DNA of 62,075 nucleotides from an uncultured Pseudobutyrivibrio sp. (lineage in GTDB: Bacteria; Bacillota; Clostridia; Lachnospirales; Lachnospiraceae). The first letter of the stretch is position 1, and each line of letters begins with the position of its first letter. The notes beneath the pieces are model-generated. The model saw only the letters and a list, made by a program, of their open reading frames with translations. It searched no databases and was not told the DNA's origin. Both the position numbers and the translations under genes were made by a program. This document shows positions 1-62,075 of this stretch, piece by piece. The stretch spans positions 1-62,075 of the forward strand of contig CAMJBT010000010.1 in the NCBI GenBank assembly GCA_946403965.1, read 5' to 3'.

Positions 1-23
1 AGCCGCGCCCGCAGGCGCGACGA

Positions 24-1613
24 TTACTTCACTGGTTTTCTACATTCACTTGGCAATTCATCTGACCAAGGAAGTAGTTTGTCCATAAAACTTCTATCTA
101 TATCATCAAGATGCTCTGGGATTACAGTAAGAAGATATTTGAAATACTCATAAGGCTTTAGGTTATTAGCCTTTGCTGTTTCAGCAATGCTATAAGCAAT
201 TGCACTAGCCTTAGTTCCAGAGATTGCATCAATCATAACCCAGTTTTTCTTACCGATGCAGAATCCGCGGATTAACTGCTCAGCTGTGTTGTTATCCATA
301 GGGACTTCACCATCTTCAAGAAAGACTTTAAGATACTGTTCCTGGTTGATTGAATACTGTAATCCTTTATGCGTTTTACTGTTAGCTAATACATTTGGTT
401 CAACTTTATGAACCCACGCAAAGTAGGCCTCAACTAAAGGCTTGACAGTTAGCTGTCGATGTTCATATCTTTCTGCCTGAGAAAGGTTACTTAGCTTTTT
501 CTCCTCGCGATAGATAGCTTGAATCATCTTCAAAGTTTTATTCGCAGTGCAGGATCTTTGTTTATGTCTCGGTGTAGCCTTTAAGGCTTCATCTAATCGG
601 TGTCTTGCGTGCGCCCAACATCCTGCGATTGTCAGGTCATCACGTTCCTTTTCAATGGAGTGATAAACCTGATAGCCATCTGTCACACAGATGCCTTTGA
701 AATCCTTTAGAAACTCTCTTGTATGATCCGACTTTCTAGTCCGCTGGTAATCGTAGATTACAATCGGTTTATACTTGTACATCTTACCTGTACGGTAAAC
801 CCACATGTAACTCTTTGAGCCAGCATCACGACCATCCTTGTTAACTAGACAAGGAGTTTCATTAGCTTGTATTACGTGATAGTCGTACAAATGCTCATGA
901 AGATAATCATAAAAGACTGCTAAATATCTGTCAGCACATTGGATAACCCAGTTAGACATTGTAGCTCTGCTGATTTTAGCTCCAAGATGAAGGAAATCCT
1001 GTTCCTGGCGATAAAGCGGGCAAGCCATAAAGTATTTGTAATACATCACATGTACAGCAAGCCCTGAAGAAACATAGCTACCTTTTATCAGTGCTGGTTT
1101 GCATTTATCGCGAAGGAAGATTGTTTCATCTTCTTTGCATGCATTTGGGCAACGATGGGTTTTAGCTACGTACTCAATTCTTTCCAAGTAAGGCTTGTGA
1201 TAGATGACTTCAGTACGAACCACCTTAGTTCCTACGGGTTCCATTATGGTGCCACATTCATCACAGATACGTTCTTCCTTAGGAAGTTCCTTTACAGGAA
1301 CCTGTCTTGTCTTGATATTTTCAAATATCTCGTCATATGTAGCCTTTGGCTTACGTTCACAAGTATGAACTTTAACTTCAACAATTTCTGGTTCAATAGG
1401 AATAGCAGGCTTATCATCTTCATCAACTGAGTCAAATAAGCTTAGCTGATCAGGAATATCACCTTTACGGATTTCGCCTGAAGACCTAAACAGCTTTGTC
1501 TTTAGATAGTCAAGCTGAGCCTGAAGATTTGCTATAACTTGATCTTTTTCATCAAGCTTTACATTTTTCTCATCAACAGACTTTTGGAGTAACCACAGAT
1601 GATATATATGTTA
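24..1613 (-). pseudogene. tnpC: IS66 transposase TnpC, 5'-truncated
   Basis: The open frame runs from a stop at 1611-1613 to a stop at 24-26 (about 529 codons) with no credible start. It keeps the N-terminal coiled coil and the QLSLFD motif, a CDECG / CPNAC zinc-finger pair, and the DDE catalytic core with C-terminal PMDNNTAEQLIRGFCIGKKN. The true N-terminus is missing because a deletion joins the reading frame to the beginning of tnpB. An ATG at 1242-1244 gives a 406-residue product, but it lies after the zinc finger, so it is unlikely to be the real start. No function is expected without TnpB and an intact TnpC start. Confidence 0.8.
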
Positions 1614-1639
1614 TCTGCCATAGTAATATCACCAATCAT
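1559..1639 (-). pseudogene. tnpB: Remnant of IS66 TnpB (first ~17 codons)
   Basis: An ATG at 1637-1639 overlaps the tnpA stop (TGATG) and is preceded by AGGAGG. It encodes MIGDITMADNIYIICGY before running out of frame. This start resembles the conserved N-terminus of IS66 TnpB/Orf2, where an IY-ICGY stretch is usually followed by the TDMRK motif. Here the homology stops at the Tyr and the DNA continues into tnpC, so roughly 100 TnpB codons and the tnpC start have been deleted. Confidence 0.6.
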
Positions 1640-2018
1640 AAACGACCTCCTAGGCATGACATAACCTGAGATAACAAAGTAGGGCTTACATCATTAAAAA
1701 CTTTAATTGATGCTTGTCCTATAGTTATTTCCAATGCACACTGAGTAGATGGAATCGATGGGATTATAGGCGCTTGTTCCATTGGTACTTCATCAACGAT
1801 TTCAAGCTTAACAATATCTGGTTTAGTTTCAACGTGATAGTCTTGCGCATATGTTCTTTCTGGAACATTTGCACCATTACGTTTTAACTGCTTAACCCAG
1901 CTATAAAATGTACTTGTTTGAATGTCGTGCTTTTGCACCACATGTAATCGGATAAACCGCTTGAGCGGCATTCCATCACCATGTCAAACTTTTGTTGCGT
2001 GGTAAATTTGTTTCGCAT
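1636..2018 (-). pseudogene. tnpA: IS66 TnpA with a frameshift
   Basis: A start at 2016-2018 gives MRNKFTTQQKF and continues ECRSSGLSDYMWCK, the usual TnpA N-terminus. After the AAAAG at about 1935 the frame must shift by one base to continue as HDIQTSTFYSWVKQL and reach the stop at 1636. One A appears to be missing from the A-run. The downstream part alone reads as a 111-residue frame starting at 1971. TnpA is the accessory helix-turn-helix protein of IS66 elements. Confidence 0.7.
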
Positions 2019-2174
2019 TATAACAACCTCCATTTGTAGTAAAACGCTCCACTATCACGAATAGAATTGGAGTGAAACACACCATATGTTTAGTTGTTAT
2101 TATTGTTTCAGAAAATCTGCTGTCAGTCACGACGGTGGAACACTAAGCGCTTACCCTCTAAATGCCCTTATAGC

Positions 2175-2216
2175 AAAAAAGAATCAACACATATAATTAG
2201 TGTCAATTCTTTTTTG
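2175..2216. terminator. Bidirectional A/T-rich hairpin terminator
   Basis: AAAAAAGAAT at 2175-2184 pairs with ATTCTTTTTT at 2206-2215, and ACAC/GTGT pair inside the loop. The T-run on either strand would make it an intrinsic terminator. It lies about 200 bases beyond the stop of the last glycan gene (2409), so it may end the long minus-strand transcript and shield it from the IS element. The rest of 2155-2408 holds only the small GTAAGC-ended element at 2311-2393. Confidence 0.55.
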
Positions 2217-2310
2217 TAAGAAGTTTTTTATTAATTAAATTCTAGCAGTACTACTGCTTATTTTCAATGTAAATACTCCATAGGTTCTTTCCAGACCTAG
2301 TTGATGGTTT

Positions 2311-2393
2311 GTAAGCGCTTAATGTTACACTATGATTGTCAATCTGAAAGTGGCTCAGATTCAGATTAGCATTTACAAACACTAAGCGCTTAC
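2311..2393. repeat. 83-bp element with IS66-like inverted ends
   Basis: The segment starts GTAAGCGCTTAATGTT and ends AACACTAAGCGCTTAC, so its ends are near-perfect inverted repeats. They match the right end of the neighbouring IS66 remnant (GTAAGCGCTTAGTGTT, read inward from 2154). It has no coding potential. It may be a miniature element mobilised by an IS66 transposase, or two collapsed ends left by a second copy. I see no clear target duplication beside it. Confidence 0.5.
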
Positions 2394-2408
2394 TTTTAAA
2401 CATAGACA

Positions 2409-4088
2409 TTATTTATCCCAAATCAAAATCCGAATATATAGTAAGCAAAAAGCTCCAGATATTGTGGGATACAAATACTGTGGTCTTCCTTCCGGCATAA
2501 ATAGTATTATTCCAGCCAACTGTCCCAATAATGCCAGTGACATTAATACAAAAAATAACGCCTCCTTATTTTCTCTAATATTGAACATTTCATAGAACAG
2601 CATTGCTAATACACTAACAATTAAACCTATATTTTTAATAACATTTATTCCACTTGAATTCATTATATCTCTCCAAGCGGTTATAACTTTATTCAAAATT
2701 GTATTTGCGAACTGTCTTTTGTTGCTTTCAGCTATCCTCTCAGTCATTCCATCACTGTATAGTTCATTTCTTCCGTCTACCCACTGGGTATATTGAAATT
2801 TTTCAAGCTGTACTGTCGGCTCGTCTTCATACCAAAACTCATCCCAAGTTGGATCGATCTGTAAACTTCGATACAAGCAATTTAATTGAACATTTAAATA
2901 ATCATCTATATTGTGTACAACAATGTTATAATATGATTTCATATAGGCATCTGACTGTTCATCACTTACCAATGTTTGATTATAGTCAAGATGTCCCTTT
3001 GTCCAGTTGTAATTGCGAAATCCAGACTGACCTTGTTCTTTTATAACCTCTACAGGAATCACACTATCAATTGCTTCAAGATTTTCCTCTACCCCATCAT
3101 AAGACAGATTCGCATTTTCATTGTTAAAAATATTTCTTAATACTTCTATAGTGTTAATAATCATGTAGTCATTTCCATAATATTTAGTAGAACCAATCTC
3201 TTGCACTTTACTGATGGTAACGACCATAAGAAACGTACTTATAAGAAATACTAAAATCTTTTTGGCACCTACATGTATTCTAAAAAATGAAATAATAAAT
3301 ATTGCACATCCTACCAGACCAATAAGTTTTCCTTCACTTCTCCAGGACATTACTATCATTGTTATAAACGAACCGAATATAATCCTTTTATAGGTTATAA
3401 CATCATGATATTCATATATCTCAAAAAACATATATGCAATATAAAATATGACTATCACACTGTACAAATCACCTCTATATGGATTAATGACTAAATAGTA
3501 TGTTTCAGGCATGAGCAATATCAAAAATAAATAGTATGCTTTAGCACAATCACACCTTTCAGTAATACAATAAAAAATGTATCCTATAACACATGTAACT
3601 CCAACCAATTGCAACAATTGAACACTTATAGGATGTGGTATTACCATCATACAGGCACCGTAATATATTCCTGTCAATATATGCTGCCAATATGTAGGAA
3701 TAAATCTTTTTACCATAATATAGTTTTCGTAATTATCCATCTCTAGACCAAAGCTATCTGGATATGATATCAACAATACTATTAGTAAAAATACAAACAA
3801 AACAAGCACAGGAGCAAACACTTTCCTCGGCATTCGTCTTTCATATATTAAAAAAATAAGTTTCCATACACCCCAAATAATAAGTACACTGATTAATTTG
3901 GTCAATATATATATAATTACCTTCTCAGCATTAAAAGAAACAATAGATTCAGTCCTTAAAGTAAGCAGCGCATTATAGTTGTCATGGAAATAAAATATAA
4001 ACCTCTCATAAATAAAAGACAATAATATATGGATTAATGGCAATATATGCTTATATGATATATTTATTTTTTTTAATGTAAATTGCAT
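2409..4088 (-). CDS. Polytopic membrane protein, putative GT-C-like
   Basis: The protein has about 559 residues and ten or more hydrophobic segments. A polar, acidic loop after the third segment (SFGLEMDNYENYIM) is the kind of extracytoplasmic loop seen in GT-C glycosyltransferases, but I do not recognise the family. I place the start at ATG 4086-4088 because GGAGA lies seven bases upstream; a longer frame from TTG at 4118 lacks a ribosome site. A soluble stretch at about residues 310-430 is rich in Glu, Asp and Tyr. It is the last gene before the terminator at 2175-2216. A role in transferring or assembling lipid-linked sugars is inferred from context only. Confidence 0.65.
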   Translation of the reverse strand: MQFTLKKINISYKHILPLIHILLSFIYERFIFYFHDNYNALLTLRTESIVSFNAEKVIIYILTKLISVLIIWGVWKLIFLIYERRMPRKVFAPVLVLFVFLLIVLLISYPDSFGLEMDNYENYIMVKRFIPTYWQHILTGIYYGACMMVIPHPISVQLLQLVGVTCVIGYIFYCITERCDCAKAYYLFLILLMPETYYLVINPYRGDLYSVIVIFYIAYMFFEIYEYHDVITYKRIIFGSFITMIVMSWRSEGKLIGLVGCAIFIISFFRIHVGAKKILVFLISTFLMVVTISKVQEIGSTKYYGNDYMIINTIEVLRNIFNNENANLSYDGVEENLEAIDSVIPVEVIKEQGQSGFRNYNWTKGHLDYNQTLVSDEQSDAYMKSYYNIVVHNIDDYLNVQLNCLYRSLQIDPTWDEFWYEDEPTVQLEKFQYTQWVDGRNELYSDGMTERIAESNKRQFANTILNKVITAWRDIMNSSGINVIKNIGLIVSVLAMLFYEMFNIRENKEALFFVLMSLALLGQLAGIILFMPEGRPQYLYPTISGAFCLLYIRILIWDK

Positions 4089-4111
4089 AATAAGTCTCCA
4101 CATATATTCTA

Positions 4112-4675
4112 TTAGCAAAAATTATCTACAACAAATACACTTGCCCCTGAAGCCTTTGCAGCTTCCACTCCAACATCTGCATCCTCAAAAATAATAGTAT
4201 CTTTAGGCGCAATTCCAAAATATTCCATAGCCAATTCAAATCCTTGAGGATCTGGCTTAACCCTAGTTATATTTTCTTGCGTAACCATATATTCAAAAAA
4301 ATCTTGATATCCAAAATAAGATAAAATATCCATAGTGTTCTGCCTAGATGCAGTTGTCACTATAGCCAAATGATACGAATCGCTTAATCCTTTTGCAATA
4401 TCAAATAGTGGCTCATTAACTCTTGCCTTCTTTAGATTGTCTTTATAAGTGTATTTTTTTAGCTTATGCACATCATCAATATTTTTATCATCGCCCATTA
4501 TTACAGGAAGAAATTCGGTGTAATGACGACCATTGCATTTAGTTACGAAATATTCTTTATCGAGGTTGCATCCGAATTTCTGAAGAGCATCTTTATACGC
4601 ATAGTAATTAACTTCACTTGTATCAAATAAGGTTCCATCCAAATCAAACAATGCTAGTTTTTTCTTTTCACTCAT
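4112..4675 (-). CDS. HAD-superfamily phosphatase
   Basis: This 187-residue HAD subfamily I phosphatase shows motif I FDLDGT (about residues 10-15), motif II in VTTAS, motif III Lys in RVKPDPQGF and motif IV FEDADVG. It resembles beta-phosphoglucomutase or phosphoglycolate-phosphatase-like enzymes and has a small helical cap. The start is ATG 4673-4675 with GGAGAAA nine bases upstream; TTG at 4678 is the alternative. It overlaps the upstream flippase-kinase gene by eight bases, so the two are translationally coupled. The neighbouring kinase and nucleotidyltransferase suggest it removes a phosphate in making an activated sugar, polyol or small substituent. The substrate is unknown. Confidence 0.8.
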   Translation of the reverse strand: MSEKKKLALFDLDGTLFDTSEVNYYAYKDALQKFGCNLDKEYFVTKCNGRHYTEFLPVIMGDDKNIDDVHKLKKYTYKDNLKKARVNEPLFDIAKGLSDSYHLAIVTTASRQNTMDILSYFGYQDFFEYMVTQENITRVKPDPQGFELAMEYFGIAPKDTIIFEDADVGVEAAKASGASVFVVDNFC

Positions 4676-6599
4676 CAAGTGTTTCTCCGTACATATTAAT
4701 CACATCGTTCATCACGATAATCATGCCTGCATAGAATAGCAACGATCTAATACCATCTTTTTCTATCTTGTATGGCATTAATCTAAGCCAGTGAATAATC
4801 TCATGGAAATAGATGCTTCTTGTTCGCTCAGCGCCAAACTCTGCCTCCATATACTTTCTAAGTCTGCTATGTATCTCTTTATATGCAGATGACTTTGTAA
4901 ACAAGAAGTTGATTGTATTTCCTTTCACCTTTACATCCTTTGTTGCCATAAGAAATTCATATCCACCATGAATCGATTGTAACAGTTTACCGTAATCCAA
5001 ATTGGGAGAATTATGTATATTCCCTGTATTTGGATCTATAATATAAAAATTATCTTTACCTGACTCGTCTCTAGTACAAATAATATTTTCAATAGTCAAG
5101 TCACCATGTATTACGGCATAAGTATCATTAGCAAATACTTTTTCCAATCTGCTCTTCGAAAGATACTTTTCAAAATAAGCAAAGTTATTATATTCAACAC
5201 CGTTAATTATAATCTTATCGTAATCAAGTAATTGCTTTATATATTTAGCCTCTTTAATACGCTTAATATTTTTTAATACCTTAGAGTCGATATATTCATC
5301 TATTGTTGTCTTATCAGCCTCTTTTGCATCAATTCGATAGATTGACTTTTCCAAACTTGATAATGCACTTTCAATTATGTGCCATGATTTTTCAATTGGC
5401 ATAGAATGAGTATACTCAAAAAGGCCCACAGCACTGGCCTCATAAGGCATATCATAATAGCAATATTGCTCCGTCTTTTCGCTAGAAATTATTTCTGGAA
5501 GGACTATTTTATCTTTATTATCCTTTATCCATTTAATTTGCTGATACAACTTTTCTCCATCTTCACCAAAAGCATATTTTCTGAAGAAAGTACGCTTTCC
5601 ATCTAGGCAAAGCATGGTCGTAGCATTTGAACCTGCGGAAAAATCTCTAATAATTGATATTCCTTGATTAATTTTTAAATAATTATCTACATACTCACGA
5701 TTCTTATTTGAAAAATAGCTTTCTAAAAAAACACGTCTTTCGTTAGGGTCAAGTTGAGGAATCAAGTTTAAATAATTTTCATCGGCTTCTGTCTTCTCGT
5801 TTGTATTAGAAAAAATTAACGATAAAACTATAAGTAGCAATAACGGTACGACCTGATAAACAATGGCCATAAACGGTTGTTGTTCAGATACTCGTCCATT
5901 ACCTAAGAAATTTGTTCCTGTACTTTCTTTTATGCCATTTTGAGTAAAGAGCTGGATAAAAATATCAGACCACCTTGTATCAATCCCTAAACTACTAATA
6001 GATTTGGCAAAAAGATAATAAGACGATAAGTATCCTAGCCACATCAAAAGTGTATACGCAAAAAGCTTTGCTTTACTTATTTTCAAAAATATATCTTTAA
6101 CATTCCATATTAGAGCCCAGGAAAGCCTGAGGATAATACTTTCTATTCTTTGATTAAAAATACTTGCAACAAACTTTATCAGACGCTTTACAACACCGCG
6201 GAAACAGTATATCAAAAGAAGTACAGCTACCATTACCACAGCAACAATAACATAAAACACGCTGTTCTGCTCAGCATCTACACCACCAATGCCTCTGAAA
6301 TAAAGAAAAGCAAAAATAACTCCAACACATATAATATCTAAAAAACGGTCTACAATTACCGTCGAAAAAGAAAGCGCTTTTCCATTTTTCATCTTATTTC
6401 CTGGAATCCAGGCTCGTGCAATATCACCTAATTTAAATGGAACGATATAACTTATCAGATATCCCGCAGATAATGACTGTAATAATAATCTTTTGTTTGG
6501 ACGTTCATATACTTTTATGAATAGTTCCCAGCGAAATGCTCTTAACAAATGTGCTATTGTAAGCAAGAAAATTGCTCCTACTAAAAATATCATTCTCAT
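4668..6599 (-). CDS. Flippase-like membrane domain fused to APH-type kinase
   Basis: The protein has 643 residues. Residues 1 to about 270 form seven or so membrane segments with the LPG_synthase_TM/flippase-like signature (YIVPFKLGDIARAW and VDRFLD). Residues from about 310 form a soluble aminoglycoside/choline-kinase-like domain with the catalytic loop HGDLTIENI (about 498-506) and the metal-binding IIDPN (about 520-524), so the kinase looks active. The start overlaps the stop of the nucleotidyltransferase by one base (TAATG). Flippase-like domains usually move lipid-linked or lipid substrates, and APH-fold domains phosphorylate small alcohols. The fusion suggests phosphorylation at the membrane face, but the substrate cannot be told. 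Confidence 0.75.
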   Translation of the reverse strand: MRMIFLVGAIFLLTIAHLLRAFRWELFIKVYERPNKRLLLQSLSAGYLISYIVPFKLGDIARAWIPGNKMKNGKALSFSTVIVDRFLDIICVGVIFAFLYFRGIGGVDAEQNSVFYVIVAVVMVAVLLLIYCFRGVVKRLIKFVASIFNQRIESIILRLSWALIWNVKDIFLKISKAKLFAYTLLMWLGYLSSYYLFAKSISSLGIDTRWSDIFIQLFTQNGIKESTGTNFLGNGRVSEQQPFMAIVYQVVPLLLLIVLSLIFSNTNEKTEADENYLNLIPQLDPNERRVFLESYFSNKNREYVDNYLKINQGISIIRDFSAGSNATTMLCLDGKRTFFRKYAFGEDGEKLYQQIKWIKDNKDKIVLPEIISSEKTEQYCYYDMPYEASAVGLFEYTHSMPIEKSWHIIESALSSLEKSIYRIDAKEADKTTIDEYIDSKVLKNIKRIKEAKYIKQLLDYDKIIINGVEYNNFAYFEKYLSKSRLEKVFANDTYAVIHGDLTIENIICTRDESGKDNFYIIDPNTGNIHNSPNLDYGKLLQSIHGGYEFLMATKDVKVKGNTINFLFTKSSAYKEIHSRLRKYMEAEFGAERTRSIYFHEIIHWLRLMPYKIEKDGIRSLLFYAGMIIVMNDVINMYGETLDE

Positions 6600-7339
6600 T
6601 ATAGTAATGACTTCAACCTTTCATCATGCAAAGCCTCATCATATTCCACGGGTGTTCCAAACGAAATATGCTCATCAATAGGAAACGTAACAATGGACTG
6701 CCCCATGGTTGCCATCTCATTATATACGCCACTAACAAAATACTCTGAATAGCTGCAATGCTTTAAATAAACTTCCACTGCATTTTTGAATACATCTTTA
6801 TTCTTGAAGTAGTATGCACCACAGATTGCCTCATTGCTTACAACCTGTTTCTCTATAGTTCCAACAACTTTTCCTTCATTGTCAAATTTCACATAACTAT
6901 AACAATCCCTATCAGATTCAAATGTAAGAAGCGCTCCGTCAATACTGCCAAAATTCGCCTCTCTAGCAAATAAATAAAACTTTTCACTCAAAAACGCATG
7001 ATCGCAATCATTGAACAAAATAGGCAAGTCATCGTCAATCGACTTTATTCCTTCCAAACAGGTGAGAACCGCACCGTTTAAAACACTTGGGATAACTTGA
7101 ATCTTTGCCTCAGGATAGAATTCCTTTATTCGAACATCAATATTAAACCTATCAATATGTTCTTTCAAAACAACAAAGATTATATCTTCAACATCAACAA
7201 ATTTCGAGATTGACTGGGCTGCCCAATAAAAGAATGGTTTTCCTTGCAATTCAATTAATGGCTTTGGCAGATTGAATCCTTTATTTCCAAATCTTGTGCC
7301 TCCGCCTCCCATTGGCATAATAAGATGTATTTTTTTCAC
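6599..7339 (-). CDS. Sugar/alcohol-phosphate nucleotidyltransferase
   Basis: This 246-residue Rossmann-type nucleotidyltransferase has the glycine-rich signature MPMGGGGTRFG (about residues 8-18) and LPKPLIELQGKP, which bind NTP and metal. FNDCDH supplies the second acidic site. It resembles single-domain cytidylyl- or uridylyltransferases of capsule loci. The family activates sugar-1-phosphates, phosphocholine or polyol phosphates, and the sequence alone does not choose between them. It is tightly coupled to the flippase-kinase fusion downstream (overlapping TAATG) and sits three bases after a GT2 gene. The four genes from 4112 to 8152 look like one synthesis-and-transfer unit. Confidence 0.8.
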   Translation of the reverse strand: MKKIHLIMPMGGGGTRFGNKGFNLPKPLIELQGKPFFYWAAQSISKFVDVEDIIFVVLKEHIDRFNIDVRIKEFYPEAKIQVIPSVLNGAVLTCLEGIKSIDDDLPILFNDCDHAFLSEKFYLFAREANFGSIDGALLTFESDRDCYSYVKFDNEGKVVGTIEKQVVSNEAICGAYYFKNKDVFKNAVEVYLKHCSYSEYFVSGVYNEMATMGQSIVTFPIDEHISFGTPVEYDEALHDERLKSLL

Positions 7340-7342
7340 GAC

Positions 7343-8152
7343 TTAATTCTCCGTTTCATGGTTATTCTCAAATATTATATCTGCTGTATAATCTTCTACT
7401 ATCTTATCTCTGTGTTCCTGACTCAAGTATTTTTTTCTATTAAACATAAACGACAGCAACAATTTCAGTGTAGTCCACGCTTGGCTAGTCATCCTCACAT
7501 TCGAAACCTGATCCTCTTCCCTCCAAATTATCGGAAAGAATTTAACTGAATGTCTATAGAAAGAATGCCCTAGCAACATATAACAGTTGAATACCAAATT
7601 ATCCTTATACTTCTTATAAAATCTATCTTTCAAGATGTCAACTTTGTACATATTTAGTCCTGATCCCAAATCATAAACCCAAAATCTACATCCTATAGAA
7701 AAGAAAATATTGAACACCTTATTTCCAAAGGTTCTAAACTTTGAGTATCCATCAAGCTTTGACCCTTTTATGAATCTGGCACCCAGGAAACAATCATAGT
7801 TCTTGTATTCTCCCGATTGCAAGTATGGAAGAATATTCGCAATATCACCTTGATCATCTCCATGTAATACAATGATATAATCAAACTCATTCTTTATAGC
7901 ATATTCAAAAGCAACCTTGTGAGAGCCACCCAAACCATAGTTTTCTATATTTCTAAGCATTTTTACAGGTAGTTCCGAATATCTGTCACAATACTTTATT
8001 ACAGCTTGTTCTCCATCATCGGTGCTTCTGTTATTTGCAACAATTACTTCATCTAAATACTTCAAAACTTCTTGATTAAGTTGCCCCAATACTCTTACAA
8101 TCTGCTTTTCGCAGTTGTACATAGGGATGAATAGTAATATTTTGTCCTTCAT
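7343..8152 (-). CDS. Family 2 glycosyltransferase (DPM1/GtrB-like)
   Basis: The 269 residues show the GT2 N-terminus FIPMYNCE, VIVANNRSTDDG, and the metal site HGDDQGD at residues 97-103. There are no clear C-terminal membrane helices, unlike classical GtrB. The fold uses nucleotide-activated donors at the cytoplasmic face. It is first in the tight group running down to the HAD phosphatase and may use the donor that group makes. A 364-base gap separates it from the upstream acyltransferase gene, so a promoter may lie there. Confidence 0.8.
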   Translation of the reverse strand: MKDKILLFIPMYNCEKQIVRVLGQLNQEVLKYLDEVIVANNRSTDDGEQAVIKYCDRYSELPVKMLRNIENYGLGGSHKVAFEYAIKNEFDYIIVLHGDDQGDIANILPYLQSGEYKNYDCFLGARFIKGSKLDGYSKFRTFGNKVFNIFFSIGCRFWVYDLGSGLNMYKVDILKDRFYKKYKDNLVFNCYMLLGHSFYRHSVKFFPIIWREEDQVSNVRMTSQAWTTLKLLLSFMFNRKKYLSQEHRDKIVEDYTADIIFENNHETEN

Positions 8153-8516
8153 TATTTTACTCCACTACTTCCAGCATTACTTACGTTTTTATTTTTGATG
8201 TTTACTAATTCTGATGCTTATAACTGATAACAAAACAAATGATGTAATATTATAATTGGGTATGATTTCTTTACTAATTTCATCATATCTGCAAAAATAG
8301 CATTACCCCTATGAGTACTATCATAAAAATGATTAGCCTTCTTATAGTACTCAAGTACTTCAAATTATCATATTGCATTCACATACTGTTGACCTCATAA
8401 TCCTTATTGTCTTATACATCAATTATTTAACAAACAAAAATCTTTAGCCTTTTCCTTCCTTATGATTTTAAATAAACAAAATTAGATGTTATGAACATAA
8501 AGACCAAGAAAACTCA
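8153..8516. other. Gene-free stretch with a possible degenerate coding remnant
   Basis: This 364-base gap is very AT-rich. One minus-strand frame reads continuously from about 8364 to the stop at 8218-8220, including NHFYDSTHRGNAIFADMM, but it has no credible start or ribosome site. It may be the tail of a lost gene. I see no strong hairpin and no convincing promoter for the GT2 gene at 7343-8152. Confidence 0.3.
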
Positions 8517-9545
8517 CTATTTCCCTAGAAGCAACTTAAAAACTCTATTTAATGAAAGTATTTCATTTAAAACATAACAAACTAATATAACTGTTCCCAA
8601 TGTAACAAAGAAGCATATCAATATCCATAACATATTCCCAAACAATATATGACTTTCTAATACTGACTTTATAATCAATATAGCCCGCTGATTAAAGCAT
8701 AAATATATCATCGAATCTCTTCCTATCACTGATAACACTCTTCCAAGAAGATTAGTATATCTACTTTTGTCAATAATATTTGATATATAAATAATGATTA
8801 TAGAATACAAAATAGCATTAATAATCGATAAATATATGTTATTATACTGTCCACTCCTAAAATTTACAGTTCCATTATAGAAAATTAGCCAATTTACTAT
8901 AAAAAGCATTAGAATAATTACTAATGCACTTATTCTTTTGTATGTTAAAGTGTTTTTCAAAAACATCTGTATTAAAACGCCGCATATCATAAACGGTAAA
9001 AAAGATATTCCTCTACCTATTCCAAATGGTATTAAAAAACCATGGCCTTGGGCAAGCATACCAATAATACCAACTAAAAAAATGACAGGTAATGACAACT
9101 TTATATTATTAAATAATTTGGTAATAATATAATATAAAGTATTCGTCCAAAATAAAGCGGGCAAAAACCAACCTCCCCCCCATCCAGGCACTCCATCAGT
9201 TGGTCTATCTATAAAAGGGCTGATTATCACGACGCTCAAACAATCATTAGCGCAAGCATCTAGCACTTCCCAAATAAAATTAATAAAACTCCAGCAAACA
9301 AAAGGTAACAAAATGTGATAGGCCTTTTGGTAGATAAAATCCTTTTTTTCTTTATAAAACATTCCAGAAACAATAAAAAAAATAGGCATATGCCATGCGT
9401 GATACCAAATTGAAAACCAATCATCTATTTTTGGTATTCCAATTTGAGCATGACCCGCTATCATGCAAACAATCGCAATTCCACGGGCAATATCAACAGT
9501 TCTATTTCTTTCATTACTAGAAACAGTCTTAAAATCAAATTGCAT
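8517..9545 (-). CDS. Membrane acyltransferase (Acyl_transf_3 family)
   Basis: This 342-residue protein has ten or so membrane segments. The family signature is at the N-terminus: DIARGIAIVCMIAGHAQ, with His32 as the expected catalytic residue, followed by WHMPIFFIVSGMFY. Such enzymes O-acylate sugars, usually with acetyl groups, on polysaccharides or lipid-linked units. The codons for GWGGGW contain a run of seven G (plus-strand C-run ending at 9181); here the frame is intact. It starts two bases from the GT2 gene upstream, so the two are co-transcribed. The acyl donor and target sugar are unknown. Confidence 0.85.
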   Translation of the reverse strand: MQFDFKTVSSNERNRTVDIARGIAIVCMIAGHAQIGIPKIDDWFSIWYHAWHMPIFFIVSGMFYKEKKDFIYQKAYHILLPFVCWSFINFIWEVLDACANDCLSVVIISPFIDRPTDGVPGWGGGWFLPALFWTNTLYYIITKLFNNIKLSLPVIFLVGIIGMLAQGHGFLIPFGIGRGISFLPFMICGVLIQMFLKNTLTYKRISALVIILMLFIVNWLIFYNGTVNFRSGQYNNIYLSIINAILYSIIIIYISNIIDKSRYTNLLGRVLSVIGRDSMIYLCFNQRAILIIKSVLESHILFGNMLWILICFFVTLGTVILVCYVLNEILSLNRVFKLLLGK

Positions 9546-9546
9546 A

Positions 9547-10530
9547 CTATTTTCCCTTAATTAATTTTGCTTTCAACTTTATATATTTAGCGGCACAATA
9601 TGCATTACATCTATACAGTAATTTATTCACAAATGTATTGCTTATTACAAATGATGATTTAGCTTTATCAACTTCCCTACAATACTTCTTCAAATCAAGT
9701 CCTTTTAAATTATTCGCATAATCACAAAACAAGTCTACAAATCGTCTACTAGCTTCTTCCAATAAGATATCACCAAATATACCGCCATATTCATCAGCTA
9801 TCCTAGTCCATTTTTTCTGATAATCTAAAACACCAATAGCCTTCTCTACATTAGCACTATTTACAGCAGAACCAGTCCGACCTTTCCTGTAACAATAATA
9901 AGGATATGGATTATACCCAATTTTTCCAGCGGCTATATATACCCTAACTGCCCATTCATTATCCTGACCTCTTTTATATGTATTAAAAAATAAATCATTA
10001 TTGATAAGGAAGGATTTCCTATACACTCCTTTTGTCCCGAGCTCAACATATCCATTCCTTTTATATAGCAAGACAAAGGCATCTTTTCCAGATTTGCATG
10101 CCATAATATCATCATTATCTATAAGTTCTTGTATTGGTTTCCTATCACTTTCTTCACCATCCCAAAACTCGCTTCTTCTCCCCAAACAGAAATCTATATC
10201 TAAATCCACAACCTTTTCATAGTGTAAGAGTGCATCCTGTTCAAGAAAATCATCCCCATCTAAAAACATTAGCCATTTTCCATTCGCACAGTTGATTCCT
10301 TCATTTCTCGCAGCACCACTTCCTGCATTAACGGTATGTATTACTTTAACGTTTTCAGCAATATATCTATCTGCAATTTTACCAGTATTATCAATGCTAC
10401 CATCATCGACAATTATTAATTCATATGTAAGTTGAGTTTTTTGATTTAATACACTTTCAATACATTTATCCAAAAATGGTTCAACATTATATGCCGGTAC
10501 AATTATTGTAATATCAAAAATTGATTTCAT
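9547..10530 (-). CDS. Family 2 glycosyltransferase
   Basis: This 327-residue GT-A enzyme begins ITIIVPAYNVEPFLDKCI, with VDDGS at 42-46 and the metal-binding DGDD at 91-94, followed by the acceptor region that includes the conserved FNTYKRGQDNEW. No membrane segments are seen. It resembles capsule and teichoic-type GT2 enzymes (EpsJ/WaaV-like). It lies 19 bases after the interrupted pyruvyltransferase and directly before the acyltransferase. Donor and acceptor sugars cannot be inferred. Confidence 0.85.
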   Translation of the reverse strand: MKSIFDITIIVPAYNVEPFLDKCIESVLNQKTQLTYELIIVDDGSIDNTGKIADRYIAENVKVIHTVNAGSGAARNEGINCANGKWLMFLDGDDFLEQDALLHYEKVVDLDIDFCLGRRSEFWDGEESDRKPIQELIDNDDIMACKSGKDAFVLLYKRNGYVELGTKGVYRKSFLINNDLFFNTYKRGQDNEWAVRVYIAAGKIGYNPYPYYCYRKGRTGSAVNSANVEKAIGVLDYQKKWTRIADEYGGIFGDILLEEASRRFVDLFCDYANNLKGLDLKKYCREVDKAKSSFVISNTFVNKLLYRCNAYCAAKYIKLKAKLIKGK

Positions 10531-10549
10531 TTAAAAAAGATCTACTCCT

Positions 10550-11607
10550 TTATTTAATTAACGAAATCATCTCCGACATTCTGTCATAGTATTCATCTAT
10601 AATTTTATACGCATTTTTTACTTGAATATAATTAGCATTCTGCAACACATCTAAATATGTTTGTACTTCGGAAATAAGATTAATATTTCTACTTTTATTT
10701 TTGTATAAAATTCGTTCAATTTTCAAATCAGATTGAGAATGATAATTATACGCAGCAAGACTTGGCAATCCTAATAGACTGTTGCACCCAAAGCCCCTTC
10801 CATCTTCTTCAAGTAATATGGACTTGTTTCTTATACTTAAATTATAAATATGAGCATGCACCCTAAACCCTATATGTAAGTCAAAACAATTGTAAACATT
10901 TAGACCATCAAATGTACCTGATATATCCGTAAATTGAATATTATTTATATTTAGATATTTAACAACTTCTTCTACTTGTCTATTCTTACATATTCCTCTG
11001 TGAAAAATAAACTGTATATCAGCATTTGGATATCTTTCCCTCAGCATGTTAATTAAAGAAGGTATAAACTGCATATTTTCAACTATTGCAGGATCGGAAA
11101 TTGCTATTCGTTTAATTTTTTTCGAAAAAACTTTTCTTTCTGATTCTTCACTAAATAAAGCTGGACATCCTGTCAAATACACATTATTTAACCCTTCATT
11201 TTTTAACACCTGATATGTAGGAACATCTCTACAACCTAAAATACCTCCATTAGTATCCATATGGTTCAAAAATTTTTTTGAAAAATCAGAAAATTTATAT
11301 TTATAAGGCCAAAATTCGGCATTGCCTATGCCGTACCACCCCCCCCAATTATCGCAATCTTTGGAGTGATTTCGCTAATTGTATTAACATTTGGCAATGT
11401 TTTTTCTATAAAAGGCTGATATATTGGTCCGCCAGAAAACACAAGCCAATCATAATCATTTAATTCATCTATTTTTTCTATAAATTCCGAACGTAAATAT
11501 GTAGAAATATCTGCATTCGTATGTTTCCTTAGTAGATTATAACAACGTCTTTCAATCAAATAATCTCCTGCATTCTTATATGCCCCTGACAATAATGCAA
11601 TCTTCAT
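10550..11607 (-). pseudogene. Polysaccharide pyruvyltransferase, frameshifted at a run of eight G
   Basis: Two pieces in different frames make one CsaB/WcaK-like polysaccharide pyruvyltransferase. The first (11607 to 11326) gives MKIALLSGAYKNAGDYLIE and LVFSGGPIYQ, then meets a stop just after IIGGGGTA. The second (from 11269 back to the run in another frame) continues IIGGGWYGIGNAEFWPY... through ILGCRDVPTYQVLKNEG to LIGFRVHAHIYN-type motifs and the stop at 10550. One more G, or two fewer, restores a protein of about 352 residues. Such enzymes add ketal pyruvate to ManNAc or galactose residues. The gene is either switched off by slippage, truly decayed, or affected by a base-calling error. 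Confidence 0.75.
11339..11346 (-). repeat. Run of eight G in the pyruvyltransferase gene
   Basis: On the minus strand the codons around IIGGGW read ATT, then eight G, then TGG. An uninterrupted gene needs six or nine G. It is the longest G/C run I found in this AT-rich window and sits exactly where the frame breaks, as in phase-variable loci that change length by slipped-strand mispairing. Confidence 0.7.
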
Positions 11608-11638
11608 TTACAAATTGCTCCTTCCAATTGTATAGAAT

Positions 11639-12676
11639 CTATATCATCTCCCACGTAAGTACAGTATCCTCATCCAAATCCTTCCTCACTGCTTTGCCAA
11701 TAACAGCCTCAGTGAACTTAGGAGATATGCCAGTACCTGGTCGCTTTGCCATCAAGTCTCGCTCTTCAATAATTTCCCCAGCCTTCATATCACGAGTAAG
11801 AACCAGTGATCGTCTAGCCTCTCGTCTTGGAATTTGTTCACACTCAAGTACAGTCTTTTCTGGATTTCCAAGAACTTTATCAATCCATTTAAAGTTTGCG
11901 ATAGCCTTTGCAAAATCTGCTGGATCACCAGCATGATAATGATCATTTCCCTGAAGTGTCTTATCTAGTGTGAAATGTTTTTCAATCACTTCTGCTCCAA
12001 GCATATATGCTACAGCAAGTGTCATCATTGTGTCATCTGGTGCTACATGATCGCTGAAGCCCACTCTCACATCTGGAAAATCCTTTTTCAAAGTCTCAAT
12101 AATTCTGAGATTTGCATTTTCTGGAGCTGTTGGATATGAAAGCACACAGTGGAATAATACTATATCCTTGCACCCCACTTCTTTAAGGGCTCTGACAGCT
12201 TCATCCACCTCTGATAGATATGAAGCACCTACAGACATATAGACGGGCTTTCCCTTCTTTCCAATATGTTTAATAAATGGAAGGTTTGTTATATCAGAAG
12301 ATGATATTTTATAAAAATCTACCATATCCTCTAGATAGTCAGCTGAAGCATAATCAAAAGGTGTAGAAGTAAAGTCCATTCCCTTCGAATGTGTATAATC
12401 GCACAGTTCTCTATATTCAGCCTCTCCAAAATGGTCAAACTTCAAAAACAATTCATATTGTGTCTTTGTAGGCTCCTTTGTAGTATCCCAATATGCAGGA
12501 GAGTTTTTTGACACAATCGTGTTCGCCTTGTATGATTGGAACTTTGCACAATCAATTCCTGCCTTTGCAGCCTCGTCTATGTAGAGCTTCGCAGCCTCCA
12601 GCGGAGTAATATTCATTATCTTCGCTGTATCATAAAAGTTTACGCCCATTTCGGCTATAACATATGGTTTATTCAT
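11639..12676 (-). CDS. neuB: Nonulosonate synthase (NeuB family)
   Basis: This 345-residue enzyme of the NeuB/LegI/PseI family condenses phosphoenolpyruvate with an N-acetylated hexosamine to give a nine-carbon acid. Visible marks are YVIAEMGVNF, CAKFQSYKA, TPFDYASADYLE, YKISSSDITNLPFI, the metal-site EKHFTLDK and a C-terminal SAF (antifreeze-like) domain from about 285 with RREARRSLV and RPGTGISP. It lies 16 bases after the CMP-sugar synthetase fusion, with which it forms the core of a pathway. Whether the product is Neu5Ac-, legionaminate- or pseudaminate-like cannot be read from the sequence; no epimerase of NeuC/LegG type is in the window. Confidence 0.88.
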   Translation of the reverse strand: MNKPYVIAEMGVNFYDTAKIMNITPLEAAKLYIDEAAKAGIDCAKFQSYKANTIVSKNSPAYWDTTKEPTKTQYELFLKFDHFGEAEYRELCDYTHSKGMDFTSTPFDYASADYLEDMVDFYKISSSDITNLPFIKHIGKKGKPVYMSVGASYLSEVDEAVRALKEVGCKDIVLFHCVLSYPTAPENANLRIIETLKKDFPDVRVGFSDHVAPDDTMMTLAVAYMLGAEVIEKHFTLDKTLQGNDHYHAGDPADFAKAIANFKWIDKVLGNPEKTVLECEQIPRREARRSLVLTRDMKAGEIIEERDLMAKRPGTGISPKFTEAVIGKAVRKDLDEDTVLTWEMI

Positions 12677-12692
12677 ATCAAATCTCCTTTTG

Positions 12693-14294
12693 TTAAATCG
12701 AATTAATCAATCCCATGACACGCTTGCGGCCTTCTCTCAGATTATGGCTCAAAAGCATCTGACTAAATCTATCTCTACTAGTTTTTGACATCTCAAGATA
12801 CATCTTCAATGTACTCTCAATCACCTCGTCTGTAGGATTCAGCCCTATATATGTAAATCCGTTTTCATTGCTTACAAATCCATGGTGTTCTTCACGTTTG
12901 TTTTGCGCCATTGCAATAGTAGGGATGCCAAGCATTGCAAGCTCATAGCCTGTACGTCCTCTGGATGTCATTGCAATATCACATCCGCTCATAAGTTCTG
13001 GCATGTTTGCCACATCATAGAGCACCTCTATATTTTGATGATTGTTGTATGCCATAAGCTCATCAACGTTATTCTTAGCTCTTCCAAGTACTACCACAAA
13101 TTCATAGTCTTTATACTGTTCCTTGGACACAATACTTAACACTCTGTCAGAATAATCCTGTGGATCCGCTCCACCAAAAGAAATAAATACTCTGTGAACA
13201 TGTTCCTTTATTTCTATTGGCTCATAGAACATGAATGTTTTTCCGGAGATATAATATTTTTCTCCGGCATAGATGTTGGAACTTTCGCTTTCAGCAAACA
13301 ATGCATTAAACACCAAATCCGCCTTGCTAGCTCCTTCTCCATCATCCTCAAAATTCACGATTTTGGCATTTGGAAGAACATTTCTGAGACCAATCATATA
13401 GTCAATCGTAGTAGTAAGGATATCATTTATAAATACTGAATATCCGTTTTCTTTGCACTTTTCAAATAACTCACCAATTCCATTTACAGGAATGAGATTG
13501 TGAGTAGTAGTACCAAACACCTTTCTATCTGTTTGGTTGATATCGTAATATATATCAGGCTTTACATAAAATTCATCAGCAAGCTCTAATGCGCGGTAAA
13601 TGTGGCCCATTCCACGCTTGTTGTTGCCATTTACATAAATTGCCACCTTTTCTTGTTCCAATGTCATTGCAACATTTCGAAGGTCCTGAAAAGTATCAAC
13701 ATCCTGAGCTTCGTCCTCGGAAAGCTCAAATACATTTACTTTCTTTCCGATTCTAGTCTTCTCAGTAACTACATTTGCCTTTGAGACAACAAACGCTCCT
13801 GTCTCCATGTAGCATGGTGGAAGATATTGTCTATTTAATCGCTCTGTGTAGTTTGGAACTTTTTCACCGTCTTTTTCGCCCCATGAAAGATGAGGCGCAT
13901 TAATAGCTGAAATCACAGTGTCCCAATCTTCATCAATTGCATACTTGATTGCCGAATCAAGTGTAGATACTTTCAGTGTAGGAGATGTTGGCTGCATTGT
14001 TACTATATAATCCCAACGCTTACTATCATCGATAGCATCTGCTATTACTGCATCTAGTGTGACATCATCCGCACAAAGTCTTTCGTCTCTCCATCTGACC
14101 TTTGCTCCTACCTGCTGTGCAATAATTCGAACCTGTTCAGAATCTGTAGTCACAACAACATCTGTGATATATTCTGAATTCAATGCATTTTTTATAGCAT
14201 AATAAATCATCGGCCTACCAGCGATGATTCTGATATTTTTATTTGGAATTCCTTTTGATCCTGCTCTTGCAGGAATAACTGCTAAAATATTCAT
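12693..14294 (-). CDS. CMP-nonulosonate synthetase fused to PseG/SpsG-like domain
   Basis: The 533-residue protein has two parts. Residues 1 to about 225 are an acylneuraminate cytidylyltransferase (IPARAGSKGIPNKN, then MQPTSP and NRQYLPPCYMETGAF). Residues from about 235 are a GT-B half-domain like PseG/SpsG (NNKRGMGHIYRAL, FISFGGADPQD, TSRGRTGYELAMLGIPTI). PseG removes UDP from the pseudaminate precursor; SpsG is its spore-coat relative. Combining the steps before and after NeuB in one chain implies that both act in one nonulosonate pathway. The next gene downstream is neuB. The Gly-His of GMGH and the FGG loop look intact, so the second domain may be active. Confidence 0.85.
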   Translation of the reverse strand: MNILAVIPARAGSKGIPNKNIRIIAGRPMIYYAIKNALNSEYITDVVVTTDSEQVRIIAQQVGAKVRWRDERLCADDVTLDAVIADAIDDSKRWDYIVTMQPTSPTLKVSTLDSAIKYAIDEDWDTVISAINAPHLSWGEKDGEKVPNYTERLNRQYLPPCYMETGAFVVSKANVVTEKTRIGKKVNVFELSEDEAQDVDTFQDLRNVAMTLEQEKVAIYVNGNNKRGMGHIYRALELADEFYVKPDIYYDINQTDRKVFGTTTHNLIPVNGIGELFEKCKENGYSVFINDILTTTIDYMIGLRNVLPNAKIVNFEDDGEGASKADLVFNALFAESESSNIYAGEKYYISGKTFMFYEPIEIKEHVHRVFISFGGADPQDYSDRVLSIVSKEQYKDYEFVVVLGRAKNNVDELMAYNNHQNIEVLYDVANMPELMSGCDIAMTSRGRTGYELAMLGIPTIAMAQNKREEHHGFVSNENGFTYIGLNPTDEVIESTLKMYLEMSKTSRDRFSQMLLSHNLREGRKRVMGLINSI

Positions 14295-14322
14295 ACTCTA
14301 TATTTATCTCCATGTCCAAACA

Positions 14323-16008
14323 CTAATTAGCGCTATACACATAGATCGTGTAAGGGCTTGTTTCGTCTGTATATCTACCCACAAAATCTATACCTAAATC
14401 TGTTGCATTTAACACCTCAACCCTTGAAATGATGTATTTCCCACCAAGTTCTTTAAAAGCATTCACGTCAATGAGGAGGTTTGCTGATTCTGGAAAGTAT
14501 CGATCTGGATCATATCCTATTTCATTTGAATAAATATATGCTCTTGCCCCCCAATTATCAAAATATACACTATGTTCCTCATCTACTTTAAAGTCAGGTG
14601 CTATAATCTTTCTAAACTTTTCTTTATATTCCATTGGATAAAATGAATTATATCCGTCTAATGTATGAAAACCATTGAATTGAATAACTGCTGGGTGCAT
14701 ACCATAGGCTACACACCATTCATTATTATAGTTTATTTCATCCTTTATTTCATCAAATAATTGGGATGAATAAAATTCTCCAAAACTAATTGTATTTGTT
14801 TTCTTTCCTGATGTTACCGTTTTCACATCATTAATTAAATTCATGCTCATGTGATTGTATACAGATGGCTTTATTATTACTACACCAAATGCGAATATAA
14901 GAACTATACATTTAATAATAGGTTTCCTAATTTTATAAATAACAAAAGCAAACAATAACGTCCATAGAAATGGATTCAACCACAATGTTCTTGCAAATGA
15001 AAAACCTCCTAATAGCGGGAACCTTCCTATTATCTTTCTAAAAAGATCATTTTTATCAAAACCATAAATCAGACAATCCAGTACTATTAAACCAAAAATC
15101 CAACAGCATTTTTCTCTAATGATAACCTTTTTGTCTTTATCTATTATTGTTCTAATTATCAAATATACAATATATAAAGTACATATTGGCAAAACAACGT
15201 ACGTATGCAAATCCCCACTATGATATTGACCATATTTAAATACCTCATATGCTTCTTTAACAGCATCTCTTACGGAAATATAGTTTTGGTTAAAATCATC
15301 TCGAATTGTCTCCTTGCTTTGAACCAAGGCATAATAAAACAATCTCCACTCTGTAAATATATATCCTAATGACATAGAACATAATCCACCCCAAAGGCGC
15401 CATTTACATTTTCTAGTTATAAACATGTCACAAACAAGGAAAACCAATAGATATCCACAGAAAAACAAACCAAACTCCGAAAAATCTGATATTGCTGGCA
15501 ACAACAATAAGATTATCAGATATTTCTTTTTGTATGTCTTATATAGCTTTAAAATAACCAGCAAAAACAATGGAACTGATGCAAAGCTCAAACCATCAGT
15601 TGGGTAGACAGGCAGCATTCCATACAACAAACCTATAATCATTGCGAAGTTTGTATCTATCTCGTCATCAACTTCCTTTAAAAGAAGTCTAAAAGCTAAA
15701 ATTGATACACAAATCTTCAAATACCAACCAATAATAATTGCAACAAAAGGCGGAAACAAAAAAAACAAAATATTATAAACTTTAAATTCATAATACCCTA
15801 TATTTCTAGTAACGCCTCCTAAAATTGGAATAATTCCATCAAATTTCCAAAACAACTGATTTTGGCGTAGCATGTTAAAAATATTAATATGATTATCTAA
15901 AAAATCATGTACTTGAAGTATCAATCCTTCTTGTTTAATTAATATATATGTTAGTGACACAATAAAAAAGGATGCAATCACATACATCCCCCAGTTTTTT
16001 TTAACCAA
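14323..16008 (-). CDS. Polytopic membrane protein, DUF6044/YfhO-like
   Basis: The protein has 561 residues with 10-12 membrane segments and a C-terminal extracytoplasmic domain of about 170 residues (from about 390) containing FNGFHTLDGYNSFYPMEYKEKF, split here across a Tyr-rich loop. An acidic first loop (QVHDFLDNHINIF) after the first helix fits the GT-C plan. I assign it to the DUF6044/YfhO-like group by overall layout, not by a decisive motif. The start overlaps the end of the sialyltransferase-like gene by eight bases, so the two are coupled. It may transfer a lipid-carried sugar outside the membrane. Confidence 0.6.
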   Translation of the reverse strand: MVKKNWGMYVIASFFIVSLTYILIKQEGLILQVHDFLDNHINIFNMLRQNQLFWKFDGIIPILGGVTRNIGYYEFKVYNILFFLFPPFVAIIIGWYLKICVSILAFRLLLKEVDDEIDTNFAMIIGLLYGMLPVYPTDGLSFASVPLFLLVILKLYKTYKKKYLIILLLLPAISDFSEFGLFFCGYLLVFLVCDMFITRKCKWRLWGGLCSMSLGYIFTEWRLFYYALVQSKETIRDDFNQNYISVRDAVKEAYEVFKYGQYHSGDLHTYVVLPICTLYIVYLIIRTIIDKDKKVIIREKCCWIFGLIVLDCLIYGFDKNDLFRKIIGRFPLLGGFSFARTLWLNPFLWTLLFAFVIYKIRKPIIKCIVLIFAFGVVIIKPSVYNHMSMNLINDVKTVTSGKKTNTISFGEFYSSQLFDEIKDEINYNNEWCVAYGMHPAVIQFNGFHTLDGYNSFYPMEYKEKFRKIIAPDFKVDEEHSVYFDNWGARAYIYSNEIGYDPDRYFPESANLLIDVNAFKELGGKYIISRVEVLNATDLGIDFVGRYTDETSPYTIYVYSAN

Positions 16009-17068
16009 AATTTTTCTCCTGTTCTATTTCACATACAAACTTAAGTGTTTTAAAACTTTTTGGATTAGATTTTATCATTTTTGTCGTTTGTCTAATTCCA
16101 ATATTTTTCATATCTTCTGGAATAATACCTGATAAGGAAAGGCAATATACCCCCCATATAGCAGACAATGTAATTAATGCTGAACTATTCCATCCCATAA
16201 CAATTTCTGGCTTTACTGATGAACCACATATTATTTCTTCTATAGAGTTATTACGAGGTAATATCTCCACTGGAAATGGTATATTGGCTGAAGCCATGTT
16301 ATCTCTAGGATGTGCTTTAATATAAATTTTATATCCATCTTCATAGTATCTTTTTAAGTAATTAAAAACCAATGATTCTCTTCTTTGTTTCTCAGCATCA
16401 GATGGATAAGCTGTACCTAGATAAACAACACTTTTCCCAACCAAATCAAACTCAGATTTTTCTAATCCAGCTTCAATAGCTTTTTTATAATATTTCAATG
16501 ATGTATTTTCCATGAAATGTTTTCTATCGAATATGGAAAACTTTTCAGTCTTTATACCAATTGCAAATGATACTACTCGAAGTGCAACTCTTTTTAAATA
16601 AAAAACAACTGCTTTACTTCTAGAATTGACCTCATTTGCGAAAAACTGAGCTCGCTCAAACAATGAAAGATATGAACCTGTTCCATCATCCACTATTATA
16701 TTTGTAACTCTATAATTTGAACTTTTCTTACAAAATATATCCAATGCAAGCCAAGGCGTTTCAGGACAAATCAACATCAAATCTTTTTTTTTGCCTGTAC
16801 AATCCCATTTGGGCAGTTCACCTTCCATTTCAAATTGAAATACCTTTGCATCTAAATATGGTGCAAGCATAATATCCTCACTCAATAAATACCCAGACCT
16901 ATCATGTTTGCCAATTAAAATAATTCCCTTCAAATTACGCATCAGCTGATCGTGATAATAGTCAAGATATGCCTTTACGCCACTTAAATGAAATGGCGTA
17001 ATTACATATGCAACAAAATCCAAGTCGGTGTTTTGACTCATACAATATGCTAACTCTAACCTATTCAT
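16001..17068 (-). CDS. Sialyltransferase-like GT-B enzyme (CMP-sugar user)
   Basis: This protein of 355 residues has the three motifs of bacterial sialyl/polysialyltransferases in order: VDDG at about 126-129 (D/E-D/E-G), KAHPRDN with the CMP-binding His-Pro at about 253-254, and GWNSSAL with the paired Ser at about 295-296. It probably transfers the CMP-activated acid made by the NeuB module two genes away. I choose ATG 17066-17068 because AAGGAAG lies six bases upstream; a longer frame starting at 17128 overlaps the YfhO gene heavily. A run of nine A encodes KKK. The acceptor is unknown. Confidence 0.75.
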   Translation of the reverse strand: MNRLELAYCMSQNTDLDFVAYVITPFHLSGVKAYLDYYHDQLMRNLKGIILIGKHDRSGYLLSEDIMLAPYLDAKVFQFEMEGELPKWDCTGKKKDLMLICPETPWLALDIFCKKSSNYRVTNIIVDDGTGSYLSLFERAQFFANEVNSRSKAVVFYLKRVALRVVSFAIGIKTEKFSIFDRKHFMENTSLKYYKKAIEAGLEKSEFDLVGKSVVYLGTAYPSDAEKQRRESLVFNYLKRYYEDGYKIYIKAHPRDNMASANIPFPVEILPRNNSIEEIICGSSVKPEIVMGWNSSALITLSAIWGVYCLSLSGIIPEDMKNIGIRQTTKMIKSNPKSFKTLKFVCEIEQEKNFG

Positions 17069-19337
17069 TGTAATCTTCCTTAATTTTCTTATAAAATACG
17101 AAATATAAAAAATACAATATCCATCCAAAAACAGATATCGATAGTCCCAATTTATATCCTGGAGTTATGTATTTAAATTCTATATTATGATTACCACTAG
17201 GAACTTTAATAATCATCATTCCACCTGAATTTATAATTTCAGTTTTCATCCCATCAACAAATGCACTCCATCCATCGTCATTAGGGACAGAAAAATATAC
17301 ATACTCATCCTTAGAATAATTTGTGCTGCATTTAAAACCTGTATGACTCTTTGTAAAATTACTAACAGCTCGTTGTGCTTTCTGCTCCACATATTCATGC
17401 ACAGGAACTGATACATCAATAACAGCTTCAGGCAGTTCACTTCTTAACGACTCTGTTTCCTCATTTTCCTCAACCACAGGCGCCACTAACAATGACACAC
17501 CTCGATCTACAACATCGATACTTCTCAATCTATTCATCGTAATGTAAGAATCCACTGCATATCCTATTGGACAAGCATCAACTTCTACCATGTAATATGA
17601 ATCTGCATCATTTGTATACTCAGCCAGTACAGTTCCCGCCACCATAGTATAATCTTTTGTAATAAAGTATTTCCCACCTAACAGTTCTGCAAGTCCCTTA
17701 ATTTGATTTTTATTAATTGCGCATACCGGGTCATAATAATCAAATAAATCCTCAAACTCTCTAATACTACTTGCATCCGTAGAACACTGGTTATTAAACC
17801 CTGCTAAATTATTCAACATAGAATCTAGGTTGTAGGTATCATTCAATCTATGCTGCTCATCCGGCAGTTCAAATTGTTCTGCACTTTGAAAATTAGCCTT
17901 GTATTCATTTACAGGAACACCATGCTTGGTATAAATGTATATAGTAAAAAATGTAGTTCCAAAGGCAAAGGCTGATACTAAAGCTAGCATCGGCTTGAAT
18001 GGCTTTTCAAAACGAGTACTAAGGAAATATGTTACAAGTAAACCAAGCCCAGCTATCATAATAAGTGTATAAAGTTTGTAATGACTGAAAACCAAATCTG
18101 GTTCATCAGCTGAAAAATCCACAAATTCCAACAACACAAAAAGAAAAGCAATTAATGTACCATAGCCTATAGCTCCTCCTAATATAGCTATTCTACAGTC
18201 TTCTAAATTATCAAGAACCTTGATACTAGCAAGTGCCATCATAAGCACAAGCATATACCACCATCTCATTTGAGATTCATTATACAAATAAAATGCCTCG
18301 CTCATAAATGGGAAAAAACAGCTACATATTAAAGCTATAAGTAGTTTGAACAGCCAATCTTTATTTTTCAACATATATGCAAAGACAAATACCATACCTA
18401 CCATTGGAAGGTACAAGCCTGAGCTATAAAATTTCTGAAGATACACACTGCTTAGAGAAGTCATTGCCTCTCCTGGAAGAAGCATTGATTTAAACAAATA
18501 CAATAAAAATCGAGGCTGCCATTCTAATATTTTTTCAAGATAAATATGTGTTCTTGCTCTTGGATTATCTGTAATAAATAGAATACTAGGAATAAACAGT
18601 ACAGCCGCCATACCATCTCCAAGCACTCCTGATATTATACACTTTCCTGTCCTTATCACAAATTCCTGTATAGATATTATTCCTACAAATCTAAATACAA
18701 AATATATAATACAAAAAATGACTTCTCCAATAAAAAAGAAGTAATTTAAAAAGCAATTAACAAATACCGCAAATACAAATAATCTATAATCCTTTTTCTC
18801 ATGTATCAACTCTATACCTATTAATAATAATGGGAATAAAGCAACTACATCATGAAAATGATAGAAAATAAGATTTATAGATGAATACCCTGAAAAAGCA
18901 TACAGAATAGCTCCTACCATTGCCCATCTGGTATCTTTTACAAATCTTTTTAAATATATGTATGCAAATAATCCTGCACAGGCATATTTAAGCATATATA
19001 CCCAGCCTACAATATAGGGAAATGCATTAGCTGGGAAAAGCATGGTCAACCAGAAAAATGGACTACCTAAGCAATAAAAGCTGTAAGCATTCAATGTAGA
19101 TGAACCCAAATCTACATCCCAACTAAACCCACTAAGACCACCATTCAAAATAGCCTTATGGGCCGATATGGTAAAAGGTATCTGCTGATCATTGAAATCA
19201 TTTGTAATTACAAGGAACCCATCACCCTTCCAAATAAAATATATAAATGATAAAAATGCTATTGCAAAGCAAATAAGAAAGGTGAATACTTTCTCTCTAA
19301 ATTCTTTTTTATTTTCAACAGTAAACAATTTTCCCAT
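17061..19337 (-). CDS. YfhO-family membrane glycosyltransferase
   Basis: The 758 residues match the YfhO family in length and layout: about 12 membrane segments, the first extracytoplasmic loop KGDGFLVITNDFNDQQIPF (acidic catalytic-type loop), the ALNGG..SWDVDLGSST region, then a C-terminal beta-rich extracytoplasmic domain and a final helix. YfhO proteins in Firmicutes are GT-C enzymes thought to use undecaprenyl-phosphate sugars to decorate teichoic acids or other polymers outside the membrane. A 28-base gap separates it from the Wzy-like gene upstream, and it overlaps the sialyltransferase-like gene downstream. Confidence 0.8.
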   Translation of the reverse strand: MGKLFTVENKKEFREKVFTFLICFAIAFLSFIYFIWKGDGFLVITNDFNDQQIPFTISAHKAILNGGLSGFSWDVDLGSSTLNAYSFYCLGSPFFWLTMLFPANAFPYIVGWVYMLKYACAGLFAYIYLKRFVKDTRWAMVGAILYAFSGYSSINLIFYHFHDVVALFPLLLIGIELIHEKKDYRLFVFAVFVNCFLNYFFFIGEVIFCIIYFVFRFVGIISIQEFVIRTGKCIISGVLGDGMAAVLFIPSILFITDNPRARTHIYLEKILEWQPRFLLYLFKSMLLPGEAMTSLSSVYLQKFYSSGLYLPMVGMVFVFAYMLKNKDWLFKLLIALICSCFFPFMSEAFYLYNESQMRWWYMLVLMMALASIKVLDNLEDCRIAILGGAIGYGTLIAFLFVLLEFVDFSADEPDLVFSHYKLYTLIMIAGLGLLVTYFLSTRFEKPFKPMLALVSAFAFGTTFFTIYIYTKHGVPVNEYKANFQSAEQFELPDEQHRLNDTYNLDSMLNNLAGFNNQCSTDASSIREFEDLFDYYDPVCAINKNQIKGLAELLGGKYFITKDYTMVAGTVLAEYTNDADSYYMVEVDACPIGYAVDSYITMNRLRSIDVVDRGVSLLVAPVVEENEETESLRSELPEAVIDVSVPVHEYVEQKAQRAVSNFTKSHTGFKCSTNYSKDEYVYFSVPNDDGWSAFVDGMKTEIINSGGMMIIKVPSGNHNIEFKYITPGYKLGLSISVFGWILYFLYFVFYKKIKEDYNE

Positions 19338-19365
19338 TAACTAATATACTCCCCTATAAGGATTT

Positions 19366-20580
19366 CTATTTGGATTTTCCCCAATTGTCCCCTTTTAGAT
19401 TAGCACTTATCATTGCTGCTAAAACAAGACCCGCATTCCAAAGATAAGTGTTTGTCTTTGCCAAGAATTCATAACTATAAAAAACATTTAGTATAACAAA
19501 GGCTGGCAACAATAATGCTTTTATTTCAACGGACACTTTCTTGTTAATTGCAAGTTTAATAGCATTAACCACCGTACATACTTTGAAGGCATATATCACC
19601 GCAAAACAAACAATACCGTAGTCTCTGCCAAAATCTAGCCACAAGTTAAAACTGGTATTTATACCATTAGAAGTAATATATGAAGGGTTGTGCCAGTTAA
19701 TGAACAGAAGCTTGAACATCTCCTTCATATTCATAAACTTTACACTTTTAAACAATCCCCCATCAATCCCCCAAAAGCTGGTATAATATTTTGTTTTTAT
19801 ATTCAAAACGTCTAATTTAAATGCAATTGCACATAAGATGGCTATGGCTAAAAATATTAAGGCTGATATAATTCCAGAATTAACTTGATTATGTATCTTG
19901 GAATTGACTAGTTTGTTTATTAGTAGCGCTAATAATACTACAAACTCCAACACCAATATATAAGTATTGTACCTTCCCTGGTATTTAATCATTACTGGCT
20001 GGATTACAATTGCTGCAATAATCAATGCAACAGATATCACTTTATGCTTTTTAATAGTAATCACAGACCATATAAGTGAGGCACTGATTCCCAAAAAGAA
20101 AAATTCAACTAACTGCATATTCATAAGTTCGGGATTAGCTTGCTTCAACCCCCAATATGTACCTACAGTACCACTTTTCCTTGATAATACTATAGACATG
20201 ATACCATATATACCCAAGCCTATGAACAACGCAAAATAAAGTAGTGTAGTAGTATTTCTACCATCATGTTTTCTTACTACCAATAGCCCAACTATATATG
20301 CCAAAACAGGCACCATTATATCTATAGTATGTGTATCTGATAGCCCTCTAAGAAAGAAGTTTGAATAAACAACTAATATCAGGGCTTGTGTTAAAAATAT
20401 TAACGCCGTATCATAACATATTCTTTTATATATGATAATACCAGTTGTAATTAGTACTATACTAATCATAATAAAAACGTTCTGATTAATATTTTCGCAG
20501 AAAACACCATATACTAAAAACAGTATTATACTAATCACCGTATATGCTTTATTAATTATCTCATTACTAGGATTCTTCAT
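19366..20580 (-). CDS. O-antigen polymerase-like membrane protein (Wzy-like) 1
   Basis: The 404-residue protein has 11-12 membrane segments, a long periplasmic-type loop between the last helices and the motif NLWLDFGRDYGIV in the position where Wzy/WaaL proteins carry conserved residues. It is probably a paralogue of the next gene upstream, which has DMWLDYGNHYGLPV at the same place; the two overlap by 14 bases. Polymerases of this kind join lipid-linked repeat units outside the membrane. Two adjacent copies could use different linkages or substrates. Confidence 0.65.
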   Translation of the reverse strand: MKNPSNEIINKAYTVISIILFLVYGVFCENINQNVFIMISIVLITTGIIIYKRICYDTALIFLTQALILVVYSNFFLRGLSDTHTIDIMVPVLAYIVGLLVVRKHDGRNTTTLLYFALFIGLGIYGIMSIVLSRKSGTVGTYWGLKQANPELMNMQLVEFFFLGISASLIWSVITIKKHKVISVALIIAAIVIQPVMIKYQGRYNTYILVLEFVVLLALLINKLVNSKIHNQVNSGIISALIFLAIAILCAIAFKLDVLNIKTKYYTSFWGIDGGLFKSVKFMNMKEMFKLLFINWHNPSYITSNGINTSFNLWLDFGRDYGIVCFAVIYAFKVCTVVNAIKLAINKKVSVEIKALLLPAFVILNVFYSYEFLAKTNTYLWNAGLVLAAMISANLKGDNWGKSK

Positions 20581-21820
20581 TTATATAGTTAATTCCTATT
20601 CCTTCGAAATGTGTAATAACTGGTCCGTCACTCTTTTTCATCTCGACCATTCCTCTTATAATACCGGCTAAAAATAATCCATAGCACAAGTATAGCCTGA
20701 TAGAAAAAGCAGCACCTTCAATAATATAGTTCAAATTCAAAAGAACAAAGCCTGGAACTATTAGATATTTCATTCCAATACCTTTTTCTTTTATGAAACA
20801 CAACTTAACAGTATCAATTACTGTCAGTATCAGGTAGCAAACCAAACAAGCCAGCACAGGTAATCCATAATGATTACCATAATCTAGCCACATATCATGG
20901 CTACCTATTGTTGAAACTTCATTATAACCTCCTAATGGATAATTCTTTAAGTTCTTTAAGATGTCTATTGTTGAAGTGACTCTTATATTCTTTAAAATTC
21001 CACCGTCTCTTGCCAAGAAAGATGCTTTATATAAATCACCAATCCCCAAAATATTTAGACTTACCACTAATACGATTAGCATTGCTATTGCAAATATAAA
21101 GCCAATCACTTTTAGCAGTTTCATTATTCTTTCTCTATTGCCACTATCAATATAATACATTGCAACCACAATAATTATTCCAGCAAAAACTGCCACTAAA
21201 CTAAATCGTCCTTGATGATAAATCATCATTCCAAAAATTAAAATATTTAAAAAGGTAATAACTATAAAATACTTAGGACGCTTTCTTCTATGAAAAAAAG
21301 CATACGCTAAAGCACCTTCCACCAGAGTAAAAAACATTTCAGCACTGCTTCGCGAAAAGCTATCATCATTCCAAAACCGATAAAATAACGATATCCAATC
21401 ACTACCTCGAACGTAGGTATAAAATATATCGCCAAGGCATAAAAATGTCATTGCAAAACCAACTACATTGTATGCAAAAAAAACACGCTGATTGACTCCT
21501 TCTTTTTTATAAGTAACAAGCTTTCCCAACAAATATGGAATAACCAATATCCAAGCGAAGGAAACATCATATTTAGCATAGTTTATATTATCCTTCACTG
21601 CCACCAATAAAAAAGCCTCAAACAAAAATAGCAGTTTTAAATCAAACTCTATATGACCAGTTATAGCTACGCCAATTACCAGCACAACTGCCATCATTAT
21701 TCCCACAGCAAACCACTGCTCGTATGTAATAGCTGTAAGCACAAACGAAAACGTAAACACACACGCCATCAACAATATAAACCAATAATCATAGAGTTTT
21801 TCTCTAATATTCATAAACAA
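20567..21820 (-). CDS. O-antigen polymerase-like membrane protein (Wzy-like) 2
   Basis: The 417-residue polytopic protein has about 11 membrane helices and the motif SHDMWLDYGNHYGLPV before the final helices. It shares this motif and the overall plan with its downstream neighbour, so a tandem duplication is likely. A polar loop at about residues 275-315 (LARDGGILKNIRVTSTID, LGGYNE) matches a similar loop in the neighbour (WGIDGGLFKSVKFMNMKE). Function as a repeat-unit polymerase is inferred. Confidence 0.65.
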   Translation of the reverse strand: MFMNIREKLYDYWFILLMACVFTFSFVLTAITYEQWFAVGIMMAVVLVIGVAITGHIEFDLKLLFLFEAFLLVAVKDNINYAKYDVSFAWILVIPYLLGKLVTYKKEGVNQRVFFAYNVVGFAMTFLCLGDIFYTYVRGSDWISLFYRFWNDDSFSRSSAEMFFTLVEGALAYAFFHRRKRPKYFIVITFLNILIFGMMIYHQGRFSLVAVFAGIIIVVAMYYIDSGNRERIMKLLKVIGFIFAIAMLIVLVVSLNILGIGDLYKASFLARDGGILKNIRVTSTIDILKNLKNYPLGGYNEVSTIGSHDMWLDYGNHYGLPVLACLVCYLILTVIDTVKLCFIKEKGIGMKYLIVPGFVLLNLNYIIEGAAFSIRLYLCYGLFLAGIIRGMVEMKKSDGPVITHFEGIGINYINEES

Positions 21821-21825
21821 AATTC

Positions 21826-23490
21826 CTATTCTCTAATCGAATAAATCTTTATGCCATCGTATTCATCCACCTGCTCAAACTGTGCATCTGGATGACGTTT
21901 TTCAATGTATGTCACGAATTTCTCTGGAAGCTCTCTAGTGCAGAAATACACATTGTCCTTCAAAAAATCGCTGCTGTAAAAACCATCTGTGAAATCATTT
22001 TCTTCAAGCTGGTCCCAATACTCTGGTGTATTAAACTGCCAGCCTCCCCACAGAGCCAAATTGCAAGGCATTACATCAGTATATGTCAAAAATGGATCCA
22101 CAGGAAGAGATAAATCAAAATCGTACACGTAAAAATTCTTTTGATTGGCAATGGCATATCTATCAAGGCTCTTTGCCTGACTGATATCCTTGCCTCGATT
22201 CACGTCGTTACAAACTGCATAGGTGTACTTTATCACATTTGCTTCTGGAAACTTTGTGTAAAGAAGCAGTGGACAGATAGCTATCACAATTGGATAAGCA
22301 AGCCCAAATGCAGCATGTCCTAAATCTGTCAATGCATCCATCAAGATCATCACTGATGGTATCAGATACACATATATCAATGCCTGATACACTCTAAGTG
22401 GAAATCTTCCCTGAAGCAAAAAGTATGCTGATGCAACCACGAACATGGCTGTAAGCAGATCAGCTGCAGCAAGTCGTTTGTCTGCTTTTCTTTTAATCAG
22501 GATAATGAGATTTCCTAATGCTATTGCAAAAATCAACATACCAGTCTGAATATTTGACATGGTATTTGATTTGATAATTTCCTTTGCTTTCTGAACTCTG
22601 TCAGAAAATGTCACACCACCATCTCCATAAGCAGCATTAAGCTTGTCAAAATTTTCGACGGTGACATTTTCATCCATAAAATACCAATCCTCGGCAAGGT
22701 CAAATAATGTGTCATCCCAGCCTACAGCCTGGTAAACATCTTCGTTGCCTTCGTATGGAAGATGTGGATAATCATTCCATGTTCCAGCGCTTTTGTAGTA
22801 TTTATTGAAATCAGAAACACCTGTGATATGTTCATAGGCTGAGTTAGTAACAAATGCTATAACAAACAGTGCTATAAGAGTCACACCTGTTTTGATTACT
22901 CGTGATTTGCTGCTAAAGAAATGAGTGAAGGCGACGATGCAAAGGCCACTTAAAGCCACCAGCCCCATCTGCTTTCTCATCTCGTATGATACCACCATCG
23001 CCACACAAGATAACACAAACCAGATATTGAGTGTCTCATCTTCCTGCAGTGCCATGTAGTACAAGCATACCGCTGCTGCACCTACGATTCCAGCAGAAAC
23101 AGTATACTGCAATGCTGTCACAAAATGAAACATCACAGTCAGCAGAATCACTGCAAAAGAAAATACGCCAAGATACCAATACTTCTTTGCAGATTTGACA
23201 AAGCCGGCACAAATGCTAATCAAGCCTACTGCAATGGCCGTCAGTTGCAACACTGTGTACCAGGCAATTCCATCATAAATCTTGTAAAAGAACGCTATGA
23301 GGCCATACCACAAAAATCCGCCAAACACGGAACCTATTTCCTTGTGGCCTGTCATATATCCAGCTGTGAAATACATCAATGTTCTATCGTCGTTGTTCTG
23401 GAAGCATATTGGGCACTTCCACCATATTACGGCAAGCATGGCTGCCACAACCAGTGTAGATAGAGCTATGACTCTTTTTTCTGTATGCAT
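21826..23490 (-). CDS. Large polytopic membrane protein, GT-C-like
   Basis: The protein has 554 residues and about 11 membrane helices. The first loop, CFQNNDDRTLMYFTAGYMTG, contains adjacent Asp residues soon after the first helix, as in GT-C enzymes that use lipid-phosphate sugars. The C-terminal 130 residues form a soluble domain (VYDFDLSLPVDPFLTYTD ... GYKIYSIRE-type ending). I do not recognise a named family. It is five bases upstream of the Wzy-like gene and probably co-transcribed. Confidence 0.6.
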   Translation of the reverse strand: MHTEKRVIALSTLVVAAMLAVIWWKCPICFQNNDDRTLMYFTAGYMTGHKEIGSVFGGFLWYGLIAFFYKIYDGIAWYTVLQLTAIAVGLISICAGFVKSAKKYWYLGVFSFAVILLTVMFHFVTALQYTVSAGIVGAAAVCLYYMALQEDETLNIWFVLSCVAMVVSYEMRKQMGLVALSGLCIVAFTHFFSSKSRVIKTGVTLIALFVIAFVTNSAYEHITGVSDFNKYYKSAGTWNDYPHLPYEGNEDVYQAVGWDDTLFDLAEDWYFMDENVTVENFDKLNAAYGDGGVTFSDRVQKAKEIIKSNTMSNIQTGMLIFAIALGNLIILIKRKADKRLAAADLLTAMFVVASAYFLLQGRFPLRVYQALIYVYLIPSVMILMDALTDLGHAAFGLAYPIVIAICPLLLYTKFPEANVIKYTYAVCNDVNRGKDISQAKSLDRYAIANQKNFYVYDFDLSLPVDPFLTYTDVMPCNLALWGGWQFNTPEYWDQLEENDFTDGFYSSDFLKDNVYFCTRELPEKFVTYIEKRHPDAQFEQVDEYDGIKIYSIRE

Positions 23491-23646
23491 TATAATTTTC
23501 CCTTAATAATTATTACTTCTTACTGACCAAACAATGAAATTGTCAGCGAGAATCTATATATACTTGTATGATATTTACCCACAAGGGTTCTTGCTAAAAA
23601 AGCTTGCTCTCTAGAAATCCTAAGTTCTAACAATTCTAAGATATCA

Positions 23647-25110
23647 CTATTGAGCATTATCATATATTAACTGAATCGACTTCTTGCCATAATACACATT
23701 TGGCATAATAAATTCCTTGTCGTATACTGTGTCAAATTTCACAGCATACACATCTCCATCAGTGAGACCCATATACAGGAAGTATGGCGACCAGGTAATT
23801 TCCGCCGGTCTATGAATCACCACATCATCTTCTTTTGAATTTTCAATCTCTGTGATTACTCCATCCCAGAAATGATAACTATCTTTGATAAGCTGACGCT
23901 TGGCGATGATATCGTACTGAACCACAGTCTGATATCTGCCTGTGACGATAAGTGCTGCGGTGCCAAGCACTATTATGGCTGCTGAAGCAGCTACTGCTAT
24001 CTTTCTATTTAGGCTAAGATTCAGCTTGTTTGAAATCCATCCGCCTAAGCCTAGTGCTGTGACACAAATTCCAACCTCGATAATAAAATCCAGTAAGTAC
24101 TGCATTCTAATATCAAGATATGAAGTGGCCATTGCACGTCCATAAACATATGGGAACAATGTGCCAAAGGCAACAAAGCACAATAATACTACTCTTAAAA
24201 CTATTTTTCCAATATTCTTATCTGTCCCTGTTTTTAGTCCTAGGATAAATATTAGTGCAAACAGCATGAGCGCCAATGGATGATTGCGAAGTATATCGTA
24301 TATACGAATCATTATATCATAGATGATCTGCCTCATTGCTGTGCCTACGTTTGGCTCAATTTCATATACAGCCTGACGAGCGAAGTTGCCCGGTGCAAAA
24401 ACTACGGTAATTCCTCCGATAATGAAGATTATCATTGGGGTAATTGCCTTGATAAGCTTGCTTTTATCCTTCAAATCCACCTTAGACATAAACAGTATGG
24501 TGTATAAATACAACAGGCCAATCGCCACATCCATAAATTCGTTTGTGGCTGGAATCAGTCCCGCCAAAATAGCGCACACATAAAACTTATTCTTTTCGGT
24601 GTCATAATACCTGATTGTGAAAGCCACTGTGAGGAGCAATAGCCCTAGTGGGATTGCATATGCAGTAGCACCTACATACCAGTTGTATGTTTCTGAATAA
24701 TAATAAGTGGTGTAGCAAACTGCAAGTGTCAAGAACACAGCAATCTTTGAAGCCTCATCCCTAATCATCTTCTTGTATATTATGTTCAATGAGTAATGAA
24801 GCATGATGAATGTCAAAGCGAACACCGCCATCATCCACACTCCATACACTCTTCCGAGATGTGTATGGGTATTAAGCGGATTGATCATCTTCTGAAAGAA
24901 AAATGTGAGCCATCTTCCACTGTGATATTTCCAATTCCACCAGCTATAGCCAGCTGCGTTAGCAAGCAGATTGTCTGAAATGGTGTTGCTCCCAAAAGCA
25001 AAATCATCTGATGCTGGCACGGAATTCAGCAACGAAAATATAATAGGTAAAAATATGGCTGAATATAAAATTCCAAGTATTAGGTTTATAGATAATTTTT
25101 TCTTTTCCAT
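23647..25110 (-). CDS. DUF6056-like polytopic membrane protein
   Basis: This protein of 487 residues has about 10-11 helices. The first loop is NSVPASDDFAFGSNTISDN, with two Asp soon after helix 1, then WWNWKYHSGRWLTFFFQKMI, which fits the DUF6056 group. Also seen: YNWYVGATAYAIPLGLLL and FAPGNFARQA. The start is ATG 25108-25110 with GAGGAAGA just upstream; a longer frame to 25143 lacks a site. These proteins are probably GT-C transferases or transporters of cell-surface glycans. The 156 bases downstream (23491-23646) contain degenerate copies of the intergenic palindrome family and no gene. Confidence 0.65.
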   Translation of the reverse strand: MEKKKLSINLILGILYSAIFLPIIFSLLNSVPASDDFAFGSNTISDNLLANAAGYSWWNWKYHSGRWLTFFFQKMINPLNTHTHLGRVYGVWMMAVFALTFIMLHYSLNIIYKKMIRDEASKIAVFLTLAVCYTTYYYSETYNWYVGATAYAIPLGLLLLTVAFTIRYYDTEKNKFYVCAILAGLIPATNEFMDVAIGLLYLYTILFMSKVDLKDKSKLIKAITPMIIFIIGGITVVFAPGNFARQAVYEIEPNVGTAMRQIIYDIMIRIYDILRNHPLALMLFALIFILGLKTGTDKNIGKIVLRVVLLCFVAFGTLFPYVYGRAMATSYLDIRMQYLLDFIIEVGICVTALGLGGWISNKLNLSLNRKIAVAASAAIIVLGTAALIVTGRYQTVVQYDIIAKRQLIKDSYHFWDGVITEIENSKEDDVVIHRPAEITWSPYFLYMGLTDGDVYAVKFDTVYDKEFIMPNVYYGKKSIQLIYDNAQ

Positions 25111-25201
25111 TCTTCCTCTGTGTGTGTTTATGTACCCTCCCACAGCGCAATAATGAATCGCTGACAGGAGGCTTGGTTTGATCTTCTACGTGAATTTCTT
25201 T

Positions 25202-26848
25202 TTATCTCAACTTATATATCCTGGTATTCGCAAAAGTCTCAATAAGCTCTGCATCGCTATTCATCATGAAATCATCTACCTCTTCACCAATTCTGGTGCA
25301 GACGTATTTCGATTTCAAGCTGTCCAGATTTTCCATGACATAGCTATCGTCGCAATCATTTATGCCAAAGCCAGCTGGCAATGCATAAAGATCATCAAAT
25401 GCCATGGAAAGTGTGTATATTGCTGTGTTGTCCCATCTATCATCTGATATTGGCATCAGCTCTGTCAGACGCTTTTGCTCTGTTTCATAACTGGCCACCT
25501 GATTTTCATACATCGGATATATCTTGTTGTAAAAATCGTCCTTTGAAAACCAAGACAAGTATAGCACTAATAATATGGATATGATTGCTACAGTTCGCTT
25601 GTCTATCAGGTAATTTACTAGCATAATGCCAACAATTGCGCATGCCATCAAATGTCTGGAGCCTTCTTTTGCATTGTATAGAAGCCACATGGCTGCCACC
25701 AGCATCAGGCCTACTGCCAGAATCACCAAGTAGATATTGTTGAGTCCGGTGCGAATCATTCTACTGGTATCTTTATCTGTTACATCTGAAGTGGTTTCAT
25801 ATTCTGAATGGCTATTGCTGCCAGCACCTGCATAGGCTGTGTTTTTATTACAAGCTCTATGCAAATATATTAGTGCGCCAAGCACCACAAAAAACACAAT
25901 ATACCATGTGCCTCTCATGCTGTCTCTAGTAGCTGCGCTAATCATATATTCAATAGTTTCTTTGCCAGAAAGCAGGATTAGCTTTATTGCATGCTTTGGA
26001 TTGAGCAAGCTCTCCGTATTTACGATATCTGTAAAGTACACTGCTGCAAAGAAATGCTTTTGAAAGGCAAAGGCTACGGCTGATGAAAGCATTACAATCA
26101 TTTGAAGAATTGCTTCTTTACATGTCAACGCCTTCAATGCATTTTTAAAGCTATTTTTTGATGTGTTGCCAGTTGCATTTCCCAGCAATTCATCATTGAG
26201 CATTCTATTGCTTGCCAGAACATACAAAATAATCAATCCAAGCGCTGCATAATATCCTCTGATTAATGTGAGACATGCCATTGCAACATTGCAGATTATA
26301 ATTGCGTATGGTCTTTGTTCCCTCACATATTTGATTAATAAAGTGAAGAACAAAAAAACTAAAAAGGTGATGTATGATTCTGGTGTCCCAGAAAAAATAT
26401 ATCTTGCATTACATGAAAAAGCTGTCCAAATGACACCTGCCATAAAAAGCTGCTTATAGTTTGGCTTTAATGCCAATGCAAACACTACAAACATCAAACA
26501 GTTTAAAACCATATTAAAAACCATTGGTGTGTTGTAGGTCCAGCCAAAAGCCTTCCCTACCAGGTAGAATGGAATCATGCTAGCAGGATTCCAGGCCCCA
26601 AATGTTCCAATCTCTGCTGTACTCTCGTTGAATCCAAAGTACCCCTGAGGCAGACCATACTGCAGCATGCCTTCCACATGCTTGTAGTAGCTTAGCTCAT
26701 CATTCCAACCCGAGCAAAAGATGGAATACTGACCCAGGCCGACGCCGTTTTTTAGCATATAAAGCCCACAGCCTACTAGAGGAATCAAAATCGCAACCAG
26801 CACCTTCACCCAGGCATTTTCTGCCATTCTCTTTATTCTAGCCGCCAT
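25202..26848 (-). CDS. Large polytopic membrane protein, GT-C-like
   Basis: The protein has 548 residues and about 12 helices. The first loop YSIFCSGWNDELSYYKHVEGM carries the acidic residues expected for a GT-C active site, followed by NPASMIPFYLVGKAFGW. A 30-residue hydrophilic stretch near residue 345 (NSHSEYETTSDVTDKDTS) probably faces the cytoplasm. It directly abuts the AAA/PD-(D/E)XK gene upstream, with no spacing. Family not identified; a role in the glycan pathway is inferred from its neighbours. Confidence 0.6.
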   Translation of the reverse strand: MAARIKRMAENAWVKVLVAILIPLVGCGLYMLKNGVGLGQYSIFCSGWNDELSYYKHVEGMLQYGLPQGYFGFNESTAEIGTFGAWNPASMIPFYLVGKAFGWTYNTPMVFNMVLNCLMFVVFALALKPNYKQLFMAGVIWTAFSCNARYIFSGTPESYITFLVFLFFTLLIKYVREQRPYAIIICNVAMACLTLIRGYYAALGLIILYVLASNRMLNDELLGNATGNTSKNSFKNALKALTCKEAILQMIVMLSSAVAFAFQKHFFAAVYFTDIVNTESLLNPKHAIKLILLSGKETIEYMISAATRDSMRGTWYIVFFVVLGALIYLHRACNKNTAYAGAGSNSHSEYETTSDVTDKDTSRMIRTGLNNIYLVILAVGLMLVAAMWLLYNAKEGSRHLMACAIVGIMLVNYLIDKRTVAIISILLVLYLSWFSKDDFYNKIYPMYENQVASYETEQKRLTELMPISDDRWDNTAIYTLSMAFDDLYALPAGFGINDCDDSYVMENLDSLKSKYVCTRIGEEVDDFMMNSDAELIETFANTRIYKLR

Positions 26849-28417
26849 CTACTCTTCCACCTTCCATCCCTCAAGCATTCTACTTTCAGAGCTGAAGTTG
26901 ACTCCAATCTTATATATTTTTCTATCATCCGCTATAAATGGCAATGAATAATCATTACTATCTATTTGCTCCAGTGCAGCATCTGCAGAATCATCTCTTT
27001 TTATTTCAAACAGATACACATACTTTGCAGTCTCCACCACACAATCTATTCTGCCAGTATAGGTATGCATTTCACATCGAGTATTCTTTCCAAGCAATGT
27101 AAACACAATGTACATTATTGATTGAAAGTAATGCTCAAAAGGAGCATCCTTGATTGTGTAAGTAATGCTTGCGAACAGGCCTTTTAGTATATCTCTAATT
27201 TTATCCAGATTTCCTTCTTCTAAACTTTCATTAAGAGTGAAAATATCCAGTCCATTAACCGACTTAACTACAGGGGTATATTCTGGAATCAAGCTATCCA
27301 AAAATCCATACTTCACTTCATCATTTGGGAAGCTCAATGTATATCTACCAAGTCTTCTATCATAATCACTGATGGTGATGTAGCCAGTTTGATACAGTAA
27401 AGGTATCAAATCCAAGGAATCACCAGTGTAATCCTTCAGCGAACTTTCACTTGCATACAGAGTTTTGTCTGTAAACTTTCTAACATCAAAATCGCTGTTT
27501 GAGACTCTCTGCACCAAAAAGCTTGGGGTACCAGTCTCAAACCAATATGAACCAAACTCCTTTGAGAAGAACACATTCATCACACTATATGGATTGTATA
27601 TATTCACACCATCCTGGTGGAATTTGTAGCCATCATATTTTTTCTTCAATATAGCCTGGCATTCTTCCTTATCTATGCCCTGTGTTATAGCCAAAGCATC
27701 GATCTCAGCATTGAAATAATCTTTTATTTCCTCTTCTGTAATGCCGCAAATTCCGGCATAATCTCTGTTCAGCGATATATCTACCAACTGATTCAAATCA
27801 CTGAATATACTAACCTTATGAAACTTTGTAACACCTGTGATAAAGATGAAATGGATAAACTCATCTTCGCTTTTAAGGGTGCTAAAAAATCCCTTAAAAA
27901 CATCTTTATTATGCTGCTGCAAATCTGAATCTTCTATTACATCTAAAAGAGGCTTATCATATTCGTCGATAAGGATGACGCAGCGTCTTCCTGTTTTTTC
28001 GAATGCCAATCTTAGAAGTTGCTTGAATCTATCCTCTAATGGCCTATCATGATACTCCGTACCGTATTTTTCTTCCCAATCACACAGCAATCCATCAAGC
28101 TTTTCCTCAAGAGCTCCTTTAACCTGATAGTTCTTACCATTAAAATCAAAATAAAATACTGGATACTGCACCCAAGGATTATCCTTTTGTTCCTCAAGCT
28201 TTTCAATCGCAAGCCCATCAAATAAATCTTTCTTTCCCTCAAAGTATGCACGCATGGTGGAAAGCAGCAGGCTTTTTCCAAATCTTCTAGGACGGCTCAA
28301 GAAATACGGAATGTTATTTGTAGCCAAATCATATACATATTTAGTTTTGTCGATATAAAGGAATCTTTCTTGTCTTAGCTTCTCAAAAGACTGAATTCCT
28401 ATTGGCAATTTATTCAT
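26849..28417 (-). CDS. AAA-ATPase-like/PD-(D/E)XK nuclease-like protein
   Basis: The 522 residues contain an AAA-ATPase_like domain (P-loop region RPRRFGKSLLLS at about 42-53, Walker B ILIDEYDKPLLD) and a C-terminal PDDEXK_9-type domain with GRIDCVVE and LFEIKRDD, the acidic and E-x-K residues of the PD-(D/E)XK fold. Such proteins are abundant and often multicopy in Lachnospiraceae and Bacteroidetes. Their role is not established; defence or mobile-DNA links have been suggested for related families. Nothing ties it to glycan synthesis. Its insertion between membrane-protein genes suggests acquisition as a movable gene. Confidence 0.85.
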   Translation of the reverse strand: MNKLPIGIQSFEKLRQERFLYIDKTKYVYDLATNNIPYFLSRPRRFGKSLLLSTMRAYFEGKKDLFDGLAIEKLEEQKDNPWVQYPVFYFDFNGKNYQVKGALEEKLDGLLCDWEEKYGTEYHDRPLEDRFKQLLRLAFEKTGRRCVILIDEYDKPLLDVIEDSDLQQHNKDVFKGFFSTLKSEDEFIHFIFITGVTKFHKVSIFSDLNQLVDISLNRDYAGICGITEEEIKDYFNAEIDALAITQGIDKEECQAILKKKYDGYKFHQDGVNIYNPYSVMNVFFSKEFGSYWFETGTPSFLVQRVSNSDFDVRKFTDKTLYASESSLKDYTGDSLDLIPLLYQTGYITISDYDRRLGRYTLSFPNDEVKYGFLDSLIPEYTPVVKSVNGLDIFTLNESLEEGNLDKIRDILKGLFASITYTIKDAPFEHYFQSIMYIVFTLLGKNTRCEMHTYTGRIDCVVETAKYVYLFEIKRDDSADAALEQIDSNDYSLPFIADDRKIYKIGVNFSSESRMLEGWKVEE

Positions 28418-28532
28418 ATTTTCTTATCTCCTCGAAGATAATAAAATCTATCAAAAACTTAATTCTAATTATTTATTAGATAATCAAAAACTAGAGCTAG
28501 ACATTTTAAAATTATAAAATTCACTTTTCACA

Positions 28533-29954
28533 CTACATATAATTTCCACCCCAGCACAGTATCTGGAAATATCTCAGTCCCATCAAGATATGTGTTCCAA
28601 ATGCAGCCCACATAATCACAAGCTTTACCCAGTTAATCATCTTTTTTCCAGGTGCTTCGGTCAATATAGTGTCATCACTTACGTTGATTTCACCATTAAT
28701 TTTTTCTTTCTCATCAGACTGCTGGATGCCGCGAGTTCCCATCAGGCAATTCATAGTATCCCTCAGCAACACCTCTGCCGAAATCATAAACACAATAAAA
28801 AGCCCACAGATATATCCCCAACCAAAGTTGAAGTGCCACTCTCTGAAGCCCTTTTCATAAAGCACCAGTGCCATGGTAGTGGCCGCCACATAAATCTGCC
28901 AGCCAAATCTATACTGATTGTTTGTCTTCAAGTCCTTGAAGTGGAATATCAATGTAATAAAAGGAAATGCAGCTCCAAGAAACAGCGCAAGGGGAATGTT
29001 TGAAGTGTACTGTCCCCACACTCTTCCAATTTCAAAACCGATTCCTCGCTCCACCGAATCTGCCCCCTGGCCAGTGAACACGCCAGAGTACTGATACAAA
29101 AGAGCAATAATTGTTGGTATATAACAAACTCCTAAAAGCAGAGTCTGTCTGAAATTTTTGAATCTAGCTGCTGCAAATTTCCACAACATAATTATGCCAG
29201 CTGCCGCCATATGGACAATGGTGTAGCTTGGCTTTGTCATTGTGGCCAAAAGCATGGATAATGTGAAACCGACATACAGCCCATAGGCATCCAAAAATCT
29301 TTTTAAAGCAACCGGTGCTTCCACAAAATCTATTCTTCCAGATTCTATTACATGAGGCGCCTTAACAGGCTCCTTTTTTGCTAGCTCCTGCTCATATCTA
29401 ATCAACGTAGCTGCGCCTAACACAAATGCCAATATCATAAAAGGTCTAGCCGCCATATATGTGGCATTGTGCCATGGATTTGATGACATGACACCTTCAT
29501 ATCGATATCTTATGCCAAACTTTTTAAAAACTTCTGAGAAAATCATGGAATCAAAAAACAATCCCAATGTGCAAAAGGTTGATAGCAGTTTTGCCCCTGT
29601 CTGCTTGTTAAAAACCACCTTTGTGATAATCATCGCAAGAGCCTGGAAAAGCATCACTGTGATTGCCATTGCAGTCTCTGGATTTTTGATAAGGACAGTC
29701 ACCAAATATCCTGTTTTAAAAAGAACAGGATATGGAAAATCAAACTGTGTTTCAATACCAAGCATCTCTGATATATATGGCAATATATCCGACATATATG
29801 TACTCCCATCGCTAACCACCTGTCTGGAAAACAAAAAGTACATAGCGCCGCAGCTGGCTGCAAGTGCGCCCGCAAATGACACCCAATCCAAGGCCTTGTA
29901 ATACTTGTTTGATAATATCTTATTTATTTTTTCTGATCTATTTTTCTCAATCAT
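28533..29954 (-). CDS. Polytopic membrane protein, GT-C-like
   Basis: This 473-residue protein has about 10 membrane helices. The first outer loop SRQVVSDGSTYMSDILPYISEM resembles the acidic loop of GT-C proteins, and the second polar loop contains SSNPWHNATYMAARPF. A cytoplasmic stretch at about 190-215 and a polar segment near 425-450 (KEKINGEINVSDDTIL) are hydrophilic. It lacks the large soluble C-terminal domain of its neighbours. Family unknown to me. Confidence 0.6.
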   Translation of the reverse strand: MIEKNRSEKINKILSNKYYKALDWVSFAGALAASCGAMYFLFSRQVVSDGSTYMSDILPYISEMLGIETQFDFPYPVLFKTGYLVTVLIKNPETAMAITVMLFQALAMIITKVVFNKQTGAKLLSTFCTLGLFFDSMIFSEVFKKFGIRYRYEGVMSSNPWHNATYMAARPFMILAFVLGAATLIRYEQELAKKEPVKAPHVIESGRIDFVEAPVALKRFLDAYGLYVGFTLSMLLATMTKPSYTIVHMAAAGIIMLWKFAAARFKNFRQTLLLGVCYIPTIIALLYQYSGVFTGQGADSVERGIGFEIGRVWGQYTSNIPLALFLGAAFPFITLIFHFKDLKTNNQYRFGWQIYVAATTMALVLYEKGFREWHFNFGWGYICGLFIVFMISAEVLLRDTMNCLMGTRGIQQSDEKEKINGEINVSDDTILTEAPGKKMINWVKLVIMWAAFGTHILMGLRYFQILCWGGNYM

Positions 29955-30070
29955 TCGTCACACATCTTTTATGAATCATCTAATTTAGATTCATCTATTT
30001 TCATGTCCCGCAAAGCAGGATTCTTGCTGACAATTTCTTTGCTTAGGAAGCAGTAAGTCCTGATTCTTTT

Positions 30071-31762
30071 TTACTTCGACAACAGCACCAAATCTCCATT
30101 GCTTGCCACTTCATTTGTGTACTCTGAAAGCAGCACCTGTCCGCACTCAGACTCTAATAGCTCCTGATACTTGTCGAGTCCTTTATCTATCAGCACAAGG
30201 TTTGCCACATAGTCCGGATTTGACTCCCAGAATGTCAAAAGTTGAGTGTCGATCTGTGGTCTGGTGTATGGCGAACCAGTTGCCATCACTGCATCAGTGT
30301 TCAGATAAGCAGTGGAATTGAATGCAAAAGTCACCAGCAGCTTATCCTCTGGTGTGACATAATCATTCATCAATTCCAACACCTGCTGATTTTTTTCATA
30401 GTCATCTGGAAGCAATGCAATGCCCTGCAAAGCTCCCTCTGTCACATAATATCTCTGTTCAAACACATGGTGGAAGCCGCCGTTCTTTTCTGGCAGCCAA
30501 ACACATGTAAAGAAAATCTCTCCAACAAAAAGTCCTGTGAGCAACAAATCATACTGCTCCGCTGTCACAAGCATGGCAATCATAGCCAGCACGATGTAGT
30601 AAGCCATGTGCCCTGGGATGGTAATATCCTGGTTTGTCGAAACAGCCCACACCCCCTGTGAAACACATGTCACAGCAAAAACAATCCAGCAAACAAGGCT
30701 TGCTGAAATATCCGCCTGCTTGTATGAGCCCACCACTGTGTAGTCGGACTTGGCCTCTCTGGCAAAATATGGGAACCACCAAAACAGAACAAGGACTCCA
30801 TAGATGAAACGTGAATAGCTAACGCTTTCGATTCTAGCTGCGCACACCGCCACCATGAAAACGATCCAGTAAATACCAAGAATCGCCTCTGCCACAAATT
30901 CGGACATTGCTCTATGCTTCTTGTACAGCTCGATTGCCGCCACCGGTGCGTAGGCAATCACGAATGTCACCACATAGCTGAGAATCATCATCCCAAGTCT
31001 AACGATGAATGGATCATCATAATCATATGATGAATTCATGTAAAGCATGAAGCTGTTGATTCCCTCTACAATCCCGCATGTAAGCTGCATATATACAAGG
31101 AACAATACGCCACATACCAGGCAAGTCACGCTGTAGATAATAAGATTCTTTATCATCTCGTATCCCTGGTAGCTAAGAATCAAACCGCCAATCACGAAAG
31201 CGAATGGCAGGATAATCATTGTAGGGTATGCCAGTATGCAAATGCAGCTTGCCACGCCCATCAGCACAAAATAAAAGCTATGATTGTTCTGGCAGTATCT
31301 GAAAATGAAGCAGATGAGAAGAATCAATCCAAAATCACAAATTGATTTGTAGGAGAAATTCCTCCAGCCAACAATAAACAAGAAATAGAAAAGAGCTGTG
31401 AAGAATGCCCCATCCTGATATTCTGTCTTCTTCAATGTGAAATATAGATACACAGCAATAAGCAGTCTAAGAATCATGTACACAATCCTGGTGTAAAGCA
31501 CCATGCCAATACCAACTGCCGAAAGCCCTGGCGCCAATACCTGGTAATACAAGGCGAAAATCGGATACATCAGCACACTGGCCATATTGTACTCCGACCA
31601 GGAATCCACAAACATTCTCTCCCCTTGATAGATGCCTCTATACACAGTCAGAAGCCCATTTTCATCTATATACATACCCTGCACAAGATTGGCAAAAACC
31701 ACTCCAAGCAGCACAAGCGCCAATATTATCTTAAAAGGTGTTGAATTAAATAGCTTGATCAT
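30071..31762 (-). CDS. Large polytopic membrane protein, GT39-like
   Basis: The 563 residues give about 12 helices and a C-terminal soluble domain (LLPDDYEKNQQVLELMNDYV onwards) that may face outside. The first loop GMYIDENGLLTVYRGIYQGE, with D-E and a following Tyr/Arg, resembles dolichyl-phosphate-mannose-type GT-C transferases. It follows the 1.8 kb gene-free region with the hairpin array, so its transcript may carry that array as a leader, or it may have its own promoter close to 31763-31800. Substrate unknown. Confidence 0.6.
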   Translation of the reverse strand: MIKLFNSTPFKIILALVLLGVVFANLVQGMYIDENGLLTVYRGIYQGERMFVDSWSEYNMASVLMYPIFALYYQVLAPGLSAVGIGMVLYTRIVYMILRLLIAVYLYFTLKKTEYQDGAFFTALFYFLFIVGWRNFSYKSICDFGLILLICFIFRYCQNNHSFYFVLMGVASCICILAYPTMIILPFAFVIGGLILSYQGYEMIKNLIIYSVTCLVCGVLFLVYMQLTCGIVEGINSFMLYMNSSYDYDDPFIVRLGMMILSYVVTFVIAYAPVAAIELYKKHRAMSEFVAEAILGIYWIVFMVAVCAARIESVSYSRFIYGVLVLFWWFPYFAREAKSDYTVVGSYKQADISASLVCWIVFAVTCVSQGVWAVSTNQDITIPGHMAYYIVLAMIAMLVTAEQYDLLLTGLFVGEIFFTCVWLPEKNGGFHHVFEQRYYVTEGALQGIALLPDDYEKNQQVLELMNDYVTPEDKLLVTFAFNSTAYLNTDAVMATGSPYTRPQIDTQLLTFWESNPDYVANLVLIDKGLDKYQELLESECGQVLLSEYTNEVASNGDLVLLSK

Positions 31763-31807
31763 ATCTAGTAGTACCCTTTTTCTCCATAATTATTTACTCT
31801 CTCTACT

Positions 31808-31917
31808 CCTGTGGGCCAGATAAATTGGCCCCACTCATTCTGTGGCCCACTTATATGGCCCACAGGAAGTCATAGATTCTTACTGCCAATTTCATTGTAT
31901 GCTCAGCAAGAAGTCAT
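31808..31917. repeat. Intergenic palindrome pair (TGACTTC-flank family)
   Basis: CCTGTGGGCCA at 31808-31818 pairs with TGGCCCACAGG at 31856-31866. It is followed by GAAGTCATAGATTCTTAC, then a second imperfect stem ending CAGCAAGAAGTCATA near 31917. The same flank and stem core occur at 33470-33510, 38900-38930, 39021-39056 and 39522-39557. I take these as members of one small repeat family. Confidence 0.6.
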
Positions 31918-32074
31918 ACTCTTTTGTATTCTACCACACTGCATTTGTTTCCGCAAAATAATACACTGGATTTGCTGGAGGAGTGGGGGCTTGAGTGCTT
32001 AAAAGGCTCTCCCCAGTCAGTTTCTTGCTCTTTTCTTCCTCTTTTCTTTATCTTCTCCCAGCTTTCTCTACACA

Positions 32075-33000
32075 GCCAGGCTCTTCCACTATAACTAGCA
32101 TGCCTTCTCTCTGACTCTGGCTTTCTAAGATTTTCCTCTGTCAGGCCTTTCCTCTATAAATAGCTGACTTTCTGACATATTCCCCTTCTCAGTCAGCCTT
32201 TTTATCTACTTGCGCCCTCATCTACCAGGCTCTTCCACTATAATTGGCTGACTCTCTTACATATTTCACTCCCTAGTCAGCCTTTTGCTCTACTCGCGCC
32301 CTCCTCTGCTAGGCTCTTCCACTATAATTAGCTGACTCTCCGACATATTTCACTTCTCAGTCAGCCTTTTCTTCTACTTTAGCCTTCTACAAACTACTTC
32401 TCCCGCTATTATGGGCTGACTCTCTTACACATTTCTCTTCTCAGTCAGCCTTTTGCTCTTCTCACGCCCTCCTCTGCCAGGCTCTTGCACTATAATTGGC
32501 TGACTCTCCGCTATTTTTTCTTTCCAGTCAGTCTTTTATACTCTCCGAGCCTTCCGCACACTGCCTCTCTCACAAAAAACATACTATTTCCCAATTTTTC
32601 ATTCTTTGTATGCATTTTTTAATTCTCCCATCTTTCTCTGTCTGCTTCTCCCAATATAAAAAGCATATTATTTATCATGTTTTGCTCTTCAGTATGCCTT
32701 TTCTTTTCCCTATACCTTCATCTGACTGCTTTCGCCAGTAAAAAAGGCATACTAGCTGCTATACTTTCCTCCTCAGTATGCCTTTTCTACTCCTCTGACC
32801 TTCCGCACACTGCTTCCGCCGGTAAAAAAGCATACTAGCTGCTATATTTTTCTCATCTGTATGTCTCTTCTCCTCCAGCCTTCTCTTCTCCTCGACCCTT
32901 CCTCTAAATATAGCTTCCTATCCGCTATTCTTTTCTCCCCCATCAGCCTTTTTATCTTTTCAAGTTTTCCACAAACTTCCCACCCCAAAAAGCTGATAAT
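32075..33000. repeat. 84-bp tandem array of hairpins, about ten units
   Basis: Corresponding left arms start at 32163, 32247, 32331, 32415, 32499, about 32579, 32663, 32747, 32830 and 32913, a spacing of 84 or close to it. Units from 32163 to 32499 have GCTGACT paired with AGTCAGC; units at 32663, 32747 and 32830 have GCATACT-type arms paired with AGTATGC-type arms. Both arms therefore changed together. On the plus strand each stem is followed by TTTT and a CT-rich spacer; on the minus strand the DNA is purine-rich. There is no long open frame. It lies between the secreted-protein gene and the membrane-protein gene at 30071-31762. Confidence 0.8.
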
Positions 33001-33528
33001 CGATATGCAATTGCAAGGCTTCATCCCTCCCCACTAAAAGCTTTGATAACATAAATAGCACCAATTATGATTTATCACTTTAGATTATGTACTACAATTT
33101 CCTTCGACCCCATAATCACAATCATTACAAAGCCCTAAATGAAGCTGAATTGCTTAATAGAGCGGATACCAAGCAAGGAACATGACAACTTCTAATCTTC
33201 TCAGGCCAACAAACTATCCTAAAACTACAGGCTAGCCAAACTTAATCTGTTCTTGAGTTCATCGCCGTCGGTAATTAACTGACAGCGGTTCTTTTTTGTG
33301 TTGTCAAGGGTGGCGTCATGTTTATTCAGAGTAAAATATTTGCAATTTTCATTTTTCAATATGAGCTTTATTTCTTTGGCCCCTTTTTTTCAAAGCTCCT
33401 TGACGCTACATCATTTTCATATGGATATTCACCAGTAAAGCTCACAAAATTCAAAAACAAAAAAGCCAGGTTCCTTAGGGGCTTTTCCTTAAGTGGCCTG
33501 CAAGAAGTCATCCCAAATCCCACAACAA
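33001..33528. other. Gene-free stretch downstream of the secreted repeat protein
   Basis: Together with the array this completes a 1.8 kb region (31763-33576) without a gene. It contains AT-rich DNA, imperfect inverted GTGGCGTCA (about 33309) and TGACGCTAC (about 33401), and near 33470-33510 a degenerate palindrome of the TGACTTC-flank family (GGGGCTTTTCCTTAAGTGGCC type). Plus-strand open frames here are short and have no recognisable product. Confidence 0.4.
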
Positions 33529-33566
33529 AAAAAGACTTGAGTCCCTTCACTGACTCAAGTCTTTTT
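33529..33566. terminator. Perfect 15-bp hairpin terminator
   Basis: AAAAAGACTTGAGTC (33529-33543) pairs perfectly with GACTCAAGTCTTTTT (33552-33566), with an eight-base loop and T-runs in both directions. It lies ten bases after the stop of the secreted-protein gene and probably ends the minus-strand transcript there. Transcription of the genes to the left would then need its own promoter. Confidence 0.8.
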
Positions 33567-33576
33567 AATCTCGTTA

Positions 33577-34161
33577 TTATTTATTGTTTTCCTGCTCCTG
33601 CTCATCTTCCCAAGCAAAATGAAGCTTTGGATGATAGTTGTATGTCTGGATTGGAAGTGCACCAGCACGAGGTGCTGTCTGACCCTTTACAAAATCGTAT
33701 ACAGAGTATACATTTGTGTTCTTGTAGTAGCTGTCCTCAAGTGTTGGAGTTGGTCTATAATATCTGTCAGCATTTGTGCTCTGAGCATAGTGCATATAAT
33801 ATGCGATAATGTCATCGCCAAAAGCGCTTCTAAGATCCAAGTTTCTAGATGCATAAGCGTCTACGTTGAAGTCAGCACGTGGCTGTCTCTCTTCCCAAAT
33901 ACCCCACTCTAAGAAATGATTTACAAGAGCTGCAGAATTGTCACGTCCAAAGGCCTTTACAAGGTCTGGGTTAACCTTCTGATAATACTGCCAATCAACA
34001 AGTGGTGTGATTGTGGCAATCTCCTCCGCAGTAAGAGCTCTCTTGTGTGTCTCAGCACGAGTAGCTGCAAAACTGTTTACTGAAAAGAACGAAATAGCAA
34101 CAACAGTTGCAAGTGCTAGAGACAAGATTTTTGATACTTTTAACATCTTCATAGCATTCAC
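33577..34161 (-). CDS. Small secreted protein with two NPDL/AFG repeats
   Basis: The 194-residue product starts with a signal peptide (positive start, hydrophobic 10-29, cleavage likely after SFA at about 32). Two related repeats follow: residues 55-93 (VDWQYYQKVNPDL, AFG, HFLEWGIWEERQ) and 98-128 (FNVDAYASRNLDL, AFGDD, YYMHYAQ). Repeats of this FD-YY---NPDL---FG-D...HF--G type are common in exported Lachnospiraceae proteins, often near cell-wall domains; their binding partner is not established. AGGAAAGGTGA precedes the ATG. It has its own likely promoter and terminator, so it is a separate transcription unit inside the glycan locus. Confidence 0.8.
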   Translation of the reverse strand: MNAMKMLKVSKILSLALATVVAISFFSVNSFAATRAETHKRALTAEEIATITPLVDWQYYQKVNPDLVKAFGRDNSAALVNHFLEWGIWEERQPRADFNVDAYASRNLDLRSAFGDDIIAYYMHYAQSTNADRYYRPTPTLEDSYYKNTNVYSVYDFVKGQTAPRAGALPIQTYNYHPKLHFAWEDEQEQENNK

Positions 34162-34219
34162 CTTTCCTTAATATAATTTGTTTCTTTTAATGAATAACAA
34201 TGTGGATTAACCTAGCTTA

Positions 34220-34248
34220 AGTGTAGACCTACAGCACATTTAATTCAA
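34220..34248 (-). promoter_or_regulatory. Possible sigma-A promoter of the secreted-protein gene
   Basis: On the minus strand TTGAAT (34248-34243) and TACACT (34225-34220) are spaced by 17 bases and lie about 60 bases before the start codon at 34161. The boxes match four of six bases each, so this is a weak call. Confidence 0.3.
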
Positions 34249-34397
34249 GCATTTTTCTTGTTTAAAATGTGTATAAATCGTGTCCTAGCAAGAGGTTATT
34301 CACATATTATATATCGGGTCAAAATTGATAATTGCTTAGTTCATATAATTAAAAATATTCCAAATCTTTTAATCAAAATGCTGATACTTCAAATCCC

Positions 34398-35366
34398 CTA
34401 AACTATTCCAGCACCCAGTATCGCCTGCATTCTGATTGTTCCAACCACCTTGCCATTTTCCATAACTGGAAGGCTGGCGATGTTTTTGTCTCTCATAATA
34501 GAGAGTGCCTCGTAGGCAAGTTTACCGCTTTCGATAGTCTTTGGATTGGCTGTCATAGCTTCCTTCGCAGACATCTCGTAGACATTTGCCTCATTTTTCA
34601 GCATTCTTCGAAGGTCACCTTCTGTGATGACTCCCTTCAAATCTCCGGCATCATCCACAAGTGACACAAGGCCAAGGCCTTTGTCTGAAAGCTCGATGAT
34701 TGCTTCCTTAAGTGACACATCTACGGAAATCACAGCATTTTTGTCTTCTGCATCCATCAAATCATTAACTCGATATATAAGTTTCTTGCCAAGAGCTCCA
34801 GCTGGATGGAACTTTCCGAAGTCCGCATCCTTGAAACCATAAACGCCGCTGGCTACAACTGCAAGGGCATCTCCGTAGCAAAGAGCTACTGTGGTACTGC
34901 TGGTTGGAGCAAGCCCCAGATAGCAGGCCTCCTCGAAATCTGGCAAAACCTGAAGGATATCTGACGCCTCTGCAAGAGTCGAAGTGGCATTTCCTGTGAT
35001 TCCAATAAGCTTTGCTCCAATGAGCTTGATTGTTGGAAGAATCTTCACTATCTCGTCGCTTTCGCCGCTAAAAGAAATGGCGATGACCACATCATCCTTT
35101 GCAACCATTCCAAGATCTCCGTGCATTGCCTCTGCAGGATGCAGGAAAAATGATGGTGTGCCAAGGCTGGAAAATGTAGCTGCCAGCTTTTCTCCAATAT
35201 GTCCAGGCTTCCCCATTCCGGTGATGATGACTTTTCCTGTACAGCTGATAACTGCACGAAGAATTTGCTCAAATTCTCCATCAAGGGCATCTCTGGTTTT
35301 TTCAAGGGCAGCGATTTCGATATCAAACACTCGCTTCGCTTCTTTAATGACGTCTAATCTTTCCAT
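34398..35366 (-). CDS. kpsF: KpsF/KdsD-type sugar-phosphate isomerase (SIS + 2 CBS)
   Basis: The 322 residues comprise an SIS domain (about 30-170: VIITGMGKPGHIGEKLAATFSS, HPAEAMHGDLGM, ISFSGESDEI) and two CBS domains (from about 205: LMDAEDKNAVIS, VITEGDLRRML). KpsF/KdsD enzymes convert ribulose 5-phosphate to arabinose 5-phosphate, the first step to Kdo. The metal/active-site His of HPAEAMHGD and the SGESDE loop are present. Kdo is not expected in ordinary Gram-positive envelopes, so its place beside a CMP-sugar synthetase and a metallolyase suggests an arabinose-5-phosphate-derived ulosonic acid here. It is 128 bases downstream of the metallolyase. Confidence 0.85.
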   Translation of the reverse strand: MERLDVIKEAKRVFDIEIAALEKTRDALDGEFEQILRAVISCTGKVIITGMGKPGHIGEKLAATFSSLGTPSFFLHPAEAMHGDLGMVAKDDVVIAISFSGESDEIVKILPTIKLIGAKLIGITGNATSTLAEASDILQVLPDFEEACYLGLAPTSSTTVALCYGDALAVVASGVYGFKDADFGKFHPAGALGKKLIYRVNDLMDAEDKNAVISVDVSLKEAIIELSDKGLGLVSLVDDAGDLKGVITEGDLRRMLKNEANVYEMSAKEAMTANPKTIESGKLAYEALSIMRDKNIASLPVMENGKVVGTIRMQAILGAGIV

Positions 35367-35494
35367 TGATTATCTTTCCTTTGTATAATAATTGAAACAC
35401 TATCACAAAAGTGTCACAGGTAAATAAAAAATTAAATTCTCAAAAATCTTATCTGTTTTCCATGCAATCAATATCAATCACAAAAATAGTCTAA

Positions 35495-36505
35495 TTACTT
35501 CGACTTCTTGTACTCCTGATATAAGTTCTCGATGTATGCCTCGTTGTAATACTCAGACTCGCTGCGTTCCACACGTGAAAGAATCACATCGATGTCGCGC
35601 ATTGTAAGGTCACCCTTGTTCATTAAAAACTCTGGGTATGTACGATGAAGGTCGTAGTATGCGCTCATAGCATATGGAAGCTTGAAGCCCCAGTTGTACT
35701 TCTTGTGAAGAGGCTCGATGTATTCTGAGATTGCGTCGTAAATTGCTGGGATGTCATATCCCTGGTCGAACTTGTAGTTCATATATTCAGCAATCTGCTC
35801 AATCTTAAGGTTTCCTGGATCACGTCCCATTCCGATAAGTGAACCATCGATTACGTATTTACGTTCTGGATAACGCTTTTCGATTGCGCGCTGAGCCATT
35901 GCAAATGCAAGACCAAGGTTCTCGTGAAGGTGAATACCAATCTGAATATCCTTATCAAGGTGCTCATTTACAAGGATGAATCTCTTCTCGAAATCCTCCA
36001 AACGCATATTTCCAAATGTATCAACCATAGAGAAAACTGTAGGATGAACCTCGTTTACTCGCTTGATAACATTGATGTATTCCTCGTCTGTGTAAACAGT
36101 GCAGTTTACAGGGTTCATTGAAACCTGATACCCCTTCTTCAAAAGCTCTGCTGCTGTCTCGCATGCCCAATCAAGAAGATGTCTCTTGAAGATGACGCGG
36201 ACATACTTGATAGTGCCGTCGCAATCCTCGATATGTCCAAGAAGGTCTGGCTTCTCCACCATTACAGAGATGATTGAATTGCCAAGATCCTTTGGAAGAA
36301 TCTTCTTTACATCTGCCATTGAATAGAAACGTGTGTAATCTGTAGAAAGTGGCTGATCCCACATAAATCCTACTTCGATAATGTCTACTTTGGCCTCAAC
36401 CAACTTTTCGATTGTGCCAGTGATTGTCTTCTCTCCGTAATTGCCGCCTGTGATATGGCCGCCGTCACGAAGTGTACAGTCTAATAAACGGAATTGCTTG
36501 TTCAT
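35495..36505 (-). CDS. DRE-TIM metallolyase / aldolase-like enzyme
   Basis: This 336-residue HMGL-like TIM barrel opens with LLDCTLRDGGHITG (catalytic Arg13 and metal Asp14) and has IGIHLHENLG with His192 and His194 as metal ligands, the DRE-TIM signature. Relatives include 4-hydroxy-2-oxovalerate aldolase, HMG-CoA lyase and isopropylmalate synthase. No C-terminal DmpG communication domain is evident. It sits one base from the CMP-sugar synthetase stop and before kpsF. A pyruvate-type carbon-carbon bond-forming step making a ulosonic acid is a reasonable inference; the actual reaction is unknown. Confidence 0.75.
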   Translation of the reverse strand: MNKQFRLLDCTLRDGGHITGGNYGEKTITGTIEKLVEAKVDIIEVGFMWDQPLSTDYTRFYSMADVKKILPKDLGNSIISVMVEKPDLLGHIEDCDGTIKYVRVIFKRHLLDWACETAAELLKKGYQVSMNPVNCTVYTDEEYINVIKRVNEVHPTVFSMVDTFGNMRLEDFEKRFILVNEHLDKDIQIGIHLHENLGLAFAMAQRAIEKRYPERKYVIDGSLIGMGRDPGNLKIEQIAEYMNYKFDQGYDIPAIYDAISEYIEPLHKKYNWGFKLPYAMSAYYDLHRTYPEFLMNKGDLTMRDIDVILSRVERSESEYYNEAYIENLYQEYKKSK

Positions 36506-36506
36506 T

Positions 36507-37175
36507 TTAATTACCTTTCTTTAACTGGTTCATATATATTGCATTTGCAATCTCAAAATCCTCAGCATAGTCGATGTCGACTGCCTCGATTTCCTCTACC
36601 TCGCACATGTAAGGGTTCTCAGATGTACGTGAATGATTGCGCATAAATGACTCTTTATTAAACACGAATGTGGATGTTGTCTCGATGTAGAATGGCTCCA
36701 TATCCTGTGTACGTGGTGGATTGTAAAGGTCGAAGTTTAATGGCTTGCCACCCTTCCAGAAGAATGTCTGCATCTTCTTTGCAGTGAAAGCAGACTCGTA
36801 CTCGCCACTCTTTACATGGTCTACACAGTCCTTGATGTGCTCCACAGTAACAAGTGGAGTGGTGACATGCTCCAAAAGATATACATCAGCATCGATTGTC
36901 TTTACAAACTCCTCATAAATGAGGCGGCCTTTTGTAGTCTTCTCATCCAGGAACTTTGGACGCTGAAGGAACTGCACTCCCTCAGGAAGATATGGAATGA
37001 TAGCTTCATCTGAGCAGTACACATAGATTTCGTCTACTGTGTTGTCTTCCTTGAGCTGGACCAGCTTCTTTAAAACTACATTAATTAAAGGAGTGCCATC
37101 TCCAAATTCCTTGATGTTTTTGCCTGGAAGGCGCTCATTATTCAACTTGATTGGAACGAATGCTACTGTTTTCAT
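36507..37175 (-). CDS. Acylneuraminate/CMP-sugar cytidylyltransferase
   Basis: This 222-residue single-domain enzyme of the NeuA/KdsB/LegF superfamily has the P-loop-like VPIKLNNERLPGKNIKEFG (about 8-26), YLLEHVTTPL and FYIETTSTFVFNKESF, close to the acylneuraminate cytidylyltransferase family. These activate an alpha-keto acid sugar as the CMP derivative. It differs from the second cytidylyltransferase in the window (12693-14294), so two CMP-acid pathways may exist. AGGAGA lies seven bases upstream of the ATG. It overlaps no gene but is one base from the metallolyase. Confidence 0.8.
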   Translation of the reverse strand: MKTVAFVPIKLNNERLPGKNIKEFGDGTPLINVVLKKLVQLKEDNTVDEIYVYCSDEAIIPYLPEGVQFLQRPKFLDEKTTKGRLIYEEFVKTIDADVYLLEHVTTPLVTVEHIKDCVDHVKSGEYESAFTAKKMQTFFWKGGKPLNFDLYNPPRTQDMEPFYIETTSTFVFNKESFMRNHSRTSENPYMCEVEEIEAVDIDYAEDFEIANAIYMNQLKKGN

Positions 37176-37198
37176 ATGCTAATCTCCTAGTTTTTTCT

Positions 37199-37245
37199 CG
37201 CTGGTTACGCCTACAATACATATGGGTATTGTATCCTACCAACTA
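37199..37245. other. Intergenic long imperfect hairpin
   Basis: TACAATAC and GTATTGTA pair around a six-base loop, and the flanking GGTTACGCC / TCCTACCAAC extend the stem with bulges. It fills the space between the CMP-sugar synthetase start and the GT-B gene stop. It could be a processing site or weak terminator between two coupled genes. Confidence 0.45.
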
Positions 37246-37280
37246 TTTATACACTACTTAAAAAATACTTTATTGCACCT

Positions 37281-38705
37281 CTACGAATTCACGAACTGAT
37301 CTACGAACCCGCAGATATTAGACATGGAGTTTGGTTCGAACATGCCATCAGCGTCCACGAGGCCAGCGGCGTCGCGACGGATTAAGTCTACGACTTGGGC
37401 GGCAGTGTCTACGAGAGGCACATTTTTCTCTTTAATAAAATACTCCATATTTACGGCTGTGTCACCAAAATTTAAAAGGATTGTCTTGCAGCCGAAGCCG
37501 ATGCCTTCCCACACGGAAGCTGTGCGGGCGCTGACAACCACCGAGCTTTGAGCCAAATATTTGAAAATATGCTCGCCATTATTTGCAATGACCTCCAGCT
37601 TTTCGGTGTTGGTCCATGGATATTTTTCTTTGTAGGTTCCAAATTCGAATGGATGAAGCTTGTAAATCACTCGGTATTCATCGCCAATTTCCTCGGCAAC
37701 TGCTGCAGCCACCTTGCTGATTTCCTCTCCTTCGTGAAGAGTGGAAATGAAGCAGATAGTTTTCTCCTCCTTTGGATTCAGCGCCTGATAATGGGCGCGC
37801 TGTTTTTCAAAGAATGGGAAGCCCACTGTAAGCATCTGAACGTTGTCAGGCAAATGCACAATTGGAAGCTGTGTCTTTGAGTAAATCAGCTCGTAGTCTG
37901 GAAGCTCTCTCAAATGATCCTCATGATTGTACTGCATCGGAGTATGTGTTGGAAAAGCAAATCCGTGACTATACTCTGCCGTAGGAATTCCTCGCTCATG
38001 ACCAAGGATGCTCATTGCGTAGCTTTCCATAGTATAGTAGCAAATCTCGATAATGAGCTTTGGCTTAGCCTTGTCCAAAATCTTGCCACAGAACTTTTTG
38101 GTGATATCCACGTAGTACATTCTGTCTACGATTTCTGGAATCATCTTTTCTGCAAGATCAGGGCCAAACTCCTCCTTGATTGCCTCAAACAATGGAGTGA
38201 AAACTTCTGTCACCTGAGCTGTTCTGCGCTGGCGGGTCTTTGTGTTAAACTTGCGTGAAAGCTTCACTGCCAGGTTTGTCTGAAAAGCTACCCTGTCAGT
38301 AAAATAGACATTGTCCATACCATTCGGCTGGCAATGTCCGTGATTTTCAGGGTGCTCAAGAATAACGCTGTTATATTTTTTTGCAATTTCGTCGCAGTAA
38401 ATATCCTCAAATACGCCTGAATCTACATTTTTGGTACGACGACCATTGCCGATGAAAAGCACATCTACATTTCTGTAATTGAAAGGCTTCATGGCATTTA
38501 TAGCCATGGCAAATAGCTCTTTTTTGGTATATGACTGCTCATCACCAGAAGATGCAGCCCCACCCCAGCCGTCAACTGCCTTTTTGATGGCATTGTGGAT
38601 TTCATAGCGGTAGAGGGCCCATACATGAAGACCTTCTATCTCTATACTGTTGCAGTTGTGCTTTCTTTCAAAAGCTAAGAAATTCTCTATAGTTGGTTCT
38701 AACAA
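37281..38705 (-). CDS. GT-B glycosyltransferase with HP motif (capsule/Kdo-transferase-like)
   Basis: The 474-residue soluble protein has VLFIGNGRR, a central AEYSHGFAFPTHTP, then YKLHPFEFG with His351-Pro352, and ARTASVWEGIGFG before the C-terminus. His-Pro plus a following Ser/Thr motif is shared by CMP-sugar-using GT-B enzymes (sialyltransferases, KpsC/KpsS-like Kdo transferases) and CDP-glycerol transferases. As the first gene of the CMP-ulosonate module it is the best candidate to transfer that sugar. The start codon is TTG at 38703-38705 with AAGAGGTG six bases upstream. Acceptor unknown. Confidence 0.65.
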   Translation of the reverse strand: MLEPTIENFLAFERKHNCNSIEIEGLHVWALYRYEIHNAIKKAVDGWGGAASSGDEQSYTKKELFAMAINAMKPFNYRNVDVLFIGNGRRTKNVDSGVFEDIYCDEIAKKYNSVILEHPENHGHCQPNGMDNVYFTDRVAFQTNLAVKLSRKFNTKTRQRRTAQVTEVFTPLFEAIKEEFGPDLAEKMIPEIVDRMYYVDITKKFCGKILDKAKPKLIIEICYYTMESYAMSILGHERGIPTAEYSHGFAFPTHTPMQYNHEDHLRELPDYELIYSKTQLPIVHLPDNVQMLTVGFPFFEKQRAHYQALNPKEEKTICFISTLHEGEEISKVAAAVAEEIGDEYRVIYKLHPFEFGTYKEKYPWTNTEKLEVIANNGEHIFKYLAQSSVVVSARTASVWEGIGFGCKTILLNFGDTAVNMEYFIKEKNVPLVDTAAQVVDLIRRDAAGLVDADGMFEPNSMSNICGFVDQFVNS

Positions 38706-38899
38706 TATTTCACCTCTTAAATATCTGTCACCAATATTATTGCTCTAAATCTTTAGCAAGAATCTATAATTACATTATCTTACTAAATAGTATAGTGGAA
38801 ATCTATCATCATAGACTTTTCTTTAAAATCCAGATTTACAATTTTACTATCAAAATTATCTGCTTGGATTCCTTATTTATAGTTTTAATATTATAGATT

Positions 38900-38930
38900 C
38901 TTGCTGGCAATTCCTTGTTCTGCCAGCAAG
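38900..38930. repeat. Palindrome, TGACTTC-flank family
   Basis: CTTGCTGGCA (38900-38909) pairs with TGCCAGCAAG (38921-38930). It is followed on the plus strand by AAGTCATAGG and preceded by TATAGATT, the flanks shared by the other copies. Confidence 0.65.
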
Positions 38931-38943
38931 AAGTCATAGGTTT

Positions 38944-38971
38944 TTGATTTTCCTCAGAAAATCAAGAACCG
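38944..38971. repeat. Palindrome with a 23-base match elsewhere
   Basis: TTGATTTTC (38944-38952) pairs with GAAAATCAA (38957-38965). The 23 bases at 38949-38971 match, in reverse complement, 46352-46374 after the GT4 gene. A shorter match (TGATTTTCTGAGGAAA) occurs near 50748. Confidence 0.6.
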
Positions 38972-39020
38972 GACATAGACCAATATTTTCTGAAAGAAAA
39001 TATTGCCTGGCATAGTCAGG

Positions 39021-39056
39021 TTCTTGTGGGCCTTTTCCTTAAGTGGCCCACAAGAA
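39021..39056. repeat. Palindrome, 12-bp perfect stem, TGACTTC-flank family
   Basis: TTCTTGTGGGCC (39021-39032) pairs with GGCCCACAAGAA (39045-39056); the loop is TTTTCCTTAAGT. The plus-strand continuation GTCATAAATTTTTACTG is shared, with small changes, by other copies. Confidence 0.7.
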
Positions 39057-39521
39057 GTCATAAATTTTTACTGGGAATTCATTATTACAGTTTTTTATTT
39101 AAATTTTAATAAAAAACTGTAGCATCTTGTTAAATAATAAACACTATTTAATTTGTGAGAAAATGTTTATTCTCATAATATCAATTTTATGGATTACTCT
39201 TCATTTTAGTGAATACAATTCCTCATATATAGAGTTTTAGCCATAACTTGTACAGTAATCTTATTATTTTTTATCAATAAAACTGTACAAATGCTTTCCC
39301 ACTTCTCTTTATGACATATTTTCTCTTTAGGGTCTACTATTCTTTATGGAATATATTCTCCTTAGAATCTATACTTCTCTTTGGAACTTATCATTTATTT
39401 AGAATTTATATCTAATAAACCTATAATCATATAAAATCCTTTTATTTTAATGATTCTATATGCATTTTCTTATGATTACTAGATCTTAGGCTAGCATTAT
39501 TTTTTCACAAAAACCTATGAC

Positions 39522-39557
39522 TTCTTGTGGGCTGCTTAAGGAAAAAGCCCACAAGAA
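39522..39557. repeat. Palindrome, inverted copy, TGACTTC-flank family
   Basis: TTCTTGTGGGCT (39522-39533) pairs with AGCCCACAAGAA (39546-39557); the loop GCTTAAGGAAAA is the complement of the loop at 39033-39044. The CCTATGAC flank lies on the left, so this copy points opposite to the one at 39021. Confidence 0.7.
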
Positions 39558-39629
39558 CCTAGTTTTGCCAGGCAATATTTTATATAAAGAAATATATTTC
39601 TATTCTAAAATAAGTCTAGTAATCCACTG

Positions 39630-40583
39630 TTACTTTTCATCATAAGTGCGCTCGCTGATGATATAACGAGGACGGGCTTTTGTTTCCATGTAAGTCTTGC
39701 CCACATATTCACCGATGACACCAAGTGAAATAAGCTGCACACCGCCAAGGAAGCAGACAGCAACCATAATGCTAGACCATCCCATATTTGTGTTTCCAAG
39801 GATGTGCTGAACGATTGAGTAAATCAAAAGCACAAGACTGACAAATGCCACAAACACACCTAAGCCTGTAATCATTCTGATTGGCTTGATACTGAGAGAT
39901 GTGATGCCGTCGAAAGCAAGGCTGAGCATTTTTGAAAGTGGATAGTGGCTCTCGCCTGCGATACGCTCGTTTCTCTCATAATAAACGCTGGTGCTCTTGA
40001 AGCCTACAAGTGGGAACATTCCACGAAGGAAGATGTTGACCTCCTTGAAGTTTGCAAACTCATTAAGCACGCGGCTGGATACAAGACGATAATCTGCATG
40101 GTTGAAAACAACCTCTGCACCCATACTGTTTAAAAGCTTGTAGAAGCTTTCAGCTGTAAATCTCTTGAAGAATGTGTCAGTATCACGCTTGCTACGGACA
40201 CCATAAACAACCTCGCATCCATCAGCATAAGCATCCACCATTTCATTCATTGCGTTGATATCATCCTGACCATCACAGTCGATTGAAATTGTGATATCGC
40301 AAAGCTCTTTTGCTTCCATAAGACCTGCAAGAACTGCATTCTGATGACCACGGTTGCGGCTCTGTGTGATTCCCACGAAGTGCTCATCCTTTGTAGCAAG
40401 CTCCTTGATAATTTCCCAAGTCTTATCCTTTGAACCATCGTTTACAAACATAACACGTGACTTGTCATCAATTTTGTCTAAGCTAACAAGCTCCTTAATT
40501 TTGTCTAGGAAAAGAGGCGCTGTAATTGGAAGAACCTCTTCTTCGTTATAACAAGGAATAACTATGTATAATACTGGTTTCAT
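39630..40583 (-). CDS. GtrB/ArnC-like GT2 with two C-terminal membrane helices
   Basis: The 317 residues have a GT2 domain (YIVIPCYNEEEVLP, FVNDGSKDKT, GITQSRNRGHQNAV, SIDCDGQDD) and two helices near 235-260 and 270-295, then a short basic tail. This is the layout of polyprenyl-phosphate sugar synthases such as GtrB, which make undecaprenyl-phosphate glucose or similar. It could feed the many GT-C-like transferases encoded in this locus. It lies 27 bases downstream of the epimerase gene. The sugar is unknown. Confidence 0.85.
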   Translation of the reverse strand: MKPVLYIVIPCYNEEEVLPITAPLFLDKIKELVSLDKIDDKSRVMFVNDGSKDKTWEIIKELATKDEHFVGITQSRNRGHQNAVLAGLMEAKELCDITISIDCDGQDDINAMNEMVDAYADGCEVVYGVRSKRDTDTFFKRFTAESFYKLLNSMGAEVVFNHADYRLVSSRVLNEFANFKEVNIFLRGMFPLVGFKSTSVYYERNERIAGESHYPLSKMLSLAFDGITSLSIKPIRMITGLGVFVAFVSLVLLIYSIVQHILGNTNMGWSSIMVAVCFLGGVQLISLGVIGEYVGKTYMETKARPRYIISERTYDEK

Positions 40584-40610
40584 ATTTCCTCCGGTCTGCT
40601 CTTAAAATTT

Positions 40611-41441
40611 CTATTTCCAATCATTCATTATCTTATCTATACGGCTGGAGTCGCCCCATACCGCCTTTGAATCATATGGACGATCTGGGAATGTGCCATA
40701 GGCAAGGCTGATATTATAGCCATTGTCGGTAATGAATTTCTCCACTCGATCTGCAAGCTTCATTGGCTTGCCTGTGCAGCACTCGATGATTCCAAGAACA
40801 TCATCCTGCATGCTAGCCTTTGCCACCTGCTCACAGAATAAATCATAATCTGTAAAGTCAAACTGATTTTGACCTGTGGTGAATGGGAAAGTCTCGTCGC
40901 CTGCCTCTGCTGCGGCTGTAAGCTTTGAGAAAATGCTGCATCCTCTATGAGTATTTCCTACTATGTAATATCCGCGAAGCCACTGAAGCTTCACTTTATT
41001 TTCCTTGCAAATAAGTGTTGTGGCCTGACGAAGGGCATTTTTAGCGATACCATAAAGTGACTGTGGCGCACATGGTGTGTCAGCTTTGATGCACCCTTCC
41101 ATAAATCCAATTTCATGCATTGTCCCCATGACACACATCTTTCGAATACCTGCATGGCACATCTTTTCAATAAAATCATAGTGCTTTGGTAAATCCAGCA
41201 TGTGATTCTCGGAAGCATGTCTGAAGCCGTCGCGCCATGCCAAATGAATGACTACGTCTGGCTTTTCAAAATAGCTGTATGGATCTTCAAGAGAGAAGAG
41301 ATCAGCATCGATTCGACGTGCGCGCGAATCAACCTCCTCAGTATGAAAATCTGTGGCAATGACCTGAGCTCCAAGGTCCAGCATGGTCTTCACCACGCCC
41401 TGTCCGATGTATCCGTTGGCTCCTGTAACTAAGTATTTCAT
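40611..41441 (-). CDS. NAD-dependent sugar epimerase/dehydratase
   Basis: This 276-residue extended SDR begins MKYLVTGANGYIGQG (nucleotide-binding GxxGxxG) and has YGIAK as the active-site Tyr-Lys pair, with MGTMHEIG supplying the preceding Thr region. It may act as an NDP-sugar 4-epimerase, 4,6-dehydratase or reductase. The start is ATG 41439-41441 with AGGAGA nine bases upstream; a longer frame to 41471 has no site. It is shorter than GalE. It precedes the GtrB-like gene in the same direction. Confidence 0.8.
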   Translation of the reverse strand: MKYLVTGANGYIGQGVVKTMLDLGAQVIATDFHTEEVDSRARRIDADLFSLEDPYSYFEKPDVVIHLAWRDGFRHASENHMLDLPKHYDFIEKMCHAGIRKMCVMGTMHEIGFMEGCIKADTPCAPQSLYGIAKNALRQATTLICKENKVKLQWLRGYYIVGNTHRGCSIFSKLTAAAEAGDETFPFTTGQNQFDFTDYDLFCEQVAKASMQDDVLGIIECCTGKPMKLADRVEKFITDNGYNISLAYGTFPDRPYDSKAVWGDSSRIDKIMNDWK

Positions 41442-41638
41442 ATACTCAATTCTCCTAGTTTTAATCCGCATATTAGCTCTTACCTTATTTCAGTGCTAGT
41501 TACGGCTACAAGCCTAAAAATTCTACGCTCAGCTATAGAAAGCTTCGCTTAAGAAATATTAGAGCTTGATGCCTACTAGCAATATAAATTATTGAGTAAG
41601 CCCCATATGCTCATATAAAAATCAAAATATTTAATATC

Positions 41639-42754
41639 CTACTTGAATAAATTATCTATCCACGAATGGATGCTGTACTTTTGACGTACCTGCTCATCCT
41701 CGGCGTATGGCTTATCCAGCCACTGTGCACCTGGGAGGACAAATGCTGAGTAATCGCCTGTGGCCTCGGCTTCATCTGCTTTGGCTGGCAAATTCTCGAT
41801 GATTAAATCATTATCCTCATTATAGAACTCATACTCTTTTAAATATATGTTGTTTGTGACTAGTTTTCTCTTGATTCCAAGAGTTTCCATTGTGCGCATT
41901 GTCAAGCCTTGCTGCTGTTCGTGAGCCAAATCAAGAACTGCTTTTGAATTTCTGACTGTTTCACGAATCTGTTCCGGTGTAAATGGCTCAAAGCTGATAA
42001 TGTCCATGTCCAAATCTTTTACAAGCTTTGGATCTTTAAGCTTCTTGCCCCTGTATACGCTTGGTGCAAGATAAAGCTTGAGATAAAGCTTTTTGTCTGG
42101 GTTGGCCTTTTTAAACGCTTTGAAATATCGATAGCGAAATGGAAAAAAGGCTGAAATGCTAACATAATCATAGGTAGTAGCCGCACCTAATATATCACTT
42201 TCCTTTGAATGTGACTGGCTGCTATCTTCTGAAAGTCTGCTGGCGTCAAATTCGTCAGAATAAAATAGCGGAAGAAGCTCGTAGCCAAGCTCACTGGCTC
42301 TGGCATCCACCGAATCGAAGGTTCCTCTCCAATCAAACAGCTTTCCAATTTCACCTTTGTGACGCATGTTTTCAAAAGAATCCCAAGAATAGTAGATTGA
42401 TTTTCCTGTGTCCTTCAGCACCTTGCTTTTAAGCTCGATGATGGTCTCTTCCGAAAGAACATTTCCTCGAATCACAAGGAAATAATCGTAGCCACCGGCA
42501 GGTGCTTCAGCCAAAATCTGCTGTGTAAGCTGTCTGTTAAACTTGCCAAAAACATTCTTCACGTGGAAGATGCTTTCCATGTTTTTCAGAATAAGAAACT
42601 TTGTCTTTTCTGGCTCCTCATCATAAAAATGAGGATTTGCACCACGAGCCAAAAGGTCCTCTTTCATCTTCACCTGATAGGCGTAGAATTTAGGCATGAT
42701 TATTAAGATGTTCTTATTTTTTAAGTCTACTTTATAATCTATTTTTTCATTCAT
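41639..42754 (-). CDS. CgeB/DUF3880-like putative glycosyltransferase
   Basis: The protein of about 371 residues is soluble, with NILIIMPKFYAYQVKMKEDLLARG, YFLVIRGNVLSEETI, YYSWDSFENM and, near the C-terminus, DLAHEQQQGLTMRTMETLGIKRKL, the GT-B-like nucleotide-sugar region seen in CgeB-type proteins. A polar insert near 175-195 is Ser-rich. ATG 42752-42754 is preferred over GTG 42769; neither has ideal spacing from AAGAGG. The donor is unknown. It lies between the FemAB-like and epimerase genes. Confidence 0.65.
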   Translation of the reverse strand: MNEKIDYKVDLKNKNILIIMPKFYAYQVKMKEDLLARGANPHFYDEEPEKTKFLILKNMESIFHVKNVFGKFNRQLTQQILAEAPAGGYDYFLVIRGNVLSEETIIELKSKVLKDTGKSIYYSWDSFENMRHKGEIGKLFDWRGTFDSVDARASELGYELLPLFYSDEFDASRLSEDSSQSHSKESDILGAATTYDYVSISAFFPFRYRYFKAFKKANPDKKLYLKLYLAPSVYRGKKLKDPKLVKDLDMDIISFEPFTPEQIRETVRNSKAVLDLAHEQQQGLTMRTMETLGIKRKLVTNNIYLKEYEFYNEDNDLIIENLPAKADEAEATGDYSAFVLPGAQWLDKPYAEDEQVRQKYSIHSWIDNLFK

Positions 42755-42780
42755 TTTTAAGCTATACACCTCTTCATAGC

Positions 42781-43743
42781 CTATAGTCTTGCTATAGTCT
42801 CCTCGGCTTCCTTGCGGATGATGTCTGGATTGAATACCTTGCGGAAACGATAGTATTCAACCGGACGGCCGCCGTACTCACGGAAGCTGTGATTTATCTG
42901 TTTTACTACGCTGCCTTCAAAGTCAAACTTCAAGCCTTTTTCGTGAGCCTTTTCGATTGACTTGTGAACCAGGGCATCGTAAGTCTGAAGTCTTGAATGT
43001 TCTGGGATTGGACCGCCTGCATCAAGATAGAGGCTCTCTGAATCCCAAACTAAAAAGCTAAGTGAAAGAACTTCATCATTTTCACCCAGCGCTGCGAAAA
43101 CTTCACCTGCATTGTGAGCATATGCCGCTTCGTATATACGAATCCACTGTTCACGAGTGAATGGCACTGGAAGATTCTGACGAGCAAAAATCTTTTCATG
43201 CTCTGTGTAGAATGTATCTGCATCGATAGTTCCAAAATGATGCACGTTCTTTTCGCCTTTACGAATCATATTTTTGTATTTGCTGCTGATTCCGGCATCC
43301 ACTTTTTCCATGTCGCTGGTGTCCTCGATGACATAGGTGTAGCGAGGAATCACACTGTAACGGTGCCAGAAAAATGGCAGGAAGTTGGTGTATTTATATT
43401 GAAATTGCTGCTCGTAAATATCGAGGCCCATGCTCTCGATGAACTCGATGGCAGCATCGCAAATTTCTTCTTCATAGCTGGCGCGCTTTGCAAGGGACTG
43501 TGGGTCCTTTGGATAGCTGACCACCAGACCGTTTGTCTGGGTAAGAGGTGGCTTTGTGATACGCTTCACGCCATTCTTCTCCTCCAGATAATATGGCATG
43601 GCAGCCCAGATACGACCACCCTTTTCATAAATCCATACATCCCAATTCTCAGGGCCGACGATTGCATCAAGCCACCAAGGCTGTGAATATATGCACACAT
43701 AATTATCTTCACAAAATTTATTGAATAAATCTTTATTAGACAT
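42781..43743 (-). CDS. FemAB/GNAT-like acyl or aminoacyl transferase
   Basis: The 320 residues have the double-GNAT look of FemAB-related proteins (BioF2/Acetyltransf_6 type): FCEDNYVCIYSQPWWLDAI, an N-terminal half with FWHRYSVIPRYTYVI, then ISSKYKNMIRKGEKN and LYLDAGGPIPEHSRLQTYDALVHKSI, and a terminal FDFEGS..NHSFREYGG. In glycan loci such enzymes may acylate amino sugars with amino acids or acyl groups. The acceptor is probably a lipid- or nucleotide-linked amino sugar from this locus, but this is inference. Confidence 0.7.
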   Translation of the reverse strand: MSNKDLFNKFCEDNYVCIYSQPWWLDAIVGPENWDVWIYEKGGRIWAAMPYYLEEKNGVKRITKPPLTQTNGLVVSYPKDPQSLAKRASYEEEICDAAIEFIESMGLDIYEQQFQYKYTNFLPFFWHRYSVIPRYTYVIEDTSDMEKVDAGISSKYKNMIRKGEKNVHHFGTIDADTFYTEHEKIFARQNLPVPFTREQWIRIYEAAYAHNAGEVFAALGENDEVLSLSFLVWDSESLYLDAGGPIPEHSRLQTYDALVHKSIEKAHEKGLKFDFEGSVVKQINHSFREYGGRPVEYYRFRKVFNPDIIRKEAEETIARL

Positions 43744-43840
43744 TTAAATCCTCTATTTTTAGCTTTTAATTCAGCTAATTATTTTTTTCTCAGTTAAAAT
43801 ATTAAATCAAGAATCTTGCAAGCCTCAAAACTTGCTGCTC

Positions 43841-45001
43841 CTATTTACTATAAATTCTTCTTGCAATCACTTCGTAGTCAAACTGAAGCTTCGCAAATGC
43901 GAATGACTTTGCTTTTGTCTGTTCCAGAATCATAGGGTTCTCAGAAATTGACTTGAACACCTTTACCATGTCATCAACTGTATCAACATAGAAATAATTC
44001 TCGCCGTTGCAATCGGAATAAGTCTTGTCCTTATAAGTCTCGTGTGGGTATGTCATGTTGGCACAACCACAGCACATAGCAGTCTCAAATGTAGATGACT
44101 GTCCGCCTGGCTGACAATAAAGATCCACACCGGCAAGGAACTCTTCGATTTCCTTATTTACCTTCCAGCCCATGAAATGAATTCTGCTATCAGATTCCAA
44201 AAGTGGGCGAATGGTGCTTTCCATCTCGTCAGGGATTGAGCCAAATACAAAAAGTGCAAGCCTTGGGTCCTTCACCTGCTTGAAGGCAGTGAGAAGCTCG
44301 GCAGTACGCTTTCCTGCTGAAAGCTTTCCTGAATGAGCCAGGATAATGGCATCCTTTGGCAGAGCGTATCTATTGATGATATCCTGTCTGGCCTCGGACT
44401 GCTGTTCTGGAGTATATATGATACCTCCGATGGCCATAAACTCCATCTTGCTGTCTGGAATGCCATAGATGTCTTTAAGCCAATCACGCATCTGAACACC
44501 AAGATAAAGAACCTTGTCTACTTCTGGCAATGCCTTGTGCACAAAGTGACCATGGATGATTTTGTAAAATGCCTTGCTAAGTGGAGTCATTGCAGAATTT
44601 GTATAATCCTCGTGACTATCCATGAAAAACAAGCACTCTGGATGTTTCTTACAATAATCAGCCACATCCATCATCTCGTATCCGCAAACACCGTGATACA
44701 AAATTGTGTCTGGCTGAATCTCATTCAAATACTTCTTCAGCTTGCGGCACTTTTGAATTTTTTCAGTCCACAAATCACTGAATAGCACCCTGTCATATTT
44801 TAATCTGATAAGGCGGGCACCATTGTCCATGATGCGGTCTTCCTCTGGGCCTTCTACAAGGTTGCTGCCTTCGTAGTGATAAACATCAGTGATGATTGTG
44901 GTATCATGGCCGTCTTTGACGTTCATGGCAATCAGCATATTTTCTTGGTAGAGCATGCCTTCAGTGAAGTGACTAGGCATGCCTATATGTAGTATTTTCA
45001 T
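43841..45001 (-). CDS. GT4-like glycosyltransferase
   Basis: The 386 residues form a GT-B enzyme: KILHIGMPSHFTEGMLYQEN at the N-terminus, LAHSGKLSAGKRTAELLTAF for the C-domain start, and GVDLYCQPGGQSSTFETAMCCGC near 300-322 in the donor-binding region (E-x7-like, Glu after the Gly-Gln). No membrane segments. It is a retaining GT4/GT1-type enzyme; the sugars are unknown. It precedes the FemAB-like gene. Confidence 0.8.
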   Translation of the reverse strand: MKILHIGMPSHFTEGMLYQENMLIAMNVKDGHDTTIITDVYHYEGSNLVEGPEEDRIMDNGARLIRLKYDRVLFSDLWTEKIQKCRKLKKYLNEIQPDTILYHGVCGYEMMDVADYCKKHPECLFFMDSHEDYTNSAMTPLSKAFYKIIHGHFVHKALPEVDKVLYLGVQMRDWLKDIYGIPDSKMEFMAIGGIIYTPEQQSEARQDIINRYALPKDAIILAHSGKLSAGKRTAELLTAFKQVKDPRLALFVFGSIPDEMESTIRPLLESDSRIHFMGWKVNKEIEEFLAGVDLYCQPGGQSSTFETAMCCGCANMTYPHETYKDKTYSDCNGENYFYVDTVDDMVKVFKSISENPMILEQTKAKSFAFAKLQFDYEVIARRIYSK

Positions 45002-45037
45002 GATTTATATTTACCTCTTGCTTTTTATCCCAAAACT

Positions 45038-45058
45038 CTGTGCTCCCCCAGAGCACAG
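45038..45058. other. Short intergenic hairpin
   Basis: CTGTGCTC (45038-45045) pairs with GAGCACAG (45051-45058) between two GT4 genes. A degenerate TGACTTC-family palindrome (GGGCTTTTTCCTAAATTAACCC) follows at about 45095-45117 and overlaps the stop of the upstream GT4 gene. Confidence 0.5.
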
Positions 45059-45103
45059 CTGAAAAAGCTATTTTATATTTCCTATATTTTTATGGGCTTT
45101 TTC

Positions 45104-46312
45104 CTAAATTAACCCACAAGAATTGTATACATTCAAATATGAATTATACATTACGGCATTGTCGTAGTGAGTGACGGCGAAGGTGCGGATTTCTTCACTT
45201 GTCAGAGCGCGGGCCAATTGAGTGTCGCAGGCCTGACTAAGTGATGAAATCACCTGGGCGTCGTTTGGAACAAAGGTGCCGTAAGGCTCAGGCGCAGTTT
45301 CTTTTGTGCCACAGGCGTCGATGCCCACTACGGCTGTGCCGCAGCACAAAGCTTCGATACAAGTGGTTGGAAAATTTTCCGCCTTAGAGCATATTATAAA
45401 CAAATCTGCTTCAGAATACCATCGAGCCAGCTCGTCCTGATTTTTAGTGCGGGCGATGAGCTGCACATTTTCAGAATGACGCTTTGTTTCATCTGCACCC
45501 ACCAGAACAAACTGGGTATCAGGCATAGTGTCTGCCAATTCAAGAACAGTCTGGCCACCCTTTCTCACATCCATGATATTTGGTGCCACAGCAAGAATCA
45601 GTCTTGCATCTGGCTGAATCCCGAACTGTTTTCTTAAATCATCATCCTTTGGACGAGGATAAAAGATACCGTCGGTGTCTATTCCATTATGAATCACCTG
45701 GATGTTGTTGTCCCCTAAGTAAGTCTCTCTGGTTTTATCTGCAAGCCACTTTGAAGGAGTGACAATAGCCTTTAGATTCAGGCCTGCTATAGCAGCCTTT
45801 TTTTTCTTCAAAAGCTGGGCTGATTTATCGATTCCAAAAGAGCTAACGTACTCACGAAGATATGGACATTTGCCACAGCCTTCTTTGTACTTTTGGCATT
45901 CATAGGCGAAGCCACATTTTCCTGTGTACATGTATTCACAGTGGAAGGTCCACACCACAGGGATTTGCTGCTGCTTCAAGAATTCCAATAGCTCACTGAT
46001 GTTCACAAAATAAGCGTGAAGCTCGTGGATGTGGACAATATCCGGCTTGAATTCCTTTATATATTCAATCAAATTCCTGGTAGACTTTGGCGAAAAGCAA
46101 CCGTTCCTTCCCGTGATACGAGCAAGAAGGGCATGCACCTTTGTCTCTGAGTCTATACCAAATTTGTAGATTCCCGGTTCATCTATGACATCTCCGCGAC
46201 CATAGGCTACCGAGCTTTCATGACCATCTGCCAAAAGGCGACGGTGAAGGTCGTAGACTATCTTTCCAGTGGAGCTGTATTTACAGTTAACATCTATAAG
46301 TAATATTTTCAT
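45104..46312 (-). CDS. GT4 glycosyltransferase
   Basis: This 402-residue GT-B enzyme has KILLIDVNCKYSSTGKIVYD (acceptor domain), KAIVTPSKWLADKTRETYLG, VIHNGIDTDGIFYPR (the classic GT4 linker) and CSKAENFPTTCIEALCCGTAVVG (E-x7-E donor site). It belongs with capsule GT4 enzymes. Its last codons lie inside a degenerate intergenic palindrome, suggesting the element reshaped the C-terminus. It follows HisF by about 100 bases that include one copy of the 23-base repeat. Confidence 0.85.
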   Translation of the reverse strand: MKILLIDVNCKYSSTGKIVYDLHRRLLADGHESSVAYGRGDVIDEPGIYKFGIDSETKVHALLARITGRNGCFSPKSTRNLIEYIKEFKPDIVHIHELHAYFVNISELLEFLKQQQIPVVWTFHCEYMYTGKCGFAYECQKYKEGCGKCPYLREYVSSFGIDKSAQLLKKKKAAIAGLNLKAIVTPSKWLADKTRETYLGDNNIQVIHNGIDTDGIFYPRPKDDDLRKQFGIQPDARLILAVAPNIMDVRKGGQTVLELADTMPDTQFVLVGADETKRHSENVQLIARTKNQDELARWYSEADLFIICSKAENFPTTCIEALCCGTAVVGIDACGTKETAPEPYGTFVPNDAQVISSLSQACDTQLARALTSEEIRTFAVTHYDNAVMYNSYLNVYNSCGLI

Positions 46313-46351
46313 AAATTATATTTTCTCAACAAATATCCCGCGACTTCTGCT

Positions 46352-46374
46352 CGGTTCTTGATTTTCTGAGGAAA
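46352..46374. repeat. 23-base repeat shared with the 38.9 kb palindrome
   Basis: These bases equal the reverse complement of 38949-38971. The copy lies in the 102-base gap between HisF and the GT4 gene, next to a CGACTTC flank. Only half of the stem is kept here. Confidence 0.6.
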
Positions 46375-46414
46375 CATAAAACCTTTAGGTTATTCATTCC
46401 CCCTGAAAATCATA

Positions 46415-47185
46415 TTACTCTGTATATATTCCGGCTTCTGTAAGTTCTTCTTCGGTTGGGGCTGTGATAAGTACAGCTTTTAGACGTCCGTAGTAAACAA
46501 ACATGCTACCACCGGCAGCCGCATGAGCATGACCGTTTTCAAGAGCATCCTTTAAATCGGCAATACCACCGGCACCGCCACAAGCTGTAACAGGAATGCT
46601 AACAGCTGAAGCCACATCGTTTATGAGCTTTGTGTCATAACCAGTCATCATTCCATCTCGGTCGATACTGTTCAAAAAGATTTCTCCAGCTCCAAGCTCC
46701 TCAGCATGCTTTGCCAACTGAACAGGAGTCATGTCGATGACCTTTGTTCCATCACAGATGACACATTTATATTCGCCTTTTACAAGTTTTGCATCGATTG
46801 ATGCAACAACTGACTGTGAGCCAGCCAATGCCACTGCATCCTTTACAAGCTGCTCATCCTCTACAAGGCTTGTGTTCAAAACTACCTTTTCATAGCCGAT
46901 GGCAAGAAGCTTGCGCACCTGATCCAAAGTCTTGATGCCTCCGCCATATGATAGTGGCATAAAGGCCTCTGATGCCATATCAGTCAAAAGCTCGAAATCT
47001 GGCTCTAAGCCCTTTTTGCTTGCTGCAATATCCAGCACTGCCATCTCGTCGATTCCCTTACGATTGAAAATCTTCAAAGCGTTTACCGGATCTCCAAGGT
47101 ATGTTGGCTTTTTGAAATTTATTGTCTTTATCAGGTCCCTATCATCAATCAAGAGAACTGGTATAATTCTTGGTCTGTTAAACAT
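46415..47185 (-). CDS. hisF: HisF-like cyclase paralogue of the sugar amidotransferase set
   Basis: This 256-residue (beta/alpha)8 protein resembles HisF (RIIPVLLIDDRDLIKT, LSYGGGIKTLDQV, VVASIDAKLV, LNSIDRDGMMTGYD). In histidine HisF the first strand reads LDVKDG with a catalytic Asp11; here the matching place is Leu12, while the second Asp (SIDAK) is kept. Loss of the first Asp fits HisF paralogues that only pass ammonia. Its neighbours HisH and a PseA/WbpG-type enzyme show that it serves amidino-sugar formation, as in Campylobacter Cj1314-1316 or Pseudomonas WbpG loci, not histidine synthesis. Confidence 0.85.
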   Translation of the reverse strand: MFNRPRIIPVLLIDDRDLIKTINFKKPTYLGDPVNALKIFNRKGIDEMAVLDIAASKKGLEPDFELLTDMASEAFMPLSYGGGIKTLDQVRKLLAIGYEKVVLNTSLVEDEQLVKDAVALAGSQSVVASIDAKLVKGEYKCVICDGTKVIDMTPVQLAKHAEELGAGEIFLNSIDRDGMMTGYDTKLINDVASAVSIPVTACGGAGGIADLKDALENGHAHAAAGGSMFVYYGRLKAVLITAPTEEELTEAGIYTE

Positions 47186-47211
47186 GGTTACCTCTTATCT
47201 TTGGGTTATGT

Positions 47212-47823
47212 TTATTTGATTTTAATAAAGTTTTCAAATAATCTCATGCCGAAGTCATGACTTTTTTCAGGATGGAACTGCACTCCGTACACGTTTCCTG
47301 CATTCACTGCACATGCGAATTCATATCCATAATCACATGTCATCATCACATCCTCTGGATTCTTGCAAACAGCATGATATGTATGAACGAAATAGTATCT
47401 CTGTCGTCCTTCAATTCCAGCCAAAAGTGGAACATCCTTTTTAAACTCTACAATATCCCATCCCATATGTGGAACCTTCAAATTCATTTCTGCAGGGATA
47501 TCAAATTTCTTACATTCGAAATCAATAAGTCCAAGTCCTGGAAGCTCACCTTCCTCAGATGATTTGCCAAGAAGCTGCATGCCGAGGCAAATACCAAGGA
47601 TTGGCTTACCAGCTGCTGCCTGCTCTTTGATTACATCAACAAGGCCTGACTCGTTGAGCTTGCTCATGCCAGCGTCGAATGCGCCAACTCCTGGAAGGAT
47701 GAGGCGGTCGGCTTCTCTAATTTTTGCAGGGTCGGCGGTGATTACACTCTTTTCGCCTATGACCTTCAACATATTGGCGATGGAGCCTAAATTGCCCAGG
47801 CCGTAATTTATAATTGCTACCAT
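47212..47823 (-). CDS. hisH: HisH-like glutamine amidotransferase subunit
   Basis: The 203 residues form a class I glutaminase: MVAIINYGLGNLGSIANML, LPGVGAFDAGM, the nucleophile Cys79 in ILGICLGMQLLG and the His-Glu pair in VQFHPEKSHD. The start is ATG 47821-47823, matching HisH starts; the frame extends to 47847 without support. It releases ammonia from glutamine for the partner HisF-like and PseA-like proteins. It lies 26 bases before HisF and 246 bases after the PseA-like gene; that gap contains a structured GC-rich element. Confidence 0.88.
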   Translation of the reverse strand: MVAIINYGLGNLGSIANMLKVIGEKSVITADPAKIREADRLILPGVGAFDAGMSKLNESGLVDVIKEQAAAGKPILGICLGMQLLGKSSEEGELPGLGLIDFECKKFDIPAEMNLKVPHMGWDIVEFKKDVPLLAGIEGRQRYYFVHTYHAVCKNPEDVMMTCDYGYEFACAVNAGNVYGVQFHPEKSHDFGMRLFENFIKIK

Positions 47824-47850
47824 AATTAATTTACTCTTTCTATGCAATAC

Positions 47851-47987
47851 GCATTCCTAATCTAGATTTTCATGCTCCCGCAGGGCACCCCTCATACTCT
47901 CGCTAGGCAACTTTCCGCTTCGCGGCTCCCTCCTAGCTCGGTATGATACTTCCCTGCTCGCGCTCACTAACCTTTTCTAAGGAATGC
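47851..47987. ncRNA. Candidate structured RNA or palindromic element, GC-rich
   Basis: Nested complementary pairs stack in order: GCATTCCT/AGGAATGC (47851-47858, 47980-47987), GCAGGG/CCCTGC (47880-47885, 47952-47957), TCATAC/GTATGA (47892-47897, 47941-47946), GCTAGG/CCTAGC (47902-47907, 47932-47937) and CCGC-TTC-GCGG (47915-47925). The whole can fold as one long arm. It is much richer in G+C than its surroundings and lies in the PseA-HisH gap. It may be a regulatory leader, an RNA gene or a selfish repeat; the strand is undetermined. Confidence 0.5.
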
Positions 47988-48069
47988 TTTCTTCATCTAT
48001 AAAAACATTGATACACCAATTGAAAAATAACTTTCAACAAATTTAAAGCTCCATCTATGGAGGACGGTG

Positions 48070-49227
48070 TTAGAAGCGCATGTTACGTTTTTCGATGCCG
48101 AGGAGCTGGGAAATTTTTACGCCGAGGCGAATCATCCACATAGAATTTTTGTAGTCGTCTGGGACGTGGGCTGGCGCGTTAATGATTTCGTCGAACTCTT
48201 CAACTGTGACGCCTAGTTTCTTGGCGATGTATTCCTTGTCCTGCTCCATCTGGTCTGTATCATATGGATTGGATTTAAGTTTCTCTAAGGCTTCCTCGCG
48301 AGTCATTGTACCGGCAAGGATTTGTGTTGAGAATACGTTCTTTCTGGTGTCGAAGCCAAACTTGTATGGAAGATAATATCCTTCGAAGAATCTGGTAAAT
48401 ACGTTTTCATAATGCTTGTTTTCGTATTTGGTCCAGCCATATTTTTCGTGAAGGAACTCCTCGGCTTTGGCTTTATCATAAACCACGTAATCAAGTGGAT
48501 AGAAACGCTTCATTCCGTAGACATACTTGTAAAGCAAACGGTACTTAAGAATTCCACAGGTTGGATAAGTTTTCATAGGACGCTTGCCAAACTTCTTGTG
48601 GATATCCTTGTACATGCGAAGATCGTTCATATAAATCCATTCAACTGGTGGACGAACGAACTCGGTACTATTATTTGAGCCAGTAAGCACCCACTTAATC
48701 TTGTGCTTTACAGCGTAATTGTATAAAGAAGAAAAGATTGCATGATCCTGTGGAGCATCGCAACTACTAATACCAGACTTGAACATAGAAAGCTGGAAGT
48801 CGCTCATCTCCTTCCAGTTGATAACGTCTGTGTACATATCAAGGTCCATGCCCTTAACAATCTTTTCGATATTTTCTACTGCAACATTTAAATTCCAGCC
48901 GGTATCCACTACATAAATAAGTGGACGAAGGTGCATGACCTCCTTGGCGATATACGCAAGATATGAACTATCAGCACCACCGGACATACCAAGGATACAA
49001 TCGTAGTCACGGCCCTCTCCGTCTTTACGAATTTGAGCAGCTACCTTTTCAAGCTCCTCACGGTTTTCCTTTGTAGGGTCCCAGTATGGCTTTATGTTTC
49101 TCTCGAAGTTGCGGCAGTGGTCGCAGACACCTTCCTCGTCGAAGACTATCATGGAATCAGTGGTGTCCATGACGCACTGAGTGCAACGTTGAAATTCTCT
49201 TTTAATCTTAGGTACATAAATTGGCAT
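48070..49227 (-). CDS. N-acetyl sugar amidotransferase (PseA/WbpG type)
   Basis: The 385-residue PP-loop enzyme has an N-terminal four-Cys zinc site (Cys15, Cys18, Cys35, Cys38 in RCTQCVMD and GVCDHCRNF), the PP-loop SGGADSS at 82-88, and VVDTGWN, SCDAPQDHAIFSSLY and TGSNNSTEF typical of the WbpG/PseA family. It adenylates an acetamido group and uses ammonia from HisH/HisF to form an acetamidino group on an amino sugar. It heads the trio with hisH and hisF. The likely target is a sugar made by the nearby oxidoreductase and aminotransferase or the Leg-type pathway. Confidence 0.88.
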   Translation of the reverse strand: MPIYVPKIKREFQRCTQCVMDTTDSMIVFDEEGVCDHCRNFERNIKPYWDPTKENREELEKVAAQIRKDGEGRDYDCILGMSGGADSSYLAYIAKEVMHLRPLIYVVDTGWNLNVAVENIEKIVKGMDLDMYTDVINWKEMSDFQLSMFKSGISSCDAPQDHAIFSSLYNYAVKHKIKWVLTGSNNSTEFVRPPVEWIYMNDLRMYKDIHKKFGKRPMKTYPTCGILKYRLLYKYVYGMKRFYPLDYVVYDKAKAEEFLHEKYGWTKYENKHYENVFTRFFEGYYLPYKFGFDTRKNVFSTQILAGTMTREEALEKLKSNPYDTDQMEQDKEYIAKKLGVTVEEFDEIINAPAHVPDDYKNSMWMIRLGVKISQLLGIEKRNMRF

Positions 49228-49320
49228 AAGTAATTTACTCTTTCTCTATACTAAAATATCAAAAATACCCATATGCATTGTAGCCTATCTCACATGGATA
49301 TTTTGTCGCTAAAAATCGAA

Positions 49321-50685
49321 TTAGTCGTTGTCACGACTTTCGATGGACGAGAGGATTTTGTCTACGTCTACGACTTTGTCGAAGCCTTCGGTACTCTCCT
49401 TTTTGAAGAGAATACGAATGGTCATGAGGACAAGCTTGATATCCAAAAGGAAGCTGTACTTTTCGATGTACATCAGGTCAAGCTTGATTTTGTCGTAGGC
49501 TGATGTGTTGTACTTGCCGTAGATTTGAGCATAGCCGGTGAGGCCGCCTTTTACCTTACTGCGGAATTCAAACTCTGGAATGGCAGCGGTATATTTTTCT
49601 ACGTGCTCTGTACGCTCTGGACGAGGACCTACAATAGACATGTCGCCCTTTATGATGTTGAAAAGCTGAGGAAGCTCATCTACACGGGTAGCACGGATTA
49701 CATGACCAACCTTTGTGATTCTGTCATCATCATCTGTGGCAGGACGCTGGTCGGCGTCCTCAACCATACTTCTAAATTTCAAAATATCAAAAATCTTGCC
49801 ATCCTTTGTGACTCTGGCCTGCTTGTAAAATACAGGACCGTGATCCTCTAGCTTGATTGCGATGGCAATGATAAGCATCAACGGTGAAAAAACGACTGCA
49901 GCTACAGTACAAAGTACTACGTCGAAAAATCTCTTTACAATTTCCTGCTCCGGTGTAAGGCCGATGGTGTTGATGTGTACAAGCGGTGTGTCAAACTGAT
50001 GGATTCCCTCACCACCTCCAATGATAACATCAGAAATCTTTGGAGTGATGTAAGTGGTGATGTCGTGCATGAAGCAGTACTTCAACAAATCGTTTCGCTC
50101 CTTTGCGCTAACATCGGAAATAACGATTCCATCATAATCCTTCAGCATTTCAAAAATGGCATCCATGCCTTCACAGATGCTGACAATCTTACTGACATTG
50201 TAGCTGTCTGAACGAGTGTCCATCTTCACTTTCAGGCCAACGGATTCCTTGTTTCCATATACCATCAAAAGCTTGCTGGCTCTGGCATGCCTATCGTAAA
50301 TTGCAAAGAATAGATACACACAAATCAGAGATATACCAAAATCTCCAAGTGTGAGCCAAAGCAATGGGCCTGCTGGGATCAAAATGTTTGCCATCAGACA
50401 CAGCTGCAAATATGTTATCGTATTTACGATAAATATTCCTATCCACTGTGAGAACAAAACATCTGCGATACGAAGGTATCCATATTTAAAACCTTCGCAC
50501 AAATGGATGATGACGAGCATCATAAGGAAGTAAATTCCCATCAGCACATATTTTCCACGGCCAAGGAATGGATAGAAGTATTCTTTGTCGAAAATCTTGT
50601 ACTTCCATACAAAATAGTAGGCCACAGCCATAATCAGAAGCTCTATTATGCTTTCTATTTTTCTAATAGTATTTTTGTTTTTCAA
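49321..50685 (-). CDS. Polyprenyl sugar-phosphate transferase (WbaP-like initiator)
   Basis: The 454 residues give four N-terminal membrane helices, a middle soluble domain (about 140-235, CoA-binding-like) and a C-terminal bacterial sugar transferase domain: VKRFFDVVLCT re-entrant helix, GPVFYKQARVTKDGKIF, FRSM, the catalytic RVDELPQLFNIIKGDMS and VGPRPE. It moves a hexose-1-phosphate from UDP-sugar to undecaprenyl phosphate to start repeat-unit synthesis. Lying between the amino-sugar genes and the amidotransferase trio, it probably starts the polymer made by the right half of the locus. Galactose, glucose or a modified hexosamine are all possible. Confidence 0.9.
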   Translation of the reverse strand: MKNKNTIRKIESIIELLIMAVAYYFVWKYKIFDKEYFYPFLGRGKYVLMGIYFLMMLVIIHLCEGFKYGYLRIADVLFSQWIGIFIVNTITYLQLCLMANILIPAGPLLWLTLGDFGISLICVYLFFAIYDRHARASKLLMVYGNKESVGLKVKMDTRSDSYNVSKIVSICEGMDAIFEMLKDYDGIVISDVSAKERNDLLKYCFMHDITTYITPKISDVIIGGGEGIHQFDTPLVHINTIGLTPEQEIVKRFFDVVLCTVAAVVFSPLMLIIAIAIKLEDHGPVFYKQARVTKDGKIFDILKFRSMVEDADQRPATDDDDRITKVGHVIRATRVDELPQLFNIIKGDMSIVGPRPERTEHVEKYTAAIPEFEFRSKVKGGLTGYAQIYGKYNTSAYDKIKLDLMYIEKYSFLLDIKLVLMTIRILFKKESTEGFDKVVDVDKILSSIESRDND

Positions 50686-50785
50686 CTTTACTCTCCGCTA
50701 TGCAAGCCCAAAAAGTTTTTATTTATTAATTTTATCCTGTGACTTCCTGATTTTCTGAGGAAAAAAGAGTCACCTTAAAACTTTA

Positions 50786-51763
50786 TTAGCTTTGCTCACT
50801 CAAATAATTAATGACTACATTTGCAATATAATCCATATCTTCCACTGTGTAGGTCTGGGTGATTGGAATTGGAACCAGGTAACGGGACAAATGCTTTTCG
50901 AAATCATTTGTATCCTTTGATTCTGTAATCCATCTCCACCAGCGTGGAACGAAAATATTGTTTGCAACCAGGTGCTCACGAACGCCGTCCTTTTCCACCA
51001 AAAGTGGATAGACCATTGGTGCACCATTTTCCAAGTTAATCTTGAGCTCATTGTATTTGCCGAGCTTTTCATGAAGCACCTTGAAGTTTTCAAGACGCTT
51101 GCCATTTACATATTGAAGGTCGATGCCGTCCATCAATGCCTTTGTAAGCTTTGACATATAGCGCAATCCTTCACTATTGATGTGCTCCTCGTTTTCCTTT
51201 GAAAGGTCGTAAGCTGAGTTTGGACCACCTTCTATTGCCTGCAGAAGGAAATCTGCTGTGGCTGCGCTCTCGCCAGTTGGAATATCCAAATGATTCAGCT
51301 TGTCCCCTACCAGAAATGCTCCGTCTGGAACACCGAAGAACTTGCGACAACTGTATGCACTGTAGGTGCCGCGAACAGGCGCTGTATAAAATCCCTGGGT
51401 ATTGTCAAAAAGTACATGACTATGCTCAGCAATAATGTCCATCTGCTGAACATGAGTCATTATACCAAAGTAATTCGTATATACGAATAAGGCTTTGTCA
51501 TCGAAACCGCCCTCTGGCTCAATTGGCATAAAGTCGGAATCGATATTGTAGAATGCCGGTGTGACACCAGCTTCTCTAAGGCCAAGCTCCACTGTCTTGC
51601 ATGTGTAGTATGGAACGTAGACCTTTTTAAATCCTCCTGCCAGTGCTGCATATGCTATGGCGTTACGGCCTGAGTTAAGTGCAACCCAATCAAAACCTGG
51701 GAAGAAATCTGTATTAAGTTTTTTCAGTTCTAGTGGCAGACAACCACCGTACTCTTTAATCAT
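50786..51763 (-). CDS. PLP-dependent sugar aminotransferase-like protein (DegT-like)
   Basis: The 325-residue protein has an aspartate-aminotransferase fold: LNSGRNAIAYAALA (cofactor phosphate region), VYVPYYTCKTVELGL, LFDNTQGF with Asp120 for the PLP ring nitrogen, and SCRKFFG with Lys141 as the likely Schiff-base lysine. It is shorter than WbpE/ArnB enzymes and diverged, so it may be a DegT/DnrJ relative acting on a keto-sugar or an amino acid. It lies 33 bases after the Gfo/Idh/MocA oxidoreductase, which could supply the 3-keto substrate. Confidence 0.75.
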   Translation of the reverse strand: MIKEYGGCLPLELKKLNTDFFPGFDWVALNSGRNAIAYAALAGGFKKVYVPYYTCKTVELGLREAGVTPAFYNIDSDFMPIEPEGGFDDKALFVYTNYFGIMTHVQQMDIIAEHSHVLFDNTQGFYTAPVRGTYSAYSCRKFFGVPDGAFLVGDKLNHLDIPTGESAATADFLLQAIEGGPNSAYDLSKENEEHINSEGLRYMSKLTKALMDGIDLQYVNGKRLENFKVLHEKLGKYNELKINLENGAPMVYPLLVEKDGVREHLVANNIFVPRWWRWITESKDTNDFEKHLSRYLVPIPITQTYTVEDMDYIANVVINYLSEQS

Positions 51764-51796
51764 GGATTTCCTCCTAAAGTTTTATAGATACTAAGA

Positions 51797-52876
51797 CTAT
51801 TTATCAAATCTTCCTACAAAATCCATTGTGCTGCAGTCCTTCATTGGGAATTCTACAGATTCGCCTGTAGCTGCAGACTTGTAGATAGCAAGAACCATCT
51901 CAAGTGCACGACGTCCAGCTTCACCATTTACATATGGCTCGCGGTCGTTTTCGATAGCATCGATAACATCACGATAGAGCTTTGAGTGACCAAAGCCGTA
52001 TACATTTGGAGGAAGCTCTGAGCATTCCTTCTTTACCTGCTCTGGCTCGTCGATGTAATCTGAGAAGTTCCACTCCTCAAGAAGGTTTACAGCGTCTCCA
52101 CCAGCCTTAACTGTTCCCTTGTCACCAAAGATGTAAAGTGTCTCTTCAAGGTTCTTTGGGAATACATTTGTTGTTCCTTCAATGATACCGTAACTTCCGT
52201 TAGCAAACTGCACAAGAGCGATACCCAAATCCTCAGCCTGAATATAATCATGCTTAAGTCTGTCTGTCATACCAACTACACGTACAACATCATCGCCCAT
52301 CATCCAACGGAGAAGGTCGATATCGTGGATGCACTGATTCATAAGTGCACCACCATCCTGCTCCCATGTGCCACGCCATGAAGCACGGTCGTAATACTCG
52401 TGATCACGTGCCCAACGAATATGAGCTGTTCCATATAAAAGACGACCAAATCTACCCTTTTCAAGAGCTTCTCTAATCATCTGAATTGACTTATTAAAAC
52501 GGTTCTGGTGACAAGCGCAAACCTTTACTCCCTTCTTGTGACCAGCCTCGATGATTTTGTCGGCATCGGCAAGTGAAAGTGCGATTGGCTTTTCAATGAT
52601 GACATTGCAACCAGCCTCGATACAATCAAGAGCAATCTGAGCATGCTTTCCTGACTCTGTTGCGATGGCAACAAGCTCAGGCTTTTCATTTGCAAGCATC
52701 TCCTTGTAGTCTGTGTACTGCTTTACATAGTTTGGATCCAAATCAAATTTCTTGATTTTATCCTCTGTGTTTTTCAGGTCAAGGTCGCAAAGAGCAACAA
52801 GGTCGAGACCTGTCTTCTGTGAAGCTACTACGTGGTTTGGTGAAATACGACCACATCCGATAATTGCATATTTCAT
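51797..52876 (-). CDS. Gfo/Idh/MocA oxidoreductase (WlbA/WbpB-like)
   Basis: This 359-residue two-domain NAD enzyme starts MKYAIIGCGRISPNHV, with EKP at 95-97 and GGALMNQCIHDIDLLRW carrying the catalytic His of the family. The layout is close to WlbA/WbpB, which oxidise C3 of a UDP-N-acetylhexosaminuronic acid before transamination. No UDP-glucose-6-dehydrogenase-like gene is present in the window, so the exact substrate is uncertain. Its start overlaps the Wzy-like stop by one base, and the aminotransferase gene follows. Confidence 0.85.
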   Translation of the reverse strand: MKYAIIGCGRISPNHVVASQKTGLDLVALCDLDLKNTEDKIKKFDLDPNYVKQYTDYKEMLANEKPELVAIATESGKHAQIALDCIEAGCNVIIEKPIALSLADADKIIEAGHKKGVKVCACHQNRFNKSIQMIREALEKGRFGRLLYGTAHIRWARDHEYYDRASWRGTWEQDGGALMNQCIHDIDLLRWMMGDDVVRVVGMTDRLKHDYIQAEDLGIALVQFANGSYGIIEGTTNVFPKNLEETLYIFGDKGTVKAGGDAVNLLEEWNFSDYIDEPEQVKKECSELPPNVYGFGHSKLYRDVIDAIENDREPYVNGEAGRRALEMVLAIYKSAATGESVEFPMKDCSTMDFVGRFDK

Positions 52877-54129
52877 TATTCTACCTCCTGTGAAGTACTA
52901 TCTATTTTTATCAAAATGTATATAAGCAAGTAGGTGTAGTAAGGGGTCATGTACTTGTAAAACATGTCAAGTCCAAGGTCGATTGATAGGAAAGTGATAA
53001 TAAATGCCAATCCTAACAATTTAGACAATCCCTTCTTGCATCTAACTATCTTAATGGTTTCCCAGATTGGGAACCAATAATAGCAAATTAATCCAACAAA
53101 TCCGAAGCTGAAAAGCAGCTCCATGAAATTCATATGGGTCTGGATGTTTCGATACATCACCACTCCGTCCTCCACATACTCCTCCAGCTGAGAGTATGGC
53201 ATGGACTTGAAGGCATAAAAACCATGTCCAAAGATTGGTGACTCTGGGAAGTGAGCCTTGAAGGCTGCAAGCACTGCCATTCTCTGGCCTGTGCTAGTGT
53301 GCAAATCATAATCTGTTGTGCCTGTTTGTGTGAACAGCTCTACGATTCGTGAACCGATTACCTCGTAAAGGATTGGCACTGCCATGATTGCCACCAGACC
53401 TACCACACCAACTGCGCCGATGATAGCGATGTTGCGGCGGAAAGTCTTTTTATCCTTGGATGTTCCAAGAAGCATGATTGCGAAAACTACAATAAGTGGT
53501 CCTACTGAGGATTTTGAACCTGCAAGCAGGATTCCGATTGAACCAACAATACACTGGAATAAGTATCTCTTTATCTGACGATTCACAATAAGTGAATACA
53601 TCATTGGAATAAGCATGAGGATGTAAAGATTTCCTGTATCGATAACTGTGCCACCCGGCACCTCGCCAAGTCTGTAAAACTCGCCATGAAGTGCATCAAT
53701 CCAAAGTCTGTCATAGCACACATTTGTGACGAAAGTGGCAAGAATCACAATGCCTCCCACATCACTGAGTACATCTATTAAATCCTGTCTGTTGTGCCAG
53801 AGAAGCTGGTATGCCACAAAGGCTGGAAGCACTGTCATGATGGTGTATTGCATACTGTACATGCCAGCATCAAAAACCAGTCCGAAGTGACCGTAAACAA
53901 ACTGCAATCCCTGGAAAAGCACAAGCCATAGGATGGCTGGATTCAATATGCTTTCCTTGAAATCCTTTTTGTTATTCCAGCTAAGGAATGCTACAAATGC
54001 AAATCCAATCACATCTACTAAAAGATTAATACCCAGTGTTGGCTTTGTAACGATACCCCAGTTACATCTAAAATAGATAACCAGTATTAATAAAATTTTT
54101 GTTATTAGTAATTTGTTCTTCTCAATCAT
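52876..54129 (-). CDS. O-antigen ligase/polymerase-like membrane protein
   Basis: The 417 residues give about 11 membrane helices and a large loop with FGHGFYAFKSMPYSQLEEY and TQTHMNFMELLFSFGFVG-like sequence (QTHMNFMELLFSFGFVG), the conserved His-Asn region of the Wzy_C family. It could polymerise repeat units or ligate the chain to its acceptor. It differs from the two tandem Wzy-like proteins on the left, so this locus encodes three such enzymes. Its stop overlaps the start of the oxidoreductase. Confidence 0.75.
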   Translation of the reverse strand: MIEKNKLLITKILLILVIYFRCNWGIVTKPTLGINLLVDVIGFAFVAFLSWNNKKDFKESILNPAILWLVLFQGLQFVYGHFGLVFDAGMYSMQYTIMTVLPAFVAYQLLWHNRQDLIDVLSDVGGIVILATFVTNVCYDRLWIDALHGEFYRLGEVPGGTVIDTGNLYILMLIPMMYSLIVNRQIKRYLFQCIVGSIGILLAGSKSSVGPLIVVFAIMLLGTSKDKKTFRRNIAIIGAVGVVGLVAIMAVPILYEVIGSRIVELFTQTGTTDYDLHTSTGQRMAVLAAFKAHFPESPIFGHGFYAFKSMPYSQLEEYVEDGVVMYRNIQTHMNFMELLFSFGFVGLICYYWFPIWETIKIVRCKKGLSKLLGLAFIITFLSIDLGLDMFYKYMTPYYTYLLIYILIKIDSTSQEVE

Positions 54130-54210
54130 ATCTAAAAGTCTAGTTATAATTTTCTTATAGTTTATATCCTTTGAACTCTAACTTCCGCTAAATAAATCTA
54201 AAGATTGTAA

Positions 54211-55764
54211 TTACAATCCAAATATATTTGGTGCAGTGTTAAACCACACAACTCTGGAGCCTAATTTTTGCAGATAATCTGCCAGCTGTCCTGCAGTGTA
54301 TTCTGAGCCAGTCATAAGCCAGTCTGGGGCATCAAATATTGCCACCTCTGGTCTGACCATTTCATAAAAGCCTGTCTCCACTGGCATGCTGTTGTTGCCG
54401 TGGTGACCACACTGAAGAATGTCTGCCTTTAGGTCCTGTCCGTATGTGTCCACCAAATACTCTGCCAAATATTTGCTATGAGCATCAGCGCATATAAGGG
54501 CACTTCTATCTTTTGTCTGGAGCTTGAGCACCAGTGAAACATTGTTTGGAATATCCTCTGGGTTGCCAAGGACCACATCATCACCAACATTAAGGGCAGT
54601 GATTTTCAGGTCCTGTTTCTTGCCAAAGGTCATTTCCTCATCTCGTGATACCACGTGGATGTTGTCTGCTCCATCTGTAAGCTCATGAAACTTTTTGAAA
54701 TCATCTACATCATCCCACTCCATCAGATTCAGACTGTAGAAAGTGTCCTCCTCCAGTGGTGTAACATATATATTTTCTATCTTTATCCCCTTTGGGTCTG
54801 CATAGATTTCATTAAATGCACCTATGTGATCCTTGTGATAATGGGTAAGATACCAGGCATCCACTTTGCCGCCGTTGGCCTTTATGGCCTCGCGCATAGT
54901 TTCATGATTTCCGGCGTTGCCACCATCGATGACGATTAAAGTGCCATCTTCCATGTTTGTCAAAGTGTAGGCTAAGCCCTGATCCTCTGTGGAATCTGCA
55001 TATTCAGTGAGAATCCAGGTTGGGTCGTTTGGCTCTAGCACGGCATAGTATGGAGTGCGACCAAAGAGCTTGAAGCCATAATTTAAATATGTATTAAGGG
55101 TGGTGTCTACTGCTGAAACCACCACGAAATCTACATTGTTTTCCTTTGCATAATCCACAATCACCTGTGGCTCAGGGAACTGATTGGTCAGCTGATATGC
55201 CTCGTCTGGAATGTATCTGCTGTAAGGCATTGAAAAACGGCTATCCATCTGACGCAAATAAACTGCAATATCCTGTGGCGCCATTATACGAATGGTATCC
55301 CCACTATAATCTGCAAAAATATCGCAGATGGTGACTACATCCTGAGGAACCTTGTTGCGATTTTCAGCCTTTGTAAACCAGTCCTCTTTGTAAAGGCAAT
55401 CACCAAGAACCATCAAAAGTGCGATACATCCAATGACTGCCGCAAGCTTTTTCACACCTTTGAATCTATCTACCAGCAATGTGGCACCAAAGGCGATAAT
55501 CACAAACACAGGCAGTACACTGAAAAACCTCTGATAGTACTGAACGAAAGTGGTCTGCTCCATAAAAGACTGACACACGTAGTAAGTGATTGGATTATAT
55601 ATAAAAATCAAAACCACTGTGGTGTAAAGCAAAATTACACCACGTTTCAGTGAATCACGCTTTATAAAAAATATTGTGACAAGGGCCAGCAAAAACAGAG
55701 TTACGTAGCCGAAATCACCCCAGTATTGCTGGGTAATGTCTTTAATAAAATTTAACCAAACCAT
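54211..55764 (-). CDS. Membrane segment plus ComEC-like metallo-beta-lactamase domain
   Basis: The 517 residues split into three: three or four helices (1-120), an extracytoplasmic-type domain (about 130-245, with IMAPQDIAVYLRQMDSRFSM and FVVVSAVDTTLNTYLNYGF) like the C-terminal domain of DUF6077/YfhO proteins, and a metallo-beta-lactamase domain from about 265 with HYHKDHIG (308-313 metal site), CADAHSKY and QCGHHGN. The MBL resembles the soluble domain of ComEC. The first two parts look like the missing end of the upstream DUF6077-like protein, which overlaps by 13 bases in another frame. Hydrolysis of a phosphodiester on the outer face is conceivable. Confidence 0.7.
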   Translation of the reverse strand: MVWLNFIKDITQQYWGDFGYVTLFLLALVTIFFIKRDSLKRGVILLYTTVVLIFIYNPITYYVCQSFMEQTTFVQYYQRFFSVLPVFVIIAFGATLLVDRFKGVKKLAAVIGCIALLMVLGDCLYKEDWFTKAENRNKVPQDVVTICDIFADYSGDTIRIMAPQDIAVYLRQMDSRFSMPYSRYIPDEAYQLTNQFPEPQVIVDYAKENNVDFVVVSAVDTTLNTYLNYGFKLFGRTPYYAVLEPNDPTWILTEYADSTEDQGLAYTLTNMEDGTLIVIDGGNAGNHETMREAIKANGGKVDAWYLTHYHKDHIGAFNEIYADPKGIKIENIYVTPLEEDTFYSLNLMEWDDVDDFKKFHELTDGADNIHVVSRDEEMTFGKKQDLKITALNVGDDVVLGNPEDIPNNVSLVLKLQTKDRSALICADAHSKYLAEYLVDTYGQDLKADILQCGHHGNNSMPVETGFYEMVRPEVAIFDAPDWLMTGSEYTAGQLADYLQKLGSRVVWFNTAPNIFGL

Positions 55765-56936
55765 CTATACCACCATGATTTCTCGCGGCTTCTGTTAAAG
55801 TGCTGTGGCCAGTGGCCCTGCATATCCTCCAGCAAAAGAACTATCAGCTGATAGAAAACATACTGGAAAATTGGTCCTGTCATTCCGGCGATAAGGTATC
55901 TAGGGCTTTGAGGCTTTTTGGAATAAATGCTCATGGCTACCCATGTAAGCACCACCACAAGTCCCACTACCATCATGGACATGGCACTAAGTGAAGTGCT
56001 GCCCATTGATACTGCAATCAGCGGAAGGATGCAGCCGTTGTCTATATCTTCGCTGTAAAGCTTTATGTAATAAGCAAGTAAAAATGGCACGCTGATTGTG
56101 AAAAGCACTGCCTTTCCCTGCCACAGAGTGCAAAGCATTCTGAAGGTAAGGGAATAATGTGAATACTGTCCGAACATCAATGCCGTGGCGAAGATGTCCA
56201 TAAAAATCAATCTATTGTCAATCTCCTTGAAAAGAAGACCTGATATCCAAAAGTAAACTGCGTATGCAACTAAAAGCAGAAGCACTGGCATGATTGTGTG
56301 GCAAATAGTAGTGACCTCAAATCCAGATACCTTTGCCAAATAAGAAATGTATGTTGTCCATGATGCAACTGCACGTTTTTCAAGCATTGTCTGTGGTGCA
56401 CCAGTGACTATATTGGTGTTTGCCAGAATGTCTTTGTCCAAAGTGTCCAGGCTGGAAACCACATAATCATAATCGTCGTATGACCATTCATTTATCTCGT
56501 AGCCAAACGCGAAATAGCACTGAATAGCCACAAGCAATATAAAAATCCCAAGGTAAATAAAAGTAAATTTGTTCTTACGATAATCATCTGCTGTGTTCTT
56601 TAAATAGTCTGCTGTGTCACCTGTGAACTGCTTACGCTTTTTAAAATAGAGAATAGCTGCTGCCACTACCGCAATCAGACATATTGCTGAATATGCAATG
56701 GATAAGCCTGTGAAACAGCCTGTAACTATCTCGTTAAAGGTGATCCAATTCTGGTGCCACTCCAATACAGCAAACAAAAGGTAAAACACACCCCAGCTTC
56801 CAAGCAGGCCGGTGATGTACACAATGATAGGAGTCTTTAAGGATTCCTCTTTTACTCTGTATGTAATTAGTTGACCGAATGCTGCTGGCACAAGTGTGAA
56901 ATGCAGCAAAAAAGCAATTGCTCTGATTATTGTCAA
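55752..56936 (-). CDS. DUF6077-like polytopic membrane protein, possibly truncated
   Basis: The 394 residues contain eight or nine helices and the loop YEINEWSYDDYDYVVSSLDTLD with clustered acidic residues, as in DUF6077/GT-C proteins. It ends at RWFG without the soluble C-terminal domain usual for these proteins. The next gene starts 13 bases before this stop, in the -1 frame, and supplies just such helices and domain. Either the protein is naturally split into two coupled subunits, or a single-base change interrupted one long gene. Confidence 0.6.
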   Translation of the reverse strand: MTIIRAIAFLLHFTLVPAAFGQLITYRVKEESLKTPIIVYITGLLGSWGVFYLLFAVLEWHQNWITFNEIVTGCFTGLSIAYSAICLIAVVAAAILYFKKRKQFTGDTADYLKNTADDYRKNKFTFIYLGIFILLVAIQCYFAFGYEINEWSYDDYDYVVSSLDTLDKDILANTNIVTGAPQTMLEKRAVASWTTYISYLAKVSGFEVTTICHTIMPVLLLLVAYAVYFWISGLLFKEIDNRLIFMDIFATALMFGQYSHYSLTFRMLCTLWQGKAVLFTISVPFLLAYYIKLYSEDIDNGCILPLIAVSMGSTSLSAMSMMVVGLVVVLTWVAMSIYSKKPQSPRYLIAGMTGPIFQYVFYQLIVLLLEDMQGHWPQHFNRSREKSWWYRWFG

Positions 56937-56941
56937 TTTAA

Positions 56942-57772
56942 TTAACTCTCCAGTTTTATATCACTCCACCAATATCCCTGGTGGTCCTCTGATAAATCAA
57001 GCTTTGTCACATCTATGCTTTGAAGCTTGTCGTGAAGCCTTTGAAACATAGGATATCTCTTGGCCAGATTCCCATAGTGTGAAAGCTTGACCGTTTTCTC
57101 TTTTTCTAAATCTCTTGTTGTACCCACTTCGTTATTATCGTATATACGATAAATAGTGGCTCCGTTTTCACACAAGCGACCACCGCCTAAATCAAGAAGA
57201 ATTCTAGAGAAGAGATACCAGTCGAAAACATTGCTATCTCCTTCGTAAAGGCTGTCAATAAATTCTTCTGAAAGGGCATCAAGCCTGATAGCTGTGGTGG
57301 ACATTCCAAGGAAATTTTCCTGAGCGATTGGCGTAATATCTGCCACCTGTGATGGGATGTAGGTAAACACATCCTGATAGGTAAATCCTTCTTTTTCCAC
57401 CTTAGCCTTAACTAATTTATTATAAAAGAATACACTGTCTTTGTCTAATTCTGCAGACTTCAAAACGCCCTCTACTCTGTCAGGGCTGAAGGTGTCATCA
57501 GCATCTCCCATAATGGCCAGATCATAACCCATTTCCTTTGCAGCACGAAGCATCTCGATGCGAGTACCAGCTATAGAAAGTTGCTTGTCTGATAAATCTA
57601 CTACCTTTGCTCCGTCTGGAATAGGAAGTGTTTCAAGCTCAGCCTTTGAATAGTTGTCGTTGATTATGAGCAAGTCGAAAGACTGACTTGTCTGAGCATT
57701 TATGGACTCAATAAGATCAGAAAAAAATGGGAATGCTTGTTTATATATTACAGTTGTAAAACAGGTTTTCAT
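56942..57772 (-). CDS. Family 2 glycosyltransferase
   Basis: The 276 residues form a GT2 enzyme (MKTCFTTVIYKQAFPFFSDLI, LLIINDNYSKAE, IMGDADDTF as the metal-binding DxD-like site). The C-terminal third lacks membrane helices. It lies 15 bases after a GT4 gene and six before the DUF6077-like gene. It probably adds one residue of the repeat unit; the sugar is unknown. Confidence 0.8.
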   Translation of the reverse strand: MKTCFTTVIYKQAFPFFSDLIESINAQTSQSFDLLIINDNYSKAELETLPIPDGAKVVDLSDKQLSIAGTRIEMLRAAKEMGYDLAIMGDADDTFSPDRVEGVLKSAELDKDSVFFYNKLVKAKVEKEGFTYQDVFTYIPSQVADITPIAQENFLGMSTTAIRLDALSEEFIDSLYEGDSNVFDWYLFSRILLDLGGGRLCENGATIYRIYDNNEVGTTRDLEKEKTVKLSHYGNLAKRYPMFQRLHDKLQSIDVTKLDLSEDHQGYWWSDIKLES

Positions 57773-57786
57773 TTTTTCTCCTTTAA

Positions 57787-58980
57787 TTAGAGATATCTGT
57801 CCATAATGTCCATGAGCTTAGCCTTTGAGAAATGCTCTTTGTTGTATGCATATGCGTTTTCACCCATTTCTCGAAGACGAGTTGCTGACTGTTTTTTCAT
57901 GGCGATGATGTTGTCCGCAAGGGCTCTGGCATCACCGATTGTTGAACACATACCGCAATCTGCCTCTGAAATCACCCTGGCTGTTTCGCCCTTAGCTGAA
58001 GCAATGATTGGCATAGCACATGCCATATAGCTTTGAAGCTTTGCAGGTATTGTCTTTGCAAAGAGATCATCATCTGCAAAAGATATGAAAGCAGCATCTC
58101 CAGTAGACAGATATCCCGGCACCTCTGTAGGCTGAACTCTTCCTGCAAACTCAAACAAATCCCAAACGCCAGCATCTGTAATACTGTTTTCAAAAGAATG
58201 TCTGGCTCTTCCGTCTCCAACAATTGTAAATCGAATATCTTTATAGCCTTCGTTTCGAATAATCTTTGCAGCCTCTGGAAGAATCTCCAATCCCTGAGCC
58301 TGGCCGATGTTTCCTGTAAACACTAGATTGAAGCCCTTGTGCTCCTTCTTTGGAAGTGGCTCGTAAAATTCCTCTGCATACTGTGGCCAAAAGCTGACCT
58401 TATCAGCCTCAGATTCATCTACGTATTTACGAATTTCTGTAACGAAGCTTGGACTTGTACCCCAAATGTGAGTACAGCCCTTGTATATCTTTCTCACCAT
58501 ACGCTCGATTGGCTTAATGACAATCGGACTATGGATGCCTGTAATCATTTCTACATTTTCTGGCCAAAGATCCTGAACATACAAGTAGCATGGCACTTTA
58601 TGCTTCTTTGCATATGCCACGCCCACCTTGCACTGATTCATTGGAGAGGTCTCAAACATAAATACCTCATCCGCTTTTATTTTTGTAAATAAATTCCAGA
58701 AAAATCCGAAGAATGGGAAGCTGAAATAATTCATCACAAGCCCCAGCTTTCCATGTCCTCTAGGAATCAATGGGATGCGATAAACCTCCACCCCATTGAT
58801 AGTTTCTTTTCTTTTTTTGAAGAGGCCGTAGCCATCAAATATTTTGCCCTCTGGATAGTTTGGAAGACCTGTCACCACAGACACCTTGTATCCTCGCTTC
58901 ACCCATTCAAATGCCATGTCATTTATACGAAACTGTTCTGGGTAAAAGTACTGACATATTATTAAAATGTGTTTTTTCAT
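57787..58980 (-). CDS. GT4 glycosyltransferase (WbuB-like)
   Basis: The 397-residue enzyme has HILIICQYFYPEQFRINDMAFEW and VVTGLPNYPEGKIFDGYG, the N-terminal marks of WbuB/CapM-type GT4 enzymes that often add fucosamine or N-acetylhexosamines. In the C-domain are VFTGNIGQAQGLEILPEAA and FISFADDDLFAKTIPAKLQSYMACA with the donor-site residues. A hydrophobic stretch near 75-95 may touch the membrane. It lies 21 bases after the DUF2142 gene. Confidence 0.85.
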   Translation of the reverse strand: MKKHILIICQYFYPEQFRINDMAFEWVKRGYKVSVVTGLPNYPEGKIFDGYGLFKKRKETINGVEVYRIPLIPRGHGKLGLVMNYFSFPFFGFFWNLFTKIKADEVFMFETSPMNQCKVGVAYAKKHKVPCYLYVQDLWPENVEMITGIHSPIVIKPIERMVRKIYKGCTHIWGTSPSFVTEIRKYVDESEADKVSFWPQYAEEFYEPLPKKEHKGFNLVFTGNIGQAQGLEILPEAAKIIRNEGYKDIRFTIVGDGRARHSFENSITDAGVWDLFEFAGRVQPTEVPGYLSTGDAAFISFADDDLFAKTIPAKLQSYMACAMPIIASAKGETARVISEADCGMCSTIGDARALADNIIAMKKQSATRLREMGENAYAYNKEHFSKAKLMDIMDRYL

Positions 58981-59001
58981 ATACTCTCTCTTTTTCGTTT
59001 T

Positions 59002-60663
59002 TTAGAATGGTGCTGGCATTCCGTCTCTCAAATGGAAAAGGAAATATAGCAAACCACACATAGAAAATACAAGTGCAATATTCTGAATGTATATCAAAAT
59101 AAGTGCAAGCTTGTTTTCCTTTGCGTCACTTCCAAGCGCAATACACATGCACATGTAAACAGGTATCAGATATCTAAATGAAATCTGTACTCGCTGGCTT
59201 CCTTCCTGAGGAGTGAATCTTGTGAGACATCCTACGAAGATGGCAGCTACACAAAGGAGTAATCCCAGCCCGATTACAACCATCTGCCATTTTTTGATTC
59301 GCTGTCCCTTAATGAAAAACAATCCTGCAAGAAGACAAAGTAGCATGATAATAACGCATGCCATTGGCACTGCTGCATTCAGCATTACATGTCCAATTTC
59401 ACTTCCAATGATATGCTTGATATTGAACCAAAAATCTACCTTGATTCCTTCCCATGCAAACTTTATTGTCTCCCATGGATGTCTCTCCATGTACTGCCAT
59501 GTGTAGGCAGGACGGCTTGCATCCTGAGCGATGGTCTTGTTTTCCTGGACCCAAACCATCTCTCGAAGAACCACGTAGTAGTATTTTGTAACAACCTTTT
59601 TGAATACTACAACTGCACCTGCAATGATTACGGCCATAATTCCGTACTCATACCATTTCTTGCTGAGAGCCACATCATCCCACCACTTCTTGATAGGAAT
59701 AGCGAAAATCCAAACCGCAAACAATGCATATACTGTTTTGTTTGGAATAAGCATGACAACGCAGCCTCCCAGAATAATCAAATCCCAGGCGTGCAGCTTC
59801 ACATGAGGCTGACTATAGTAAAGACATAAAGTCAAAAGTGCAAGTGAAAACAAAATACTCATGTTGTCGTAAGAATATGAGCTACAAAGATGAAGCACTG
59901 TTGGGAAAAATGCAAATGTCATCAACTGCTGCTTTCCTACAGGAAGAAGCTTCATTGCTATCCAGCCTGCGATAATCAGCGAAAGGGAATTCATAAATCT
60001 TCCCATGAATATTACTCCGCAGAAACCAAGCTTCAAAAGCCTTGCAATAGTAATTCCTGTGGCAGACACCAGATAACGGGAAGCCTTTGCCGGAGCAATT
60101 TTACATTCCACATTGGCTTGCATATCTTCTGCATTCTTTATCCAATTTCCGTTTGCAATAACAGGGTATTGATATGGGAAAGTGACGTCCAAATATGGAA
60201 GCATGAAGTAATCCTCTGCTCTCATATAGAAAAAGGATTCGTCCTGAACCCAGCTCATCAGATTGCTGGTGTCGGTGCTAAGGTTGTGATCCTTCATTCC
60301 CATCATAATGTTTGAACAATGATAAGCACTGTAGTAGTGAGCCACCTCGTCTACACCAGAAATCGGTGGCATTACAAGCTGCATACAAATGGTCCAACCA
60401 ATTGAAAGAATCACAAACGCTCTTGGGTAGGTCCACTTCTTGTCGAAAACAAGAAGCCTGAGGACGTACAATGTAAGTGCAATCATAACAACCATAATAA
60501 TTGCCAGATATACGTTTGTTCTTCCCTCCATCAGCTTGTTGTAACAATGCTTGAAATAGAAATAAATTGTGTATATGATAGCTGCAACTGCCGCCACAAT
60601 AGCGGCAAGCTTCACAGCTTTATCCTTATTCATATCAGTGAAATAGCTTTTAACTTTTTCCAA
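59002..60663 (-). CDS. DUF2142 polytopic membrane protein
   Basis: The 553 residues carry the DUF2142 signature MPPISGVDEVAHYYSAYH at about 98-115, then GRFMNSLSLI and FRYLIPVY, with 11-12 helices. DUF2142 proteins are GT-C-like and occur in surface-polysaccharide loci, but their reaction is not established. The start codon is TTG at 60661-60663 with AGAGGGAG five bases upstream. It is 42 bases after the nucleotidyltransferase gene. Confidence 0.8.
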   Translation of the reverse strand: MEKVKSYFTDMNKDKAVKLAAIVAAVAAIIYTIYFYFKHCYNKLMEGRTNVYLAIIMVVMIALTLYVLRLLVFDKKWTYPRAFVILSIGWTICMQLVMPPISGVDEVAHYYSAYHCSNIMMGMKDHNLSTDTSNLMSWVQDESFFYMRAEDYFMLPYLDVTFPYQYPVIANGNWIKNAEDMQANVECKIAPAKASRYLVSATGITIARLLKLGFCGVIFMGRFMNSLSLIIAGWIAMKLLPVGKQQLMTFAFFPTVLHLCSSYSYDNMSILFSLALLTLCLYYSQPHVKLHAWDLIILGGCVVMLIPNKTVYALFAVWIFAIPIKKWWDDVALSKKWYEYGIMAVIIAGAVVVFKKVVTKYYYVVLREMVWVQENKTIAQDASRPAYTWQYMERHPWETIKFAWEGIKVDFWFNIKHIIGSEIGHVMLNAAVPMACVIIMLLCLLAGLFFIKGQRIKKWQMVVIGLGLLLCVAAIFVGCLTRFTPQEGSQRVQISFRYLIPVYMCMCIALGSDAKENKLALILIYIQNIALVFSMCGLLYFLFHLRDGMPAPF

Positions 60664-60705
60664 TATTACTCCCTCTACTGACCTAAATAAATCTCAGGCC
60701 CTATC

Positions 60706-61746
60706 TTACTTTCCTCTAAGGCGATTTTCCATTTTGTTCAACTCGTCCAGCTGACCCATATCCATCCATGAATTCTCGTTGATTGGATATACGCCAACCT
60801 TGCCACCGTCATCCTTGATACGATTGATGATATCAGGGAAGCCAATGAATTCGTTGTCATTGATATAGTTGAACACCTCTGGCTCCACGATATAAATACC
60901 TGTATTTGTGAAGAAGCTGAACTCAGGCTTTTCCTTCATGTCGGTGATATTACCGTGTTCGCCAAACTCTACTACTCCGTATGCCACCTGGAAATTGCGA
61001 AGTGAGCAAACCATTGTAACGATGTTGCCCTCTGCCTTGTGGTGAGCATATATCTTGGAATAATCCTCCTCGATAAGGATATCGCAGTTTGTGAGGATAA
61101 ATGTCTCGTCCAGTTTGCCACGAAGAAGGGAAAGACCTCCGCCTGTGCCAAGTGGTGTATCCTCGTCTGCATATTCAACTTCGTATGGGCGGCCTGCCTC
61201 AGCGAAATATGACTTAATCATATTTTTCTTGTGATTAACAATCATAATCATACGGTTGATGCCGTACTCTGCGAAGCCATCCAATATAAGCTCTGCAATA
61301 GGCTTCTCTCCTACTGGAATAAGAGGCTTTGGAAGAATACGTGTGTATGGGTAAAGTCTTGTACCCTTGCCACCAGCCATCATAACAACTGGAGTTGAAA
61401 GAGTGCTATGCTTTGTAAGATTGTTTTCACTCCAGAAAACAGTGTCAACTACGATGCCATTTTCATCTACAATTGGAAGACCTTCGATGTTGTGACGTCT
61501 AAGAAAATCCTTTGCATCAGATTTTTCCTCTTCCTTCAATGTGCGAGGCTTGTAGTTTGCAATTGTGTTGACCTTTTCATTAAGATCGCCACCTGACAAA
61601 ATAAAACGACGAACATCTCCTTCTGAAAGAGCTGCAAGGAGCTTTTTGTTTTCATCTACGATAAAAGCTGTGCGGCGTCCGCTGACATCAAATGTCTTTA
61701 AGGCTTGTAAAATTGTATCTTCTTCAGTTATAAATACGTTTTCCAT
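60706..61746 (-). CDS. ptmE: CBS-pair sugar nucleotidyltransferase (PtmE-like)
   Basis: The 346-residue protein has two CBS repeats (1-115: FIVDENKKLLAALSEGDVRR and GLPIVDENGIVVDTVF) followed by a nucleotidyltransferase domain with MAGGKGTRLYPYTRILPKPLIPVGEKP at about 123-149, split across the GGKGTRL core. This order is that of Campylobacter PtmE, a glucosamine-1-phosphate guanylyltransferase of the GDP-linked legionaminic acid route. The neighbouring LegB-like gene supports that role. CBS domains may bind nucleotides as a control. GDP or UDP specificity cannot be read here. Confidence 0.78.
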   Translation of the reverse strand: MENVFITEEDTILQALKTFDVSGRRTAFIVDENKKLLAALSEGDVRRFILSGGDLNEKVNTIANYKPRTLKEEEKSDAKDFLRRHNIEGLPIVDENGIVVDTVFWSENNLTKHSTLSTPVVMMAGGKGTRLYPYTRILPKPLIPVGEKPIAELILDGFAEYGINRMIMIVNHKKNMIKSYFAEAGRPYEVEYADEDTPLGTGGGLSLLRGKLDETFILTNCDILIEEDYSKIYAHHKAEGNIVTMVCSLRNFQVAYGVVEFGEHGNITDMKEKPEFSFFTNTGIYIVEPEVFNYINDNEFIGFPDIINRIKDDGGKVGVYPINENSWMDMGQLDELNKMENRLRGK

Positions 61747-61794
61747 AAATTATCTCATACTACGCTTTATTTATATGCTTATTTTTGGGCTATT

Positions 61795-62075
61795 TTAAAT
61801 GTTATATATATCTACCTTGTATTTATCCAAGTTGTGACGAAGGAACTCGATAGTCTCAGCCAAGCCCTGCTCAAATGTGTACTGTGGCTTCCAGTCTGTA
61901 AGCTGAAGAATCTTCTGGTTTGAACCAAGAAGACGATTTACCTCAGACTTTTCTGGACGGAGACGGTCCTCATCACAGATAATCTTTGCGTTTGGATTGA
62001 TCTGCTTGATAAGCTCCTCAGCAAGCTGTCCGATAGAGATTTCCTTCTGTGTTGCAATATTGATTTCCTGTCCGA
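61795..62075 (-). CDS. legB: LegB-like NAD-dependent 4,6-dehydratase, C-terminal end
   Basis: The frame enters at the window edge and ends at the TAA at 61795-61797. The last 93 residues (GQEINIATQKEISIGQLAEE, DEDRLRPEKSEVNRLLGSN, WKPQYTFEQGLAETIEFLR) match the C-terminus of extended SDR sugar dehydratases. DRLRPEKSEV is typical of LegB and related GDP/UDP-sugar 4,6-dehydratases. It heads the right-hand genes and is followed 48 bases later by the PtmE-like gene, so a legionaminic-acid-type pathway probably continues beyond the window. The N-terminus and cofactor site are not visible. Confidence 0.65.
   Translation of the reverse strand, partial: GQEINIATQKEISIGQLAEELIKQINPNAKIICDEDRLRPEKSEVNRLLGSNQKILQLTDWKPQYTFEQGLAETIEFLRHNLDKYKVDIYNI

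Follow-up and report, generated by a model that had tools for sequence, protein, structure and literature searches.

The window, i.e., the complete stretch of 62,075 nt that was analyzed, originates from an uncultured Pseudobutyrivibrio sp., and its long stop-free frames are all located on the minus strand. A gene encoding 194 aa (33577..34161, minus strand) is followed by an intrinsic terminator (33529..33566, minus strand; terminator scan), which lies within a stretch aligning with a sister species. The downstream gene (30071..31762, minus strand) encodes a multi-pass membrane protein of 563 aa, and a promoter-like extended -10 sequence of this gene, TGTGGTAGAATAC, was located at 31926..31938 on the minus strand by pattern matching and by eye. 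The terminator and the promoter-like element bracket array C10, which consists of ten units of about 84 bp and extends, in minus-strand reading, over approximately 32123-32956 according to TRF, a covariance model and the alignment of units.

About ten spaced hairpin units had been reported at 32075..33000 in a preliminary description of this DNA. This was borne out, with the spacing corrected to 81-84 bp, mostly 84, and the extent corrected to the above positions plus degenerate remnants of further units at 31999..32112 (minus strand; model search, E 0.014 and 0.72). All units are in register, and the 84-bp period was detected by TRF at 32134-32508 and 32637-32876. On the plus strand, the hairpins start at 32162, 32246, 32330, 32414, 32498, 32578, 32662, 32746, 32829 and 32912. 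Read on the minus strand, a unit is composed of an A-run, an 8-nt arm, a loop of 21 nt (20 nt in one unit), the complementary arm and a linker, with the consensus A-run, GGC(TGA/ATA)CT, 21-nt loop, AGT(CAG/ATG)CC, linker; in most units the inverted repeat reaches up to 8 bp. As described before, the stems differ between the two sides of the array. The left five hairpins (32162..32534, minus strand) carry the stem GGCTGACT/AGTCAGCC, containing GCTGACT/AGTCAGC, with an A-C mismatch at an outer pair in one of them. The right four (32578..32865, minus strand) carry GGCATACT/AGTATGCC, containing GCATACT/AGTATGC, of which two are imperfect (units 32578 and 32829, each with two unpaired positions). 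The tenth unit (32912..32948, minus strand) has the broken stem GGCTGATG/AGGAAGCT.

All six frames of the array are interrupted by at least eight stop codons each, the longest stop-free run being 81 codons, in agreement with the earlier statement that there is no open frame. The AGGAGG motif described inside some units was likewise seen on the minus strand in several of them. Compared with 20 shuffles for each strand, the complete array showed the better folding, with z values of -4.85 (minus strand) and -6.62 (plus strand), and for four hairpins, two of C10 and one each of C33b and C54, fold energies of -9.4 to -16.6 kcal/mol were calculated on both strands. Neither in the window nor in nine array loci was a match to an Rfam model found at the gathering score.

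Ten arrays in one genome

Including C10, the genome contains ten arrays in about eight spacers, which have the 84-bp pitch and the 21-nt loop in common: C10 in the window, C20a and C20b, C33a, C33b and C33c, C38 and C38b, C54, and C74, the number in each name denoting the contig. A DNA search with the array revealed two weak matches in contig C33, and a stem-pattern search added more. A first covariance model built from 18 units resulted in 44 matches forming nine arrays on six contigs, and the tenth array, C38b, was weakly detected by a local model search of the array loci. The 53 matches of a second model (46 units) correspond to the ten arrays and to single hairpins 3′ of two of them, without any new locus among the best 150 of approximately 530-1,720 candidates scored per genome, so that single or weak copies may escape these searches.

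The arrays comprise 2 to 10 units. In nearly all units the loop is 21 nt long (22 or 20 in a few), 38 of the 46 aligned units have a length of 84 nt, and 29 of the 40 unit intervals are exactly 84 bp, with all of them falling within 81-85 bp; one of the two 82-bp intervals, in C74, is an artefact of a double match. Partial or degenerate units are omitted from the 46-unit alignment, e.g., window 31999-32112, L092:2572-2654 and 3699-3778, L061:5748-5830, and L060:7462-7502, 7923-8001 and 2717-2797, as well as the single hairpins 3′ of C54 and C74. A reading as coding repeats was rejected due to the lack of a common open frame, only C33a being stop-free throughout in one sense frame. Two array loci have further tandem repeats beside them (L092:4132-4411, L093:7217-7335), of which the 39-bp one is part of a lipoprotein-like gene and the 42-bp one lies outside long ORFs.

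By means of the first covariance model and the DNA search, no array was found in the 28 other species of the genus. The first model gave matches in three of the 29 genus genomes, namely the 44 in the own genome and one each in G005, read as an in-frame coding repeat, and in G026, located within a 549-aa coding frame. Outside the own genome, the DNA search matched only 30 bp in G007, where the query edge aligned. When the stem pattern was relaxed, it occurred in two of 99 genomes, the own genome and the order relative G066, which has two sites and no run. In a scan of 84,980 species genomes, from which the records nearest to the own genome may be absent, the stem pattern occurred at 84 single sites and in no array, with about 120 chance matches expected by arithmetic (entries with two positions represent one site on both strands). 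Near 87 sites (80 of the 84 genomic ones and 7 from viral contigs), tandem repeats with a period of 60-110 were absent except for one, which lies inside a leucine-rich-repeat-like gene.

For siblings possibly carrying arrays with other stems, 40 stretches of 20 kb were surveyed (800 kb in total: 200 kb each from G003, G005, G014 and G022, about 6% of each genome), and no non-coding repeat with a period of 60-110 and at least 2.5 copies was detected. G014 does have an 84-bp repeat with 10.6 copies (L236), but a long open frame contains all of it, and it was read as coding. The open-frame filter of this survey is unreliable when used alone, as 99% of the true array C33b is covered by a spurious frame.

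Stem constraint and the two stem versions

Across the ten arrays, the stems cluster near the same two versions that are present in C10. Between arrays, the stems differ by 0.24, which is mostly the switch between the two versions, the loops by 0.60 and the linkers by 0.64, compared with a difference of about 70% expected by arithmetic for unrelated sequences of like composition. The mean identity of the non-stem positions between arrays ranges from 0.23 to 0.58, except for the pairs C33c/C38b (0.72) and C54/C74 (0.87).

Within the arrays of at least three units, 10 of 112 stem columns are variable vs 187 of 475 other columns when C10 is left aside (Fisher p 4e-11), and 22 of 128 vs 246 of 543 when it is included (p 2e-9), a comparison with a built-in bias, as the columns are partly dependent, unit recognition relied on the stems, and degenerate units at the array ends were excluded. 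The earlier conclusion that the pairing and not the sequence had been kept is contradicted by these numbers: the sequence was kept as well. Nor are the stems random, as had been considered for the case of a neutral satellite.

Standard pairs account for 92.7% across the aligned stems. The covariation score of 0.317 was reached in 0 of 500 shuffles (mean 0.150), and sliding controls gave at most 0.080. The covariation between the arms that had been noted initially is thus real, but it is confined to two of the eight stem pairs, which are neighbors and toggle between two fixed alternatives. All 500 shuffles equalled or exceeded the observed counts of changing pairs and of pair types. An RNA helix covarying independently of its sequence was rejected, compensatory change being found at two of the eight pairs only.

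A poorly supported tree built from the non-stem columns implies three changes of the stem version, vs a mean of 15.6 with shuffled labels. Furthermore, the two stem classes of C10 are closer to each other (0.52) than the ATA class of C10 is to the other ATA arrays (at most 0.47). Therefore, the stem appears to have switched within the C10 array while the loop did not, in a concerted change between two fixed sequences.

Transcription context and the metY leader

On the minus strand, C10 would form a purine-rich leader of the membrane-protein gene according to the preliminary description. The position of the array between a terminator and a likely promoter argues against this, and C10 is therefore probably not transcribed with its neighbor. 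The sister species G014, which is the closest relative by the downstream protein (84% identity), has TGTGATAGAATAC 5′ of the same gene. This genome aligns to window positions 34251-33521, covering the upstream gene and its terminator, and to 31796-30070, covering the downstream gene; the 723-nt spacer between these flanks has no blastn match to the window stretch and contains no array.

The array C54 is located between a terminator-like hairpin of the upstream gene and a promoter-like sequence before a symporter gene (by eye), the latter resembling that of several siblings. C33a occupies an operon-like spacer and C33b lies between divergent genes, while C20b begins just past a TATAAT-like site and C20a follows a gene. 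In all seven loci with a known downstream gene (C10, C33a, C33b, C33c/C38, C38b, C20 and C54), the array has the sense of this gene, and in seven of eight loci that of the upstream gene, C33b being the exception. The same-sense orientation suggests a link to transcripts or to replication, and it fits transcription, the direction of replication and an avoidance of T-runs on the sense strand alike.

A different situation was found for metY. Matches to this gene are present in 28 of the 29 genus genomes, that of G001 being only a 42% paralogue, and the upstream regions were oriented and compared at 27 loci. The promoter-like sequence CTTTAATGTGNTAAAGT lies 5′ of metY in 24 of the 26 siblings (L187-L212) with at most two changes, the exceptions being G027 and G020. 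The array stem is absent within 330 nt upstream of metY in all 26 siblings. In G022 (L190), a neuD-like gene is directly followed by the leader and metY, with no array in between; the right end of contig C33 matches this locus up to position 1491 and the part matching C38 begins at 1496. In the own genome (G000), the promoter-like element is situated near the end of C33 (L094:5832) and is followed by array C33c, and contig C38 ends with metY, upstream of which array C38 is found. From this comparison we infer that the two contigs adjoin, in which case the metY leader would hold eight units or more (two and six model matches). Judged by this arrangement, a sister array probably sits in the metY leader.

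In the siblings, a GGAG..CTCC hairpin often stands right behind the promoter-like sequence of metY. The gap between this hairpin and the RBS carries other structured-looking inserts, one kind in G014 and G010 and another in G002 and G021, and no Rfam match was obtained for the three inserts scanned (L187, L194, L196). This gap looks like a hot spot for insertions.

A role as RNA regulator was considered: transcribed as purine-rich leaders or as sponges, the arrays would control the gene downstream through hairpins binding a protein or an RNA. The metY arrays would lie between a promoter-like element with a leader hairpin and the RBS, provided that C33 and C38 join, but C10 is placed between a terminator and a promoter-like element, and so is C54 by eye. 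The consistent sense relative to the downstream genes agrees with a regulator, although the orientation may just follow replication, given that the long frames of the window are all on one strand. Departures from the stem consensus, read on the sense strand, comprise 19 G-U cells vs 7 A-C cells, but these figures count cells and correspond by a rough tally to about 12 vs 5 events, which is not significant. Considering also that the aligned loops of the ten arrays have no clear common motif and that no Rfam match was found, this explanation is regarded as unlikely.

Relation to known repeats, spread and possible roles

The mycobacterial MIRU are tandem repeats of similar unit length at many dispersed loci, which have one orientation relative to the genes and carry short reading frames overlapping their neighbors; the arrays described here differ from them by lacking a common open frame. 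Extragenic palindromes of the REP/RAYT type resemble the arrays in forming repeated families, some of which are species-specific (PMC3733652), and differ from them in that here the loop is long, the tandem pitch is fixed and a Y1 transposase match is missing. By eye, a GTAG or CGTC foot was not seen beside the array stems.

The statement that no described element of this form is known was too strong, as STAR and BOX are close in kind (PMC3532100, PMC3049150). STAR elements of Staphylococcus have a conserved motif, locus-specific spacers and species-specific locations, some of them in mRNA leaders, and their function is unknown; the motif, searched for as TNTGTTGNGGCCC, is directly repeated, GC-rich and 14 bp long, in a tandem unit of about 50 nt (PMC3532100). 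The present arrays share with STAR the interspersed intergenic tandem arrangement, the conserved short motif, the locus-specific spacers and the species-dependent distribution, but they have paired 8-bp arms, a 21-nt loop and an 84-bp unit and occur in another genus; the STAR core was not seen by eye in the 46 aligned units. BOX, RUP and SPRITE are species-restricted, form stem-loops and are judged to be parasitic (PMC3049150). BOX of Streptococcus pneumoniae is modular with multi-copy boxB, predicted RNA stem-loops and transcription in places, and is judged non-autonomous; its copies end in boxA and boxC and show terminal inverted repeats as well as target duplications (PMC3049150). Like BOX, the arrays are a species-restricted modular stem-loop repeat, whose copy number varies between the arrays of this genome; unlike BOX, they are found at few loci and mostly as multi-unit arrays. 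A pairwise comparison of the loci revealed no common ends of the BOX type, the closest empty site (metY of G022) facing a contig break in the own genome. Among titles and abstract openings, a literature search returned neither an 84-bp hairpin array nor a name for such a family.

The hairpin arrays work like STAR and BOX, whose defining sequence features were not seen in them, and are not members of either group. The reading of C10 as a member of a species-private, interspersed and tandemly amplified family of hairpin repeats, which is of the STAR/BOX kind and unrelated to these in sequence, is held with moderate confidence. The observations of the preliminary description are confirmed and its interpretation is partly supported.

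For the spread of the family, C54 and C74 are informative, as they have 1,098 bp in common at 92% identity. Judged by this common array and adjoining block, an array has moved together with neighboring DNA at least once. Over 576 bp of the block behind the array, the two copies are separated by 22 substitutions without an indel, and for a 446-bp piece of the block only scraps of 26-40 bp were found in three other genus genomes. Two further hairpins of the GCTGACT type were observed in the block (L093:6350-6925, L061:6251-6826), and over about 290 bp in its interior the two copies are identical, in contrast to both ends of the block. A possible course of events is that a unit is seeded into a spacer and multiplies by slippage or unequal exchange, and that copies reach new spacers, sometimes carrying flanking DNA. 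The arms would be recognized by their sequence and dyad and hence be kept, the recognizer most likely being the process of spreading or maintenance, or else a host factor. No transposase or other carrier could be tied to the family. In particular, mobilization by Y1/RAYT was rejected for lack of a match to the Y1 transposase model PF01797 in G000 (assembly 94.8% complete), which is positive in 10 of the 29 genus genomes. Where an array lies inside a transcript, as may be the case in the metY leader, its hairpins would probably shift mRNA stability or output slightly.

Two features of the family are odd, namely its near-fixed pitch and its two stem versions, and their persistence over diverged linkers suggests a tighter constraint than a simple parasite needs. 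One explanation is a phased DNA array to which a filament or nucleoid protein would bind, the arms being its half-sites at a pitch of 84 bp, or about eight helical turns. The pitch of ten arrays with a linker difference of about 0.64 and the retained arm sequence are in line with this proposal, but a common origin also explains the pitch if indels are rare, as in C54/C74. Moreover, the arms are 29 and 55 bp apart, which are not whole turns, any pitch has by arithmetic a chance of about 3 in 10 of falling within 1 bp of whole turns, and no such protein has been identified; the proposal is therefore considered rather improbable. A more far-reaching version, put forward as speculation with a small chance of being correct, is a species-private recognizer, protein or RNA, which would read a TGA or ATA stem code at the 84-bp pitch and thereby mark about eight spacers, with runs of units being recodable between the two versions. 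If this were true, the marked sites could be, e.g., domain boundaries or co-regulated sites including the metY leader and cell-surface glycan loci.

Concerted changes of both arms could also arise by quasipalindrome correction, in which one arm is templated by the other. Within the favored hairpin-repeat family, this process could account for the switch between the stem versions. In a neutral satellite, it would be all that keeps the arms paired, and both the restriction to one species and the approximately three co-switches of the arms without the loop, which appear on the poorly resolved unit tree, would be compatible with this. However, correction preserves the pairing but does not hold ten arrays to the same two sequences, and within arrays the stems vary far less than the rest, with the caveat that the units were found by their stems, which makes a neutral satellite very improbable.

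The weakest proposal is a row of terminators or a unidirectional block of antisense transcription. The terminator reading had been derived from T-runs after every plus-strand stem; in C10 such runs (at least four T, by eye) are present behind nine of the ten stems, with the exception of 32829, and in several GGCATACT units the stem is preceded by an A-run and followed by a T-run. This proposal is now hardly credible, because the 21-nt loops are longer than the short loops of intrinsic terminators, no terminator was called inside the array by a scan admitting loops of 3-8 only, the antisense stems of C20a lack T-runs, and arrays in the metY leader, if active in sense, would cut off their own gene.

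As a hairpin-repeat family of its own, the arrays offer a clean anatomy with constrained stems, drifting linkers, a near-fixed pitch and a paired stem switch. They allow a question left open for STAR to be asked, namely whether such a repeat is kept for the cell or by its own spread, and the same gene neighborhoods without arrays in close relatives provide for direct tests by deletion and comparison.

Besides the arrays, a genus-wide dispersed palindrome with the ends TATGACTTCTTGC/GCAAGAAGTCATA was observed in the window at 31875-31918 and 38926-38938, with a related copy at 33462-33511 and one recognized by eye at 29980-30040. Copies containing GCAAGAAGTCATA fall within 31806..31918 (no strand assigned), between the promoter-like element and the membrane-protein gene, where a strong hairpin with 27-nt arms (TCCTGTGGGCC.. 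/ ..GGCCCACAGGA) is located as well (31806-31868). The palindrome is represented by 15 exact 13-mers in the own genome and occurs in 22 of the 29 genus genomes, compared with two control matches in all. It adjoins or trails the arrays C10, C20b, C38b, C54 and C74 and resembles a hairpin chain. Four non-tandem copies of a dispersed palindrome on four contigs of Enterococcus sp. CU9D (L125, L126, L151, L162) by chance carry GGCTGACT/AGTCAGCC arms with the 21-nt separation, the flanks being similar among the copies. Finally, the stretch 33243-33415 of the window is a probable insertion-sequence remnant, and similar DNA is present in G003 in three copies, about 110 nt past a transposase-like ORF of 433 aa (named by reading).
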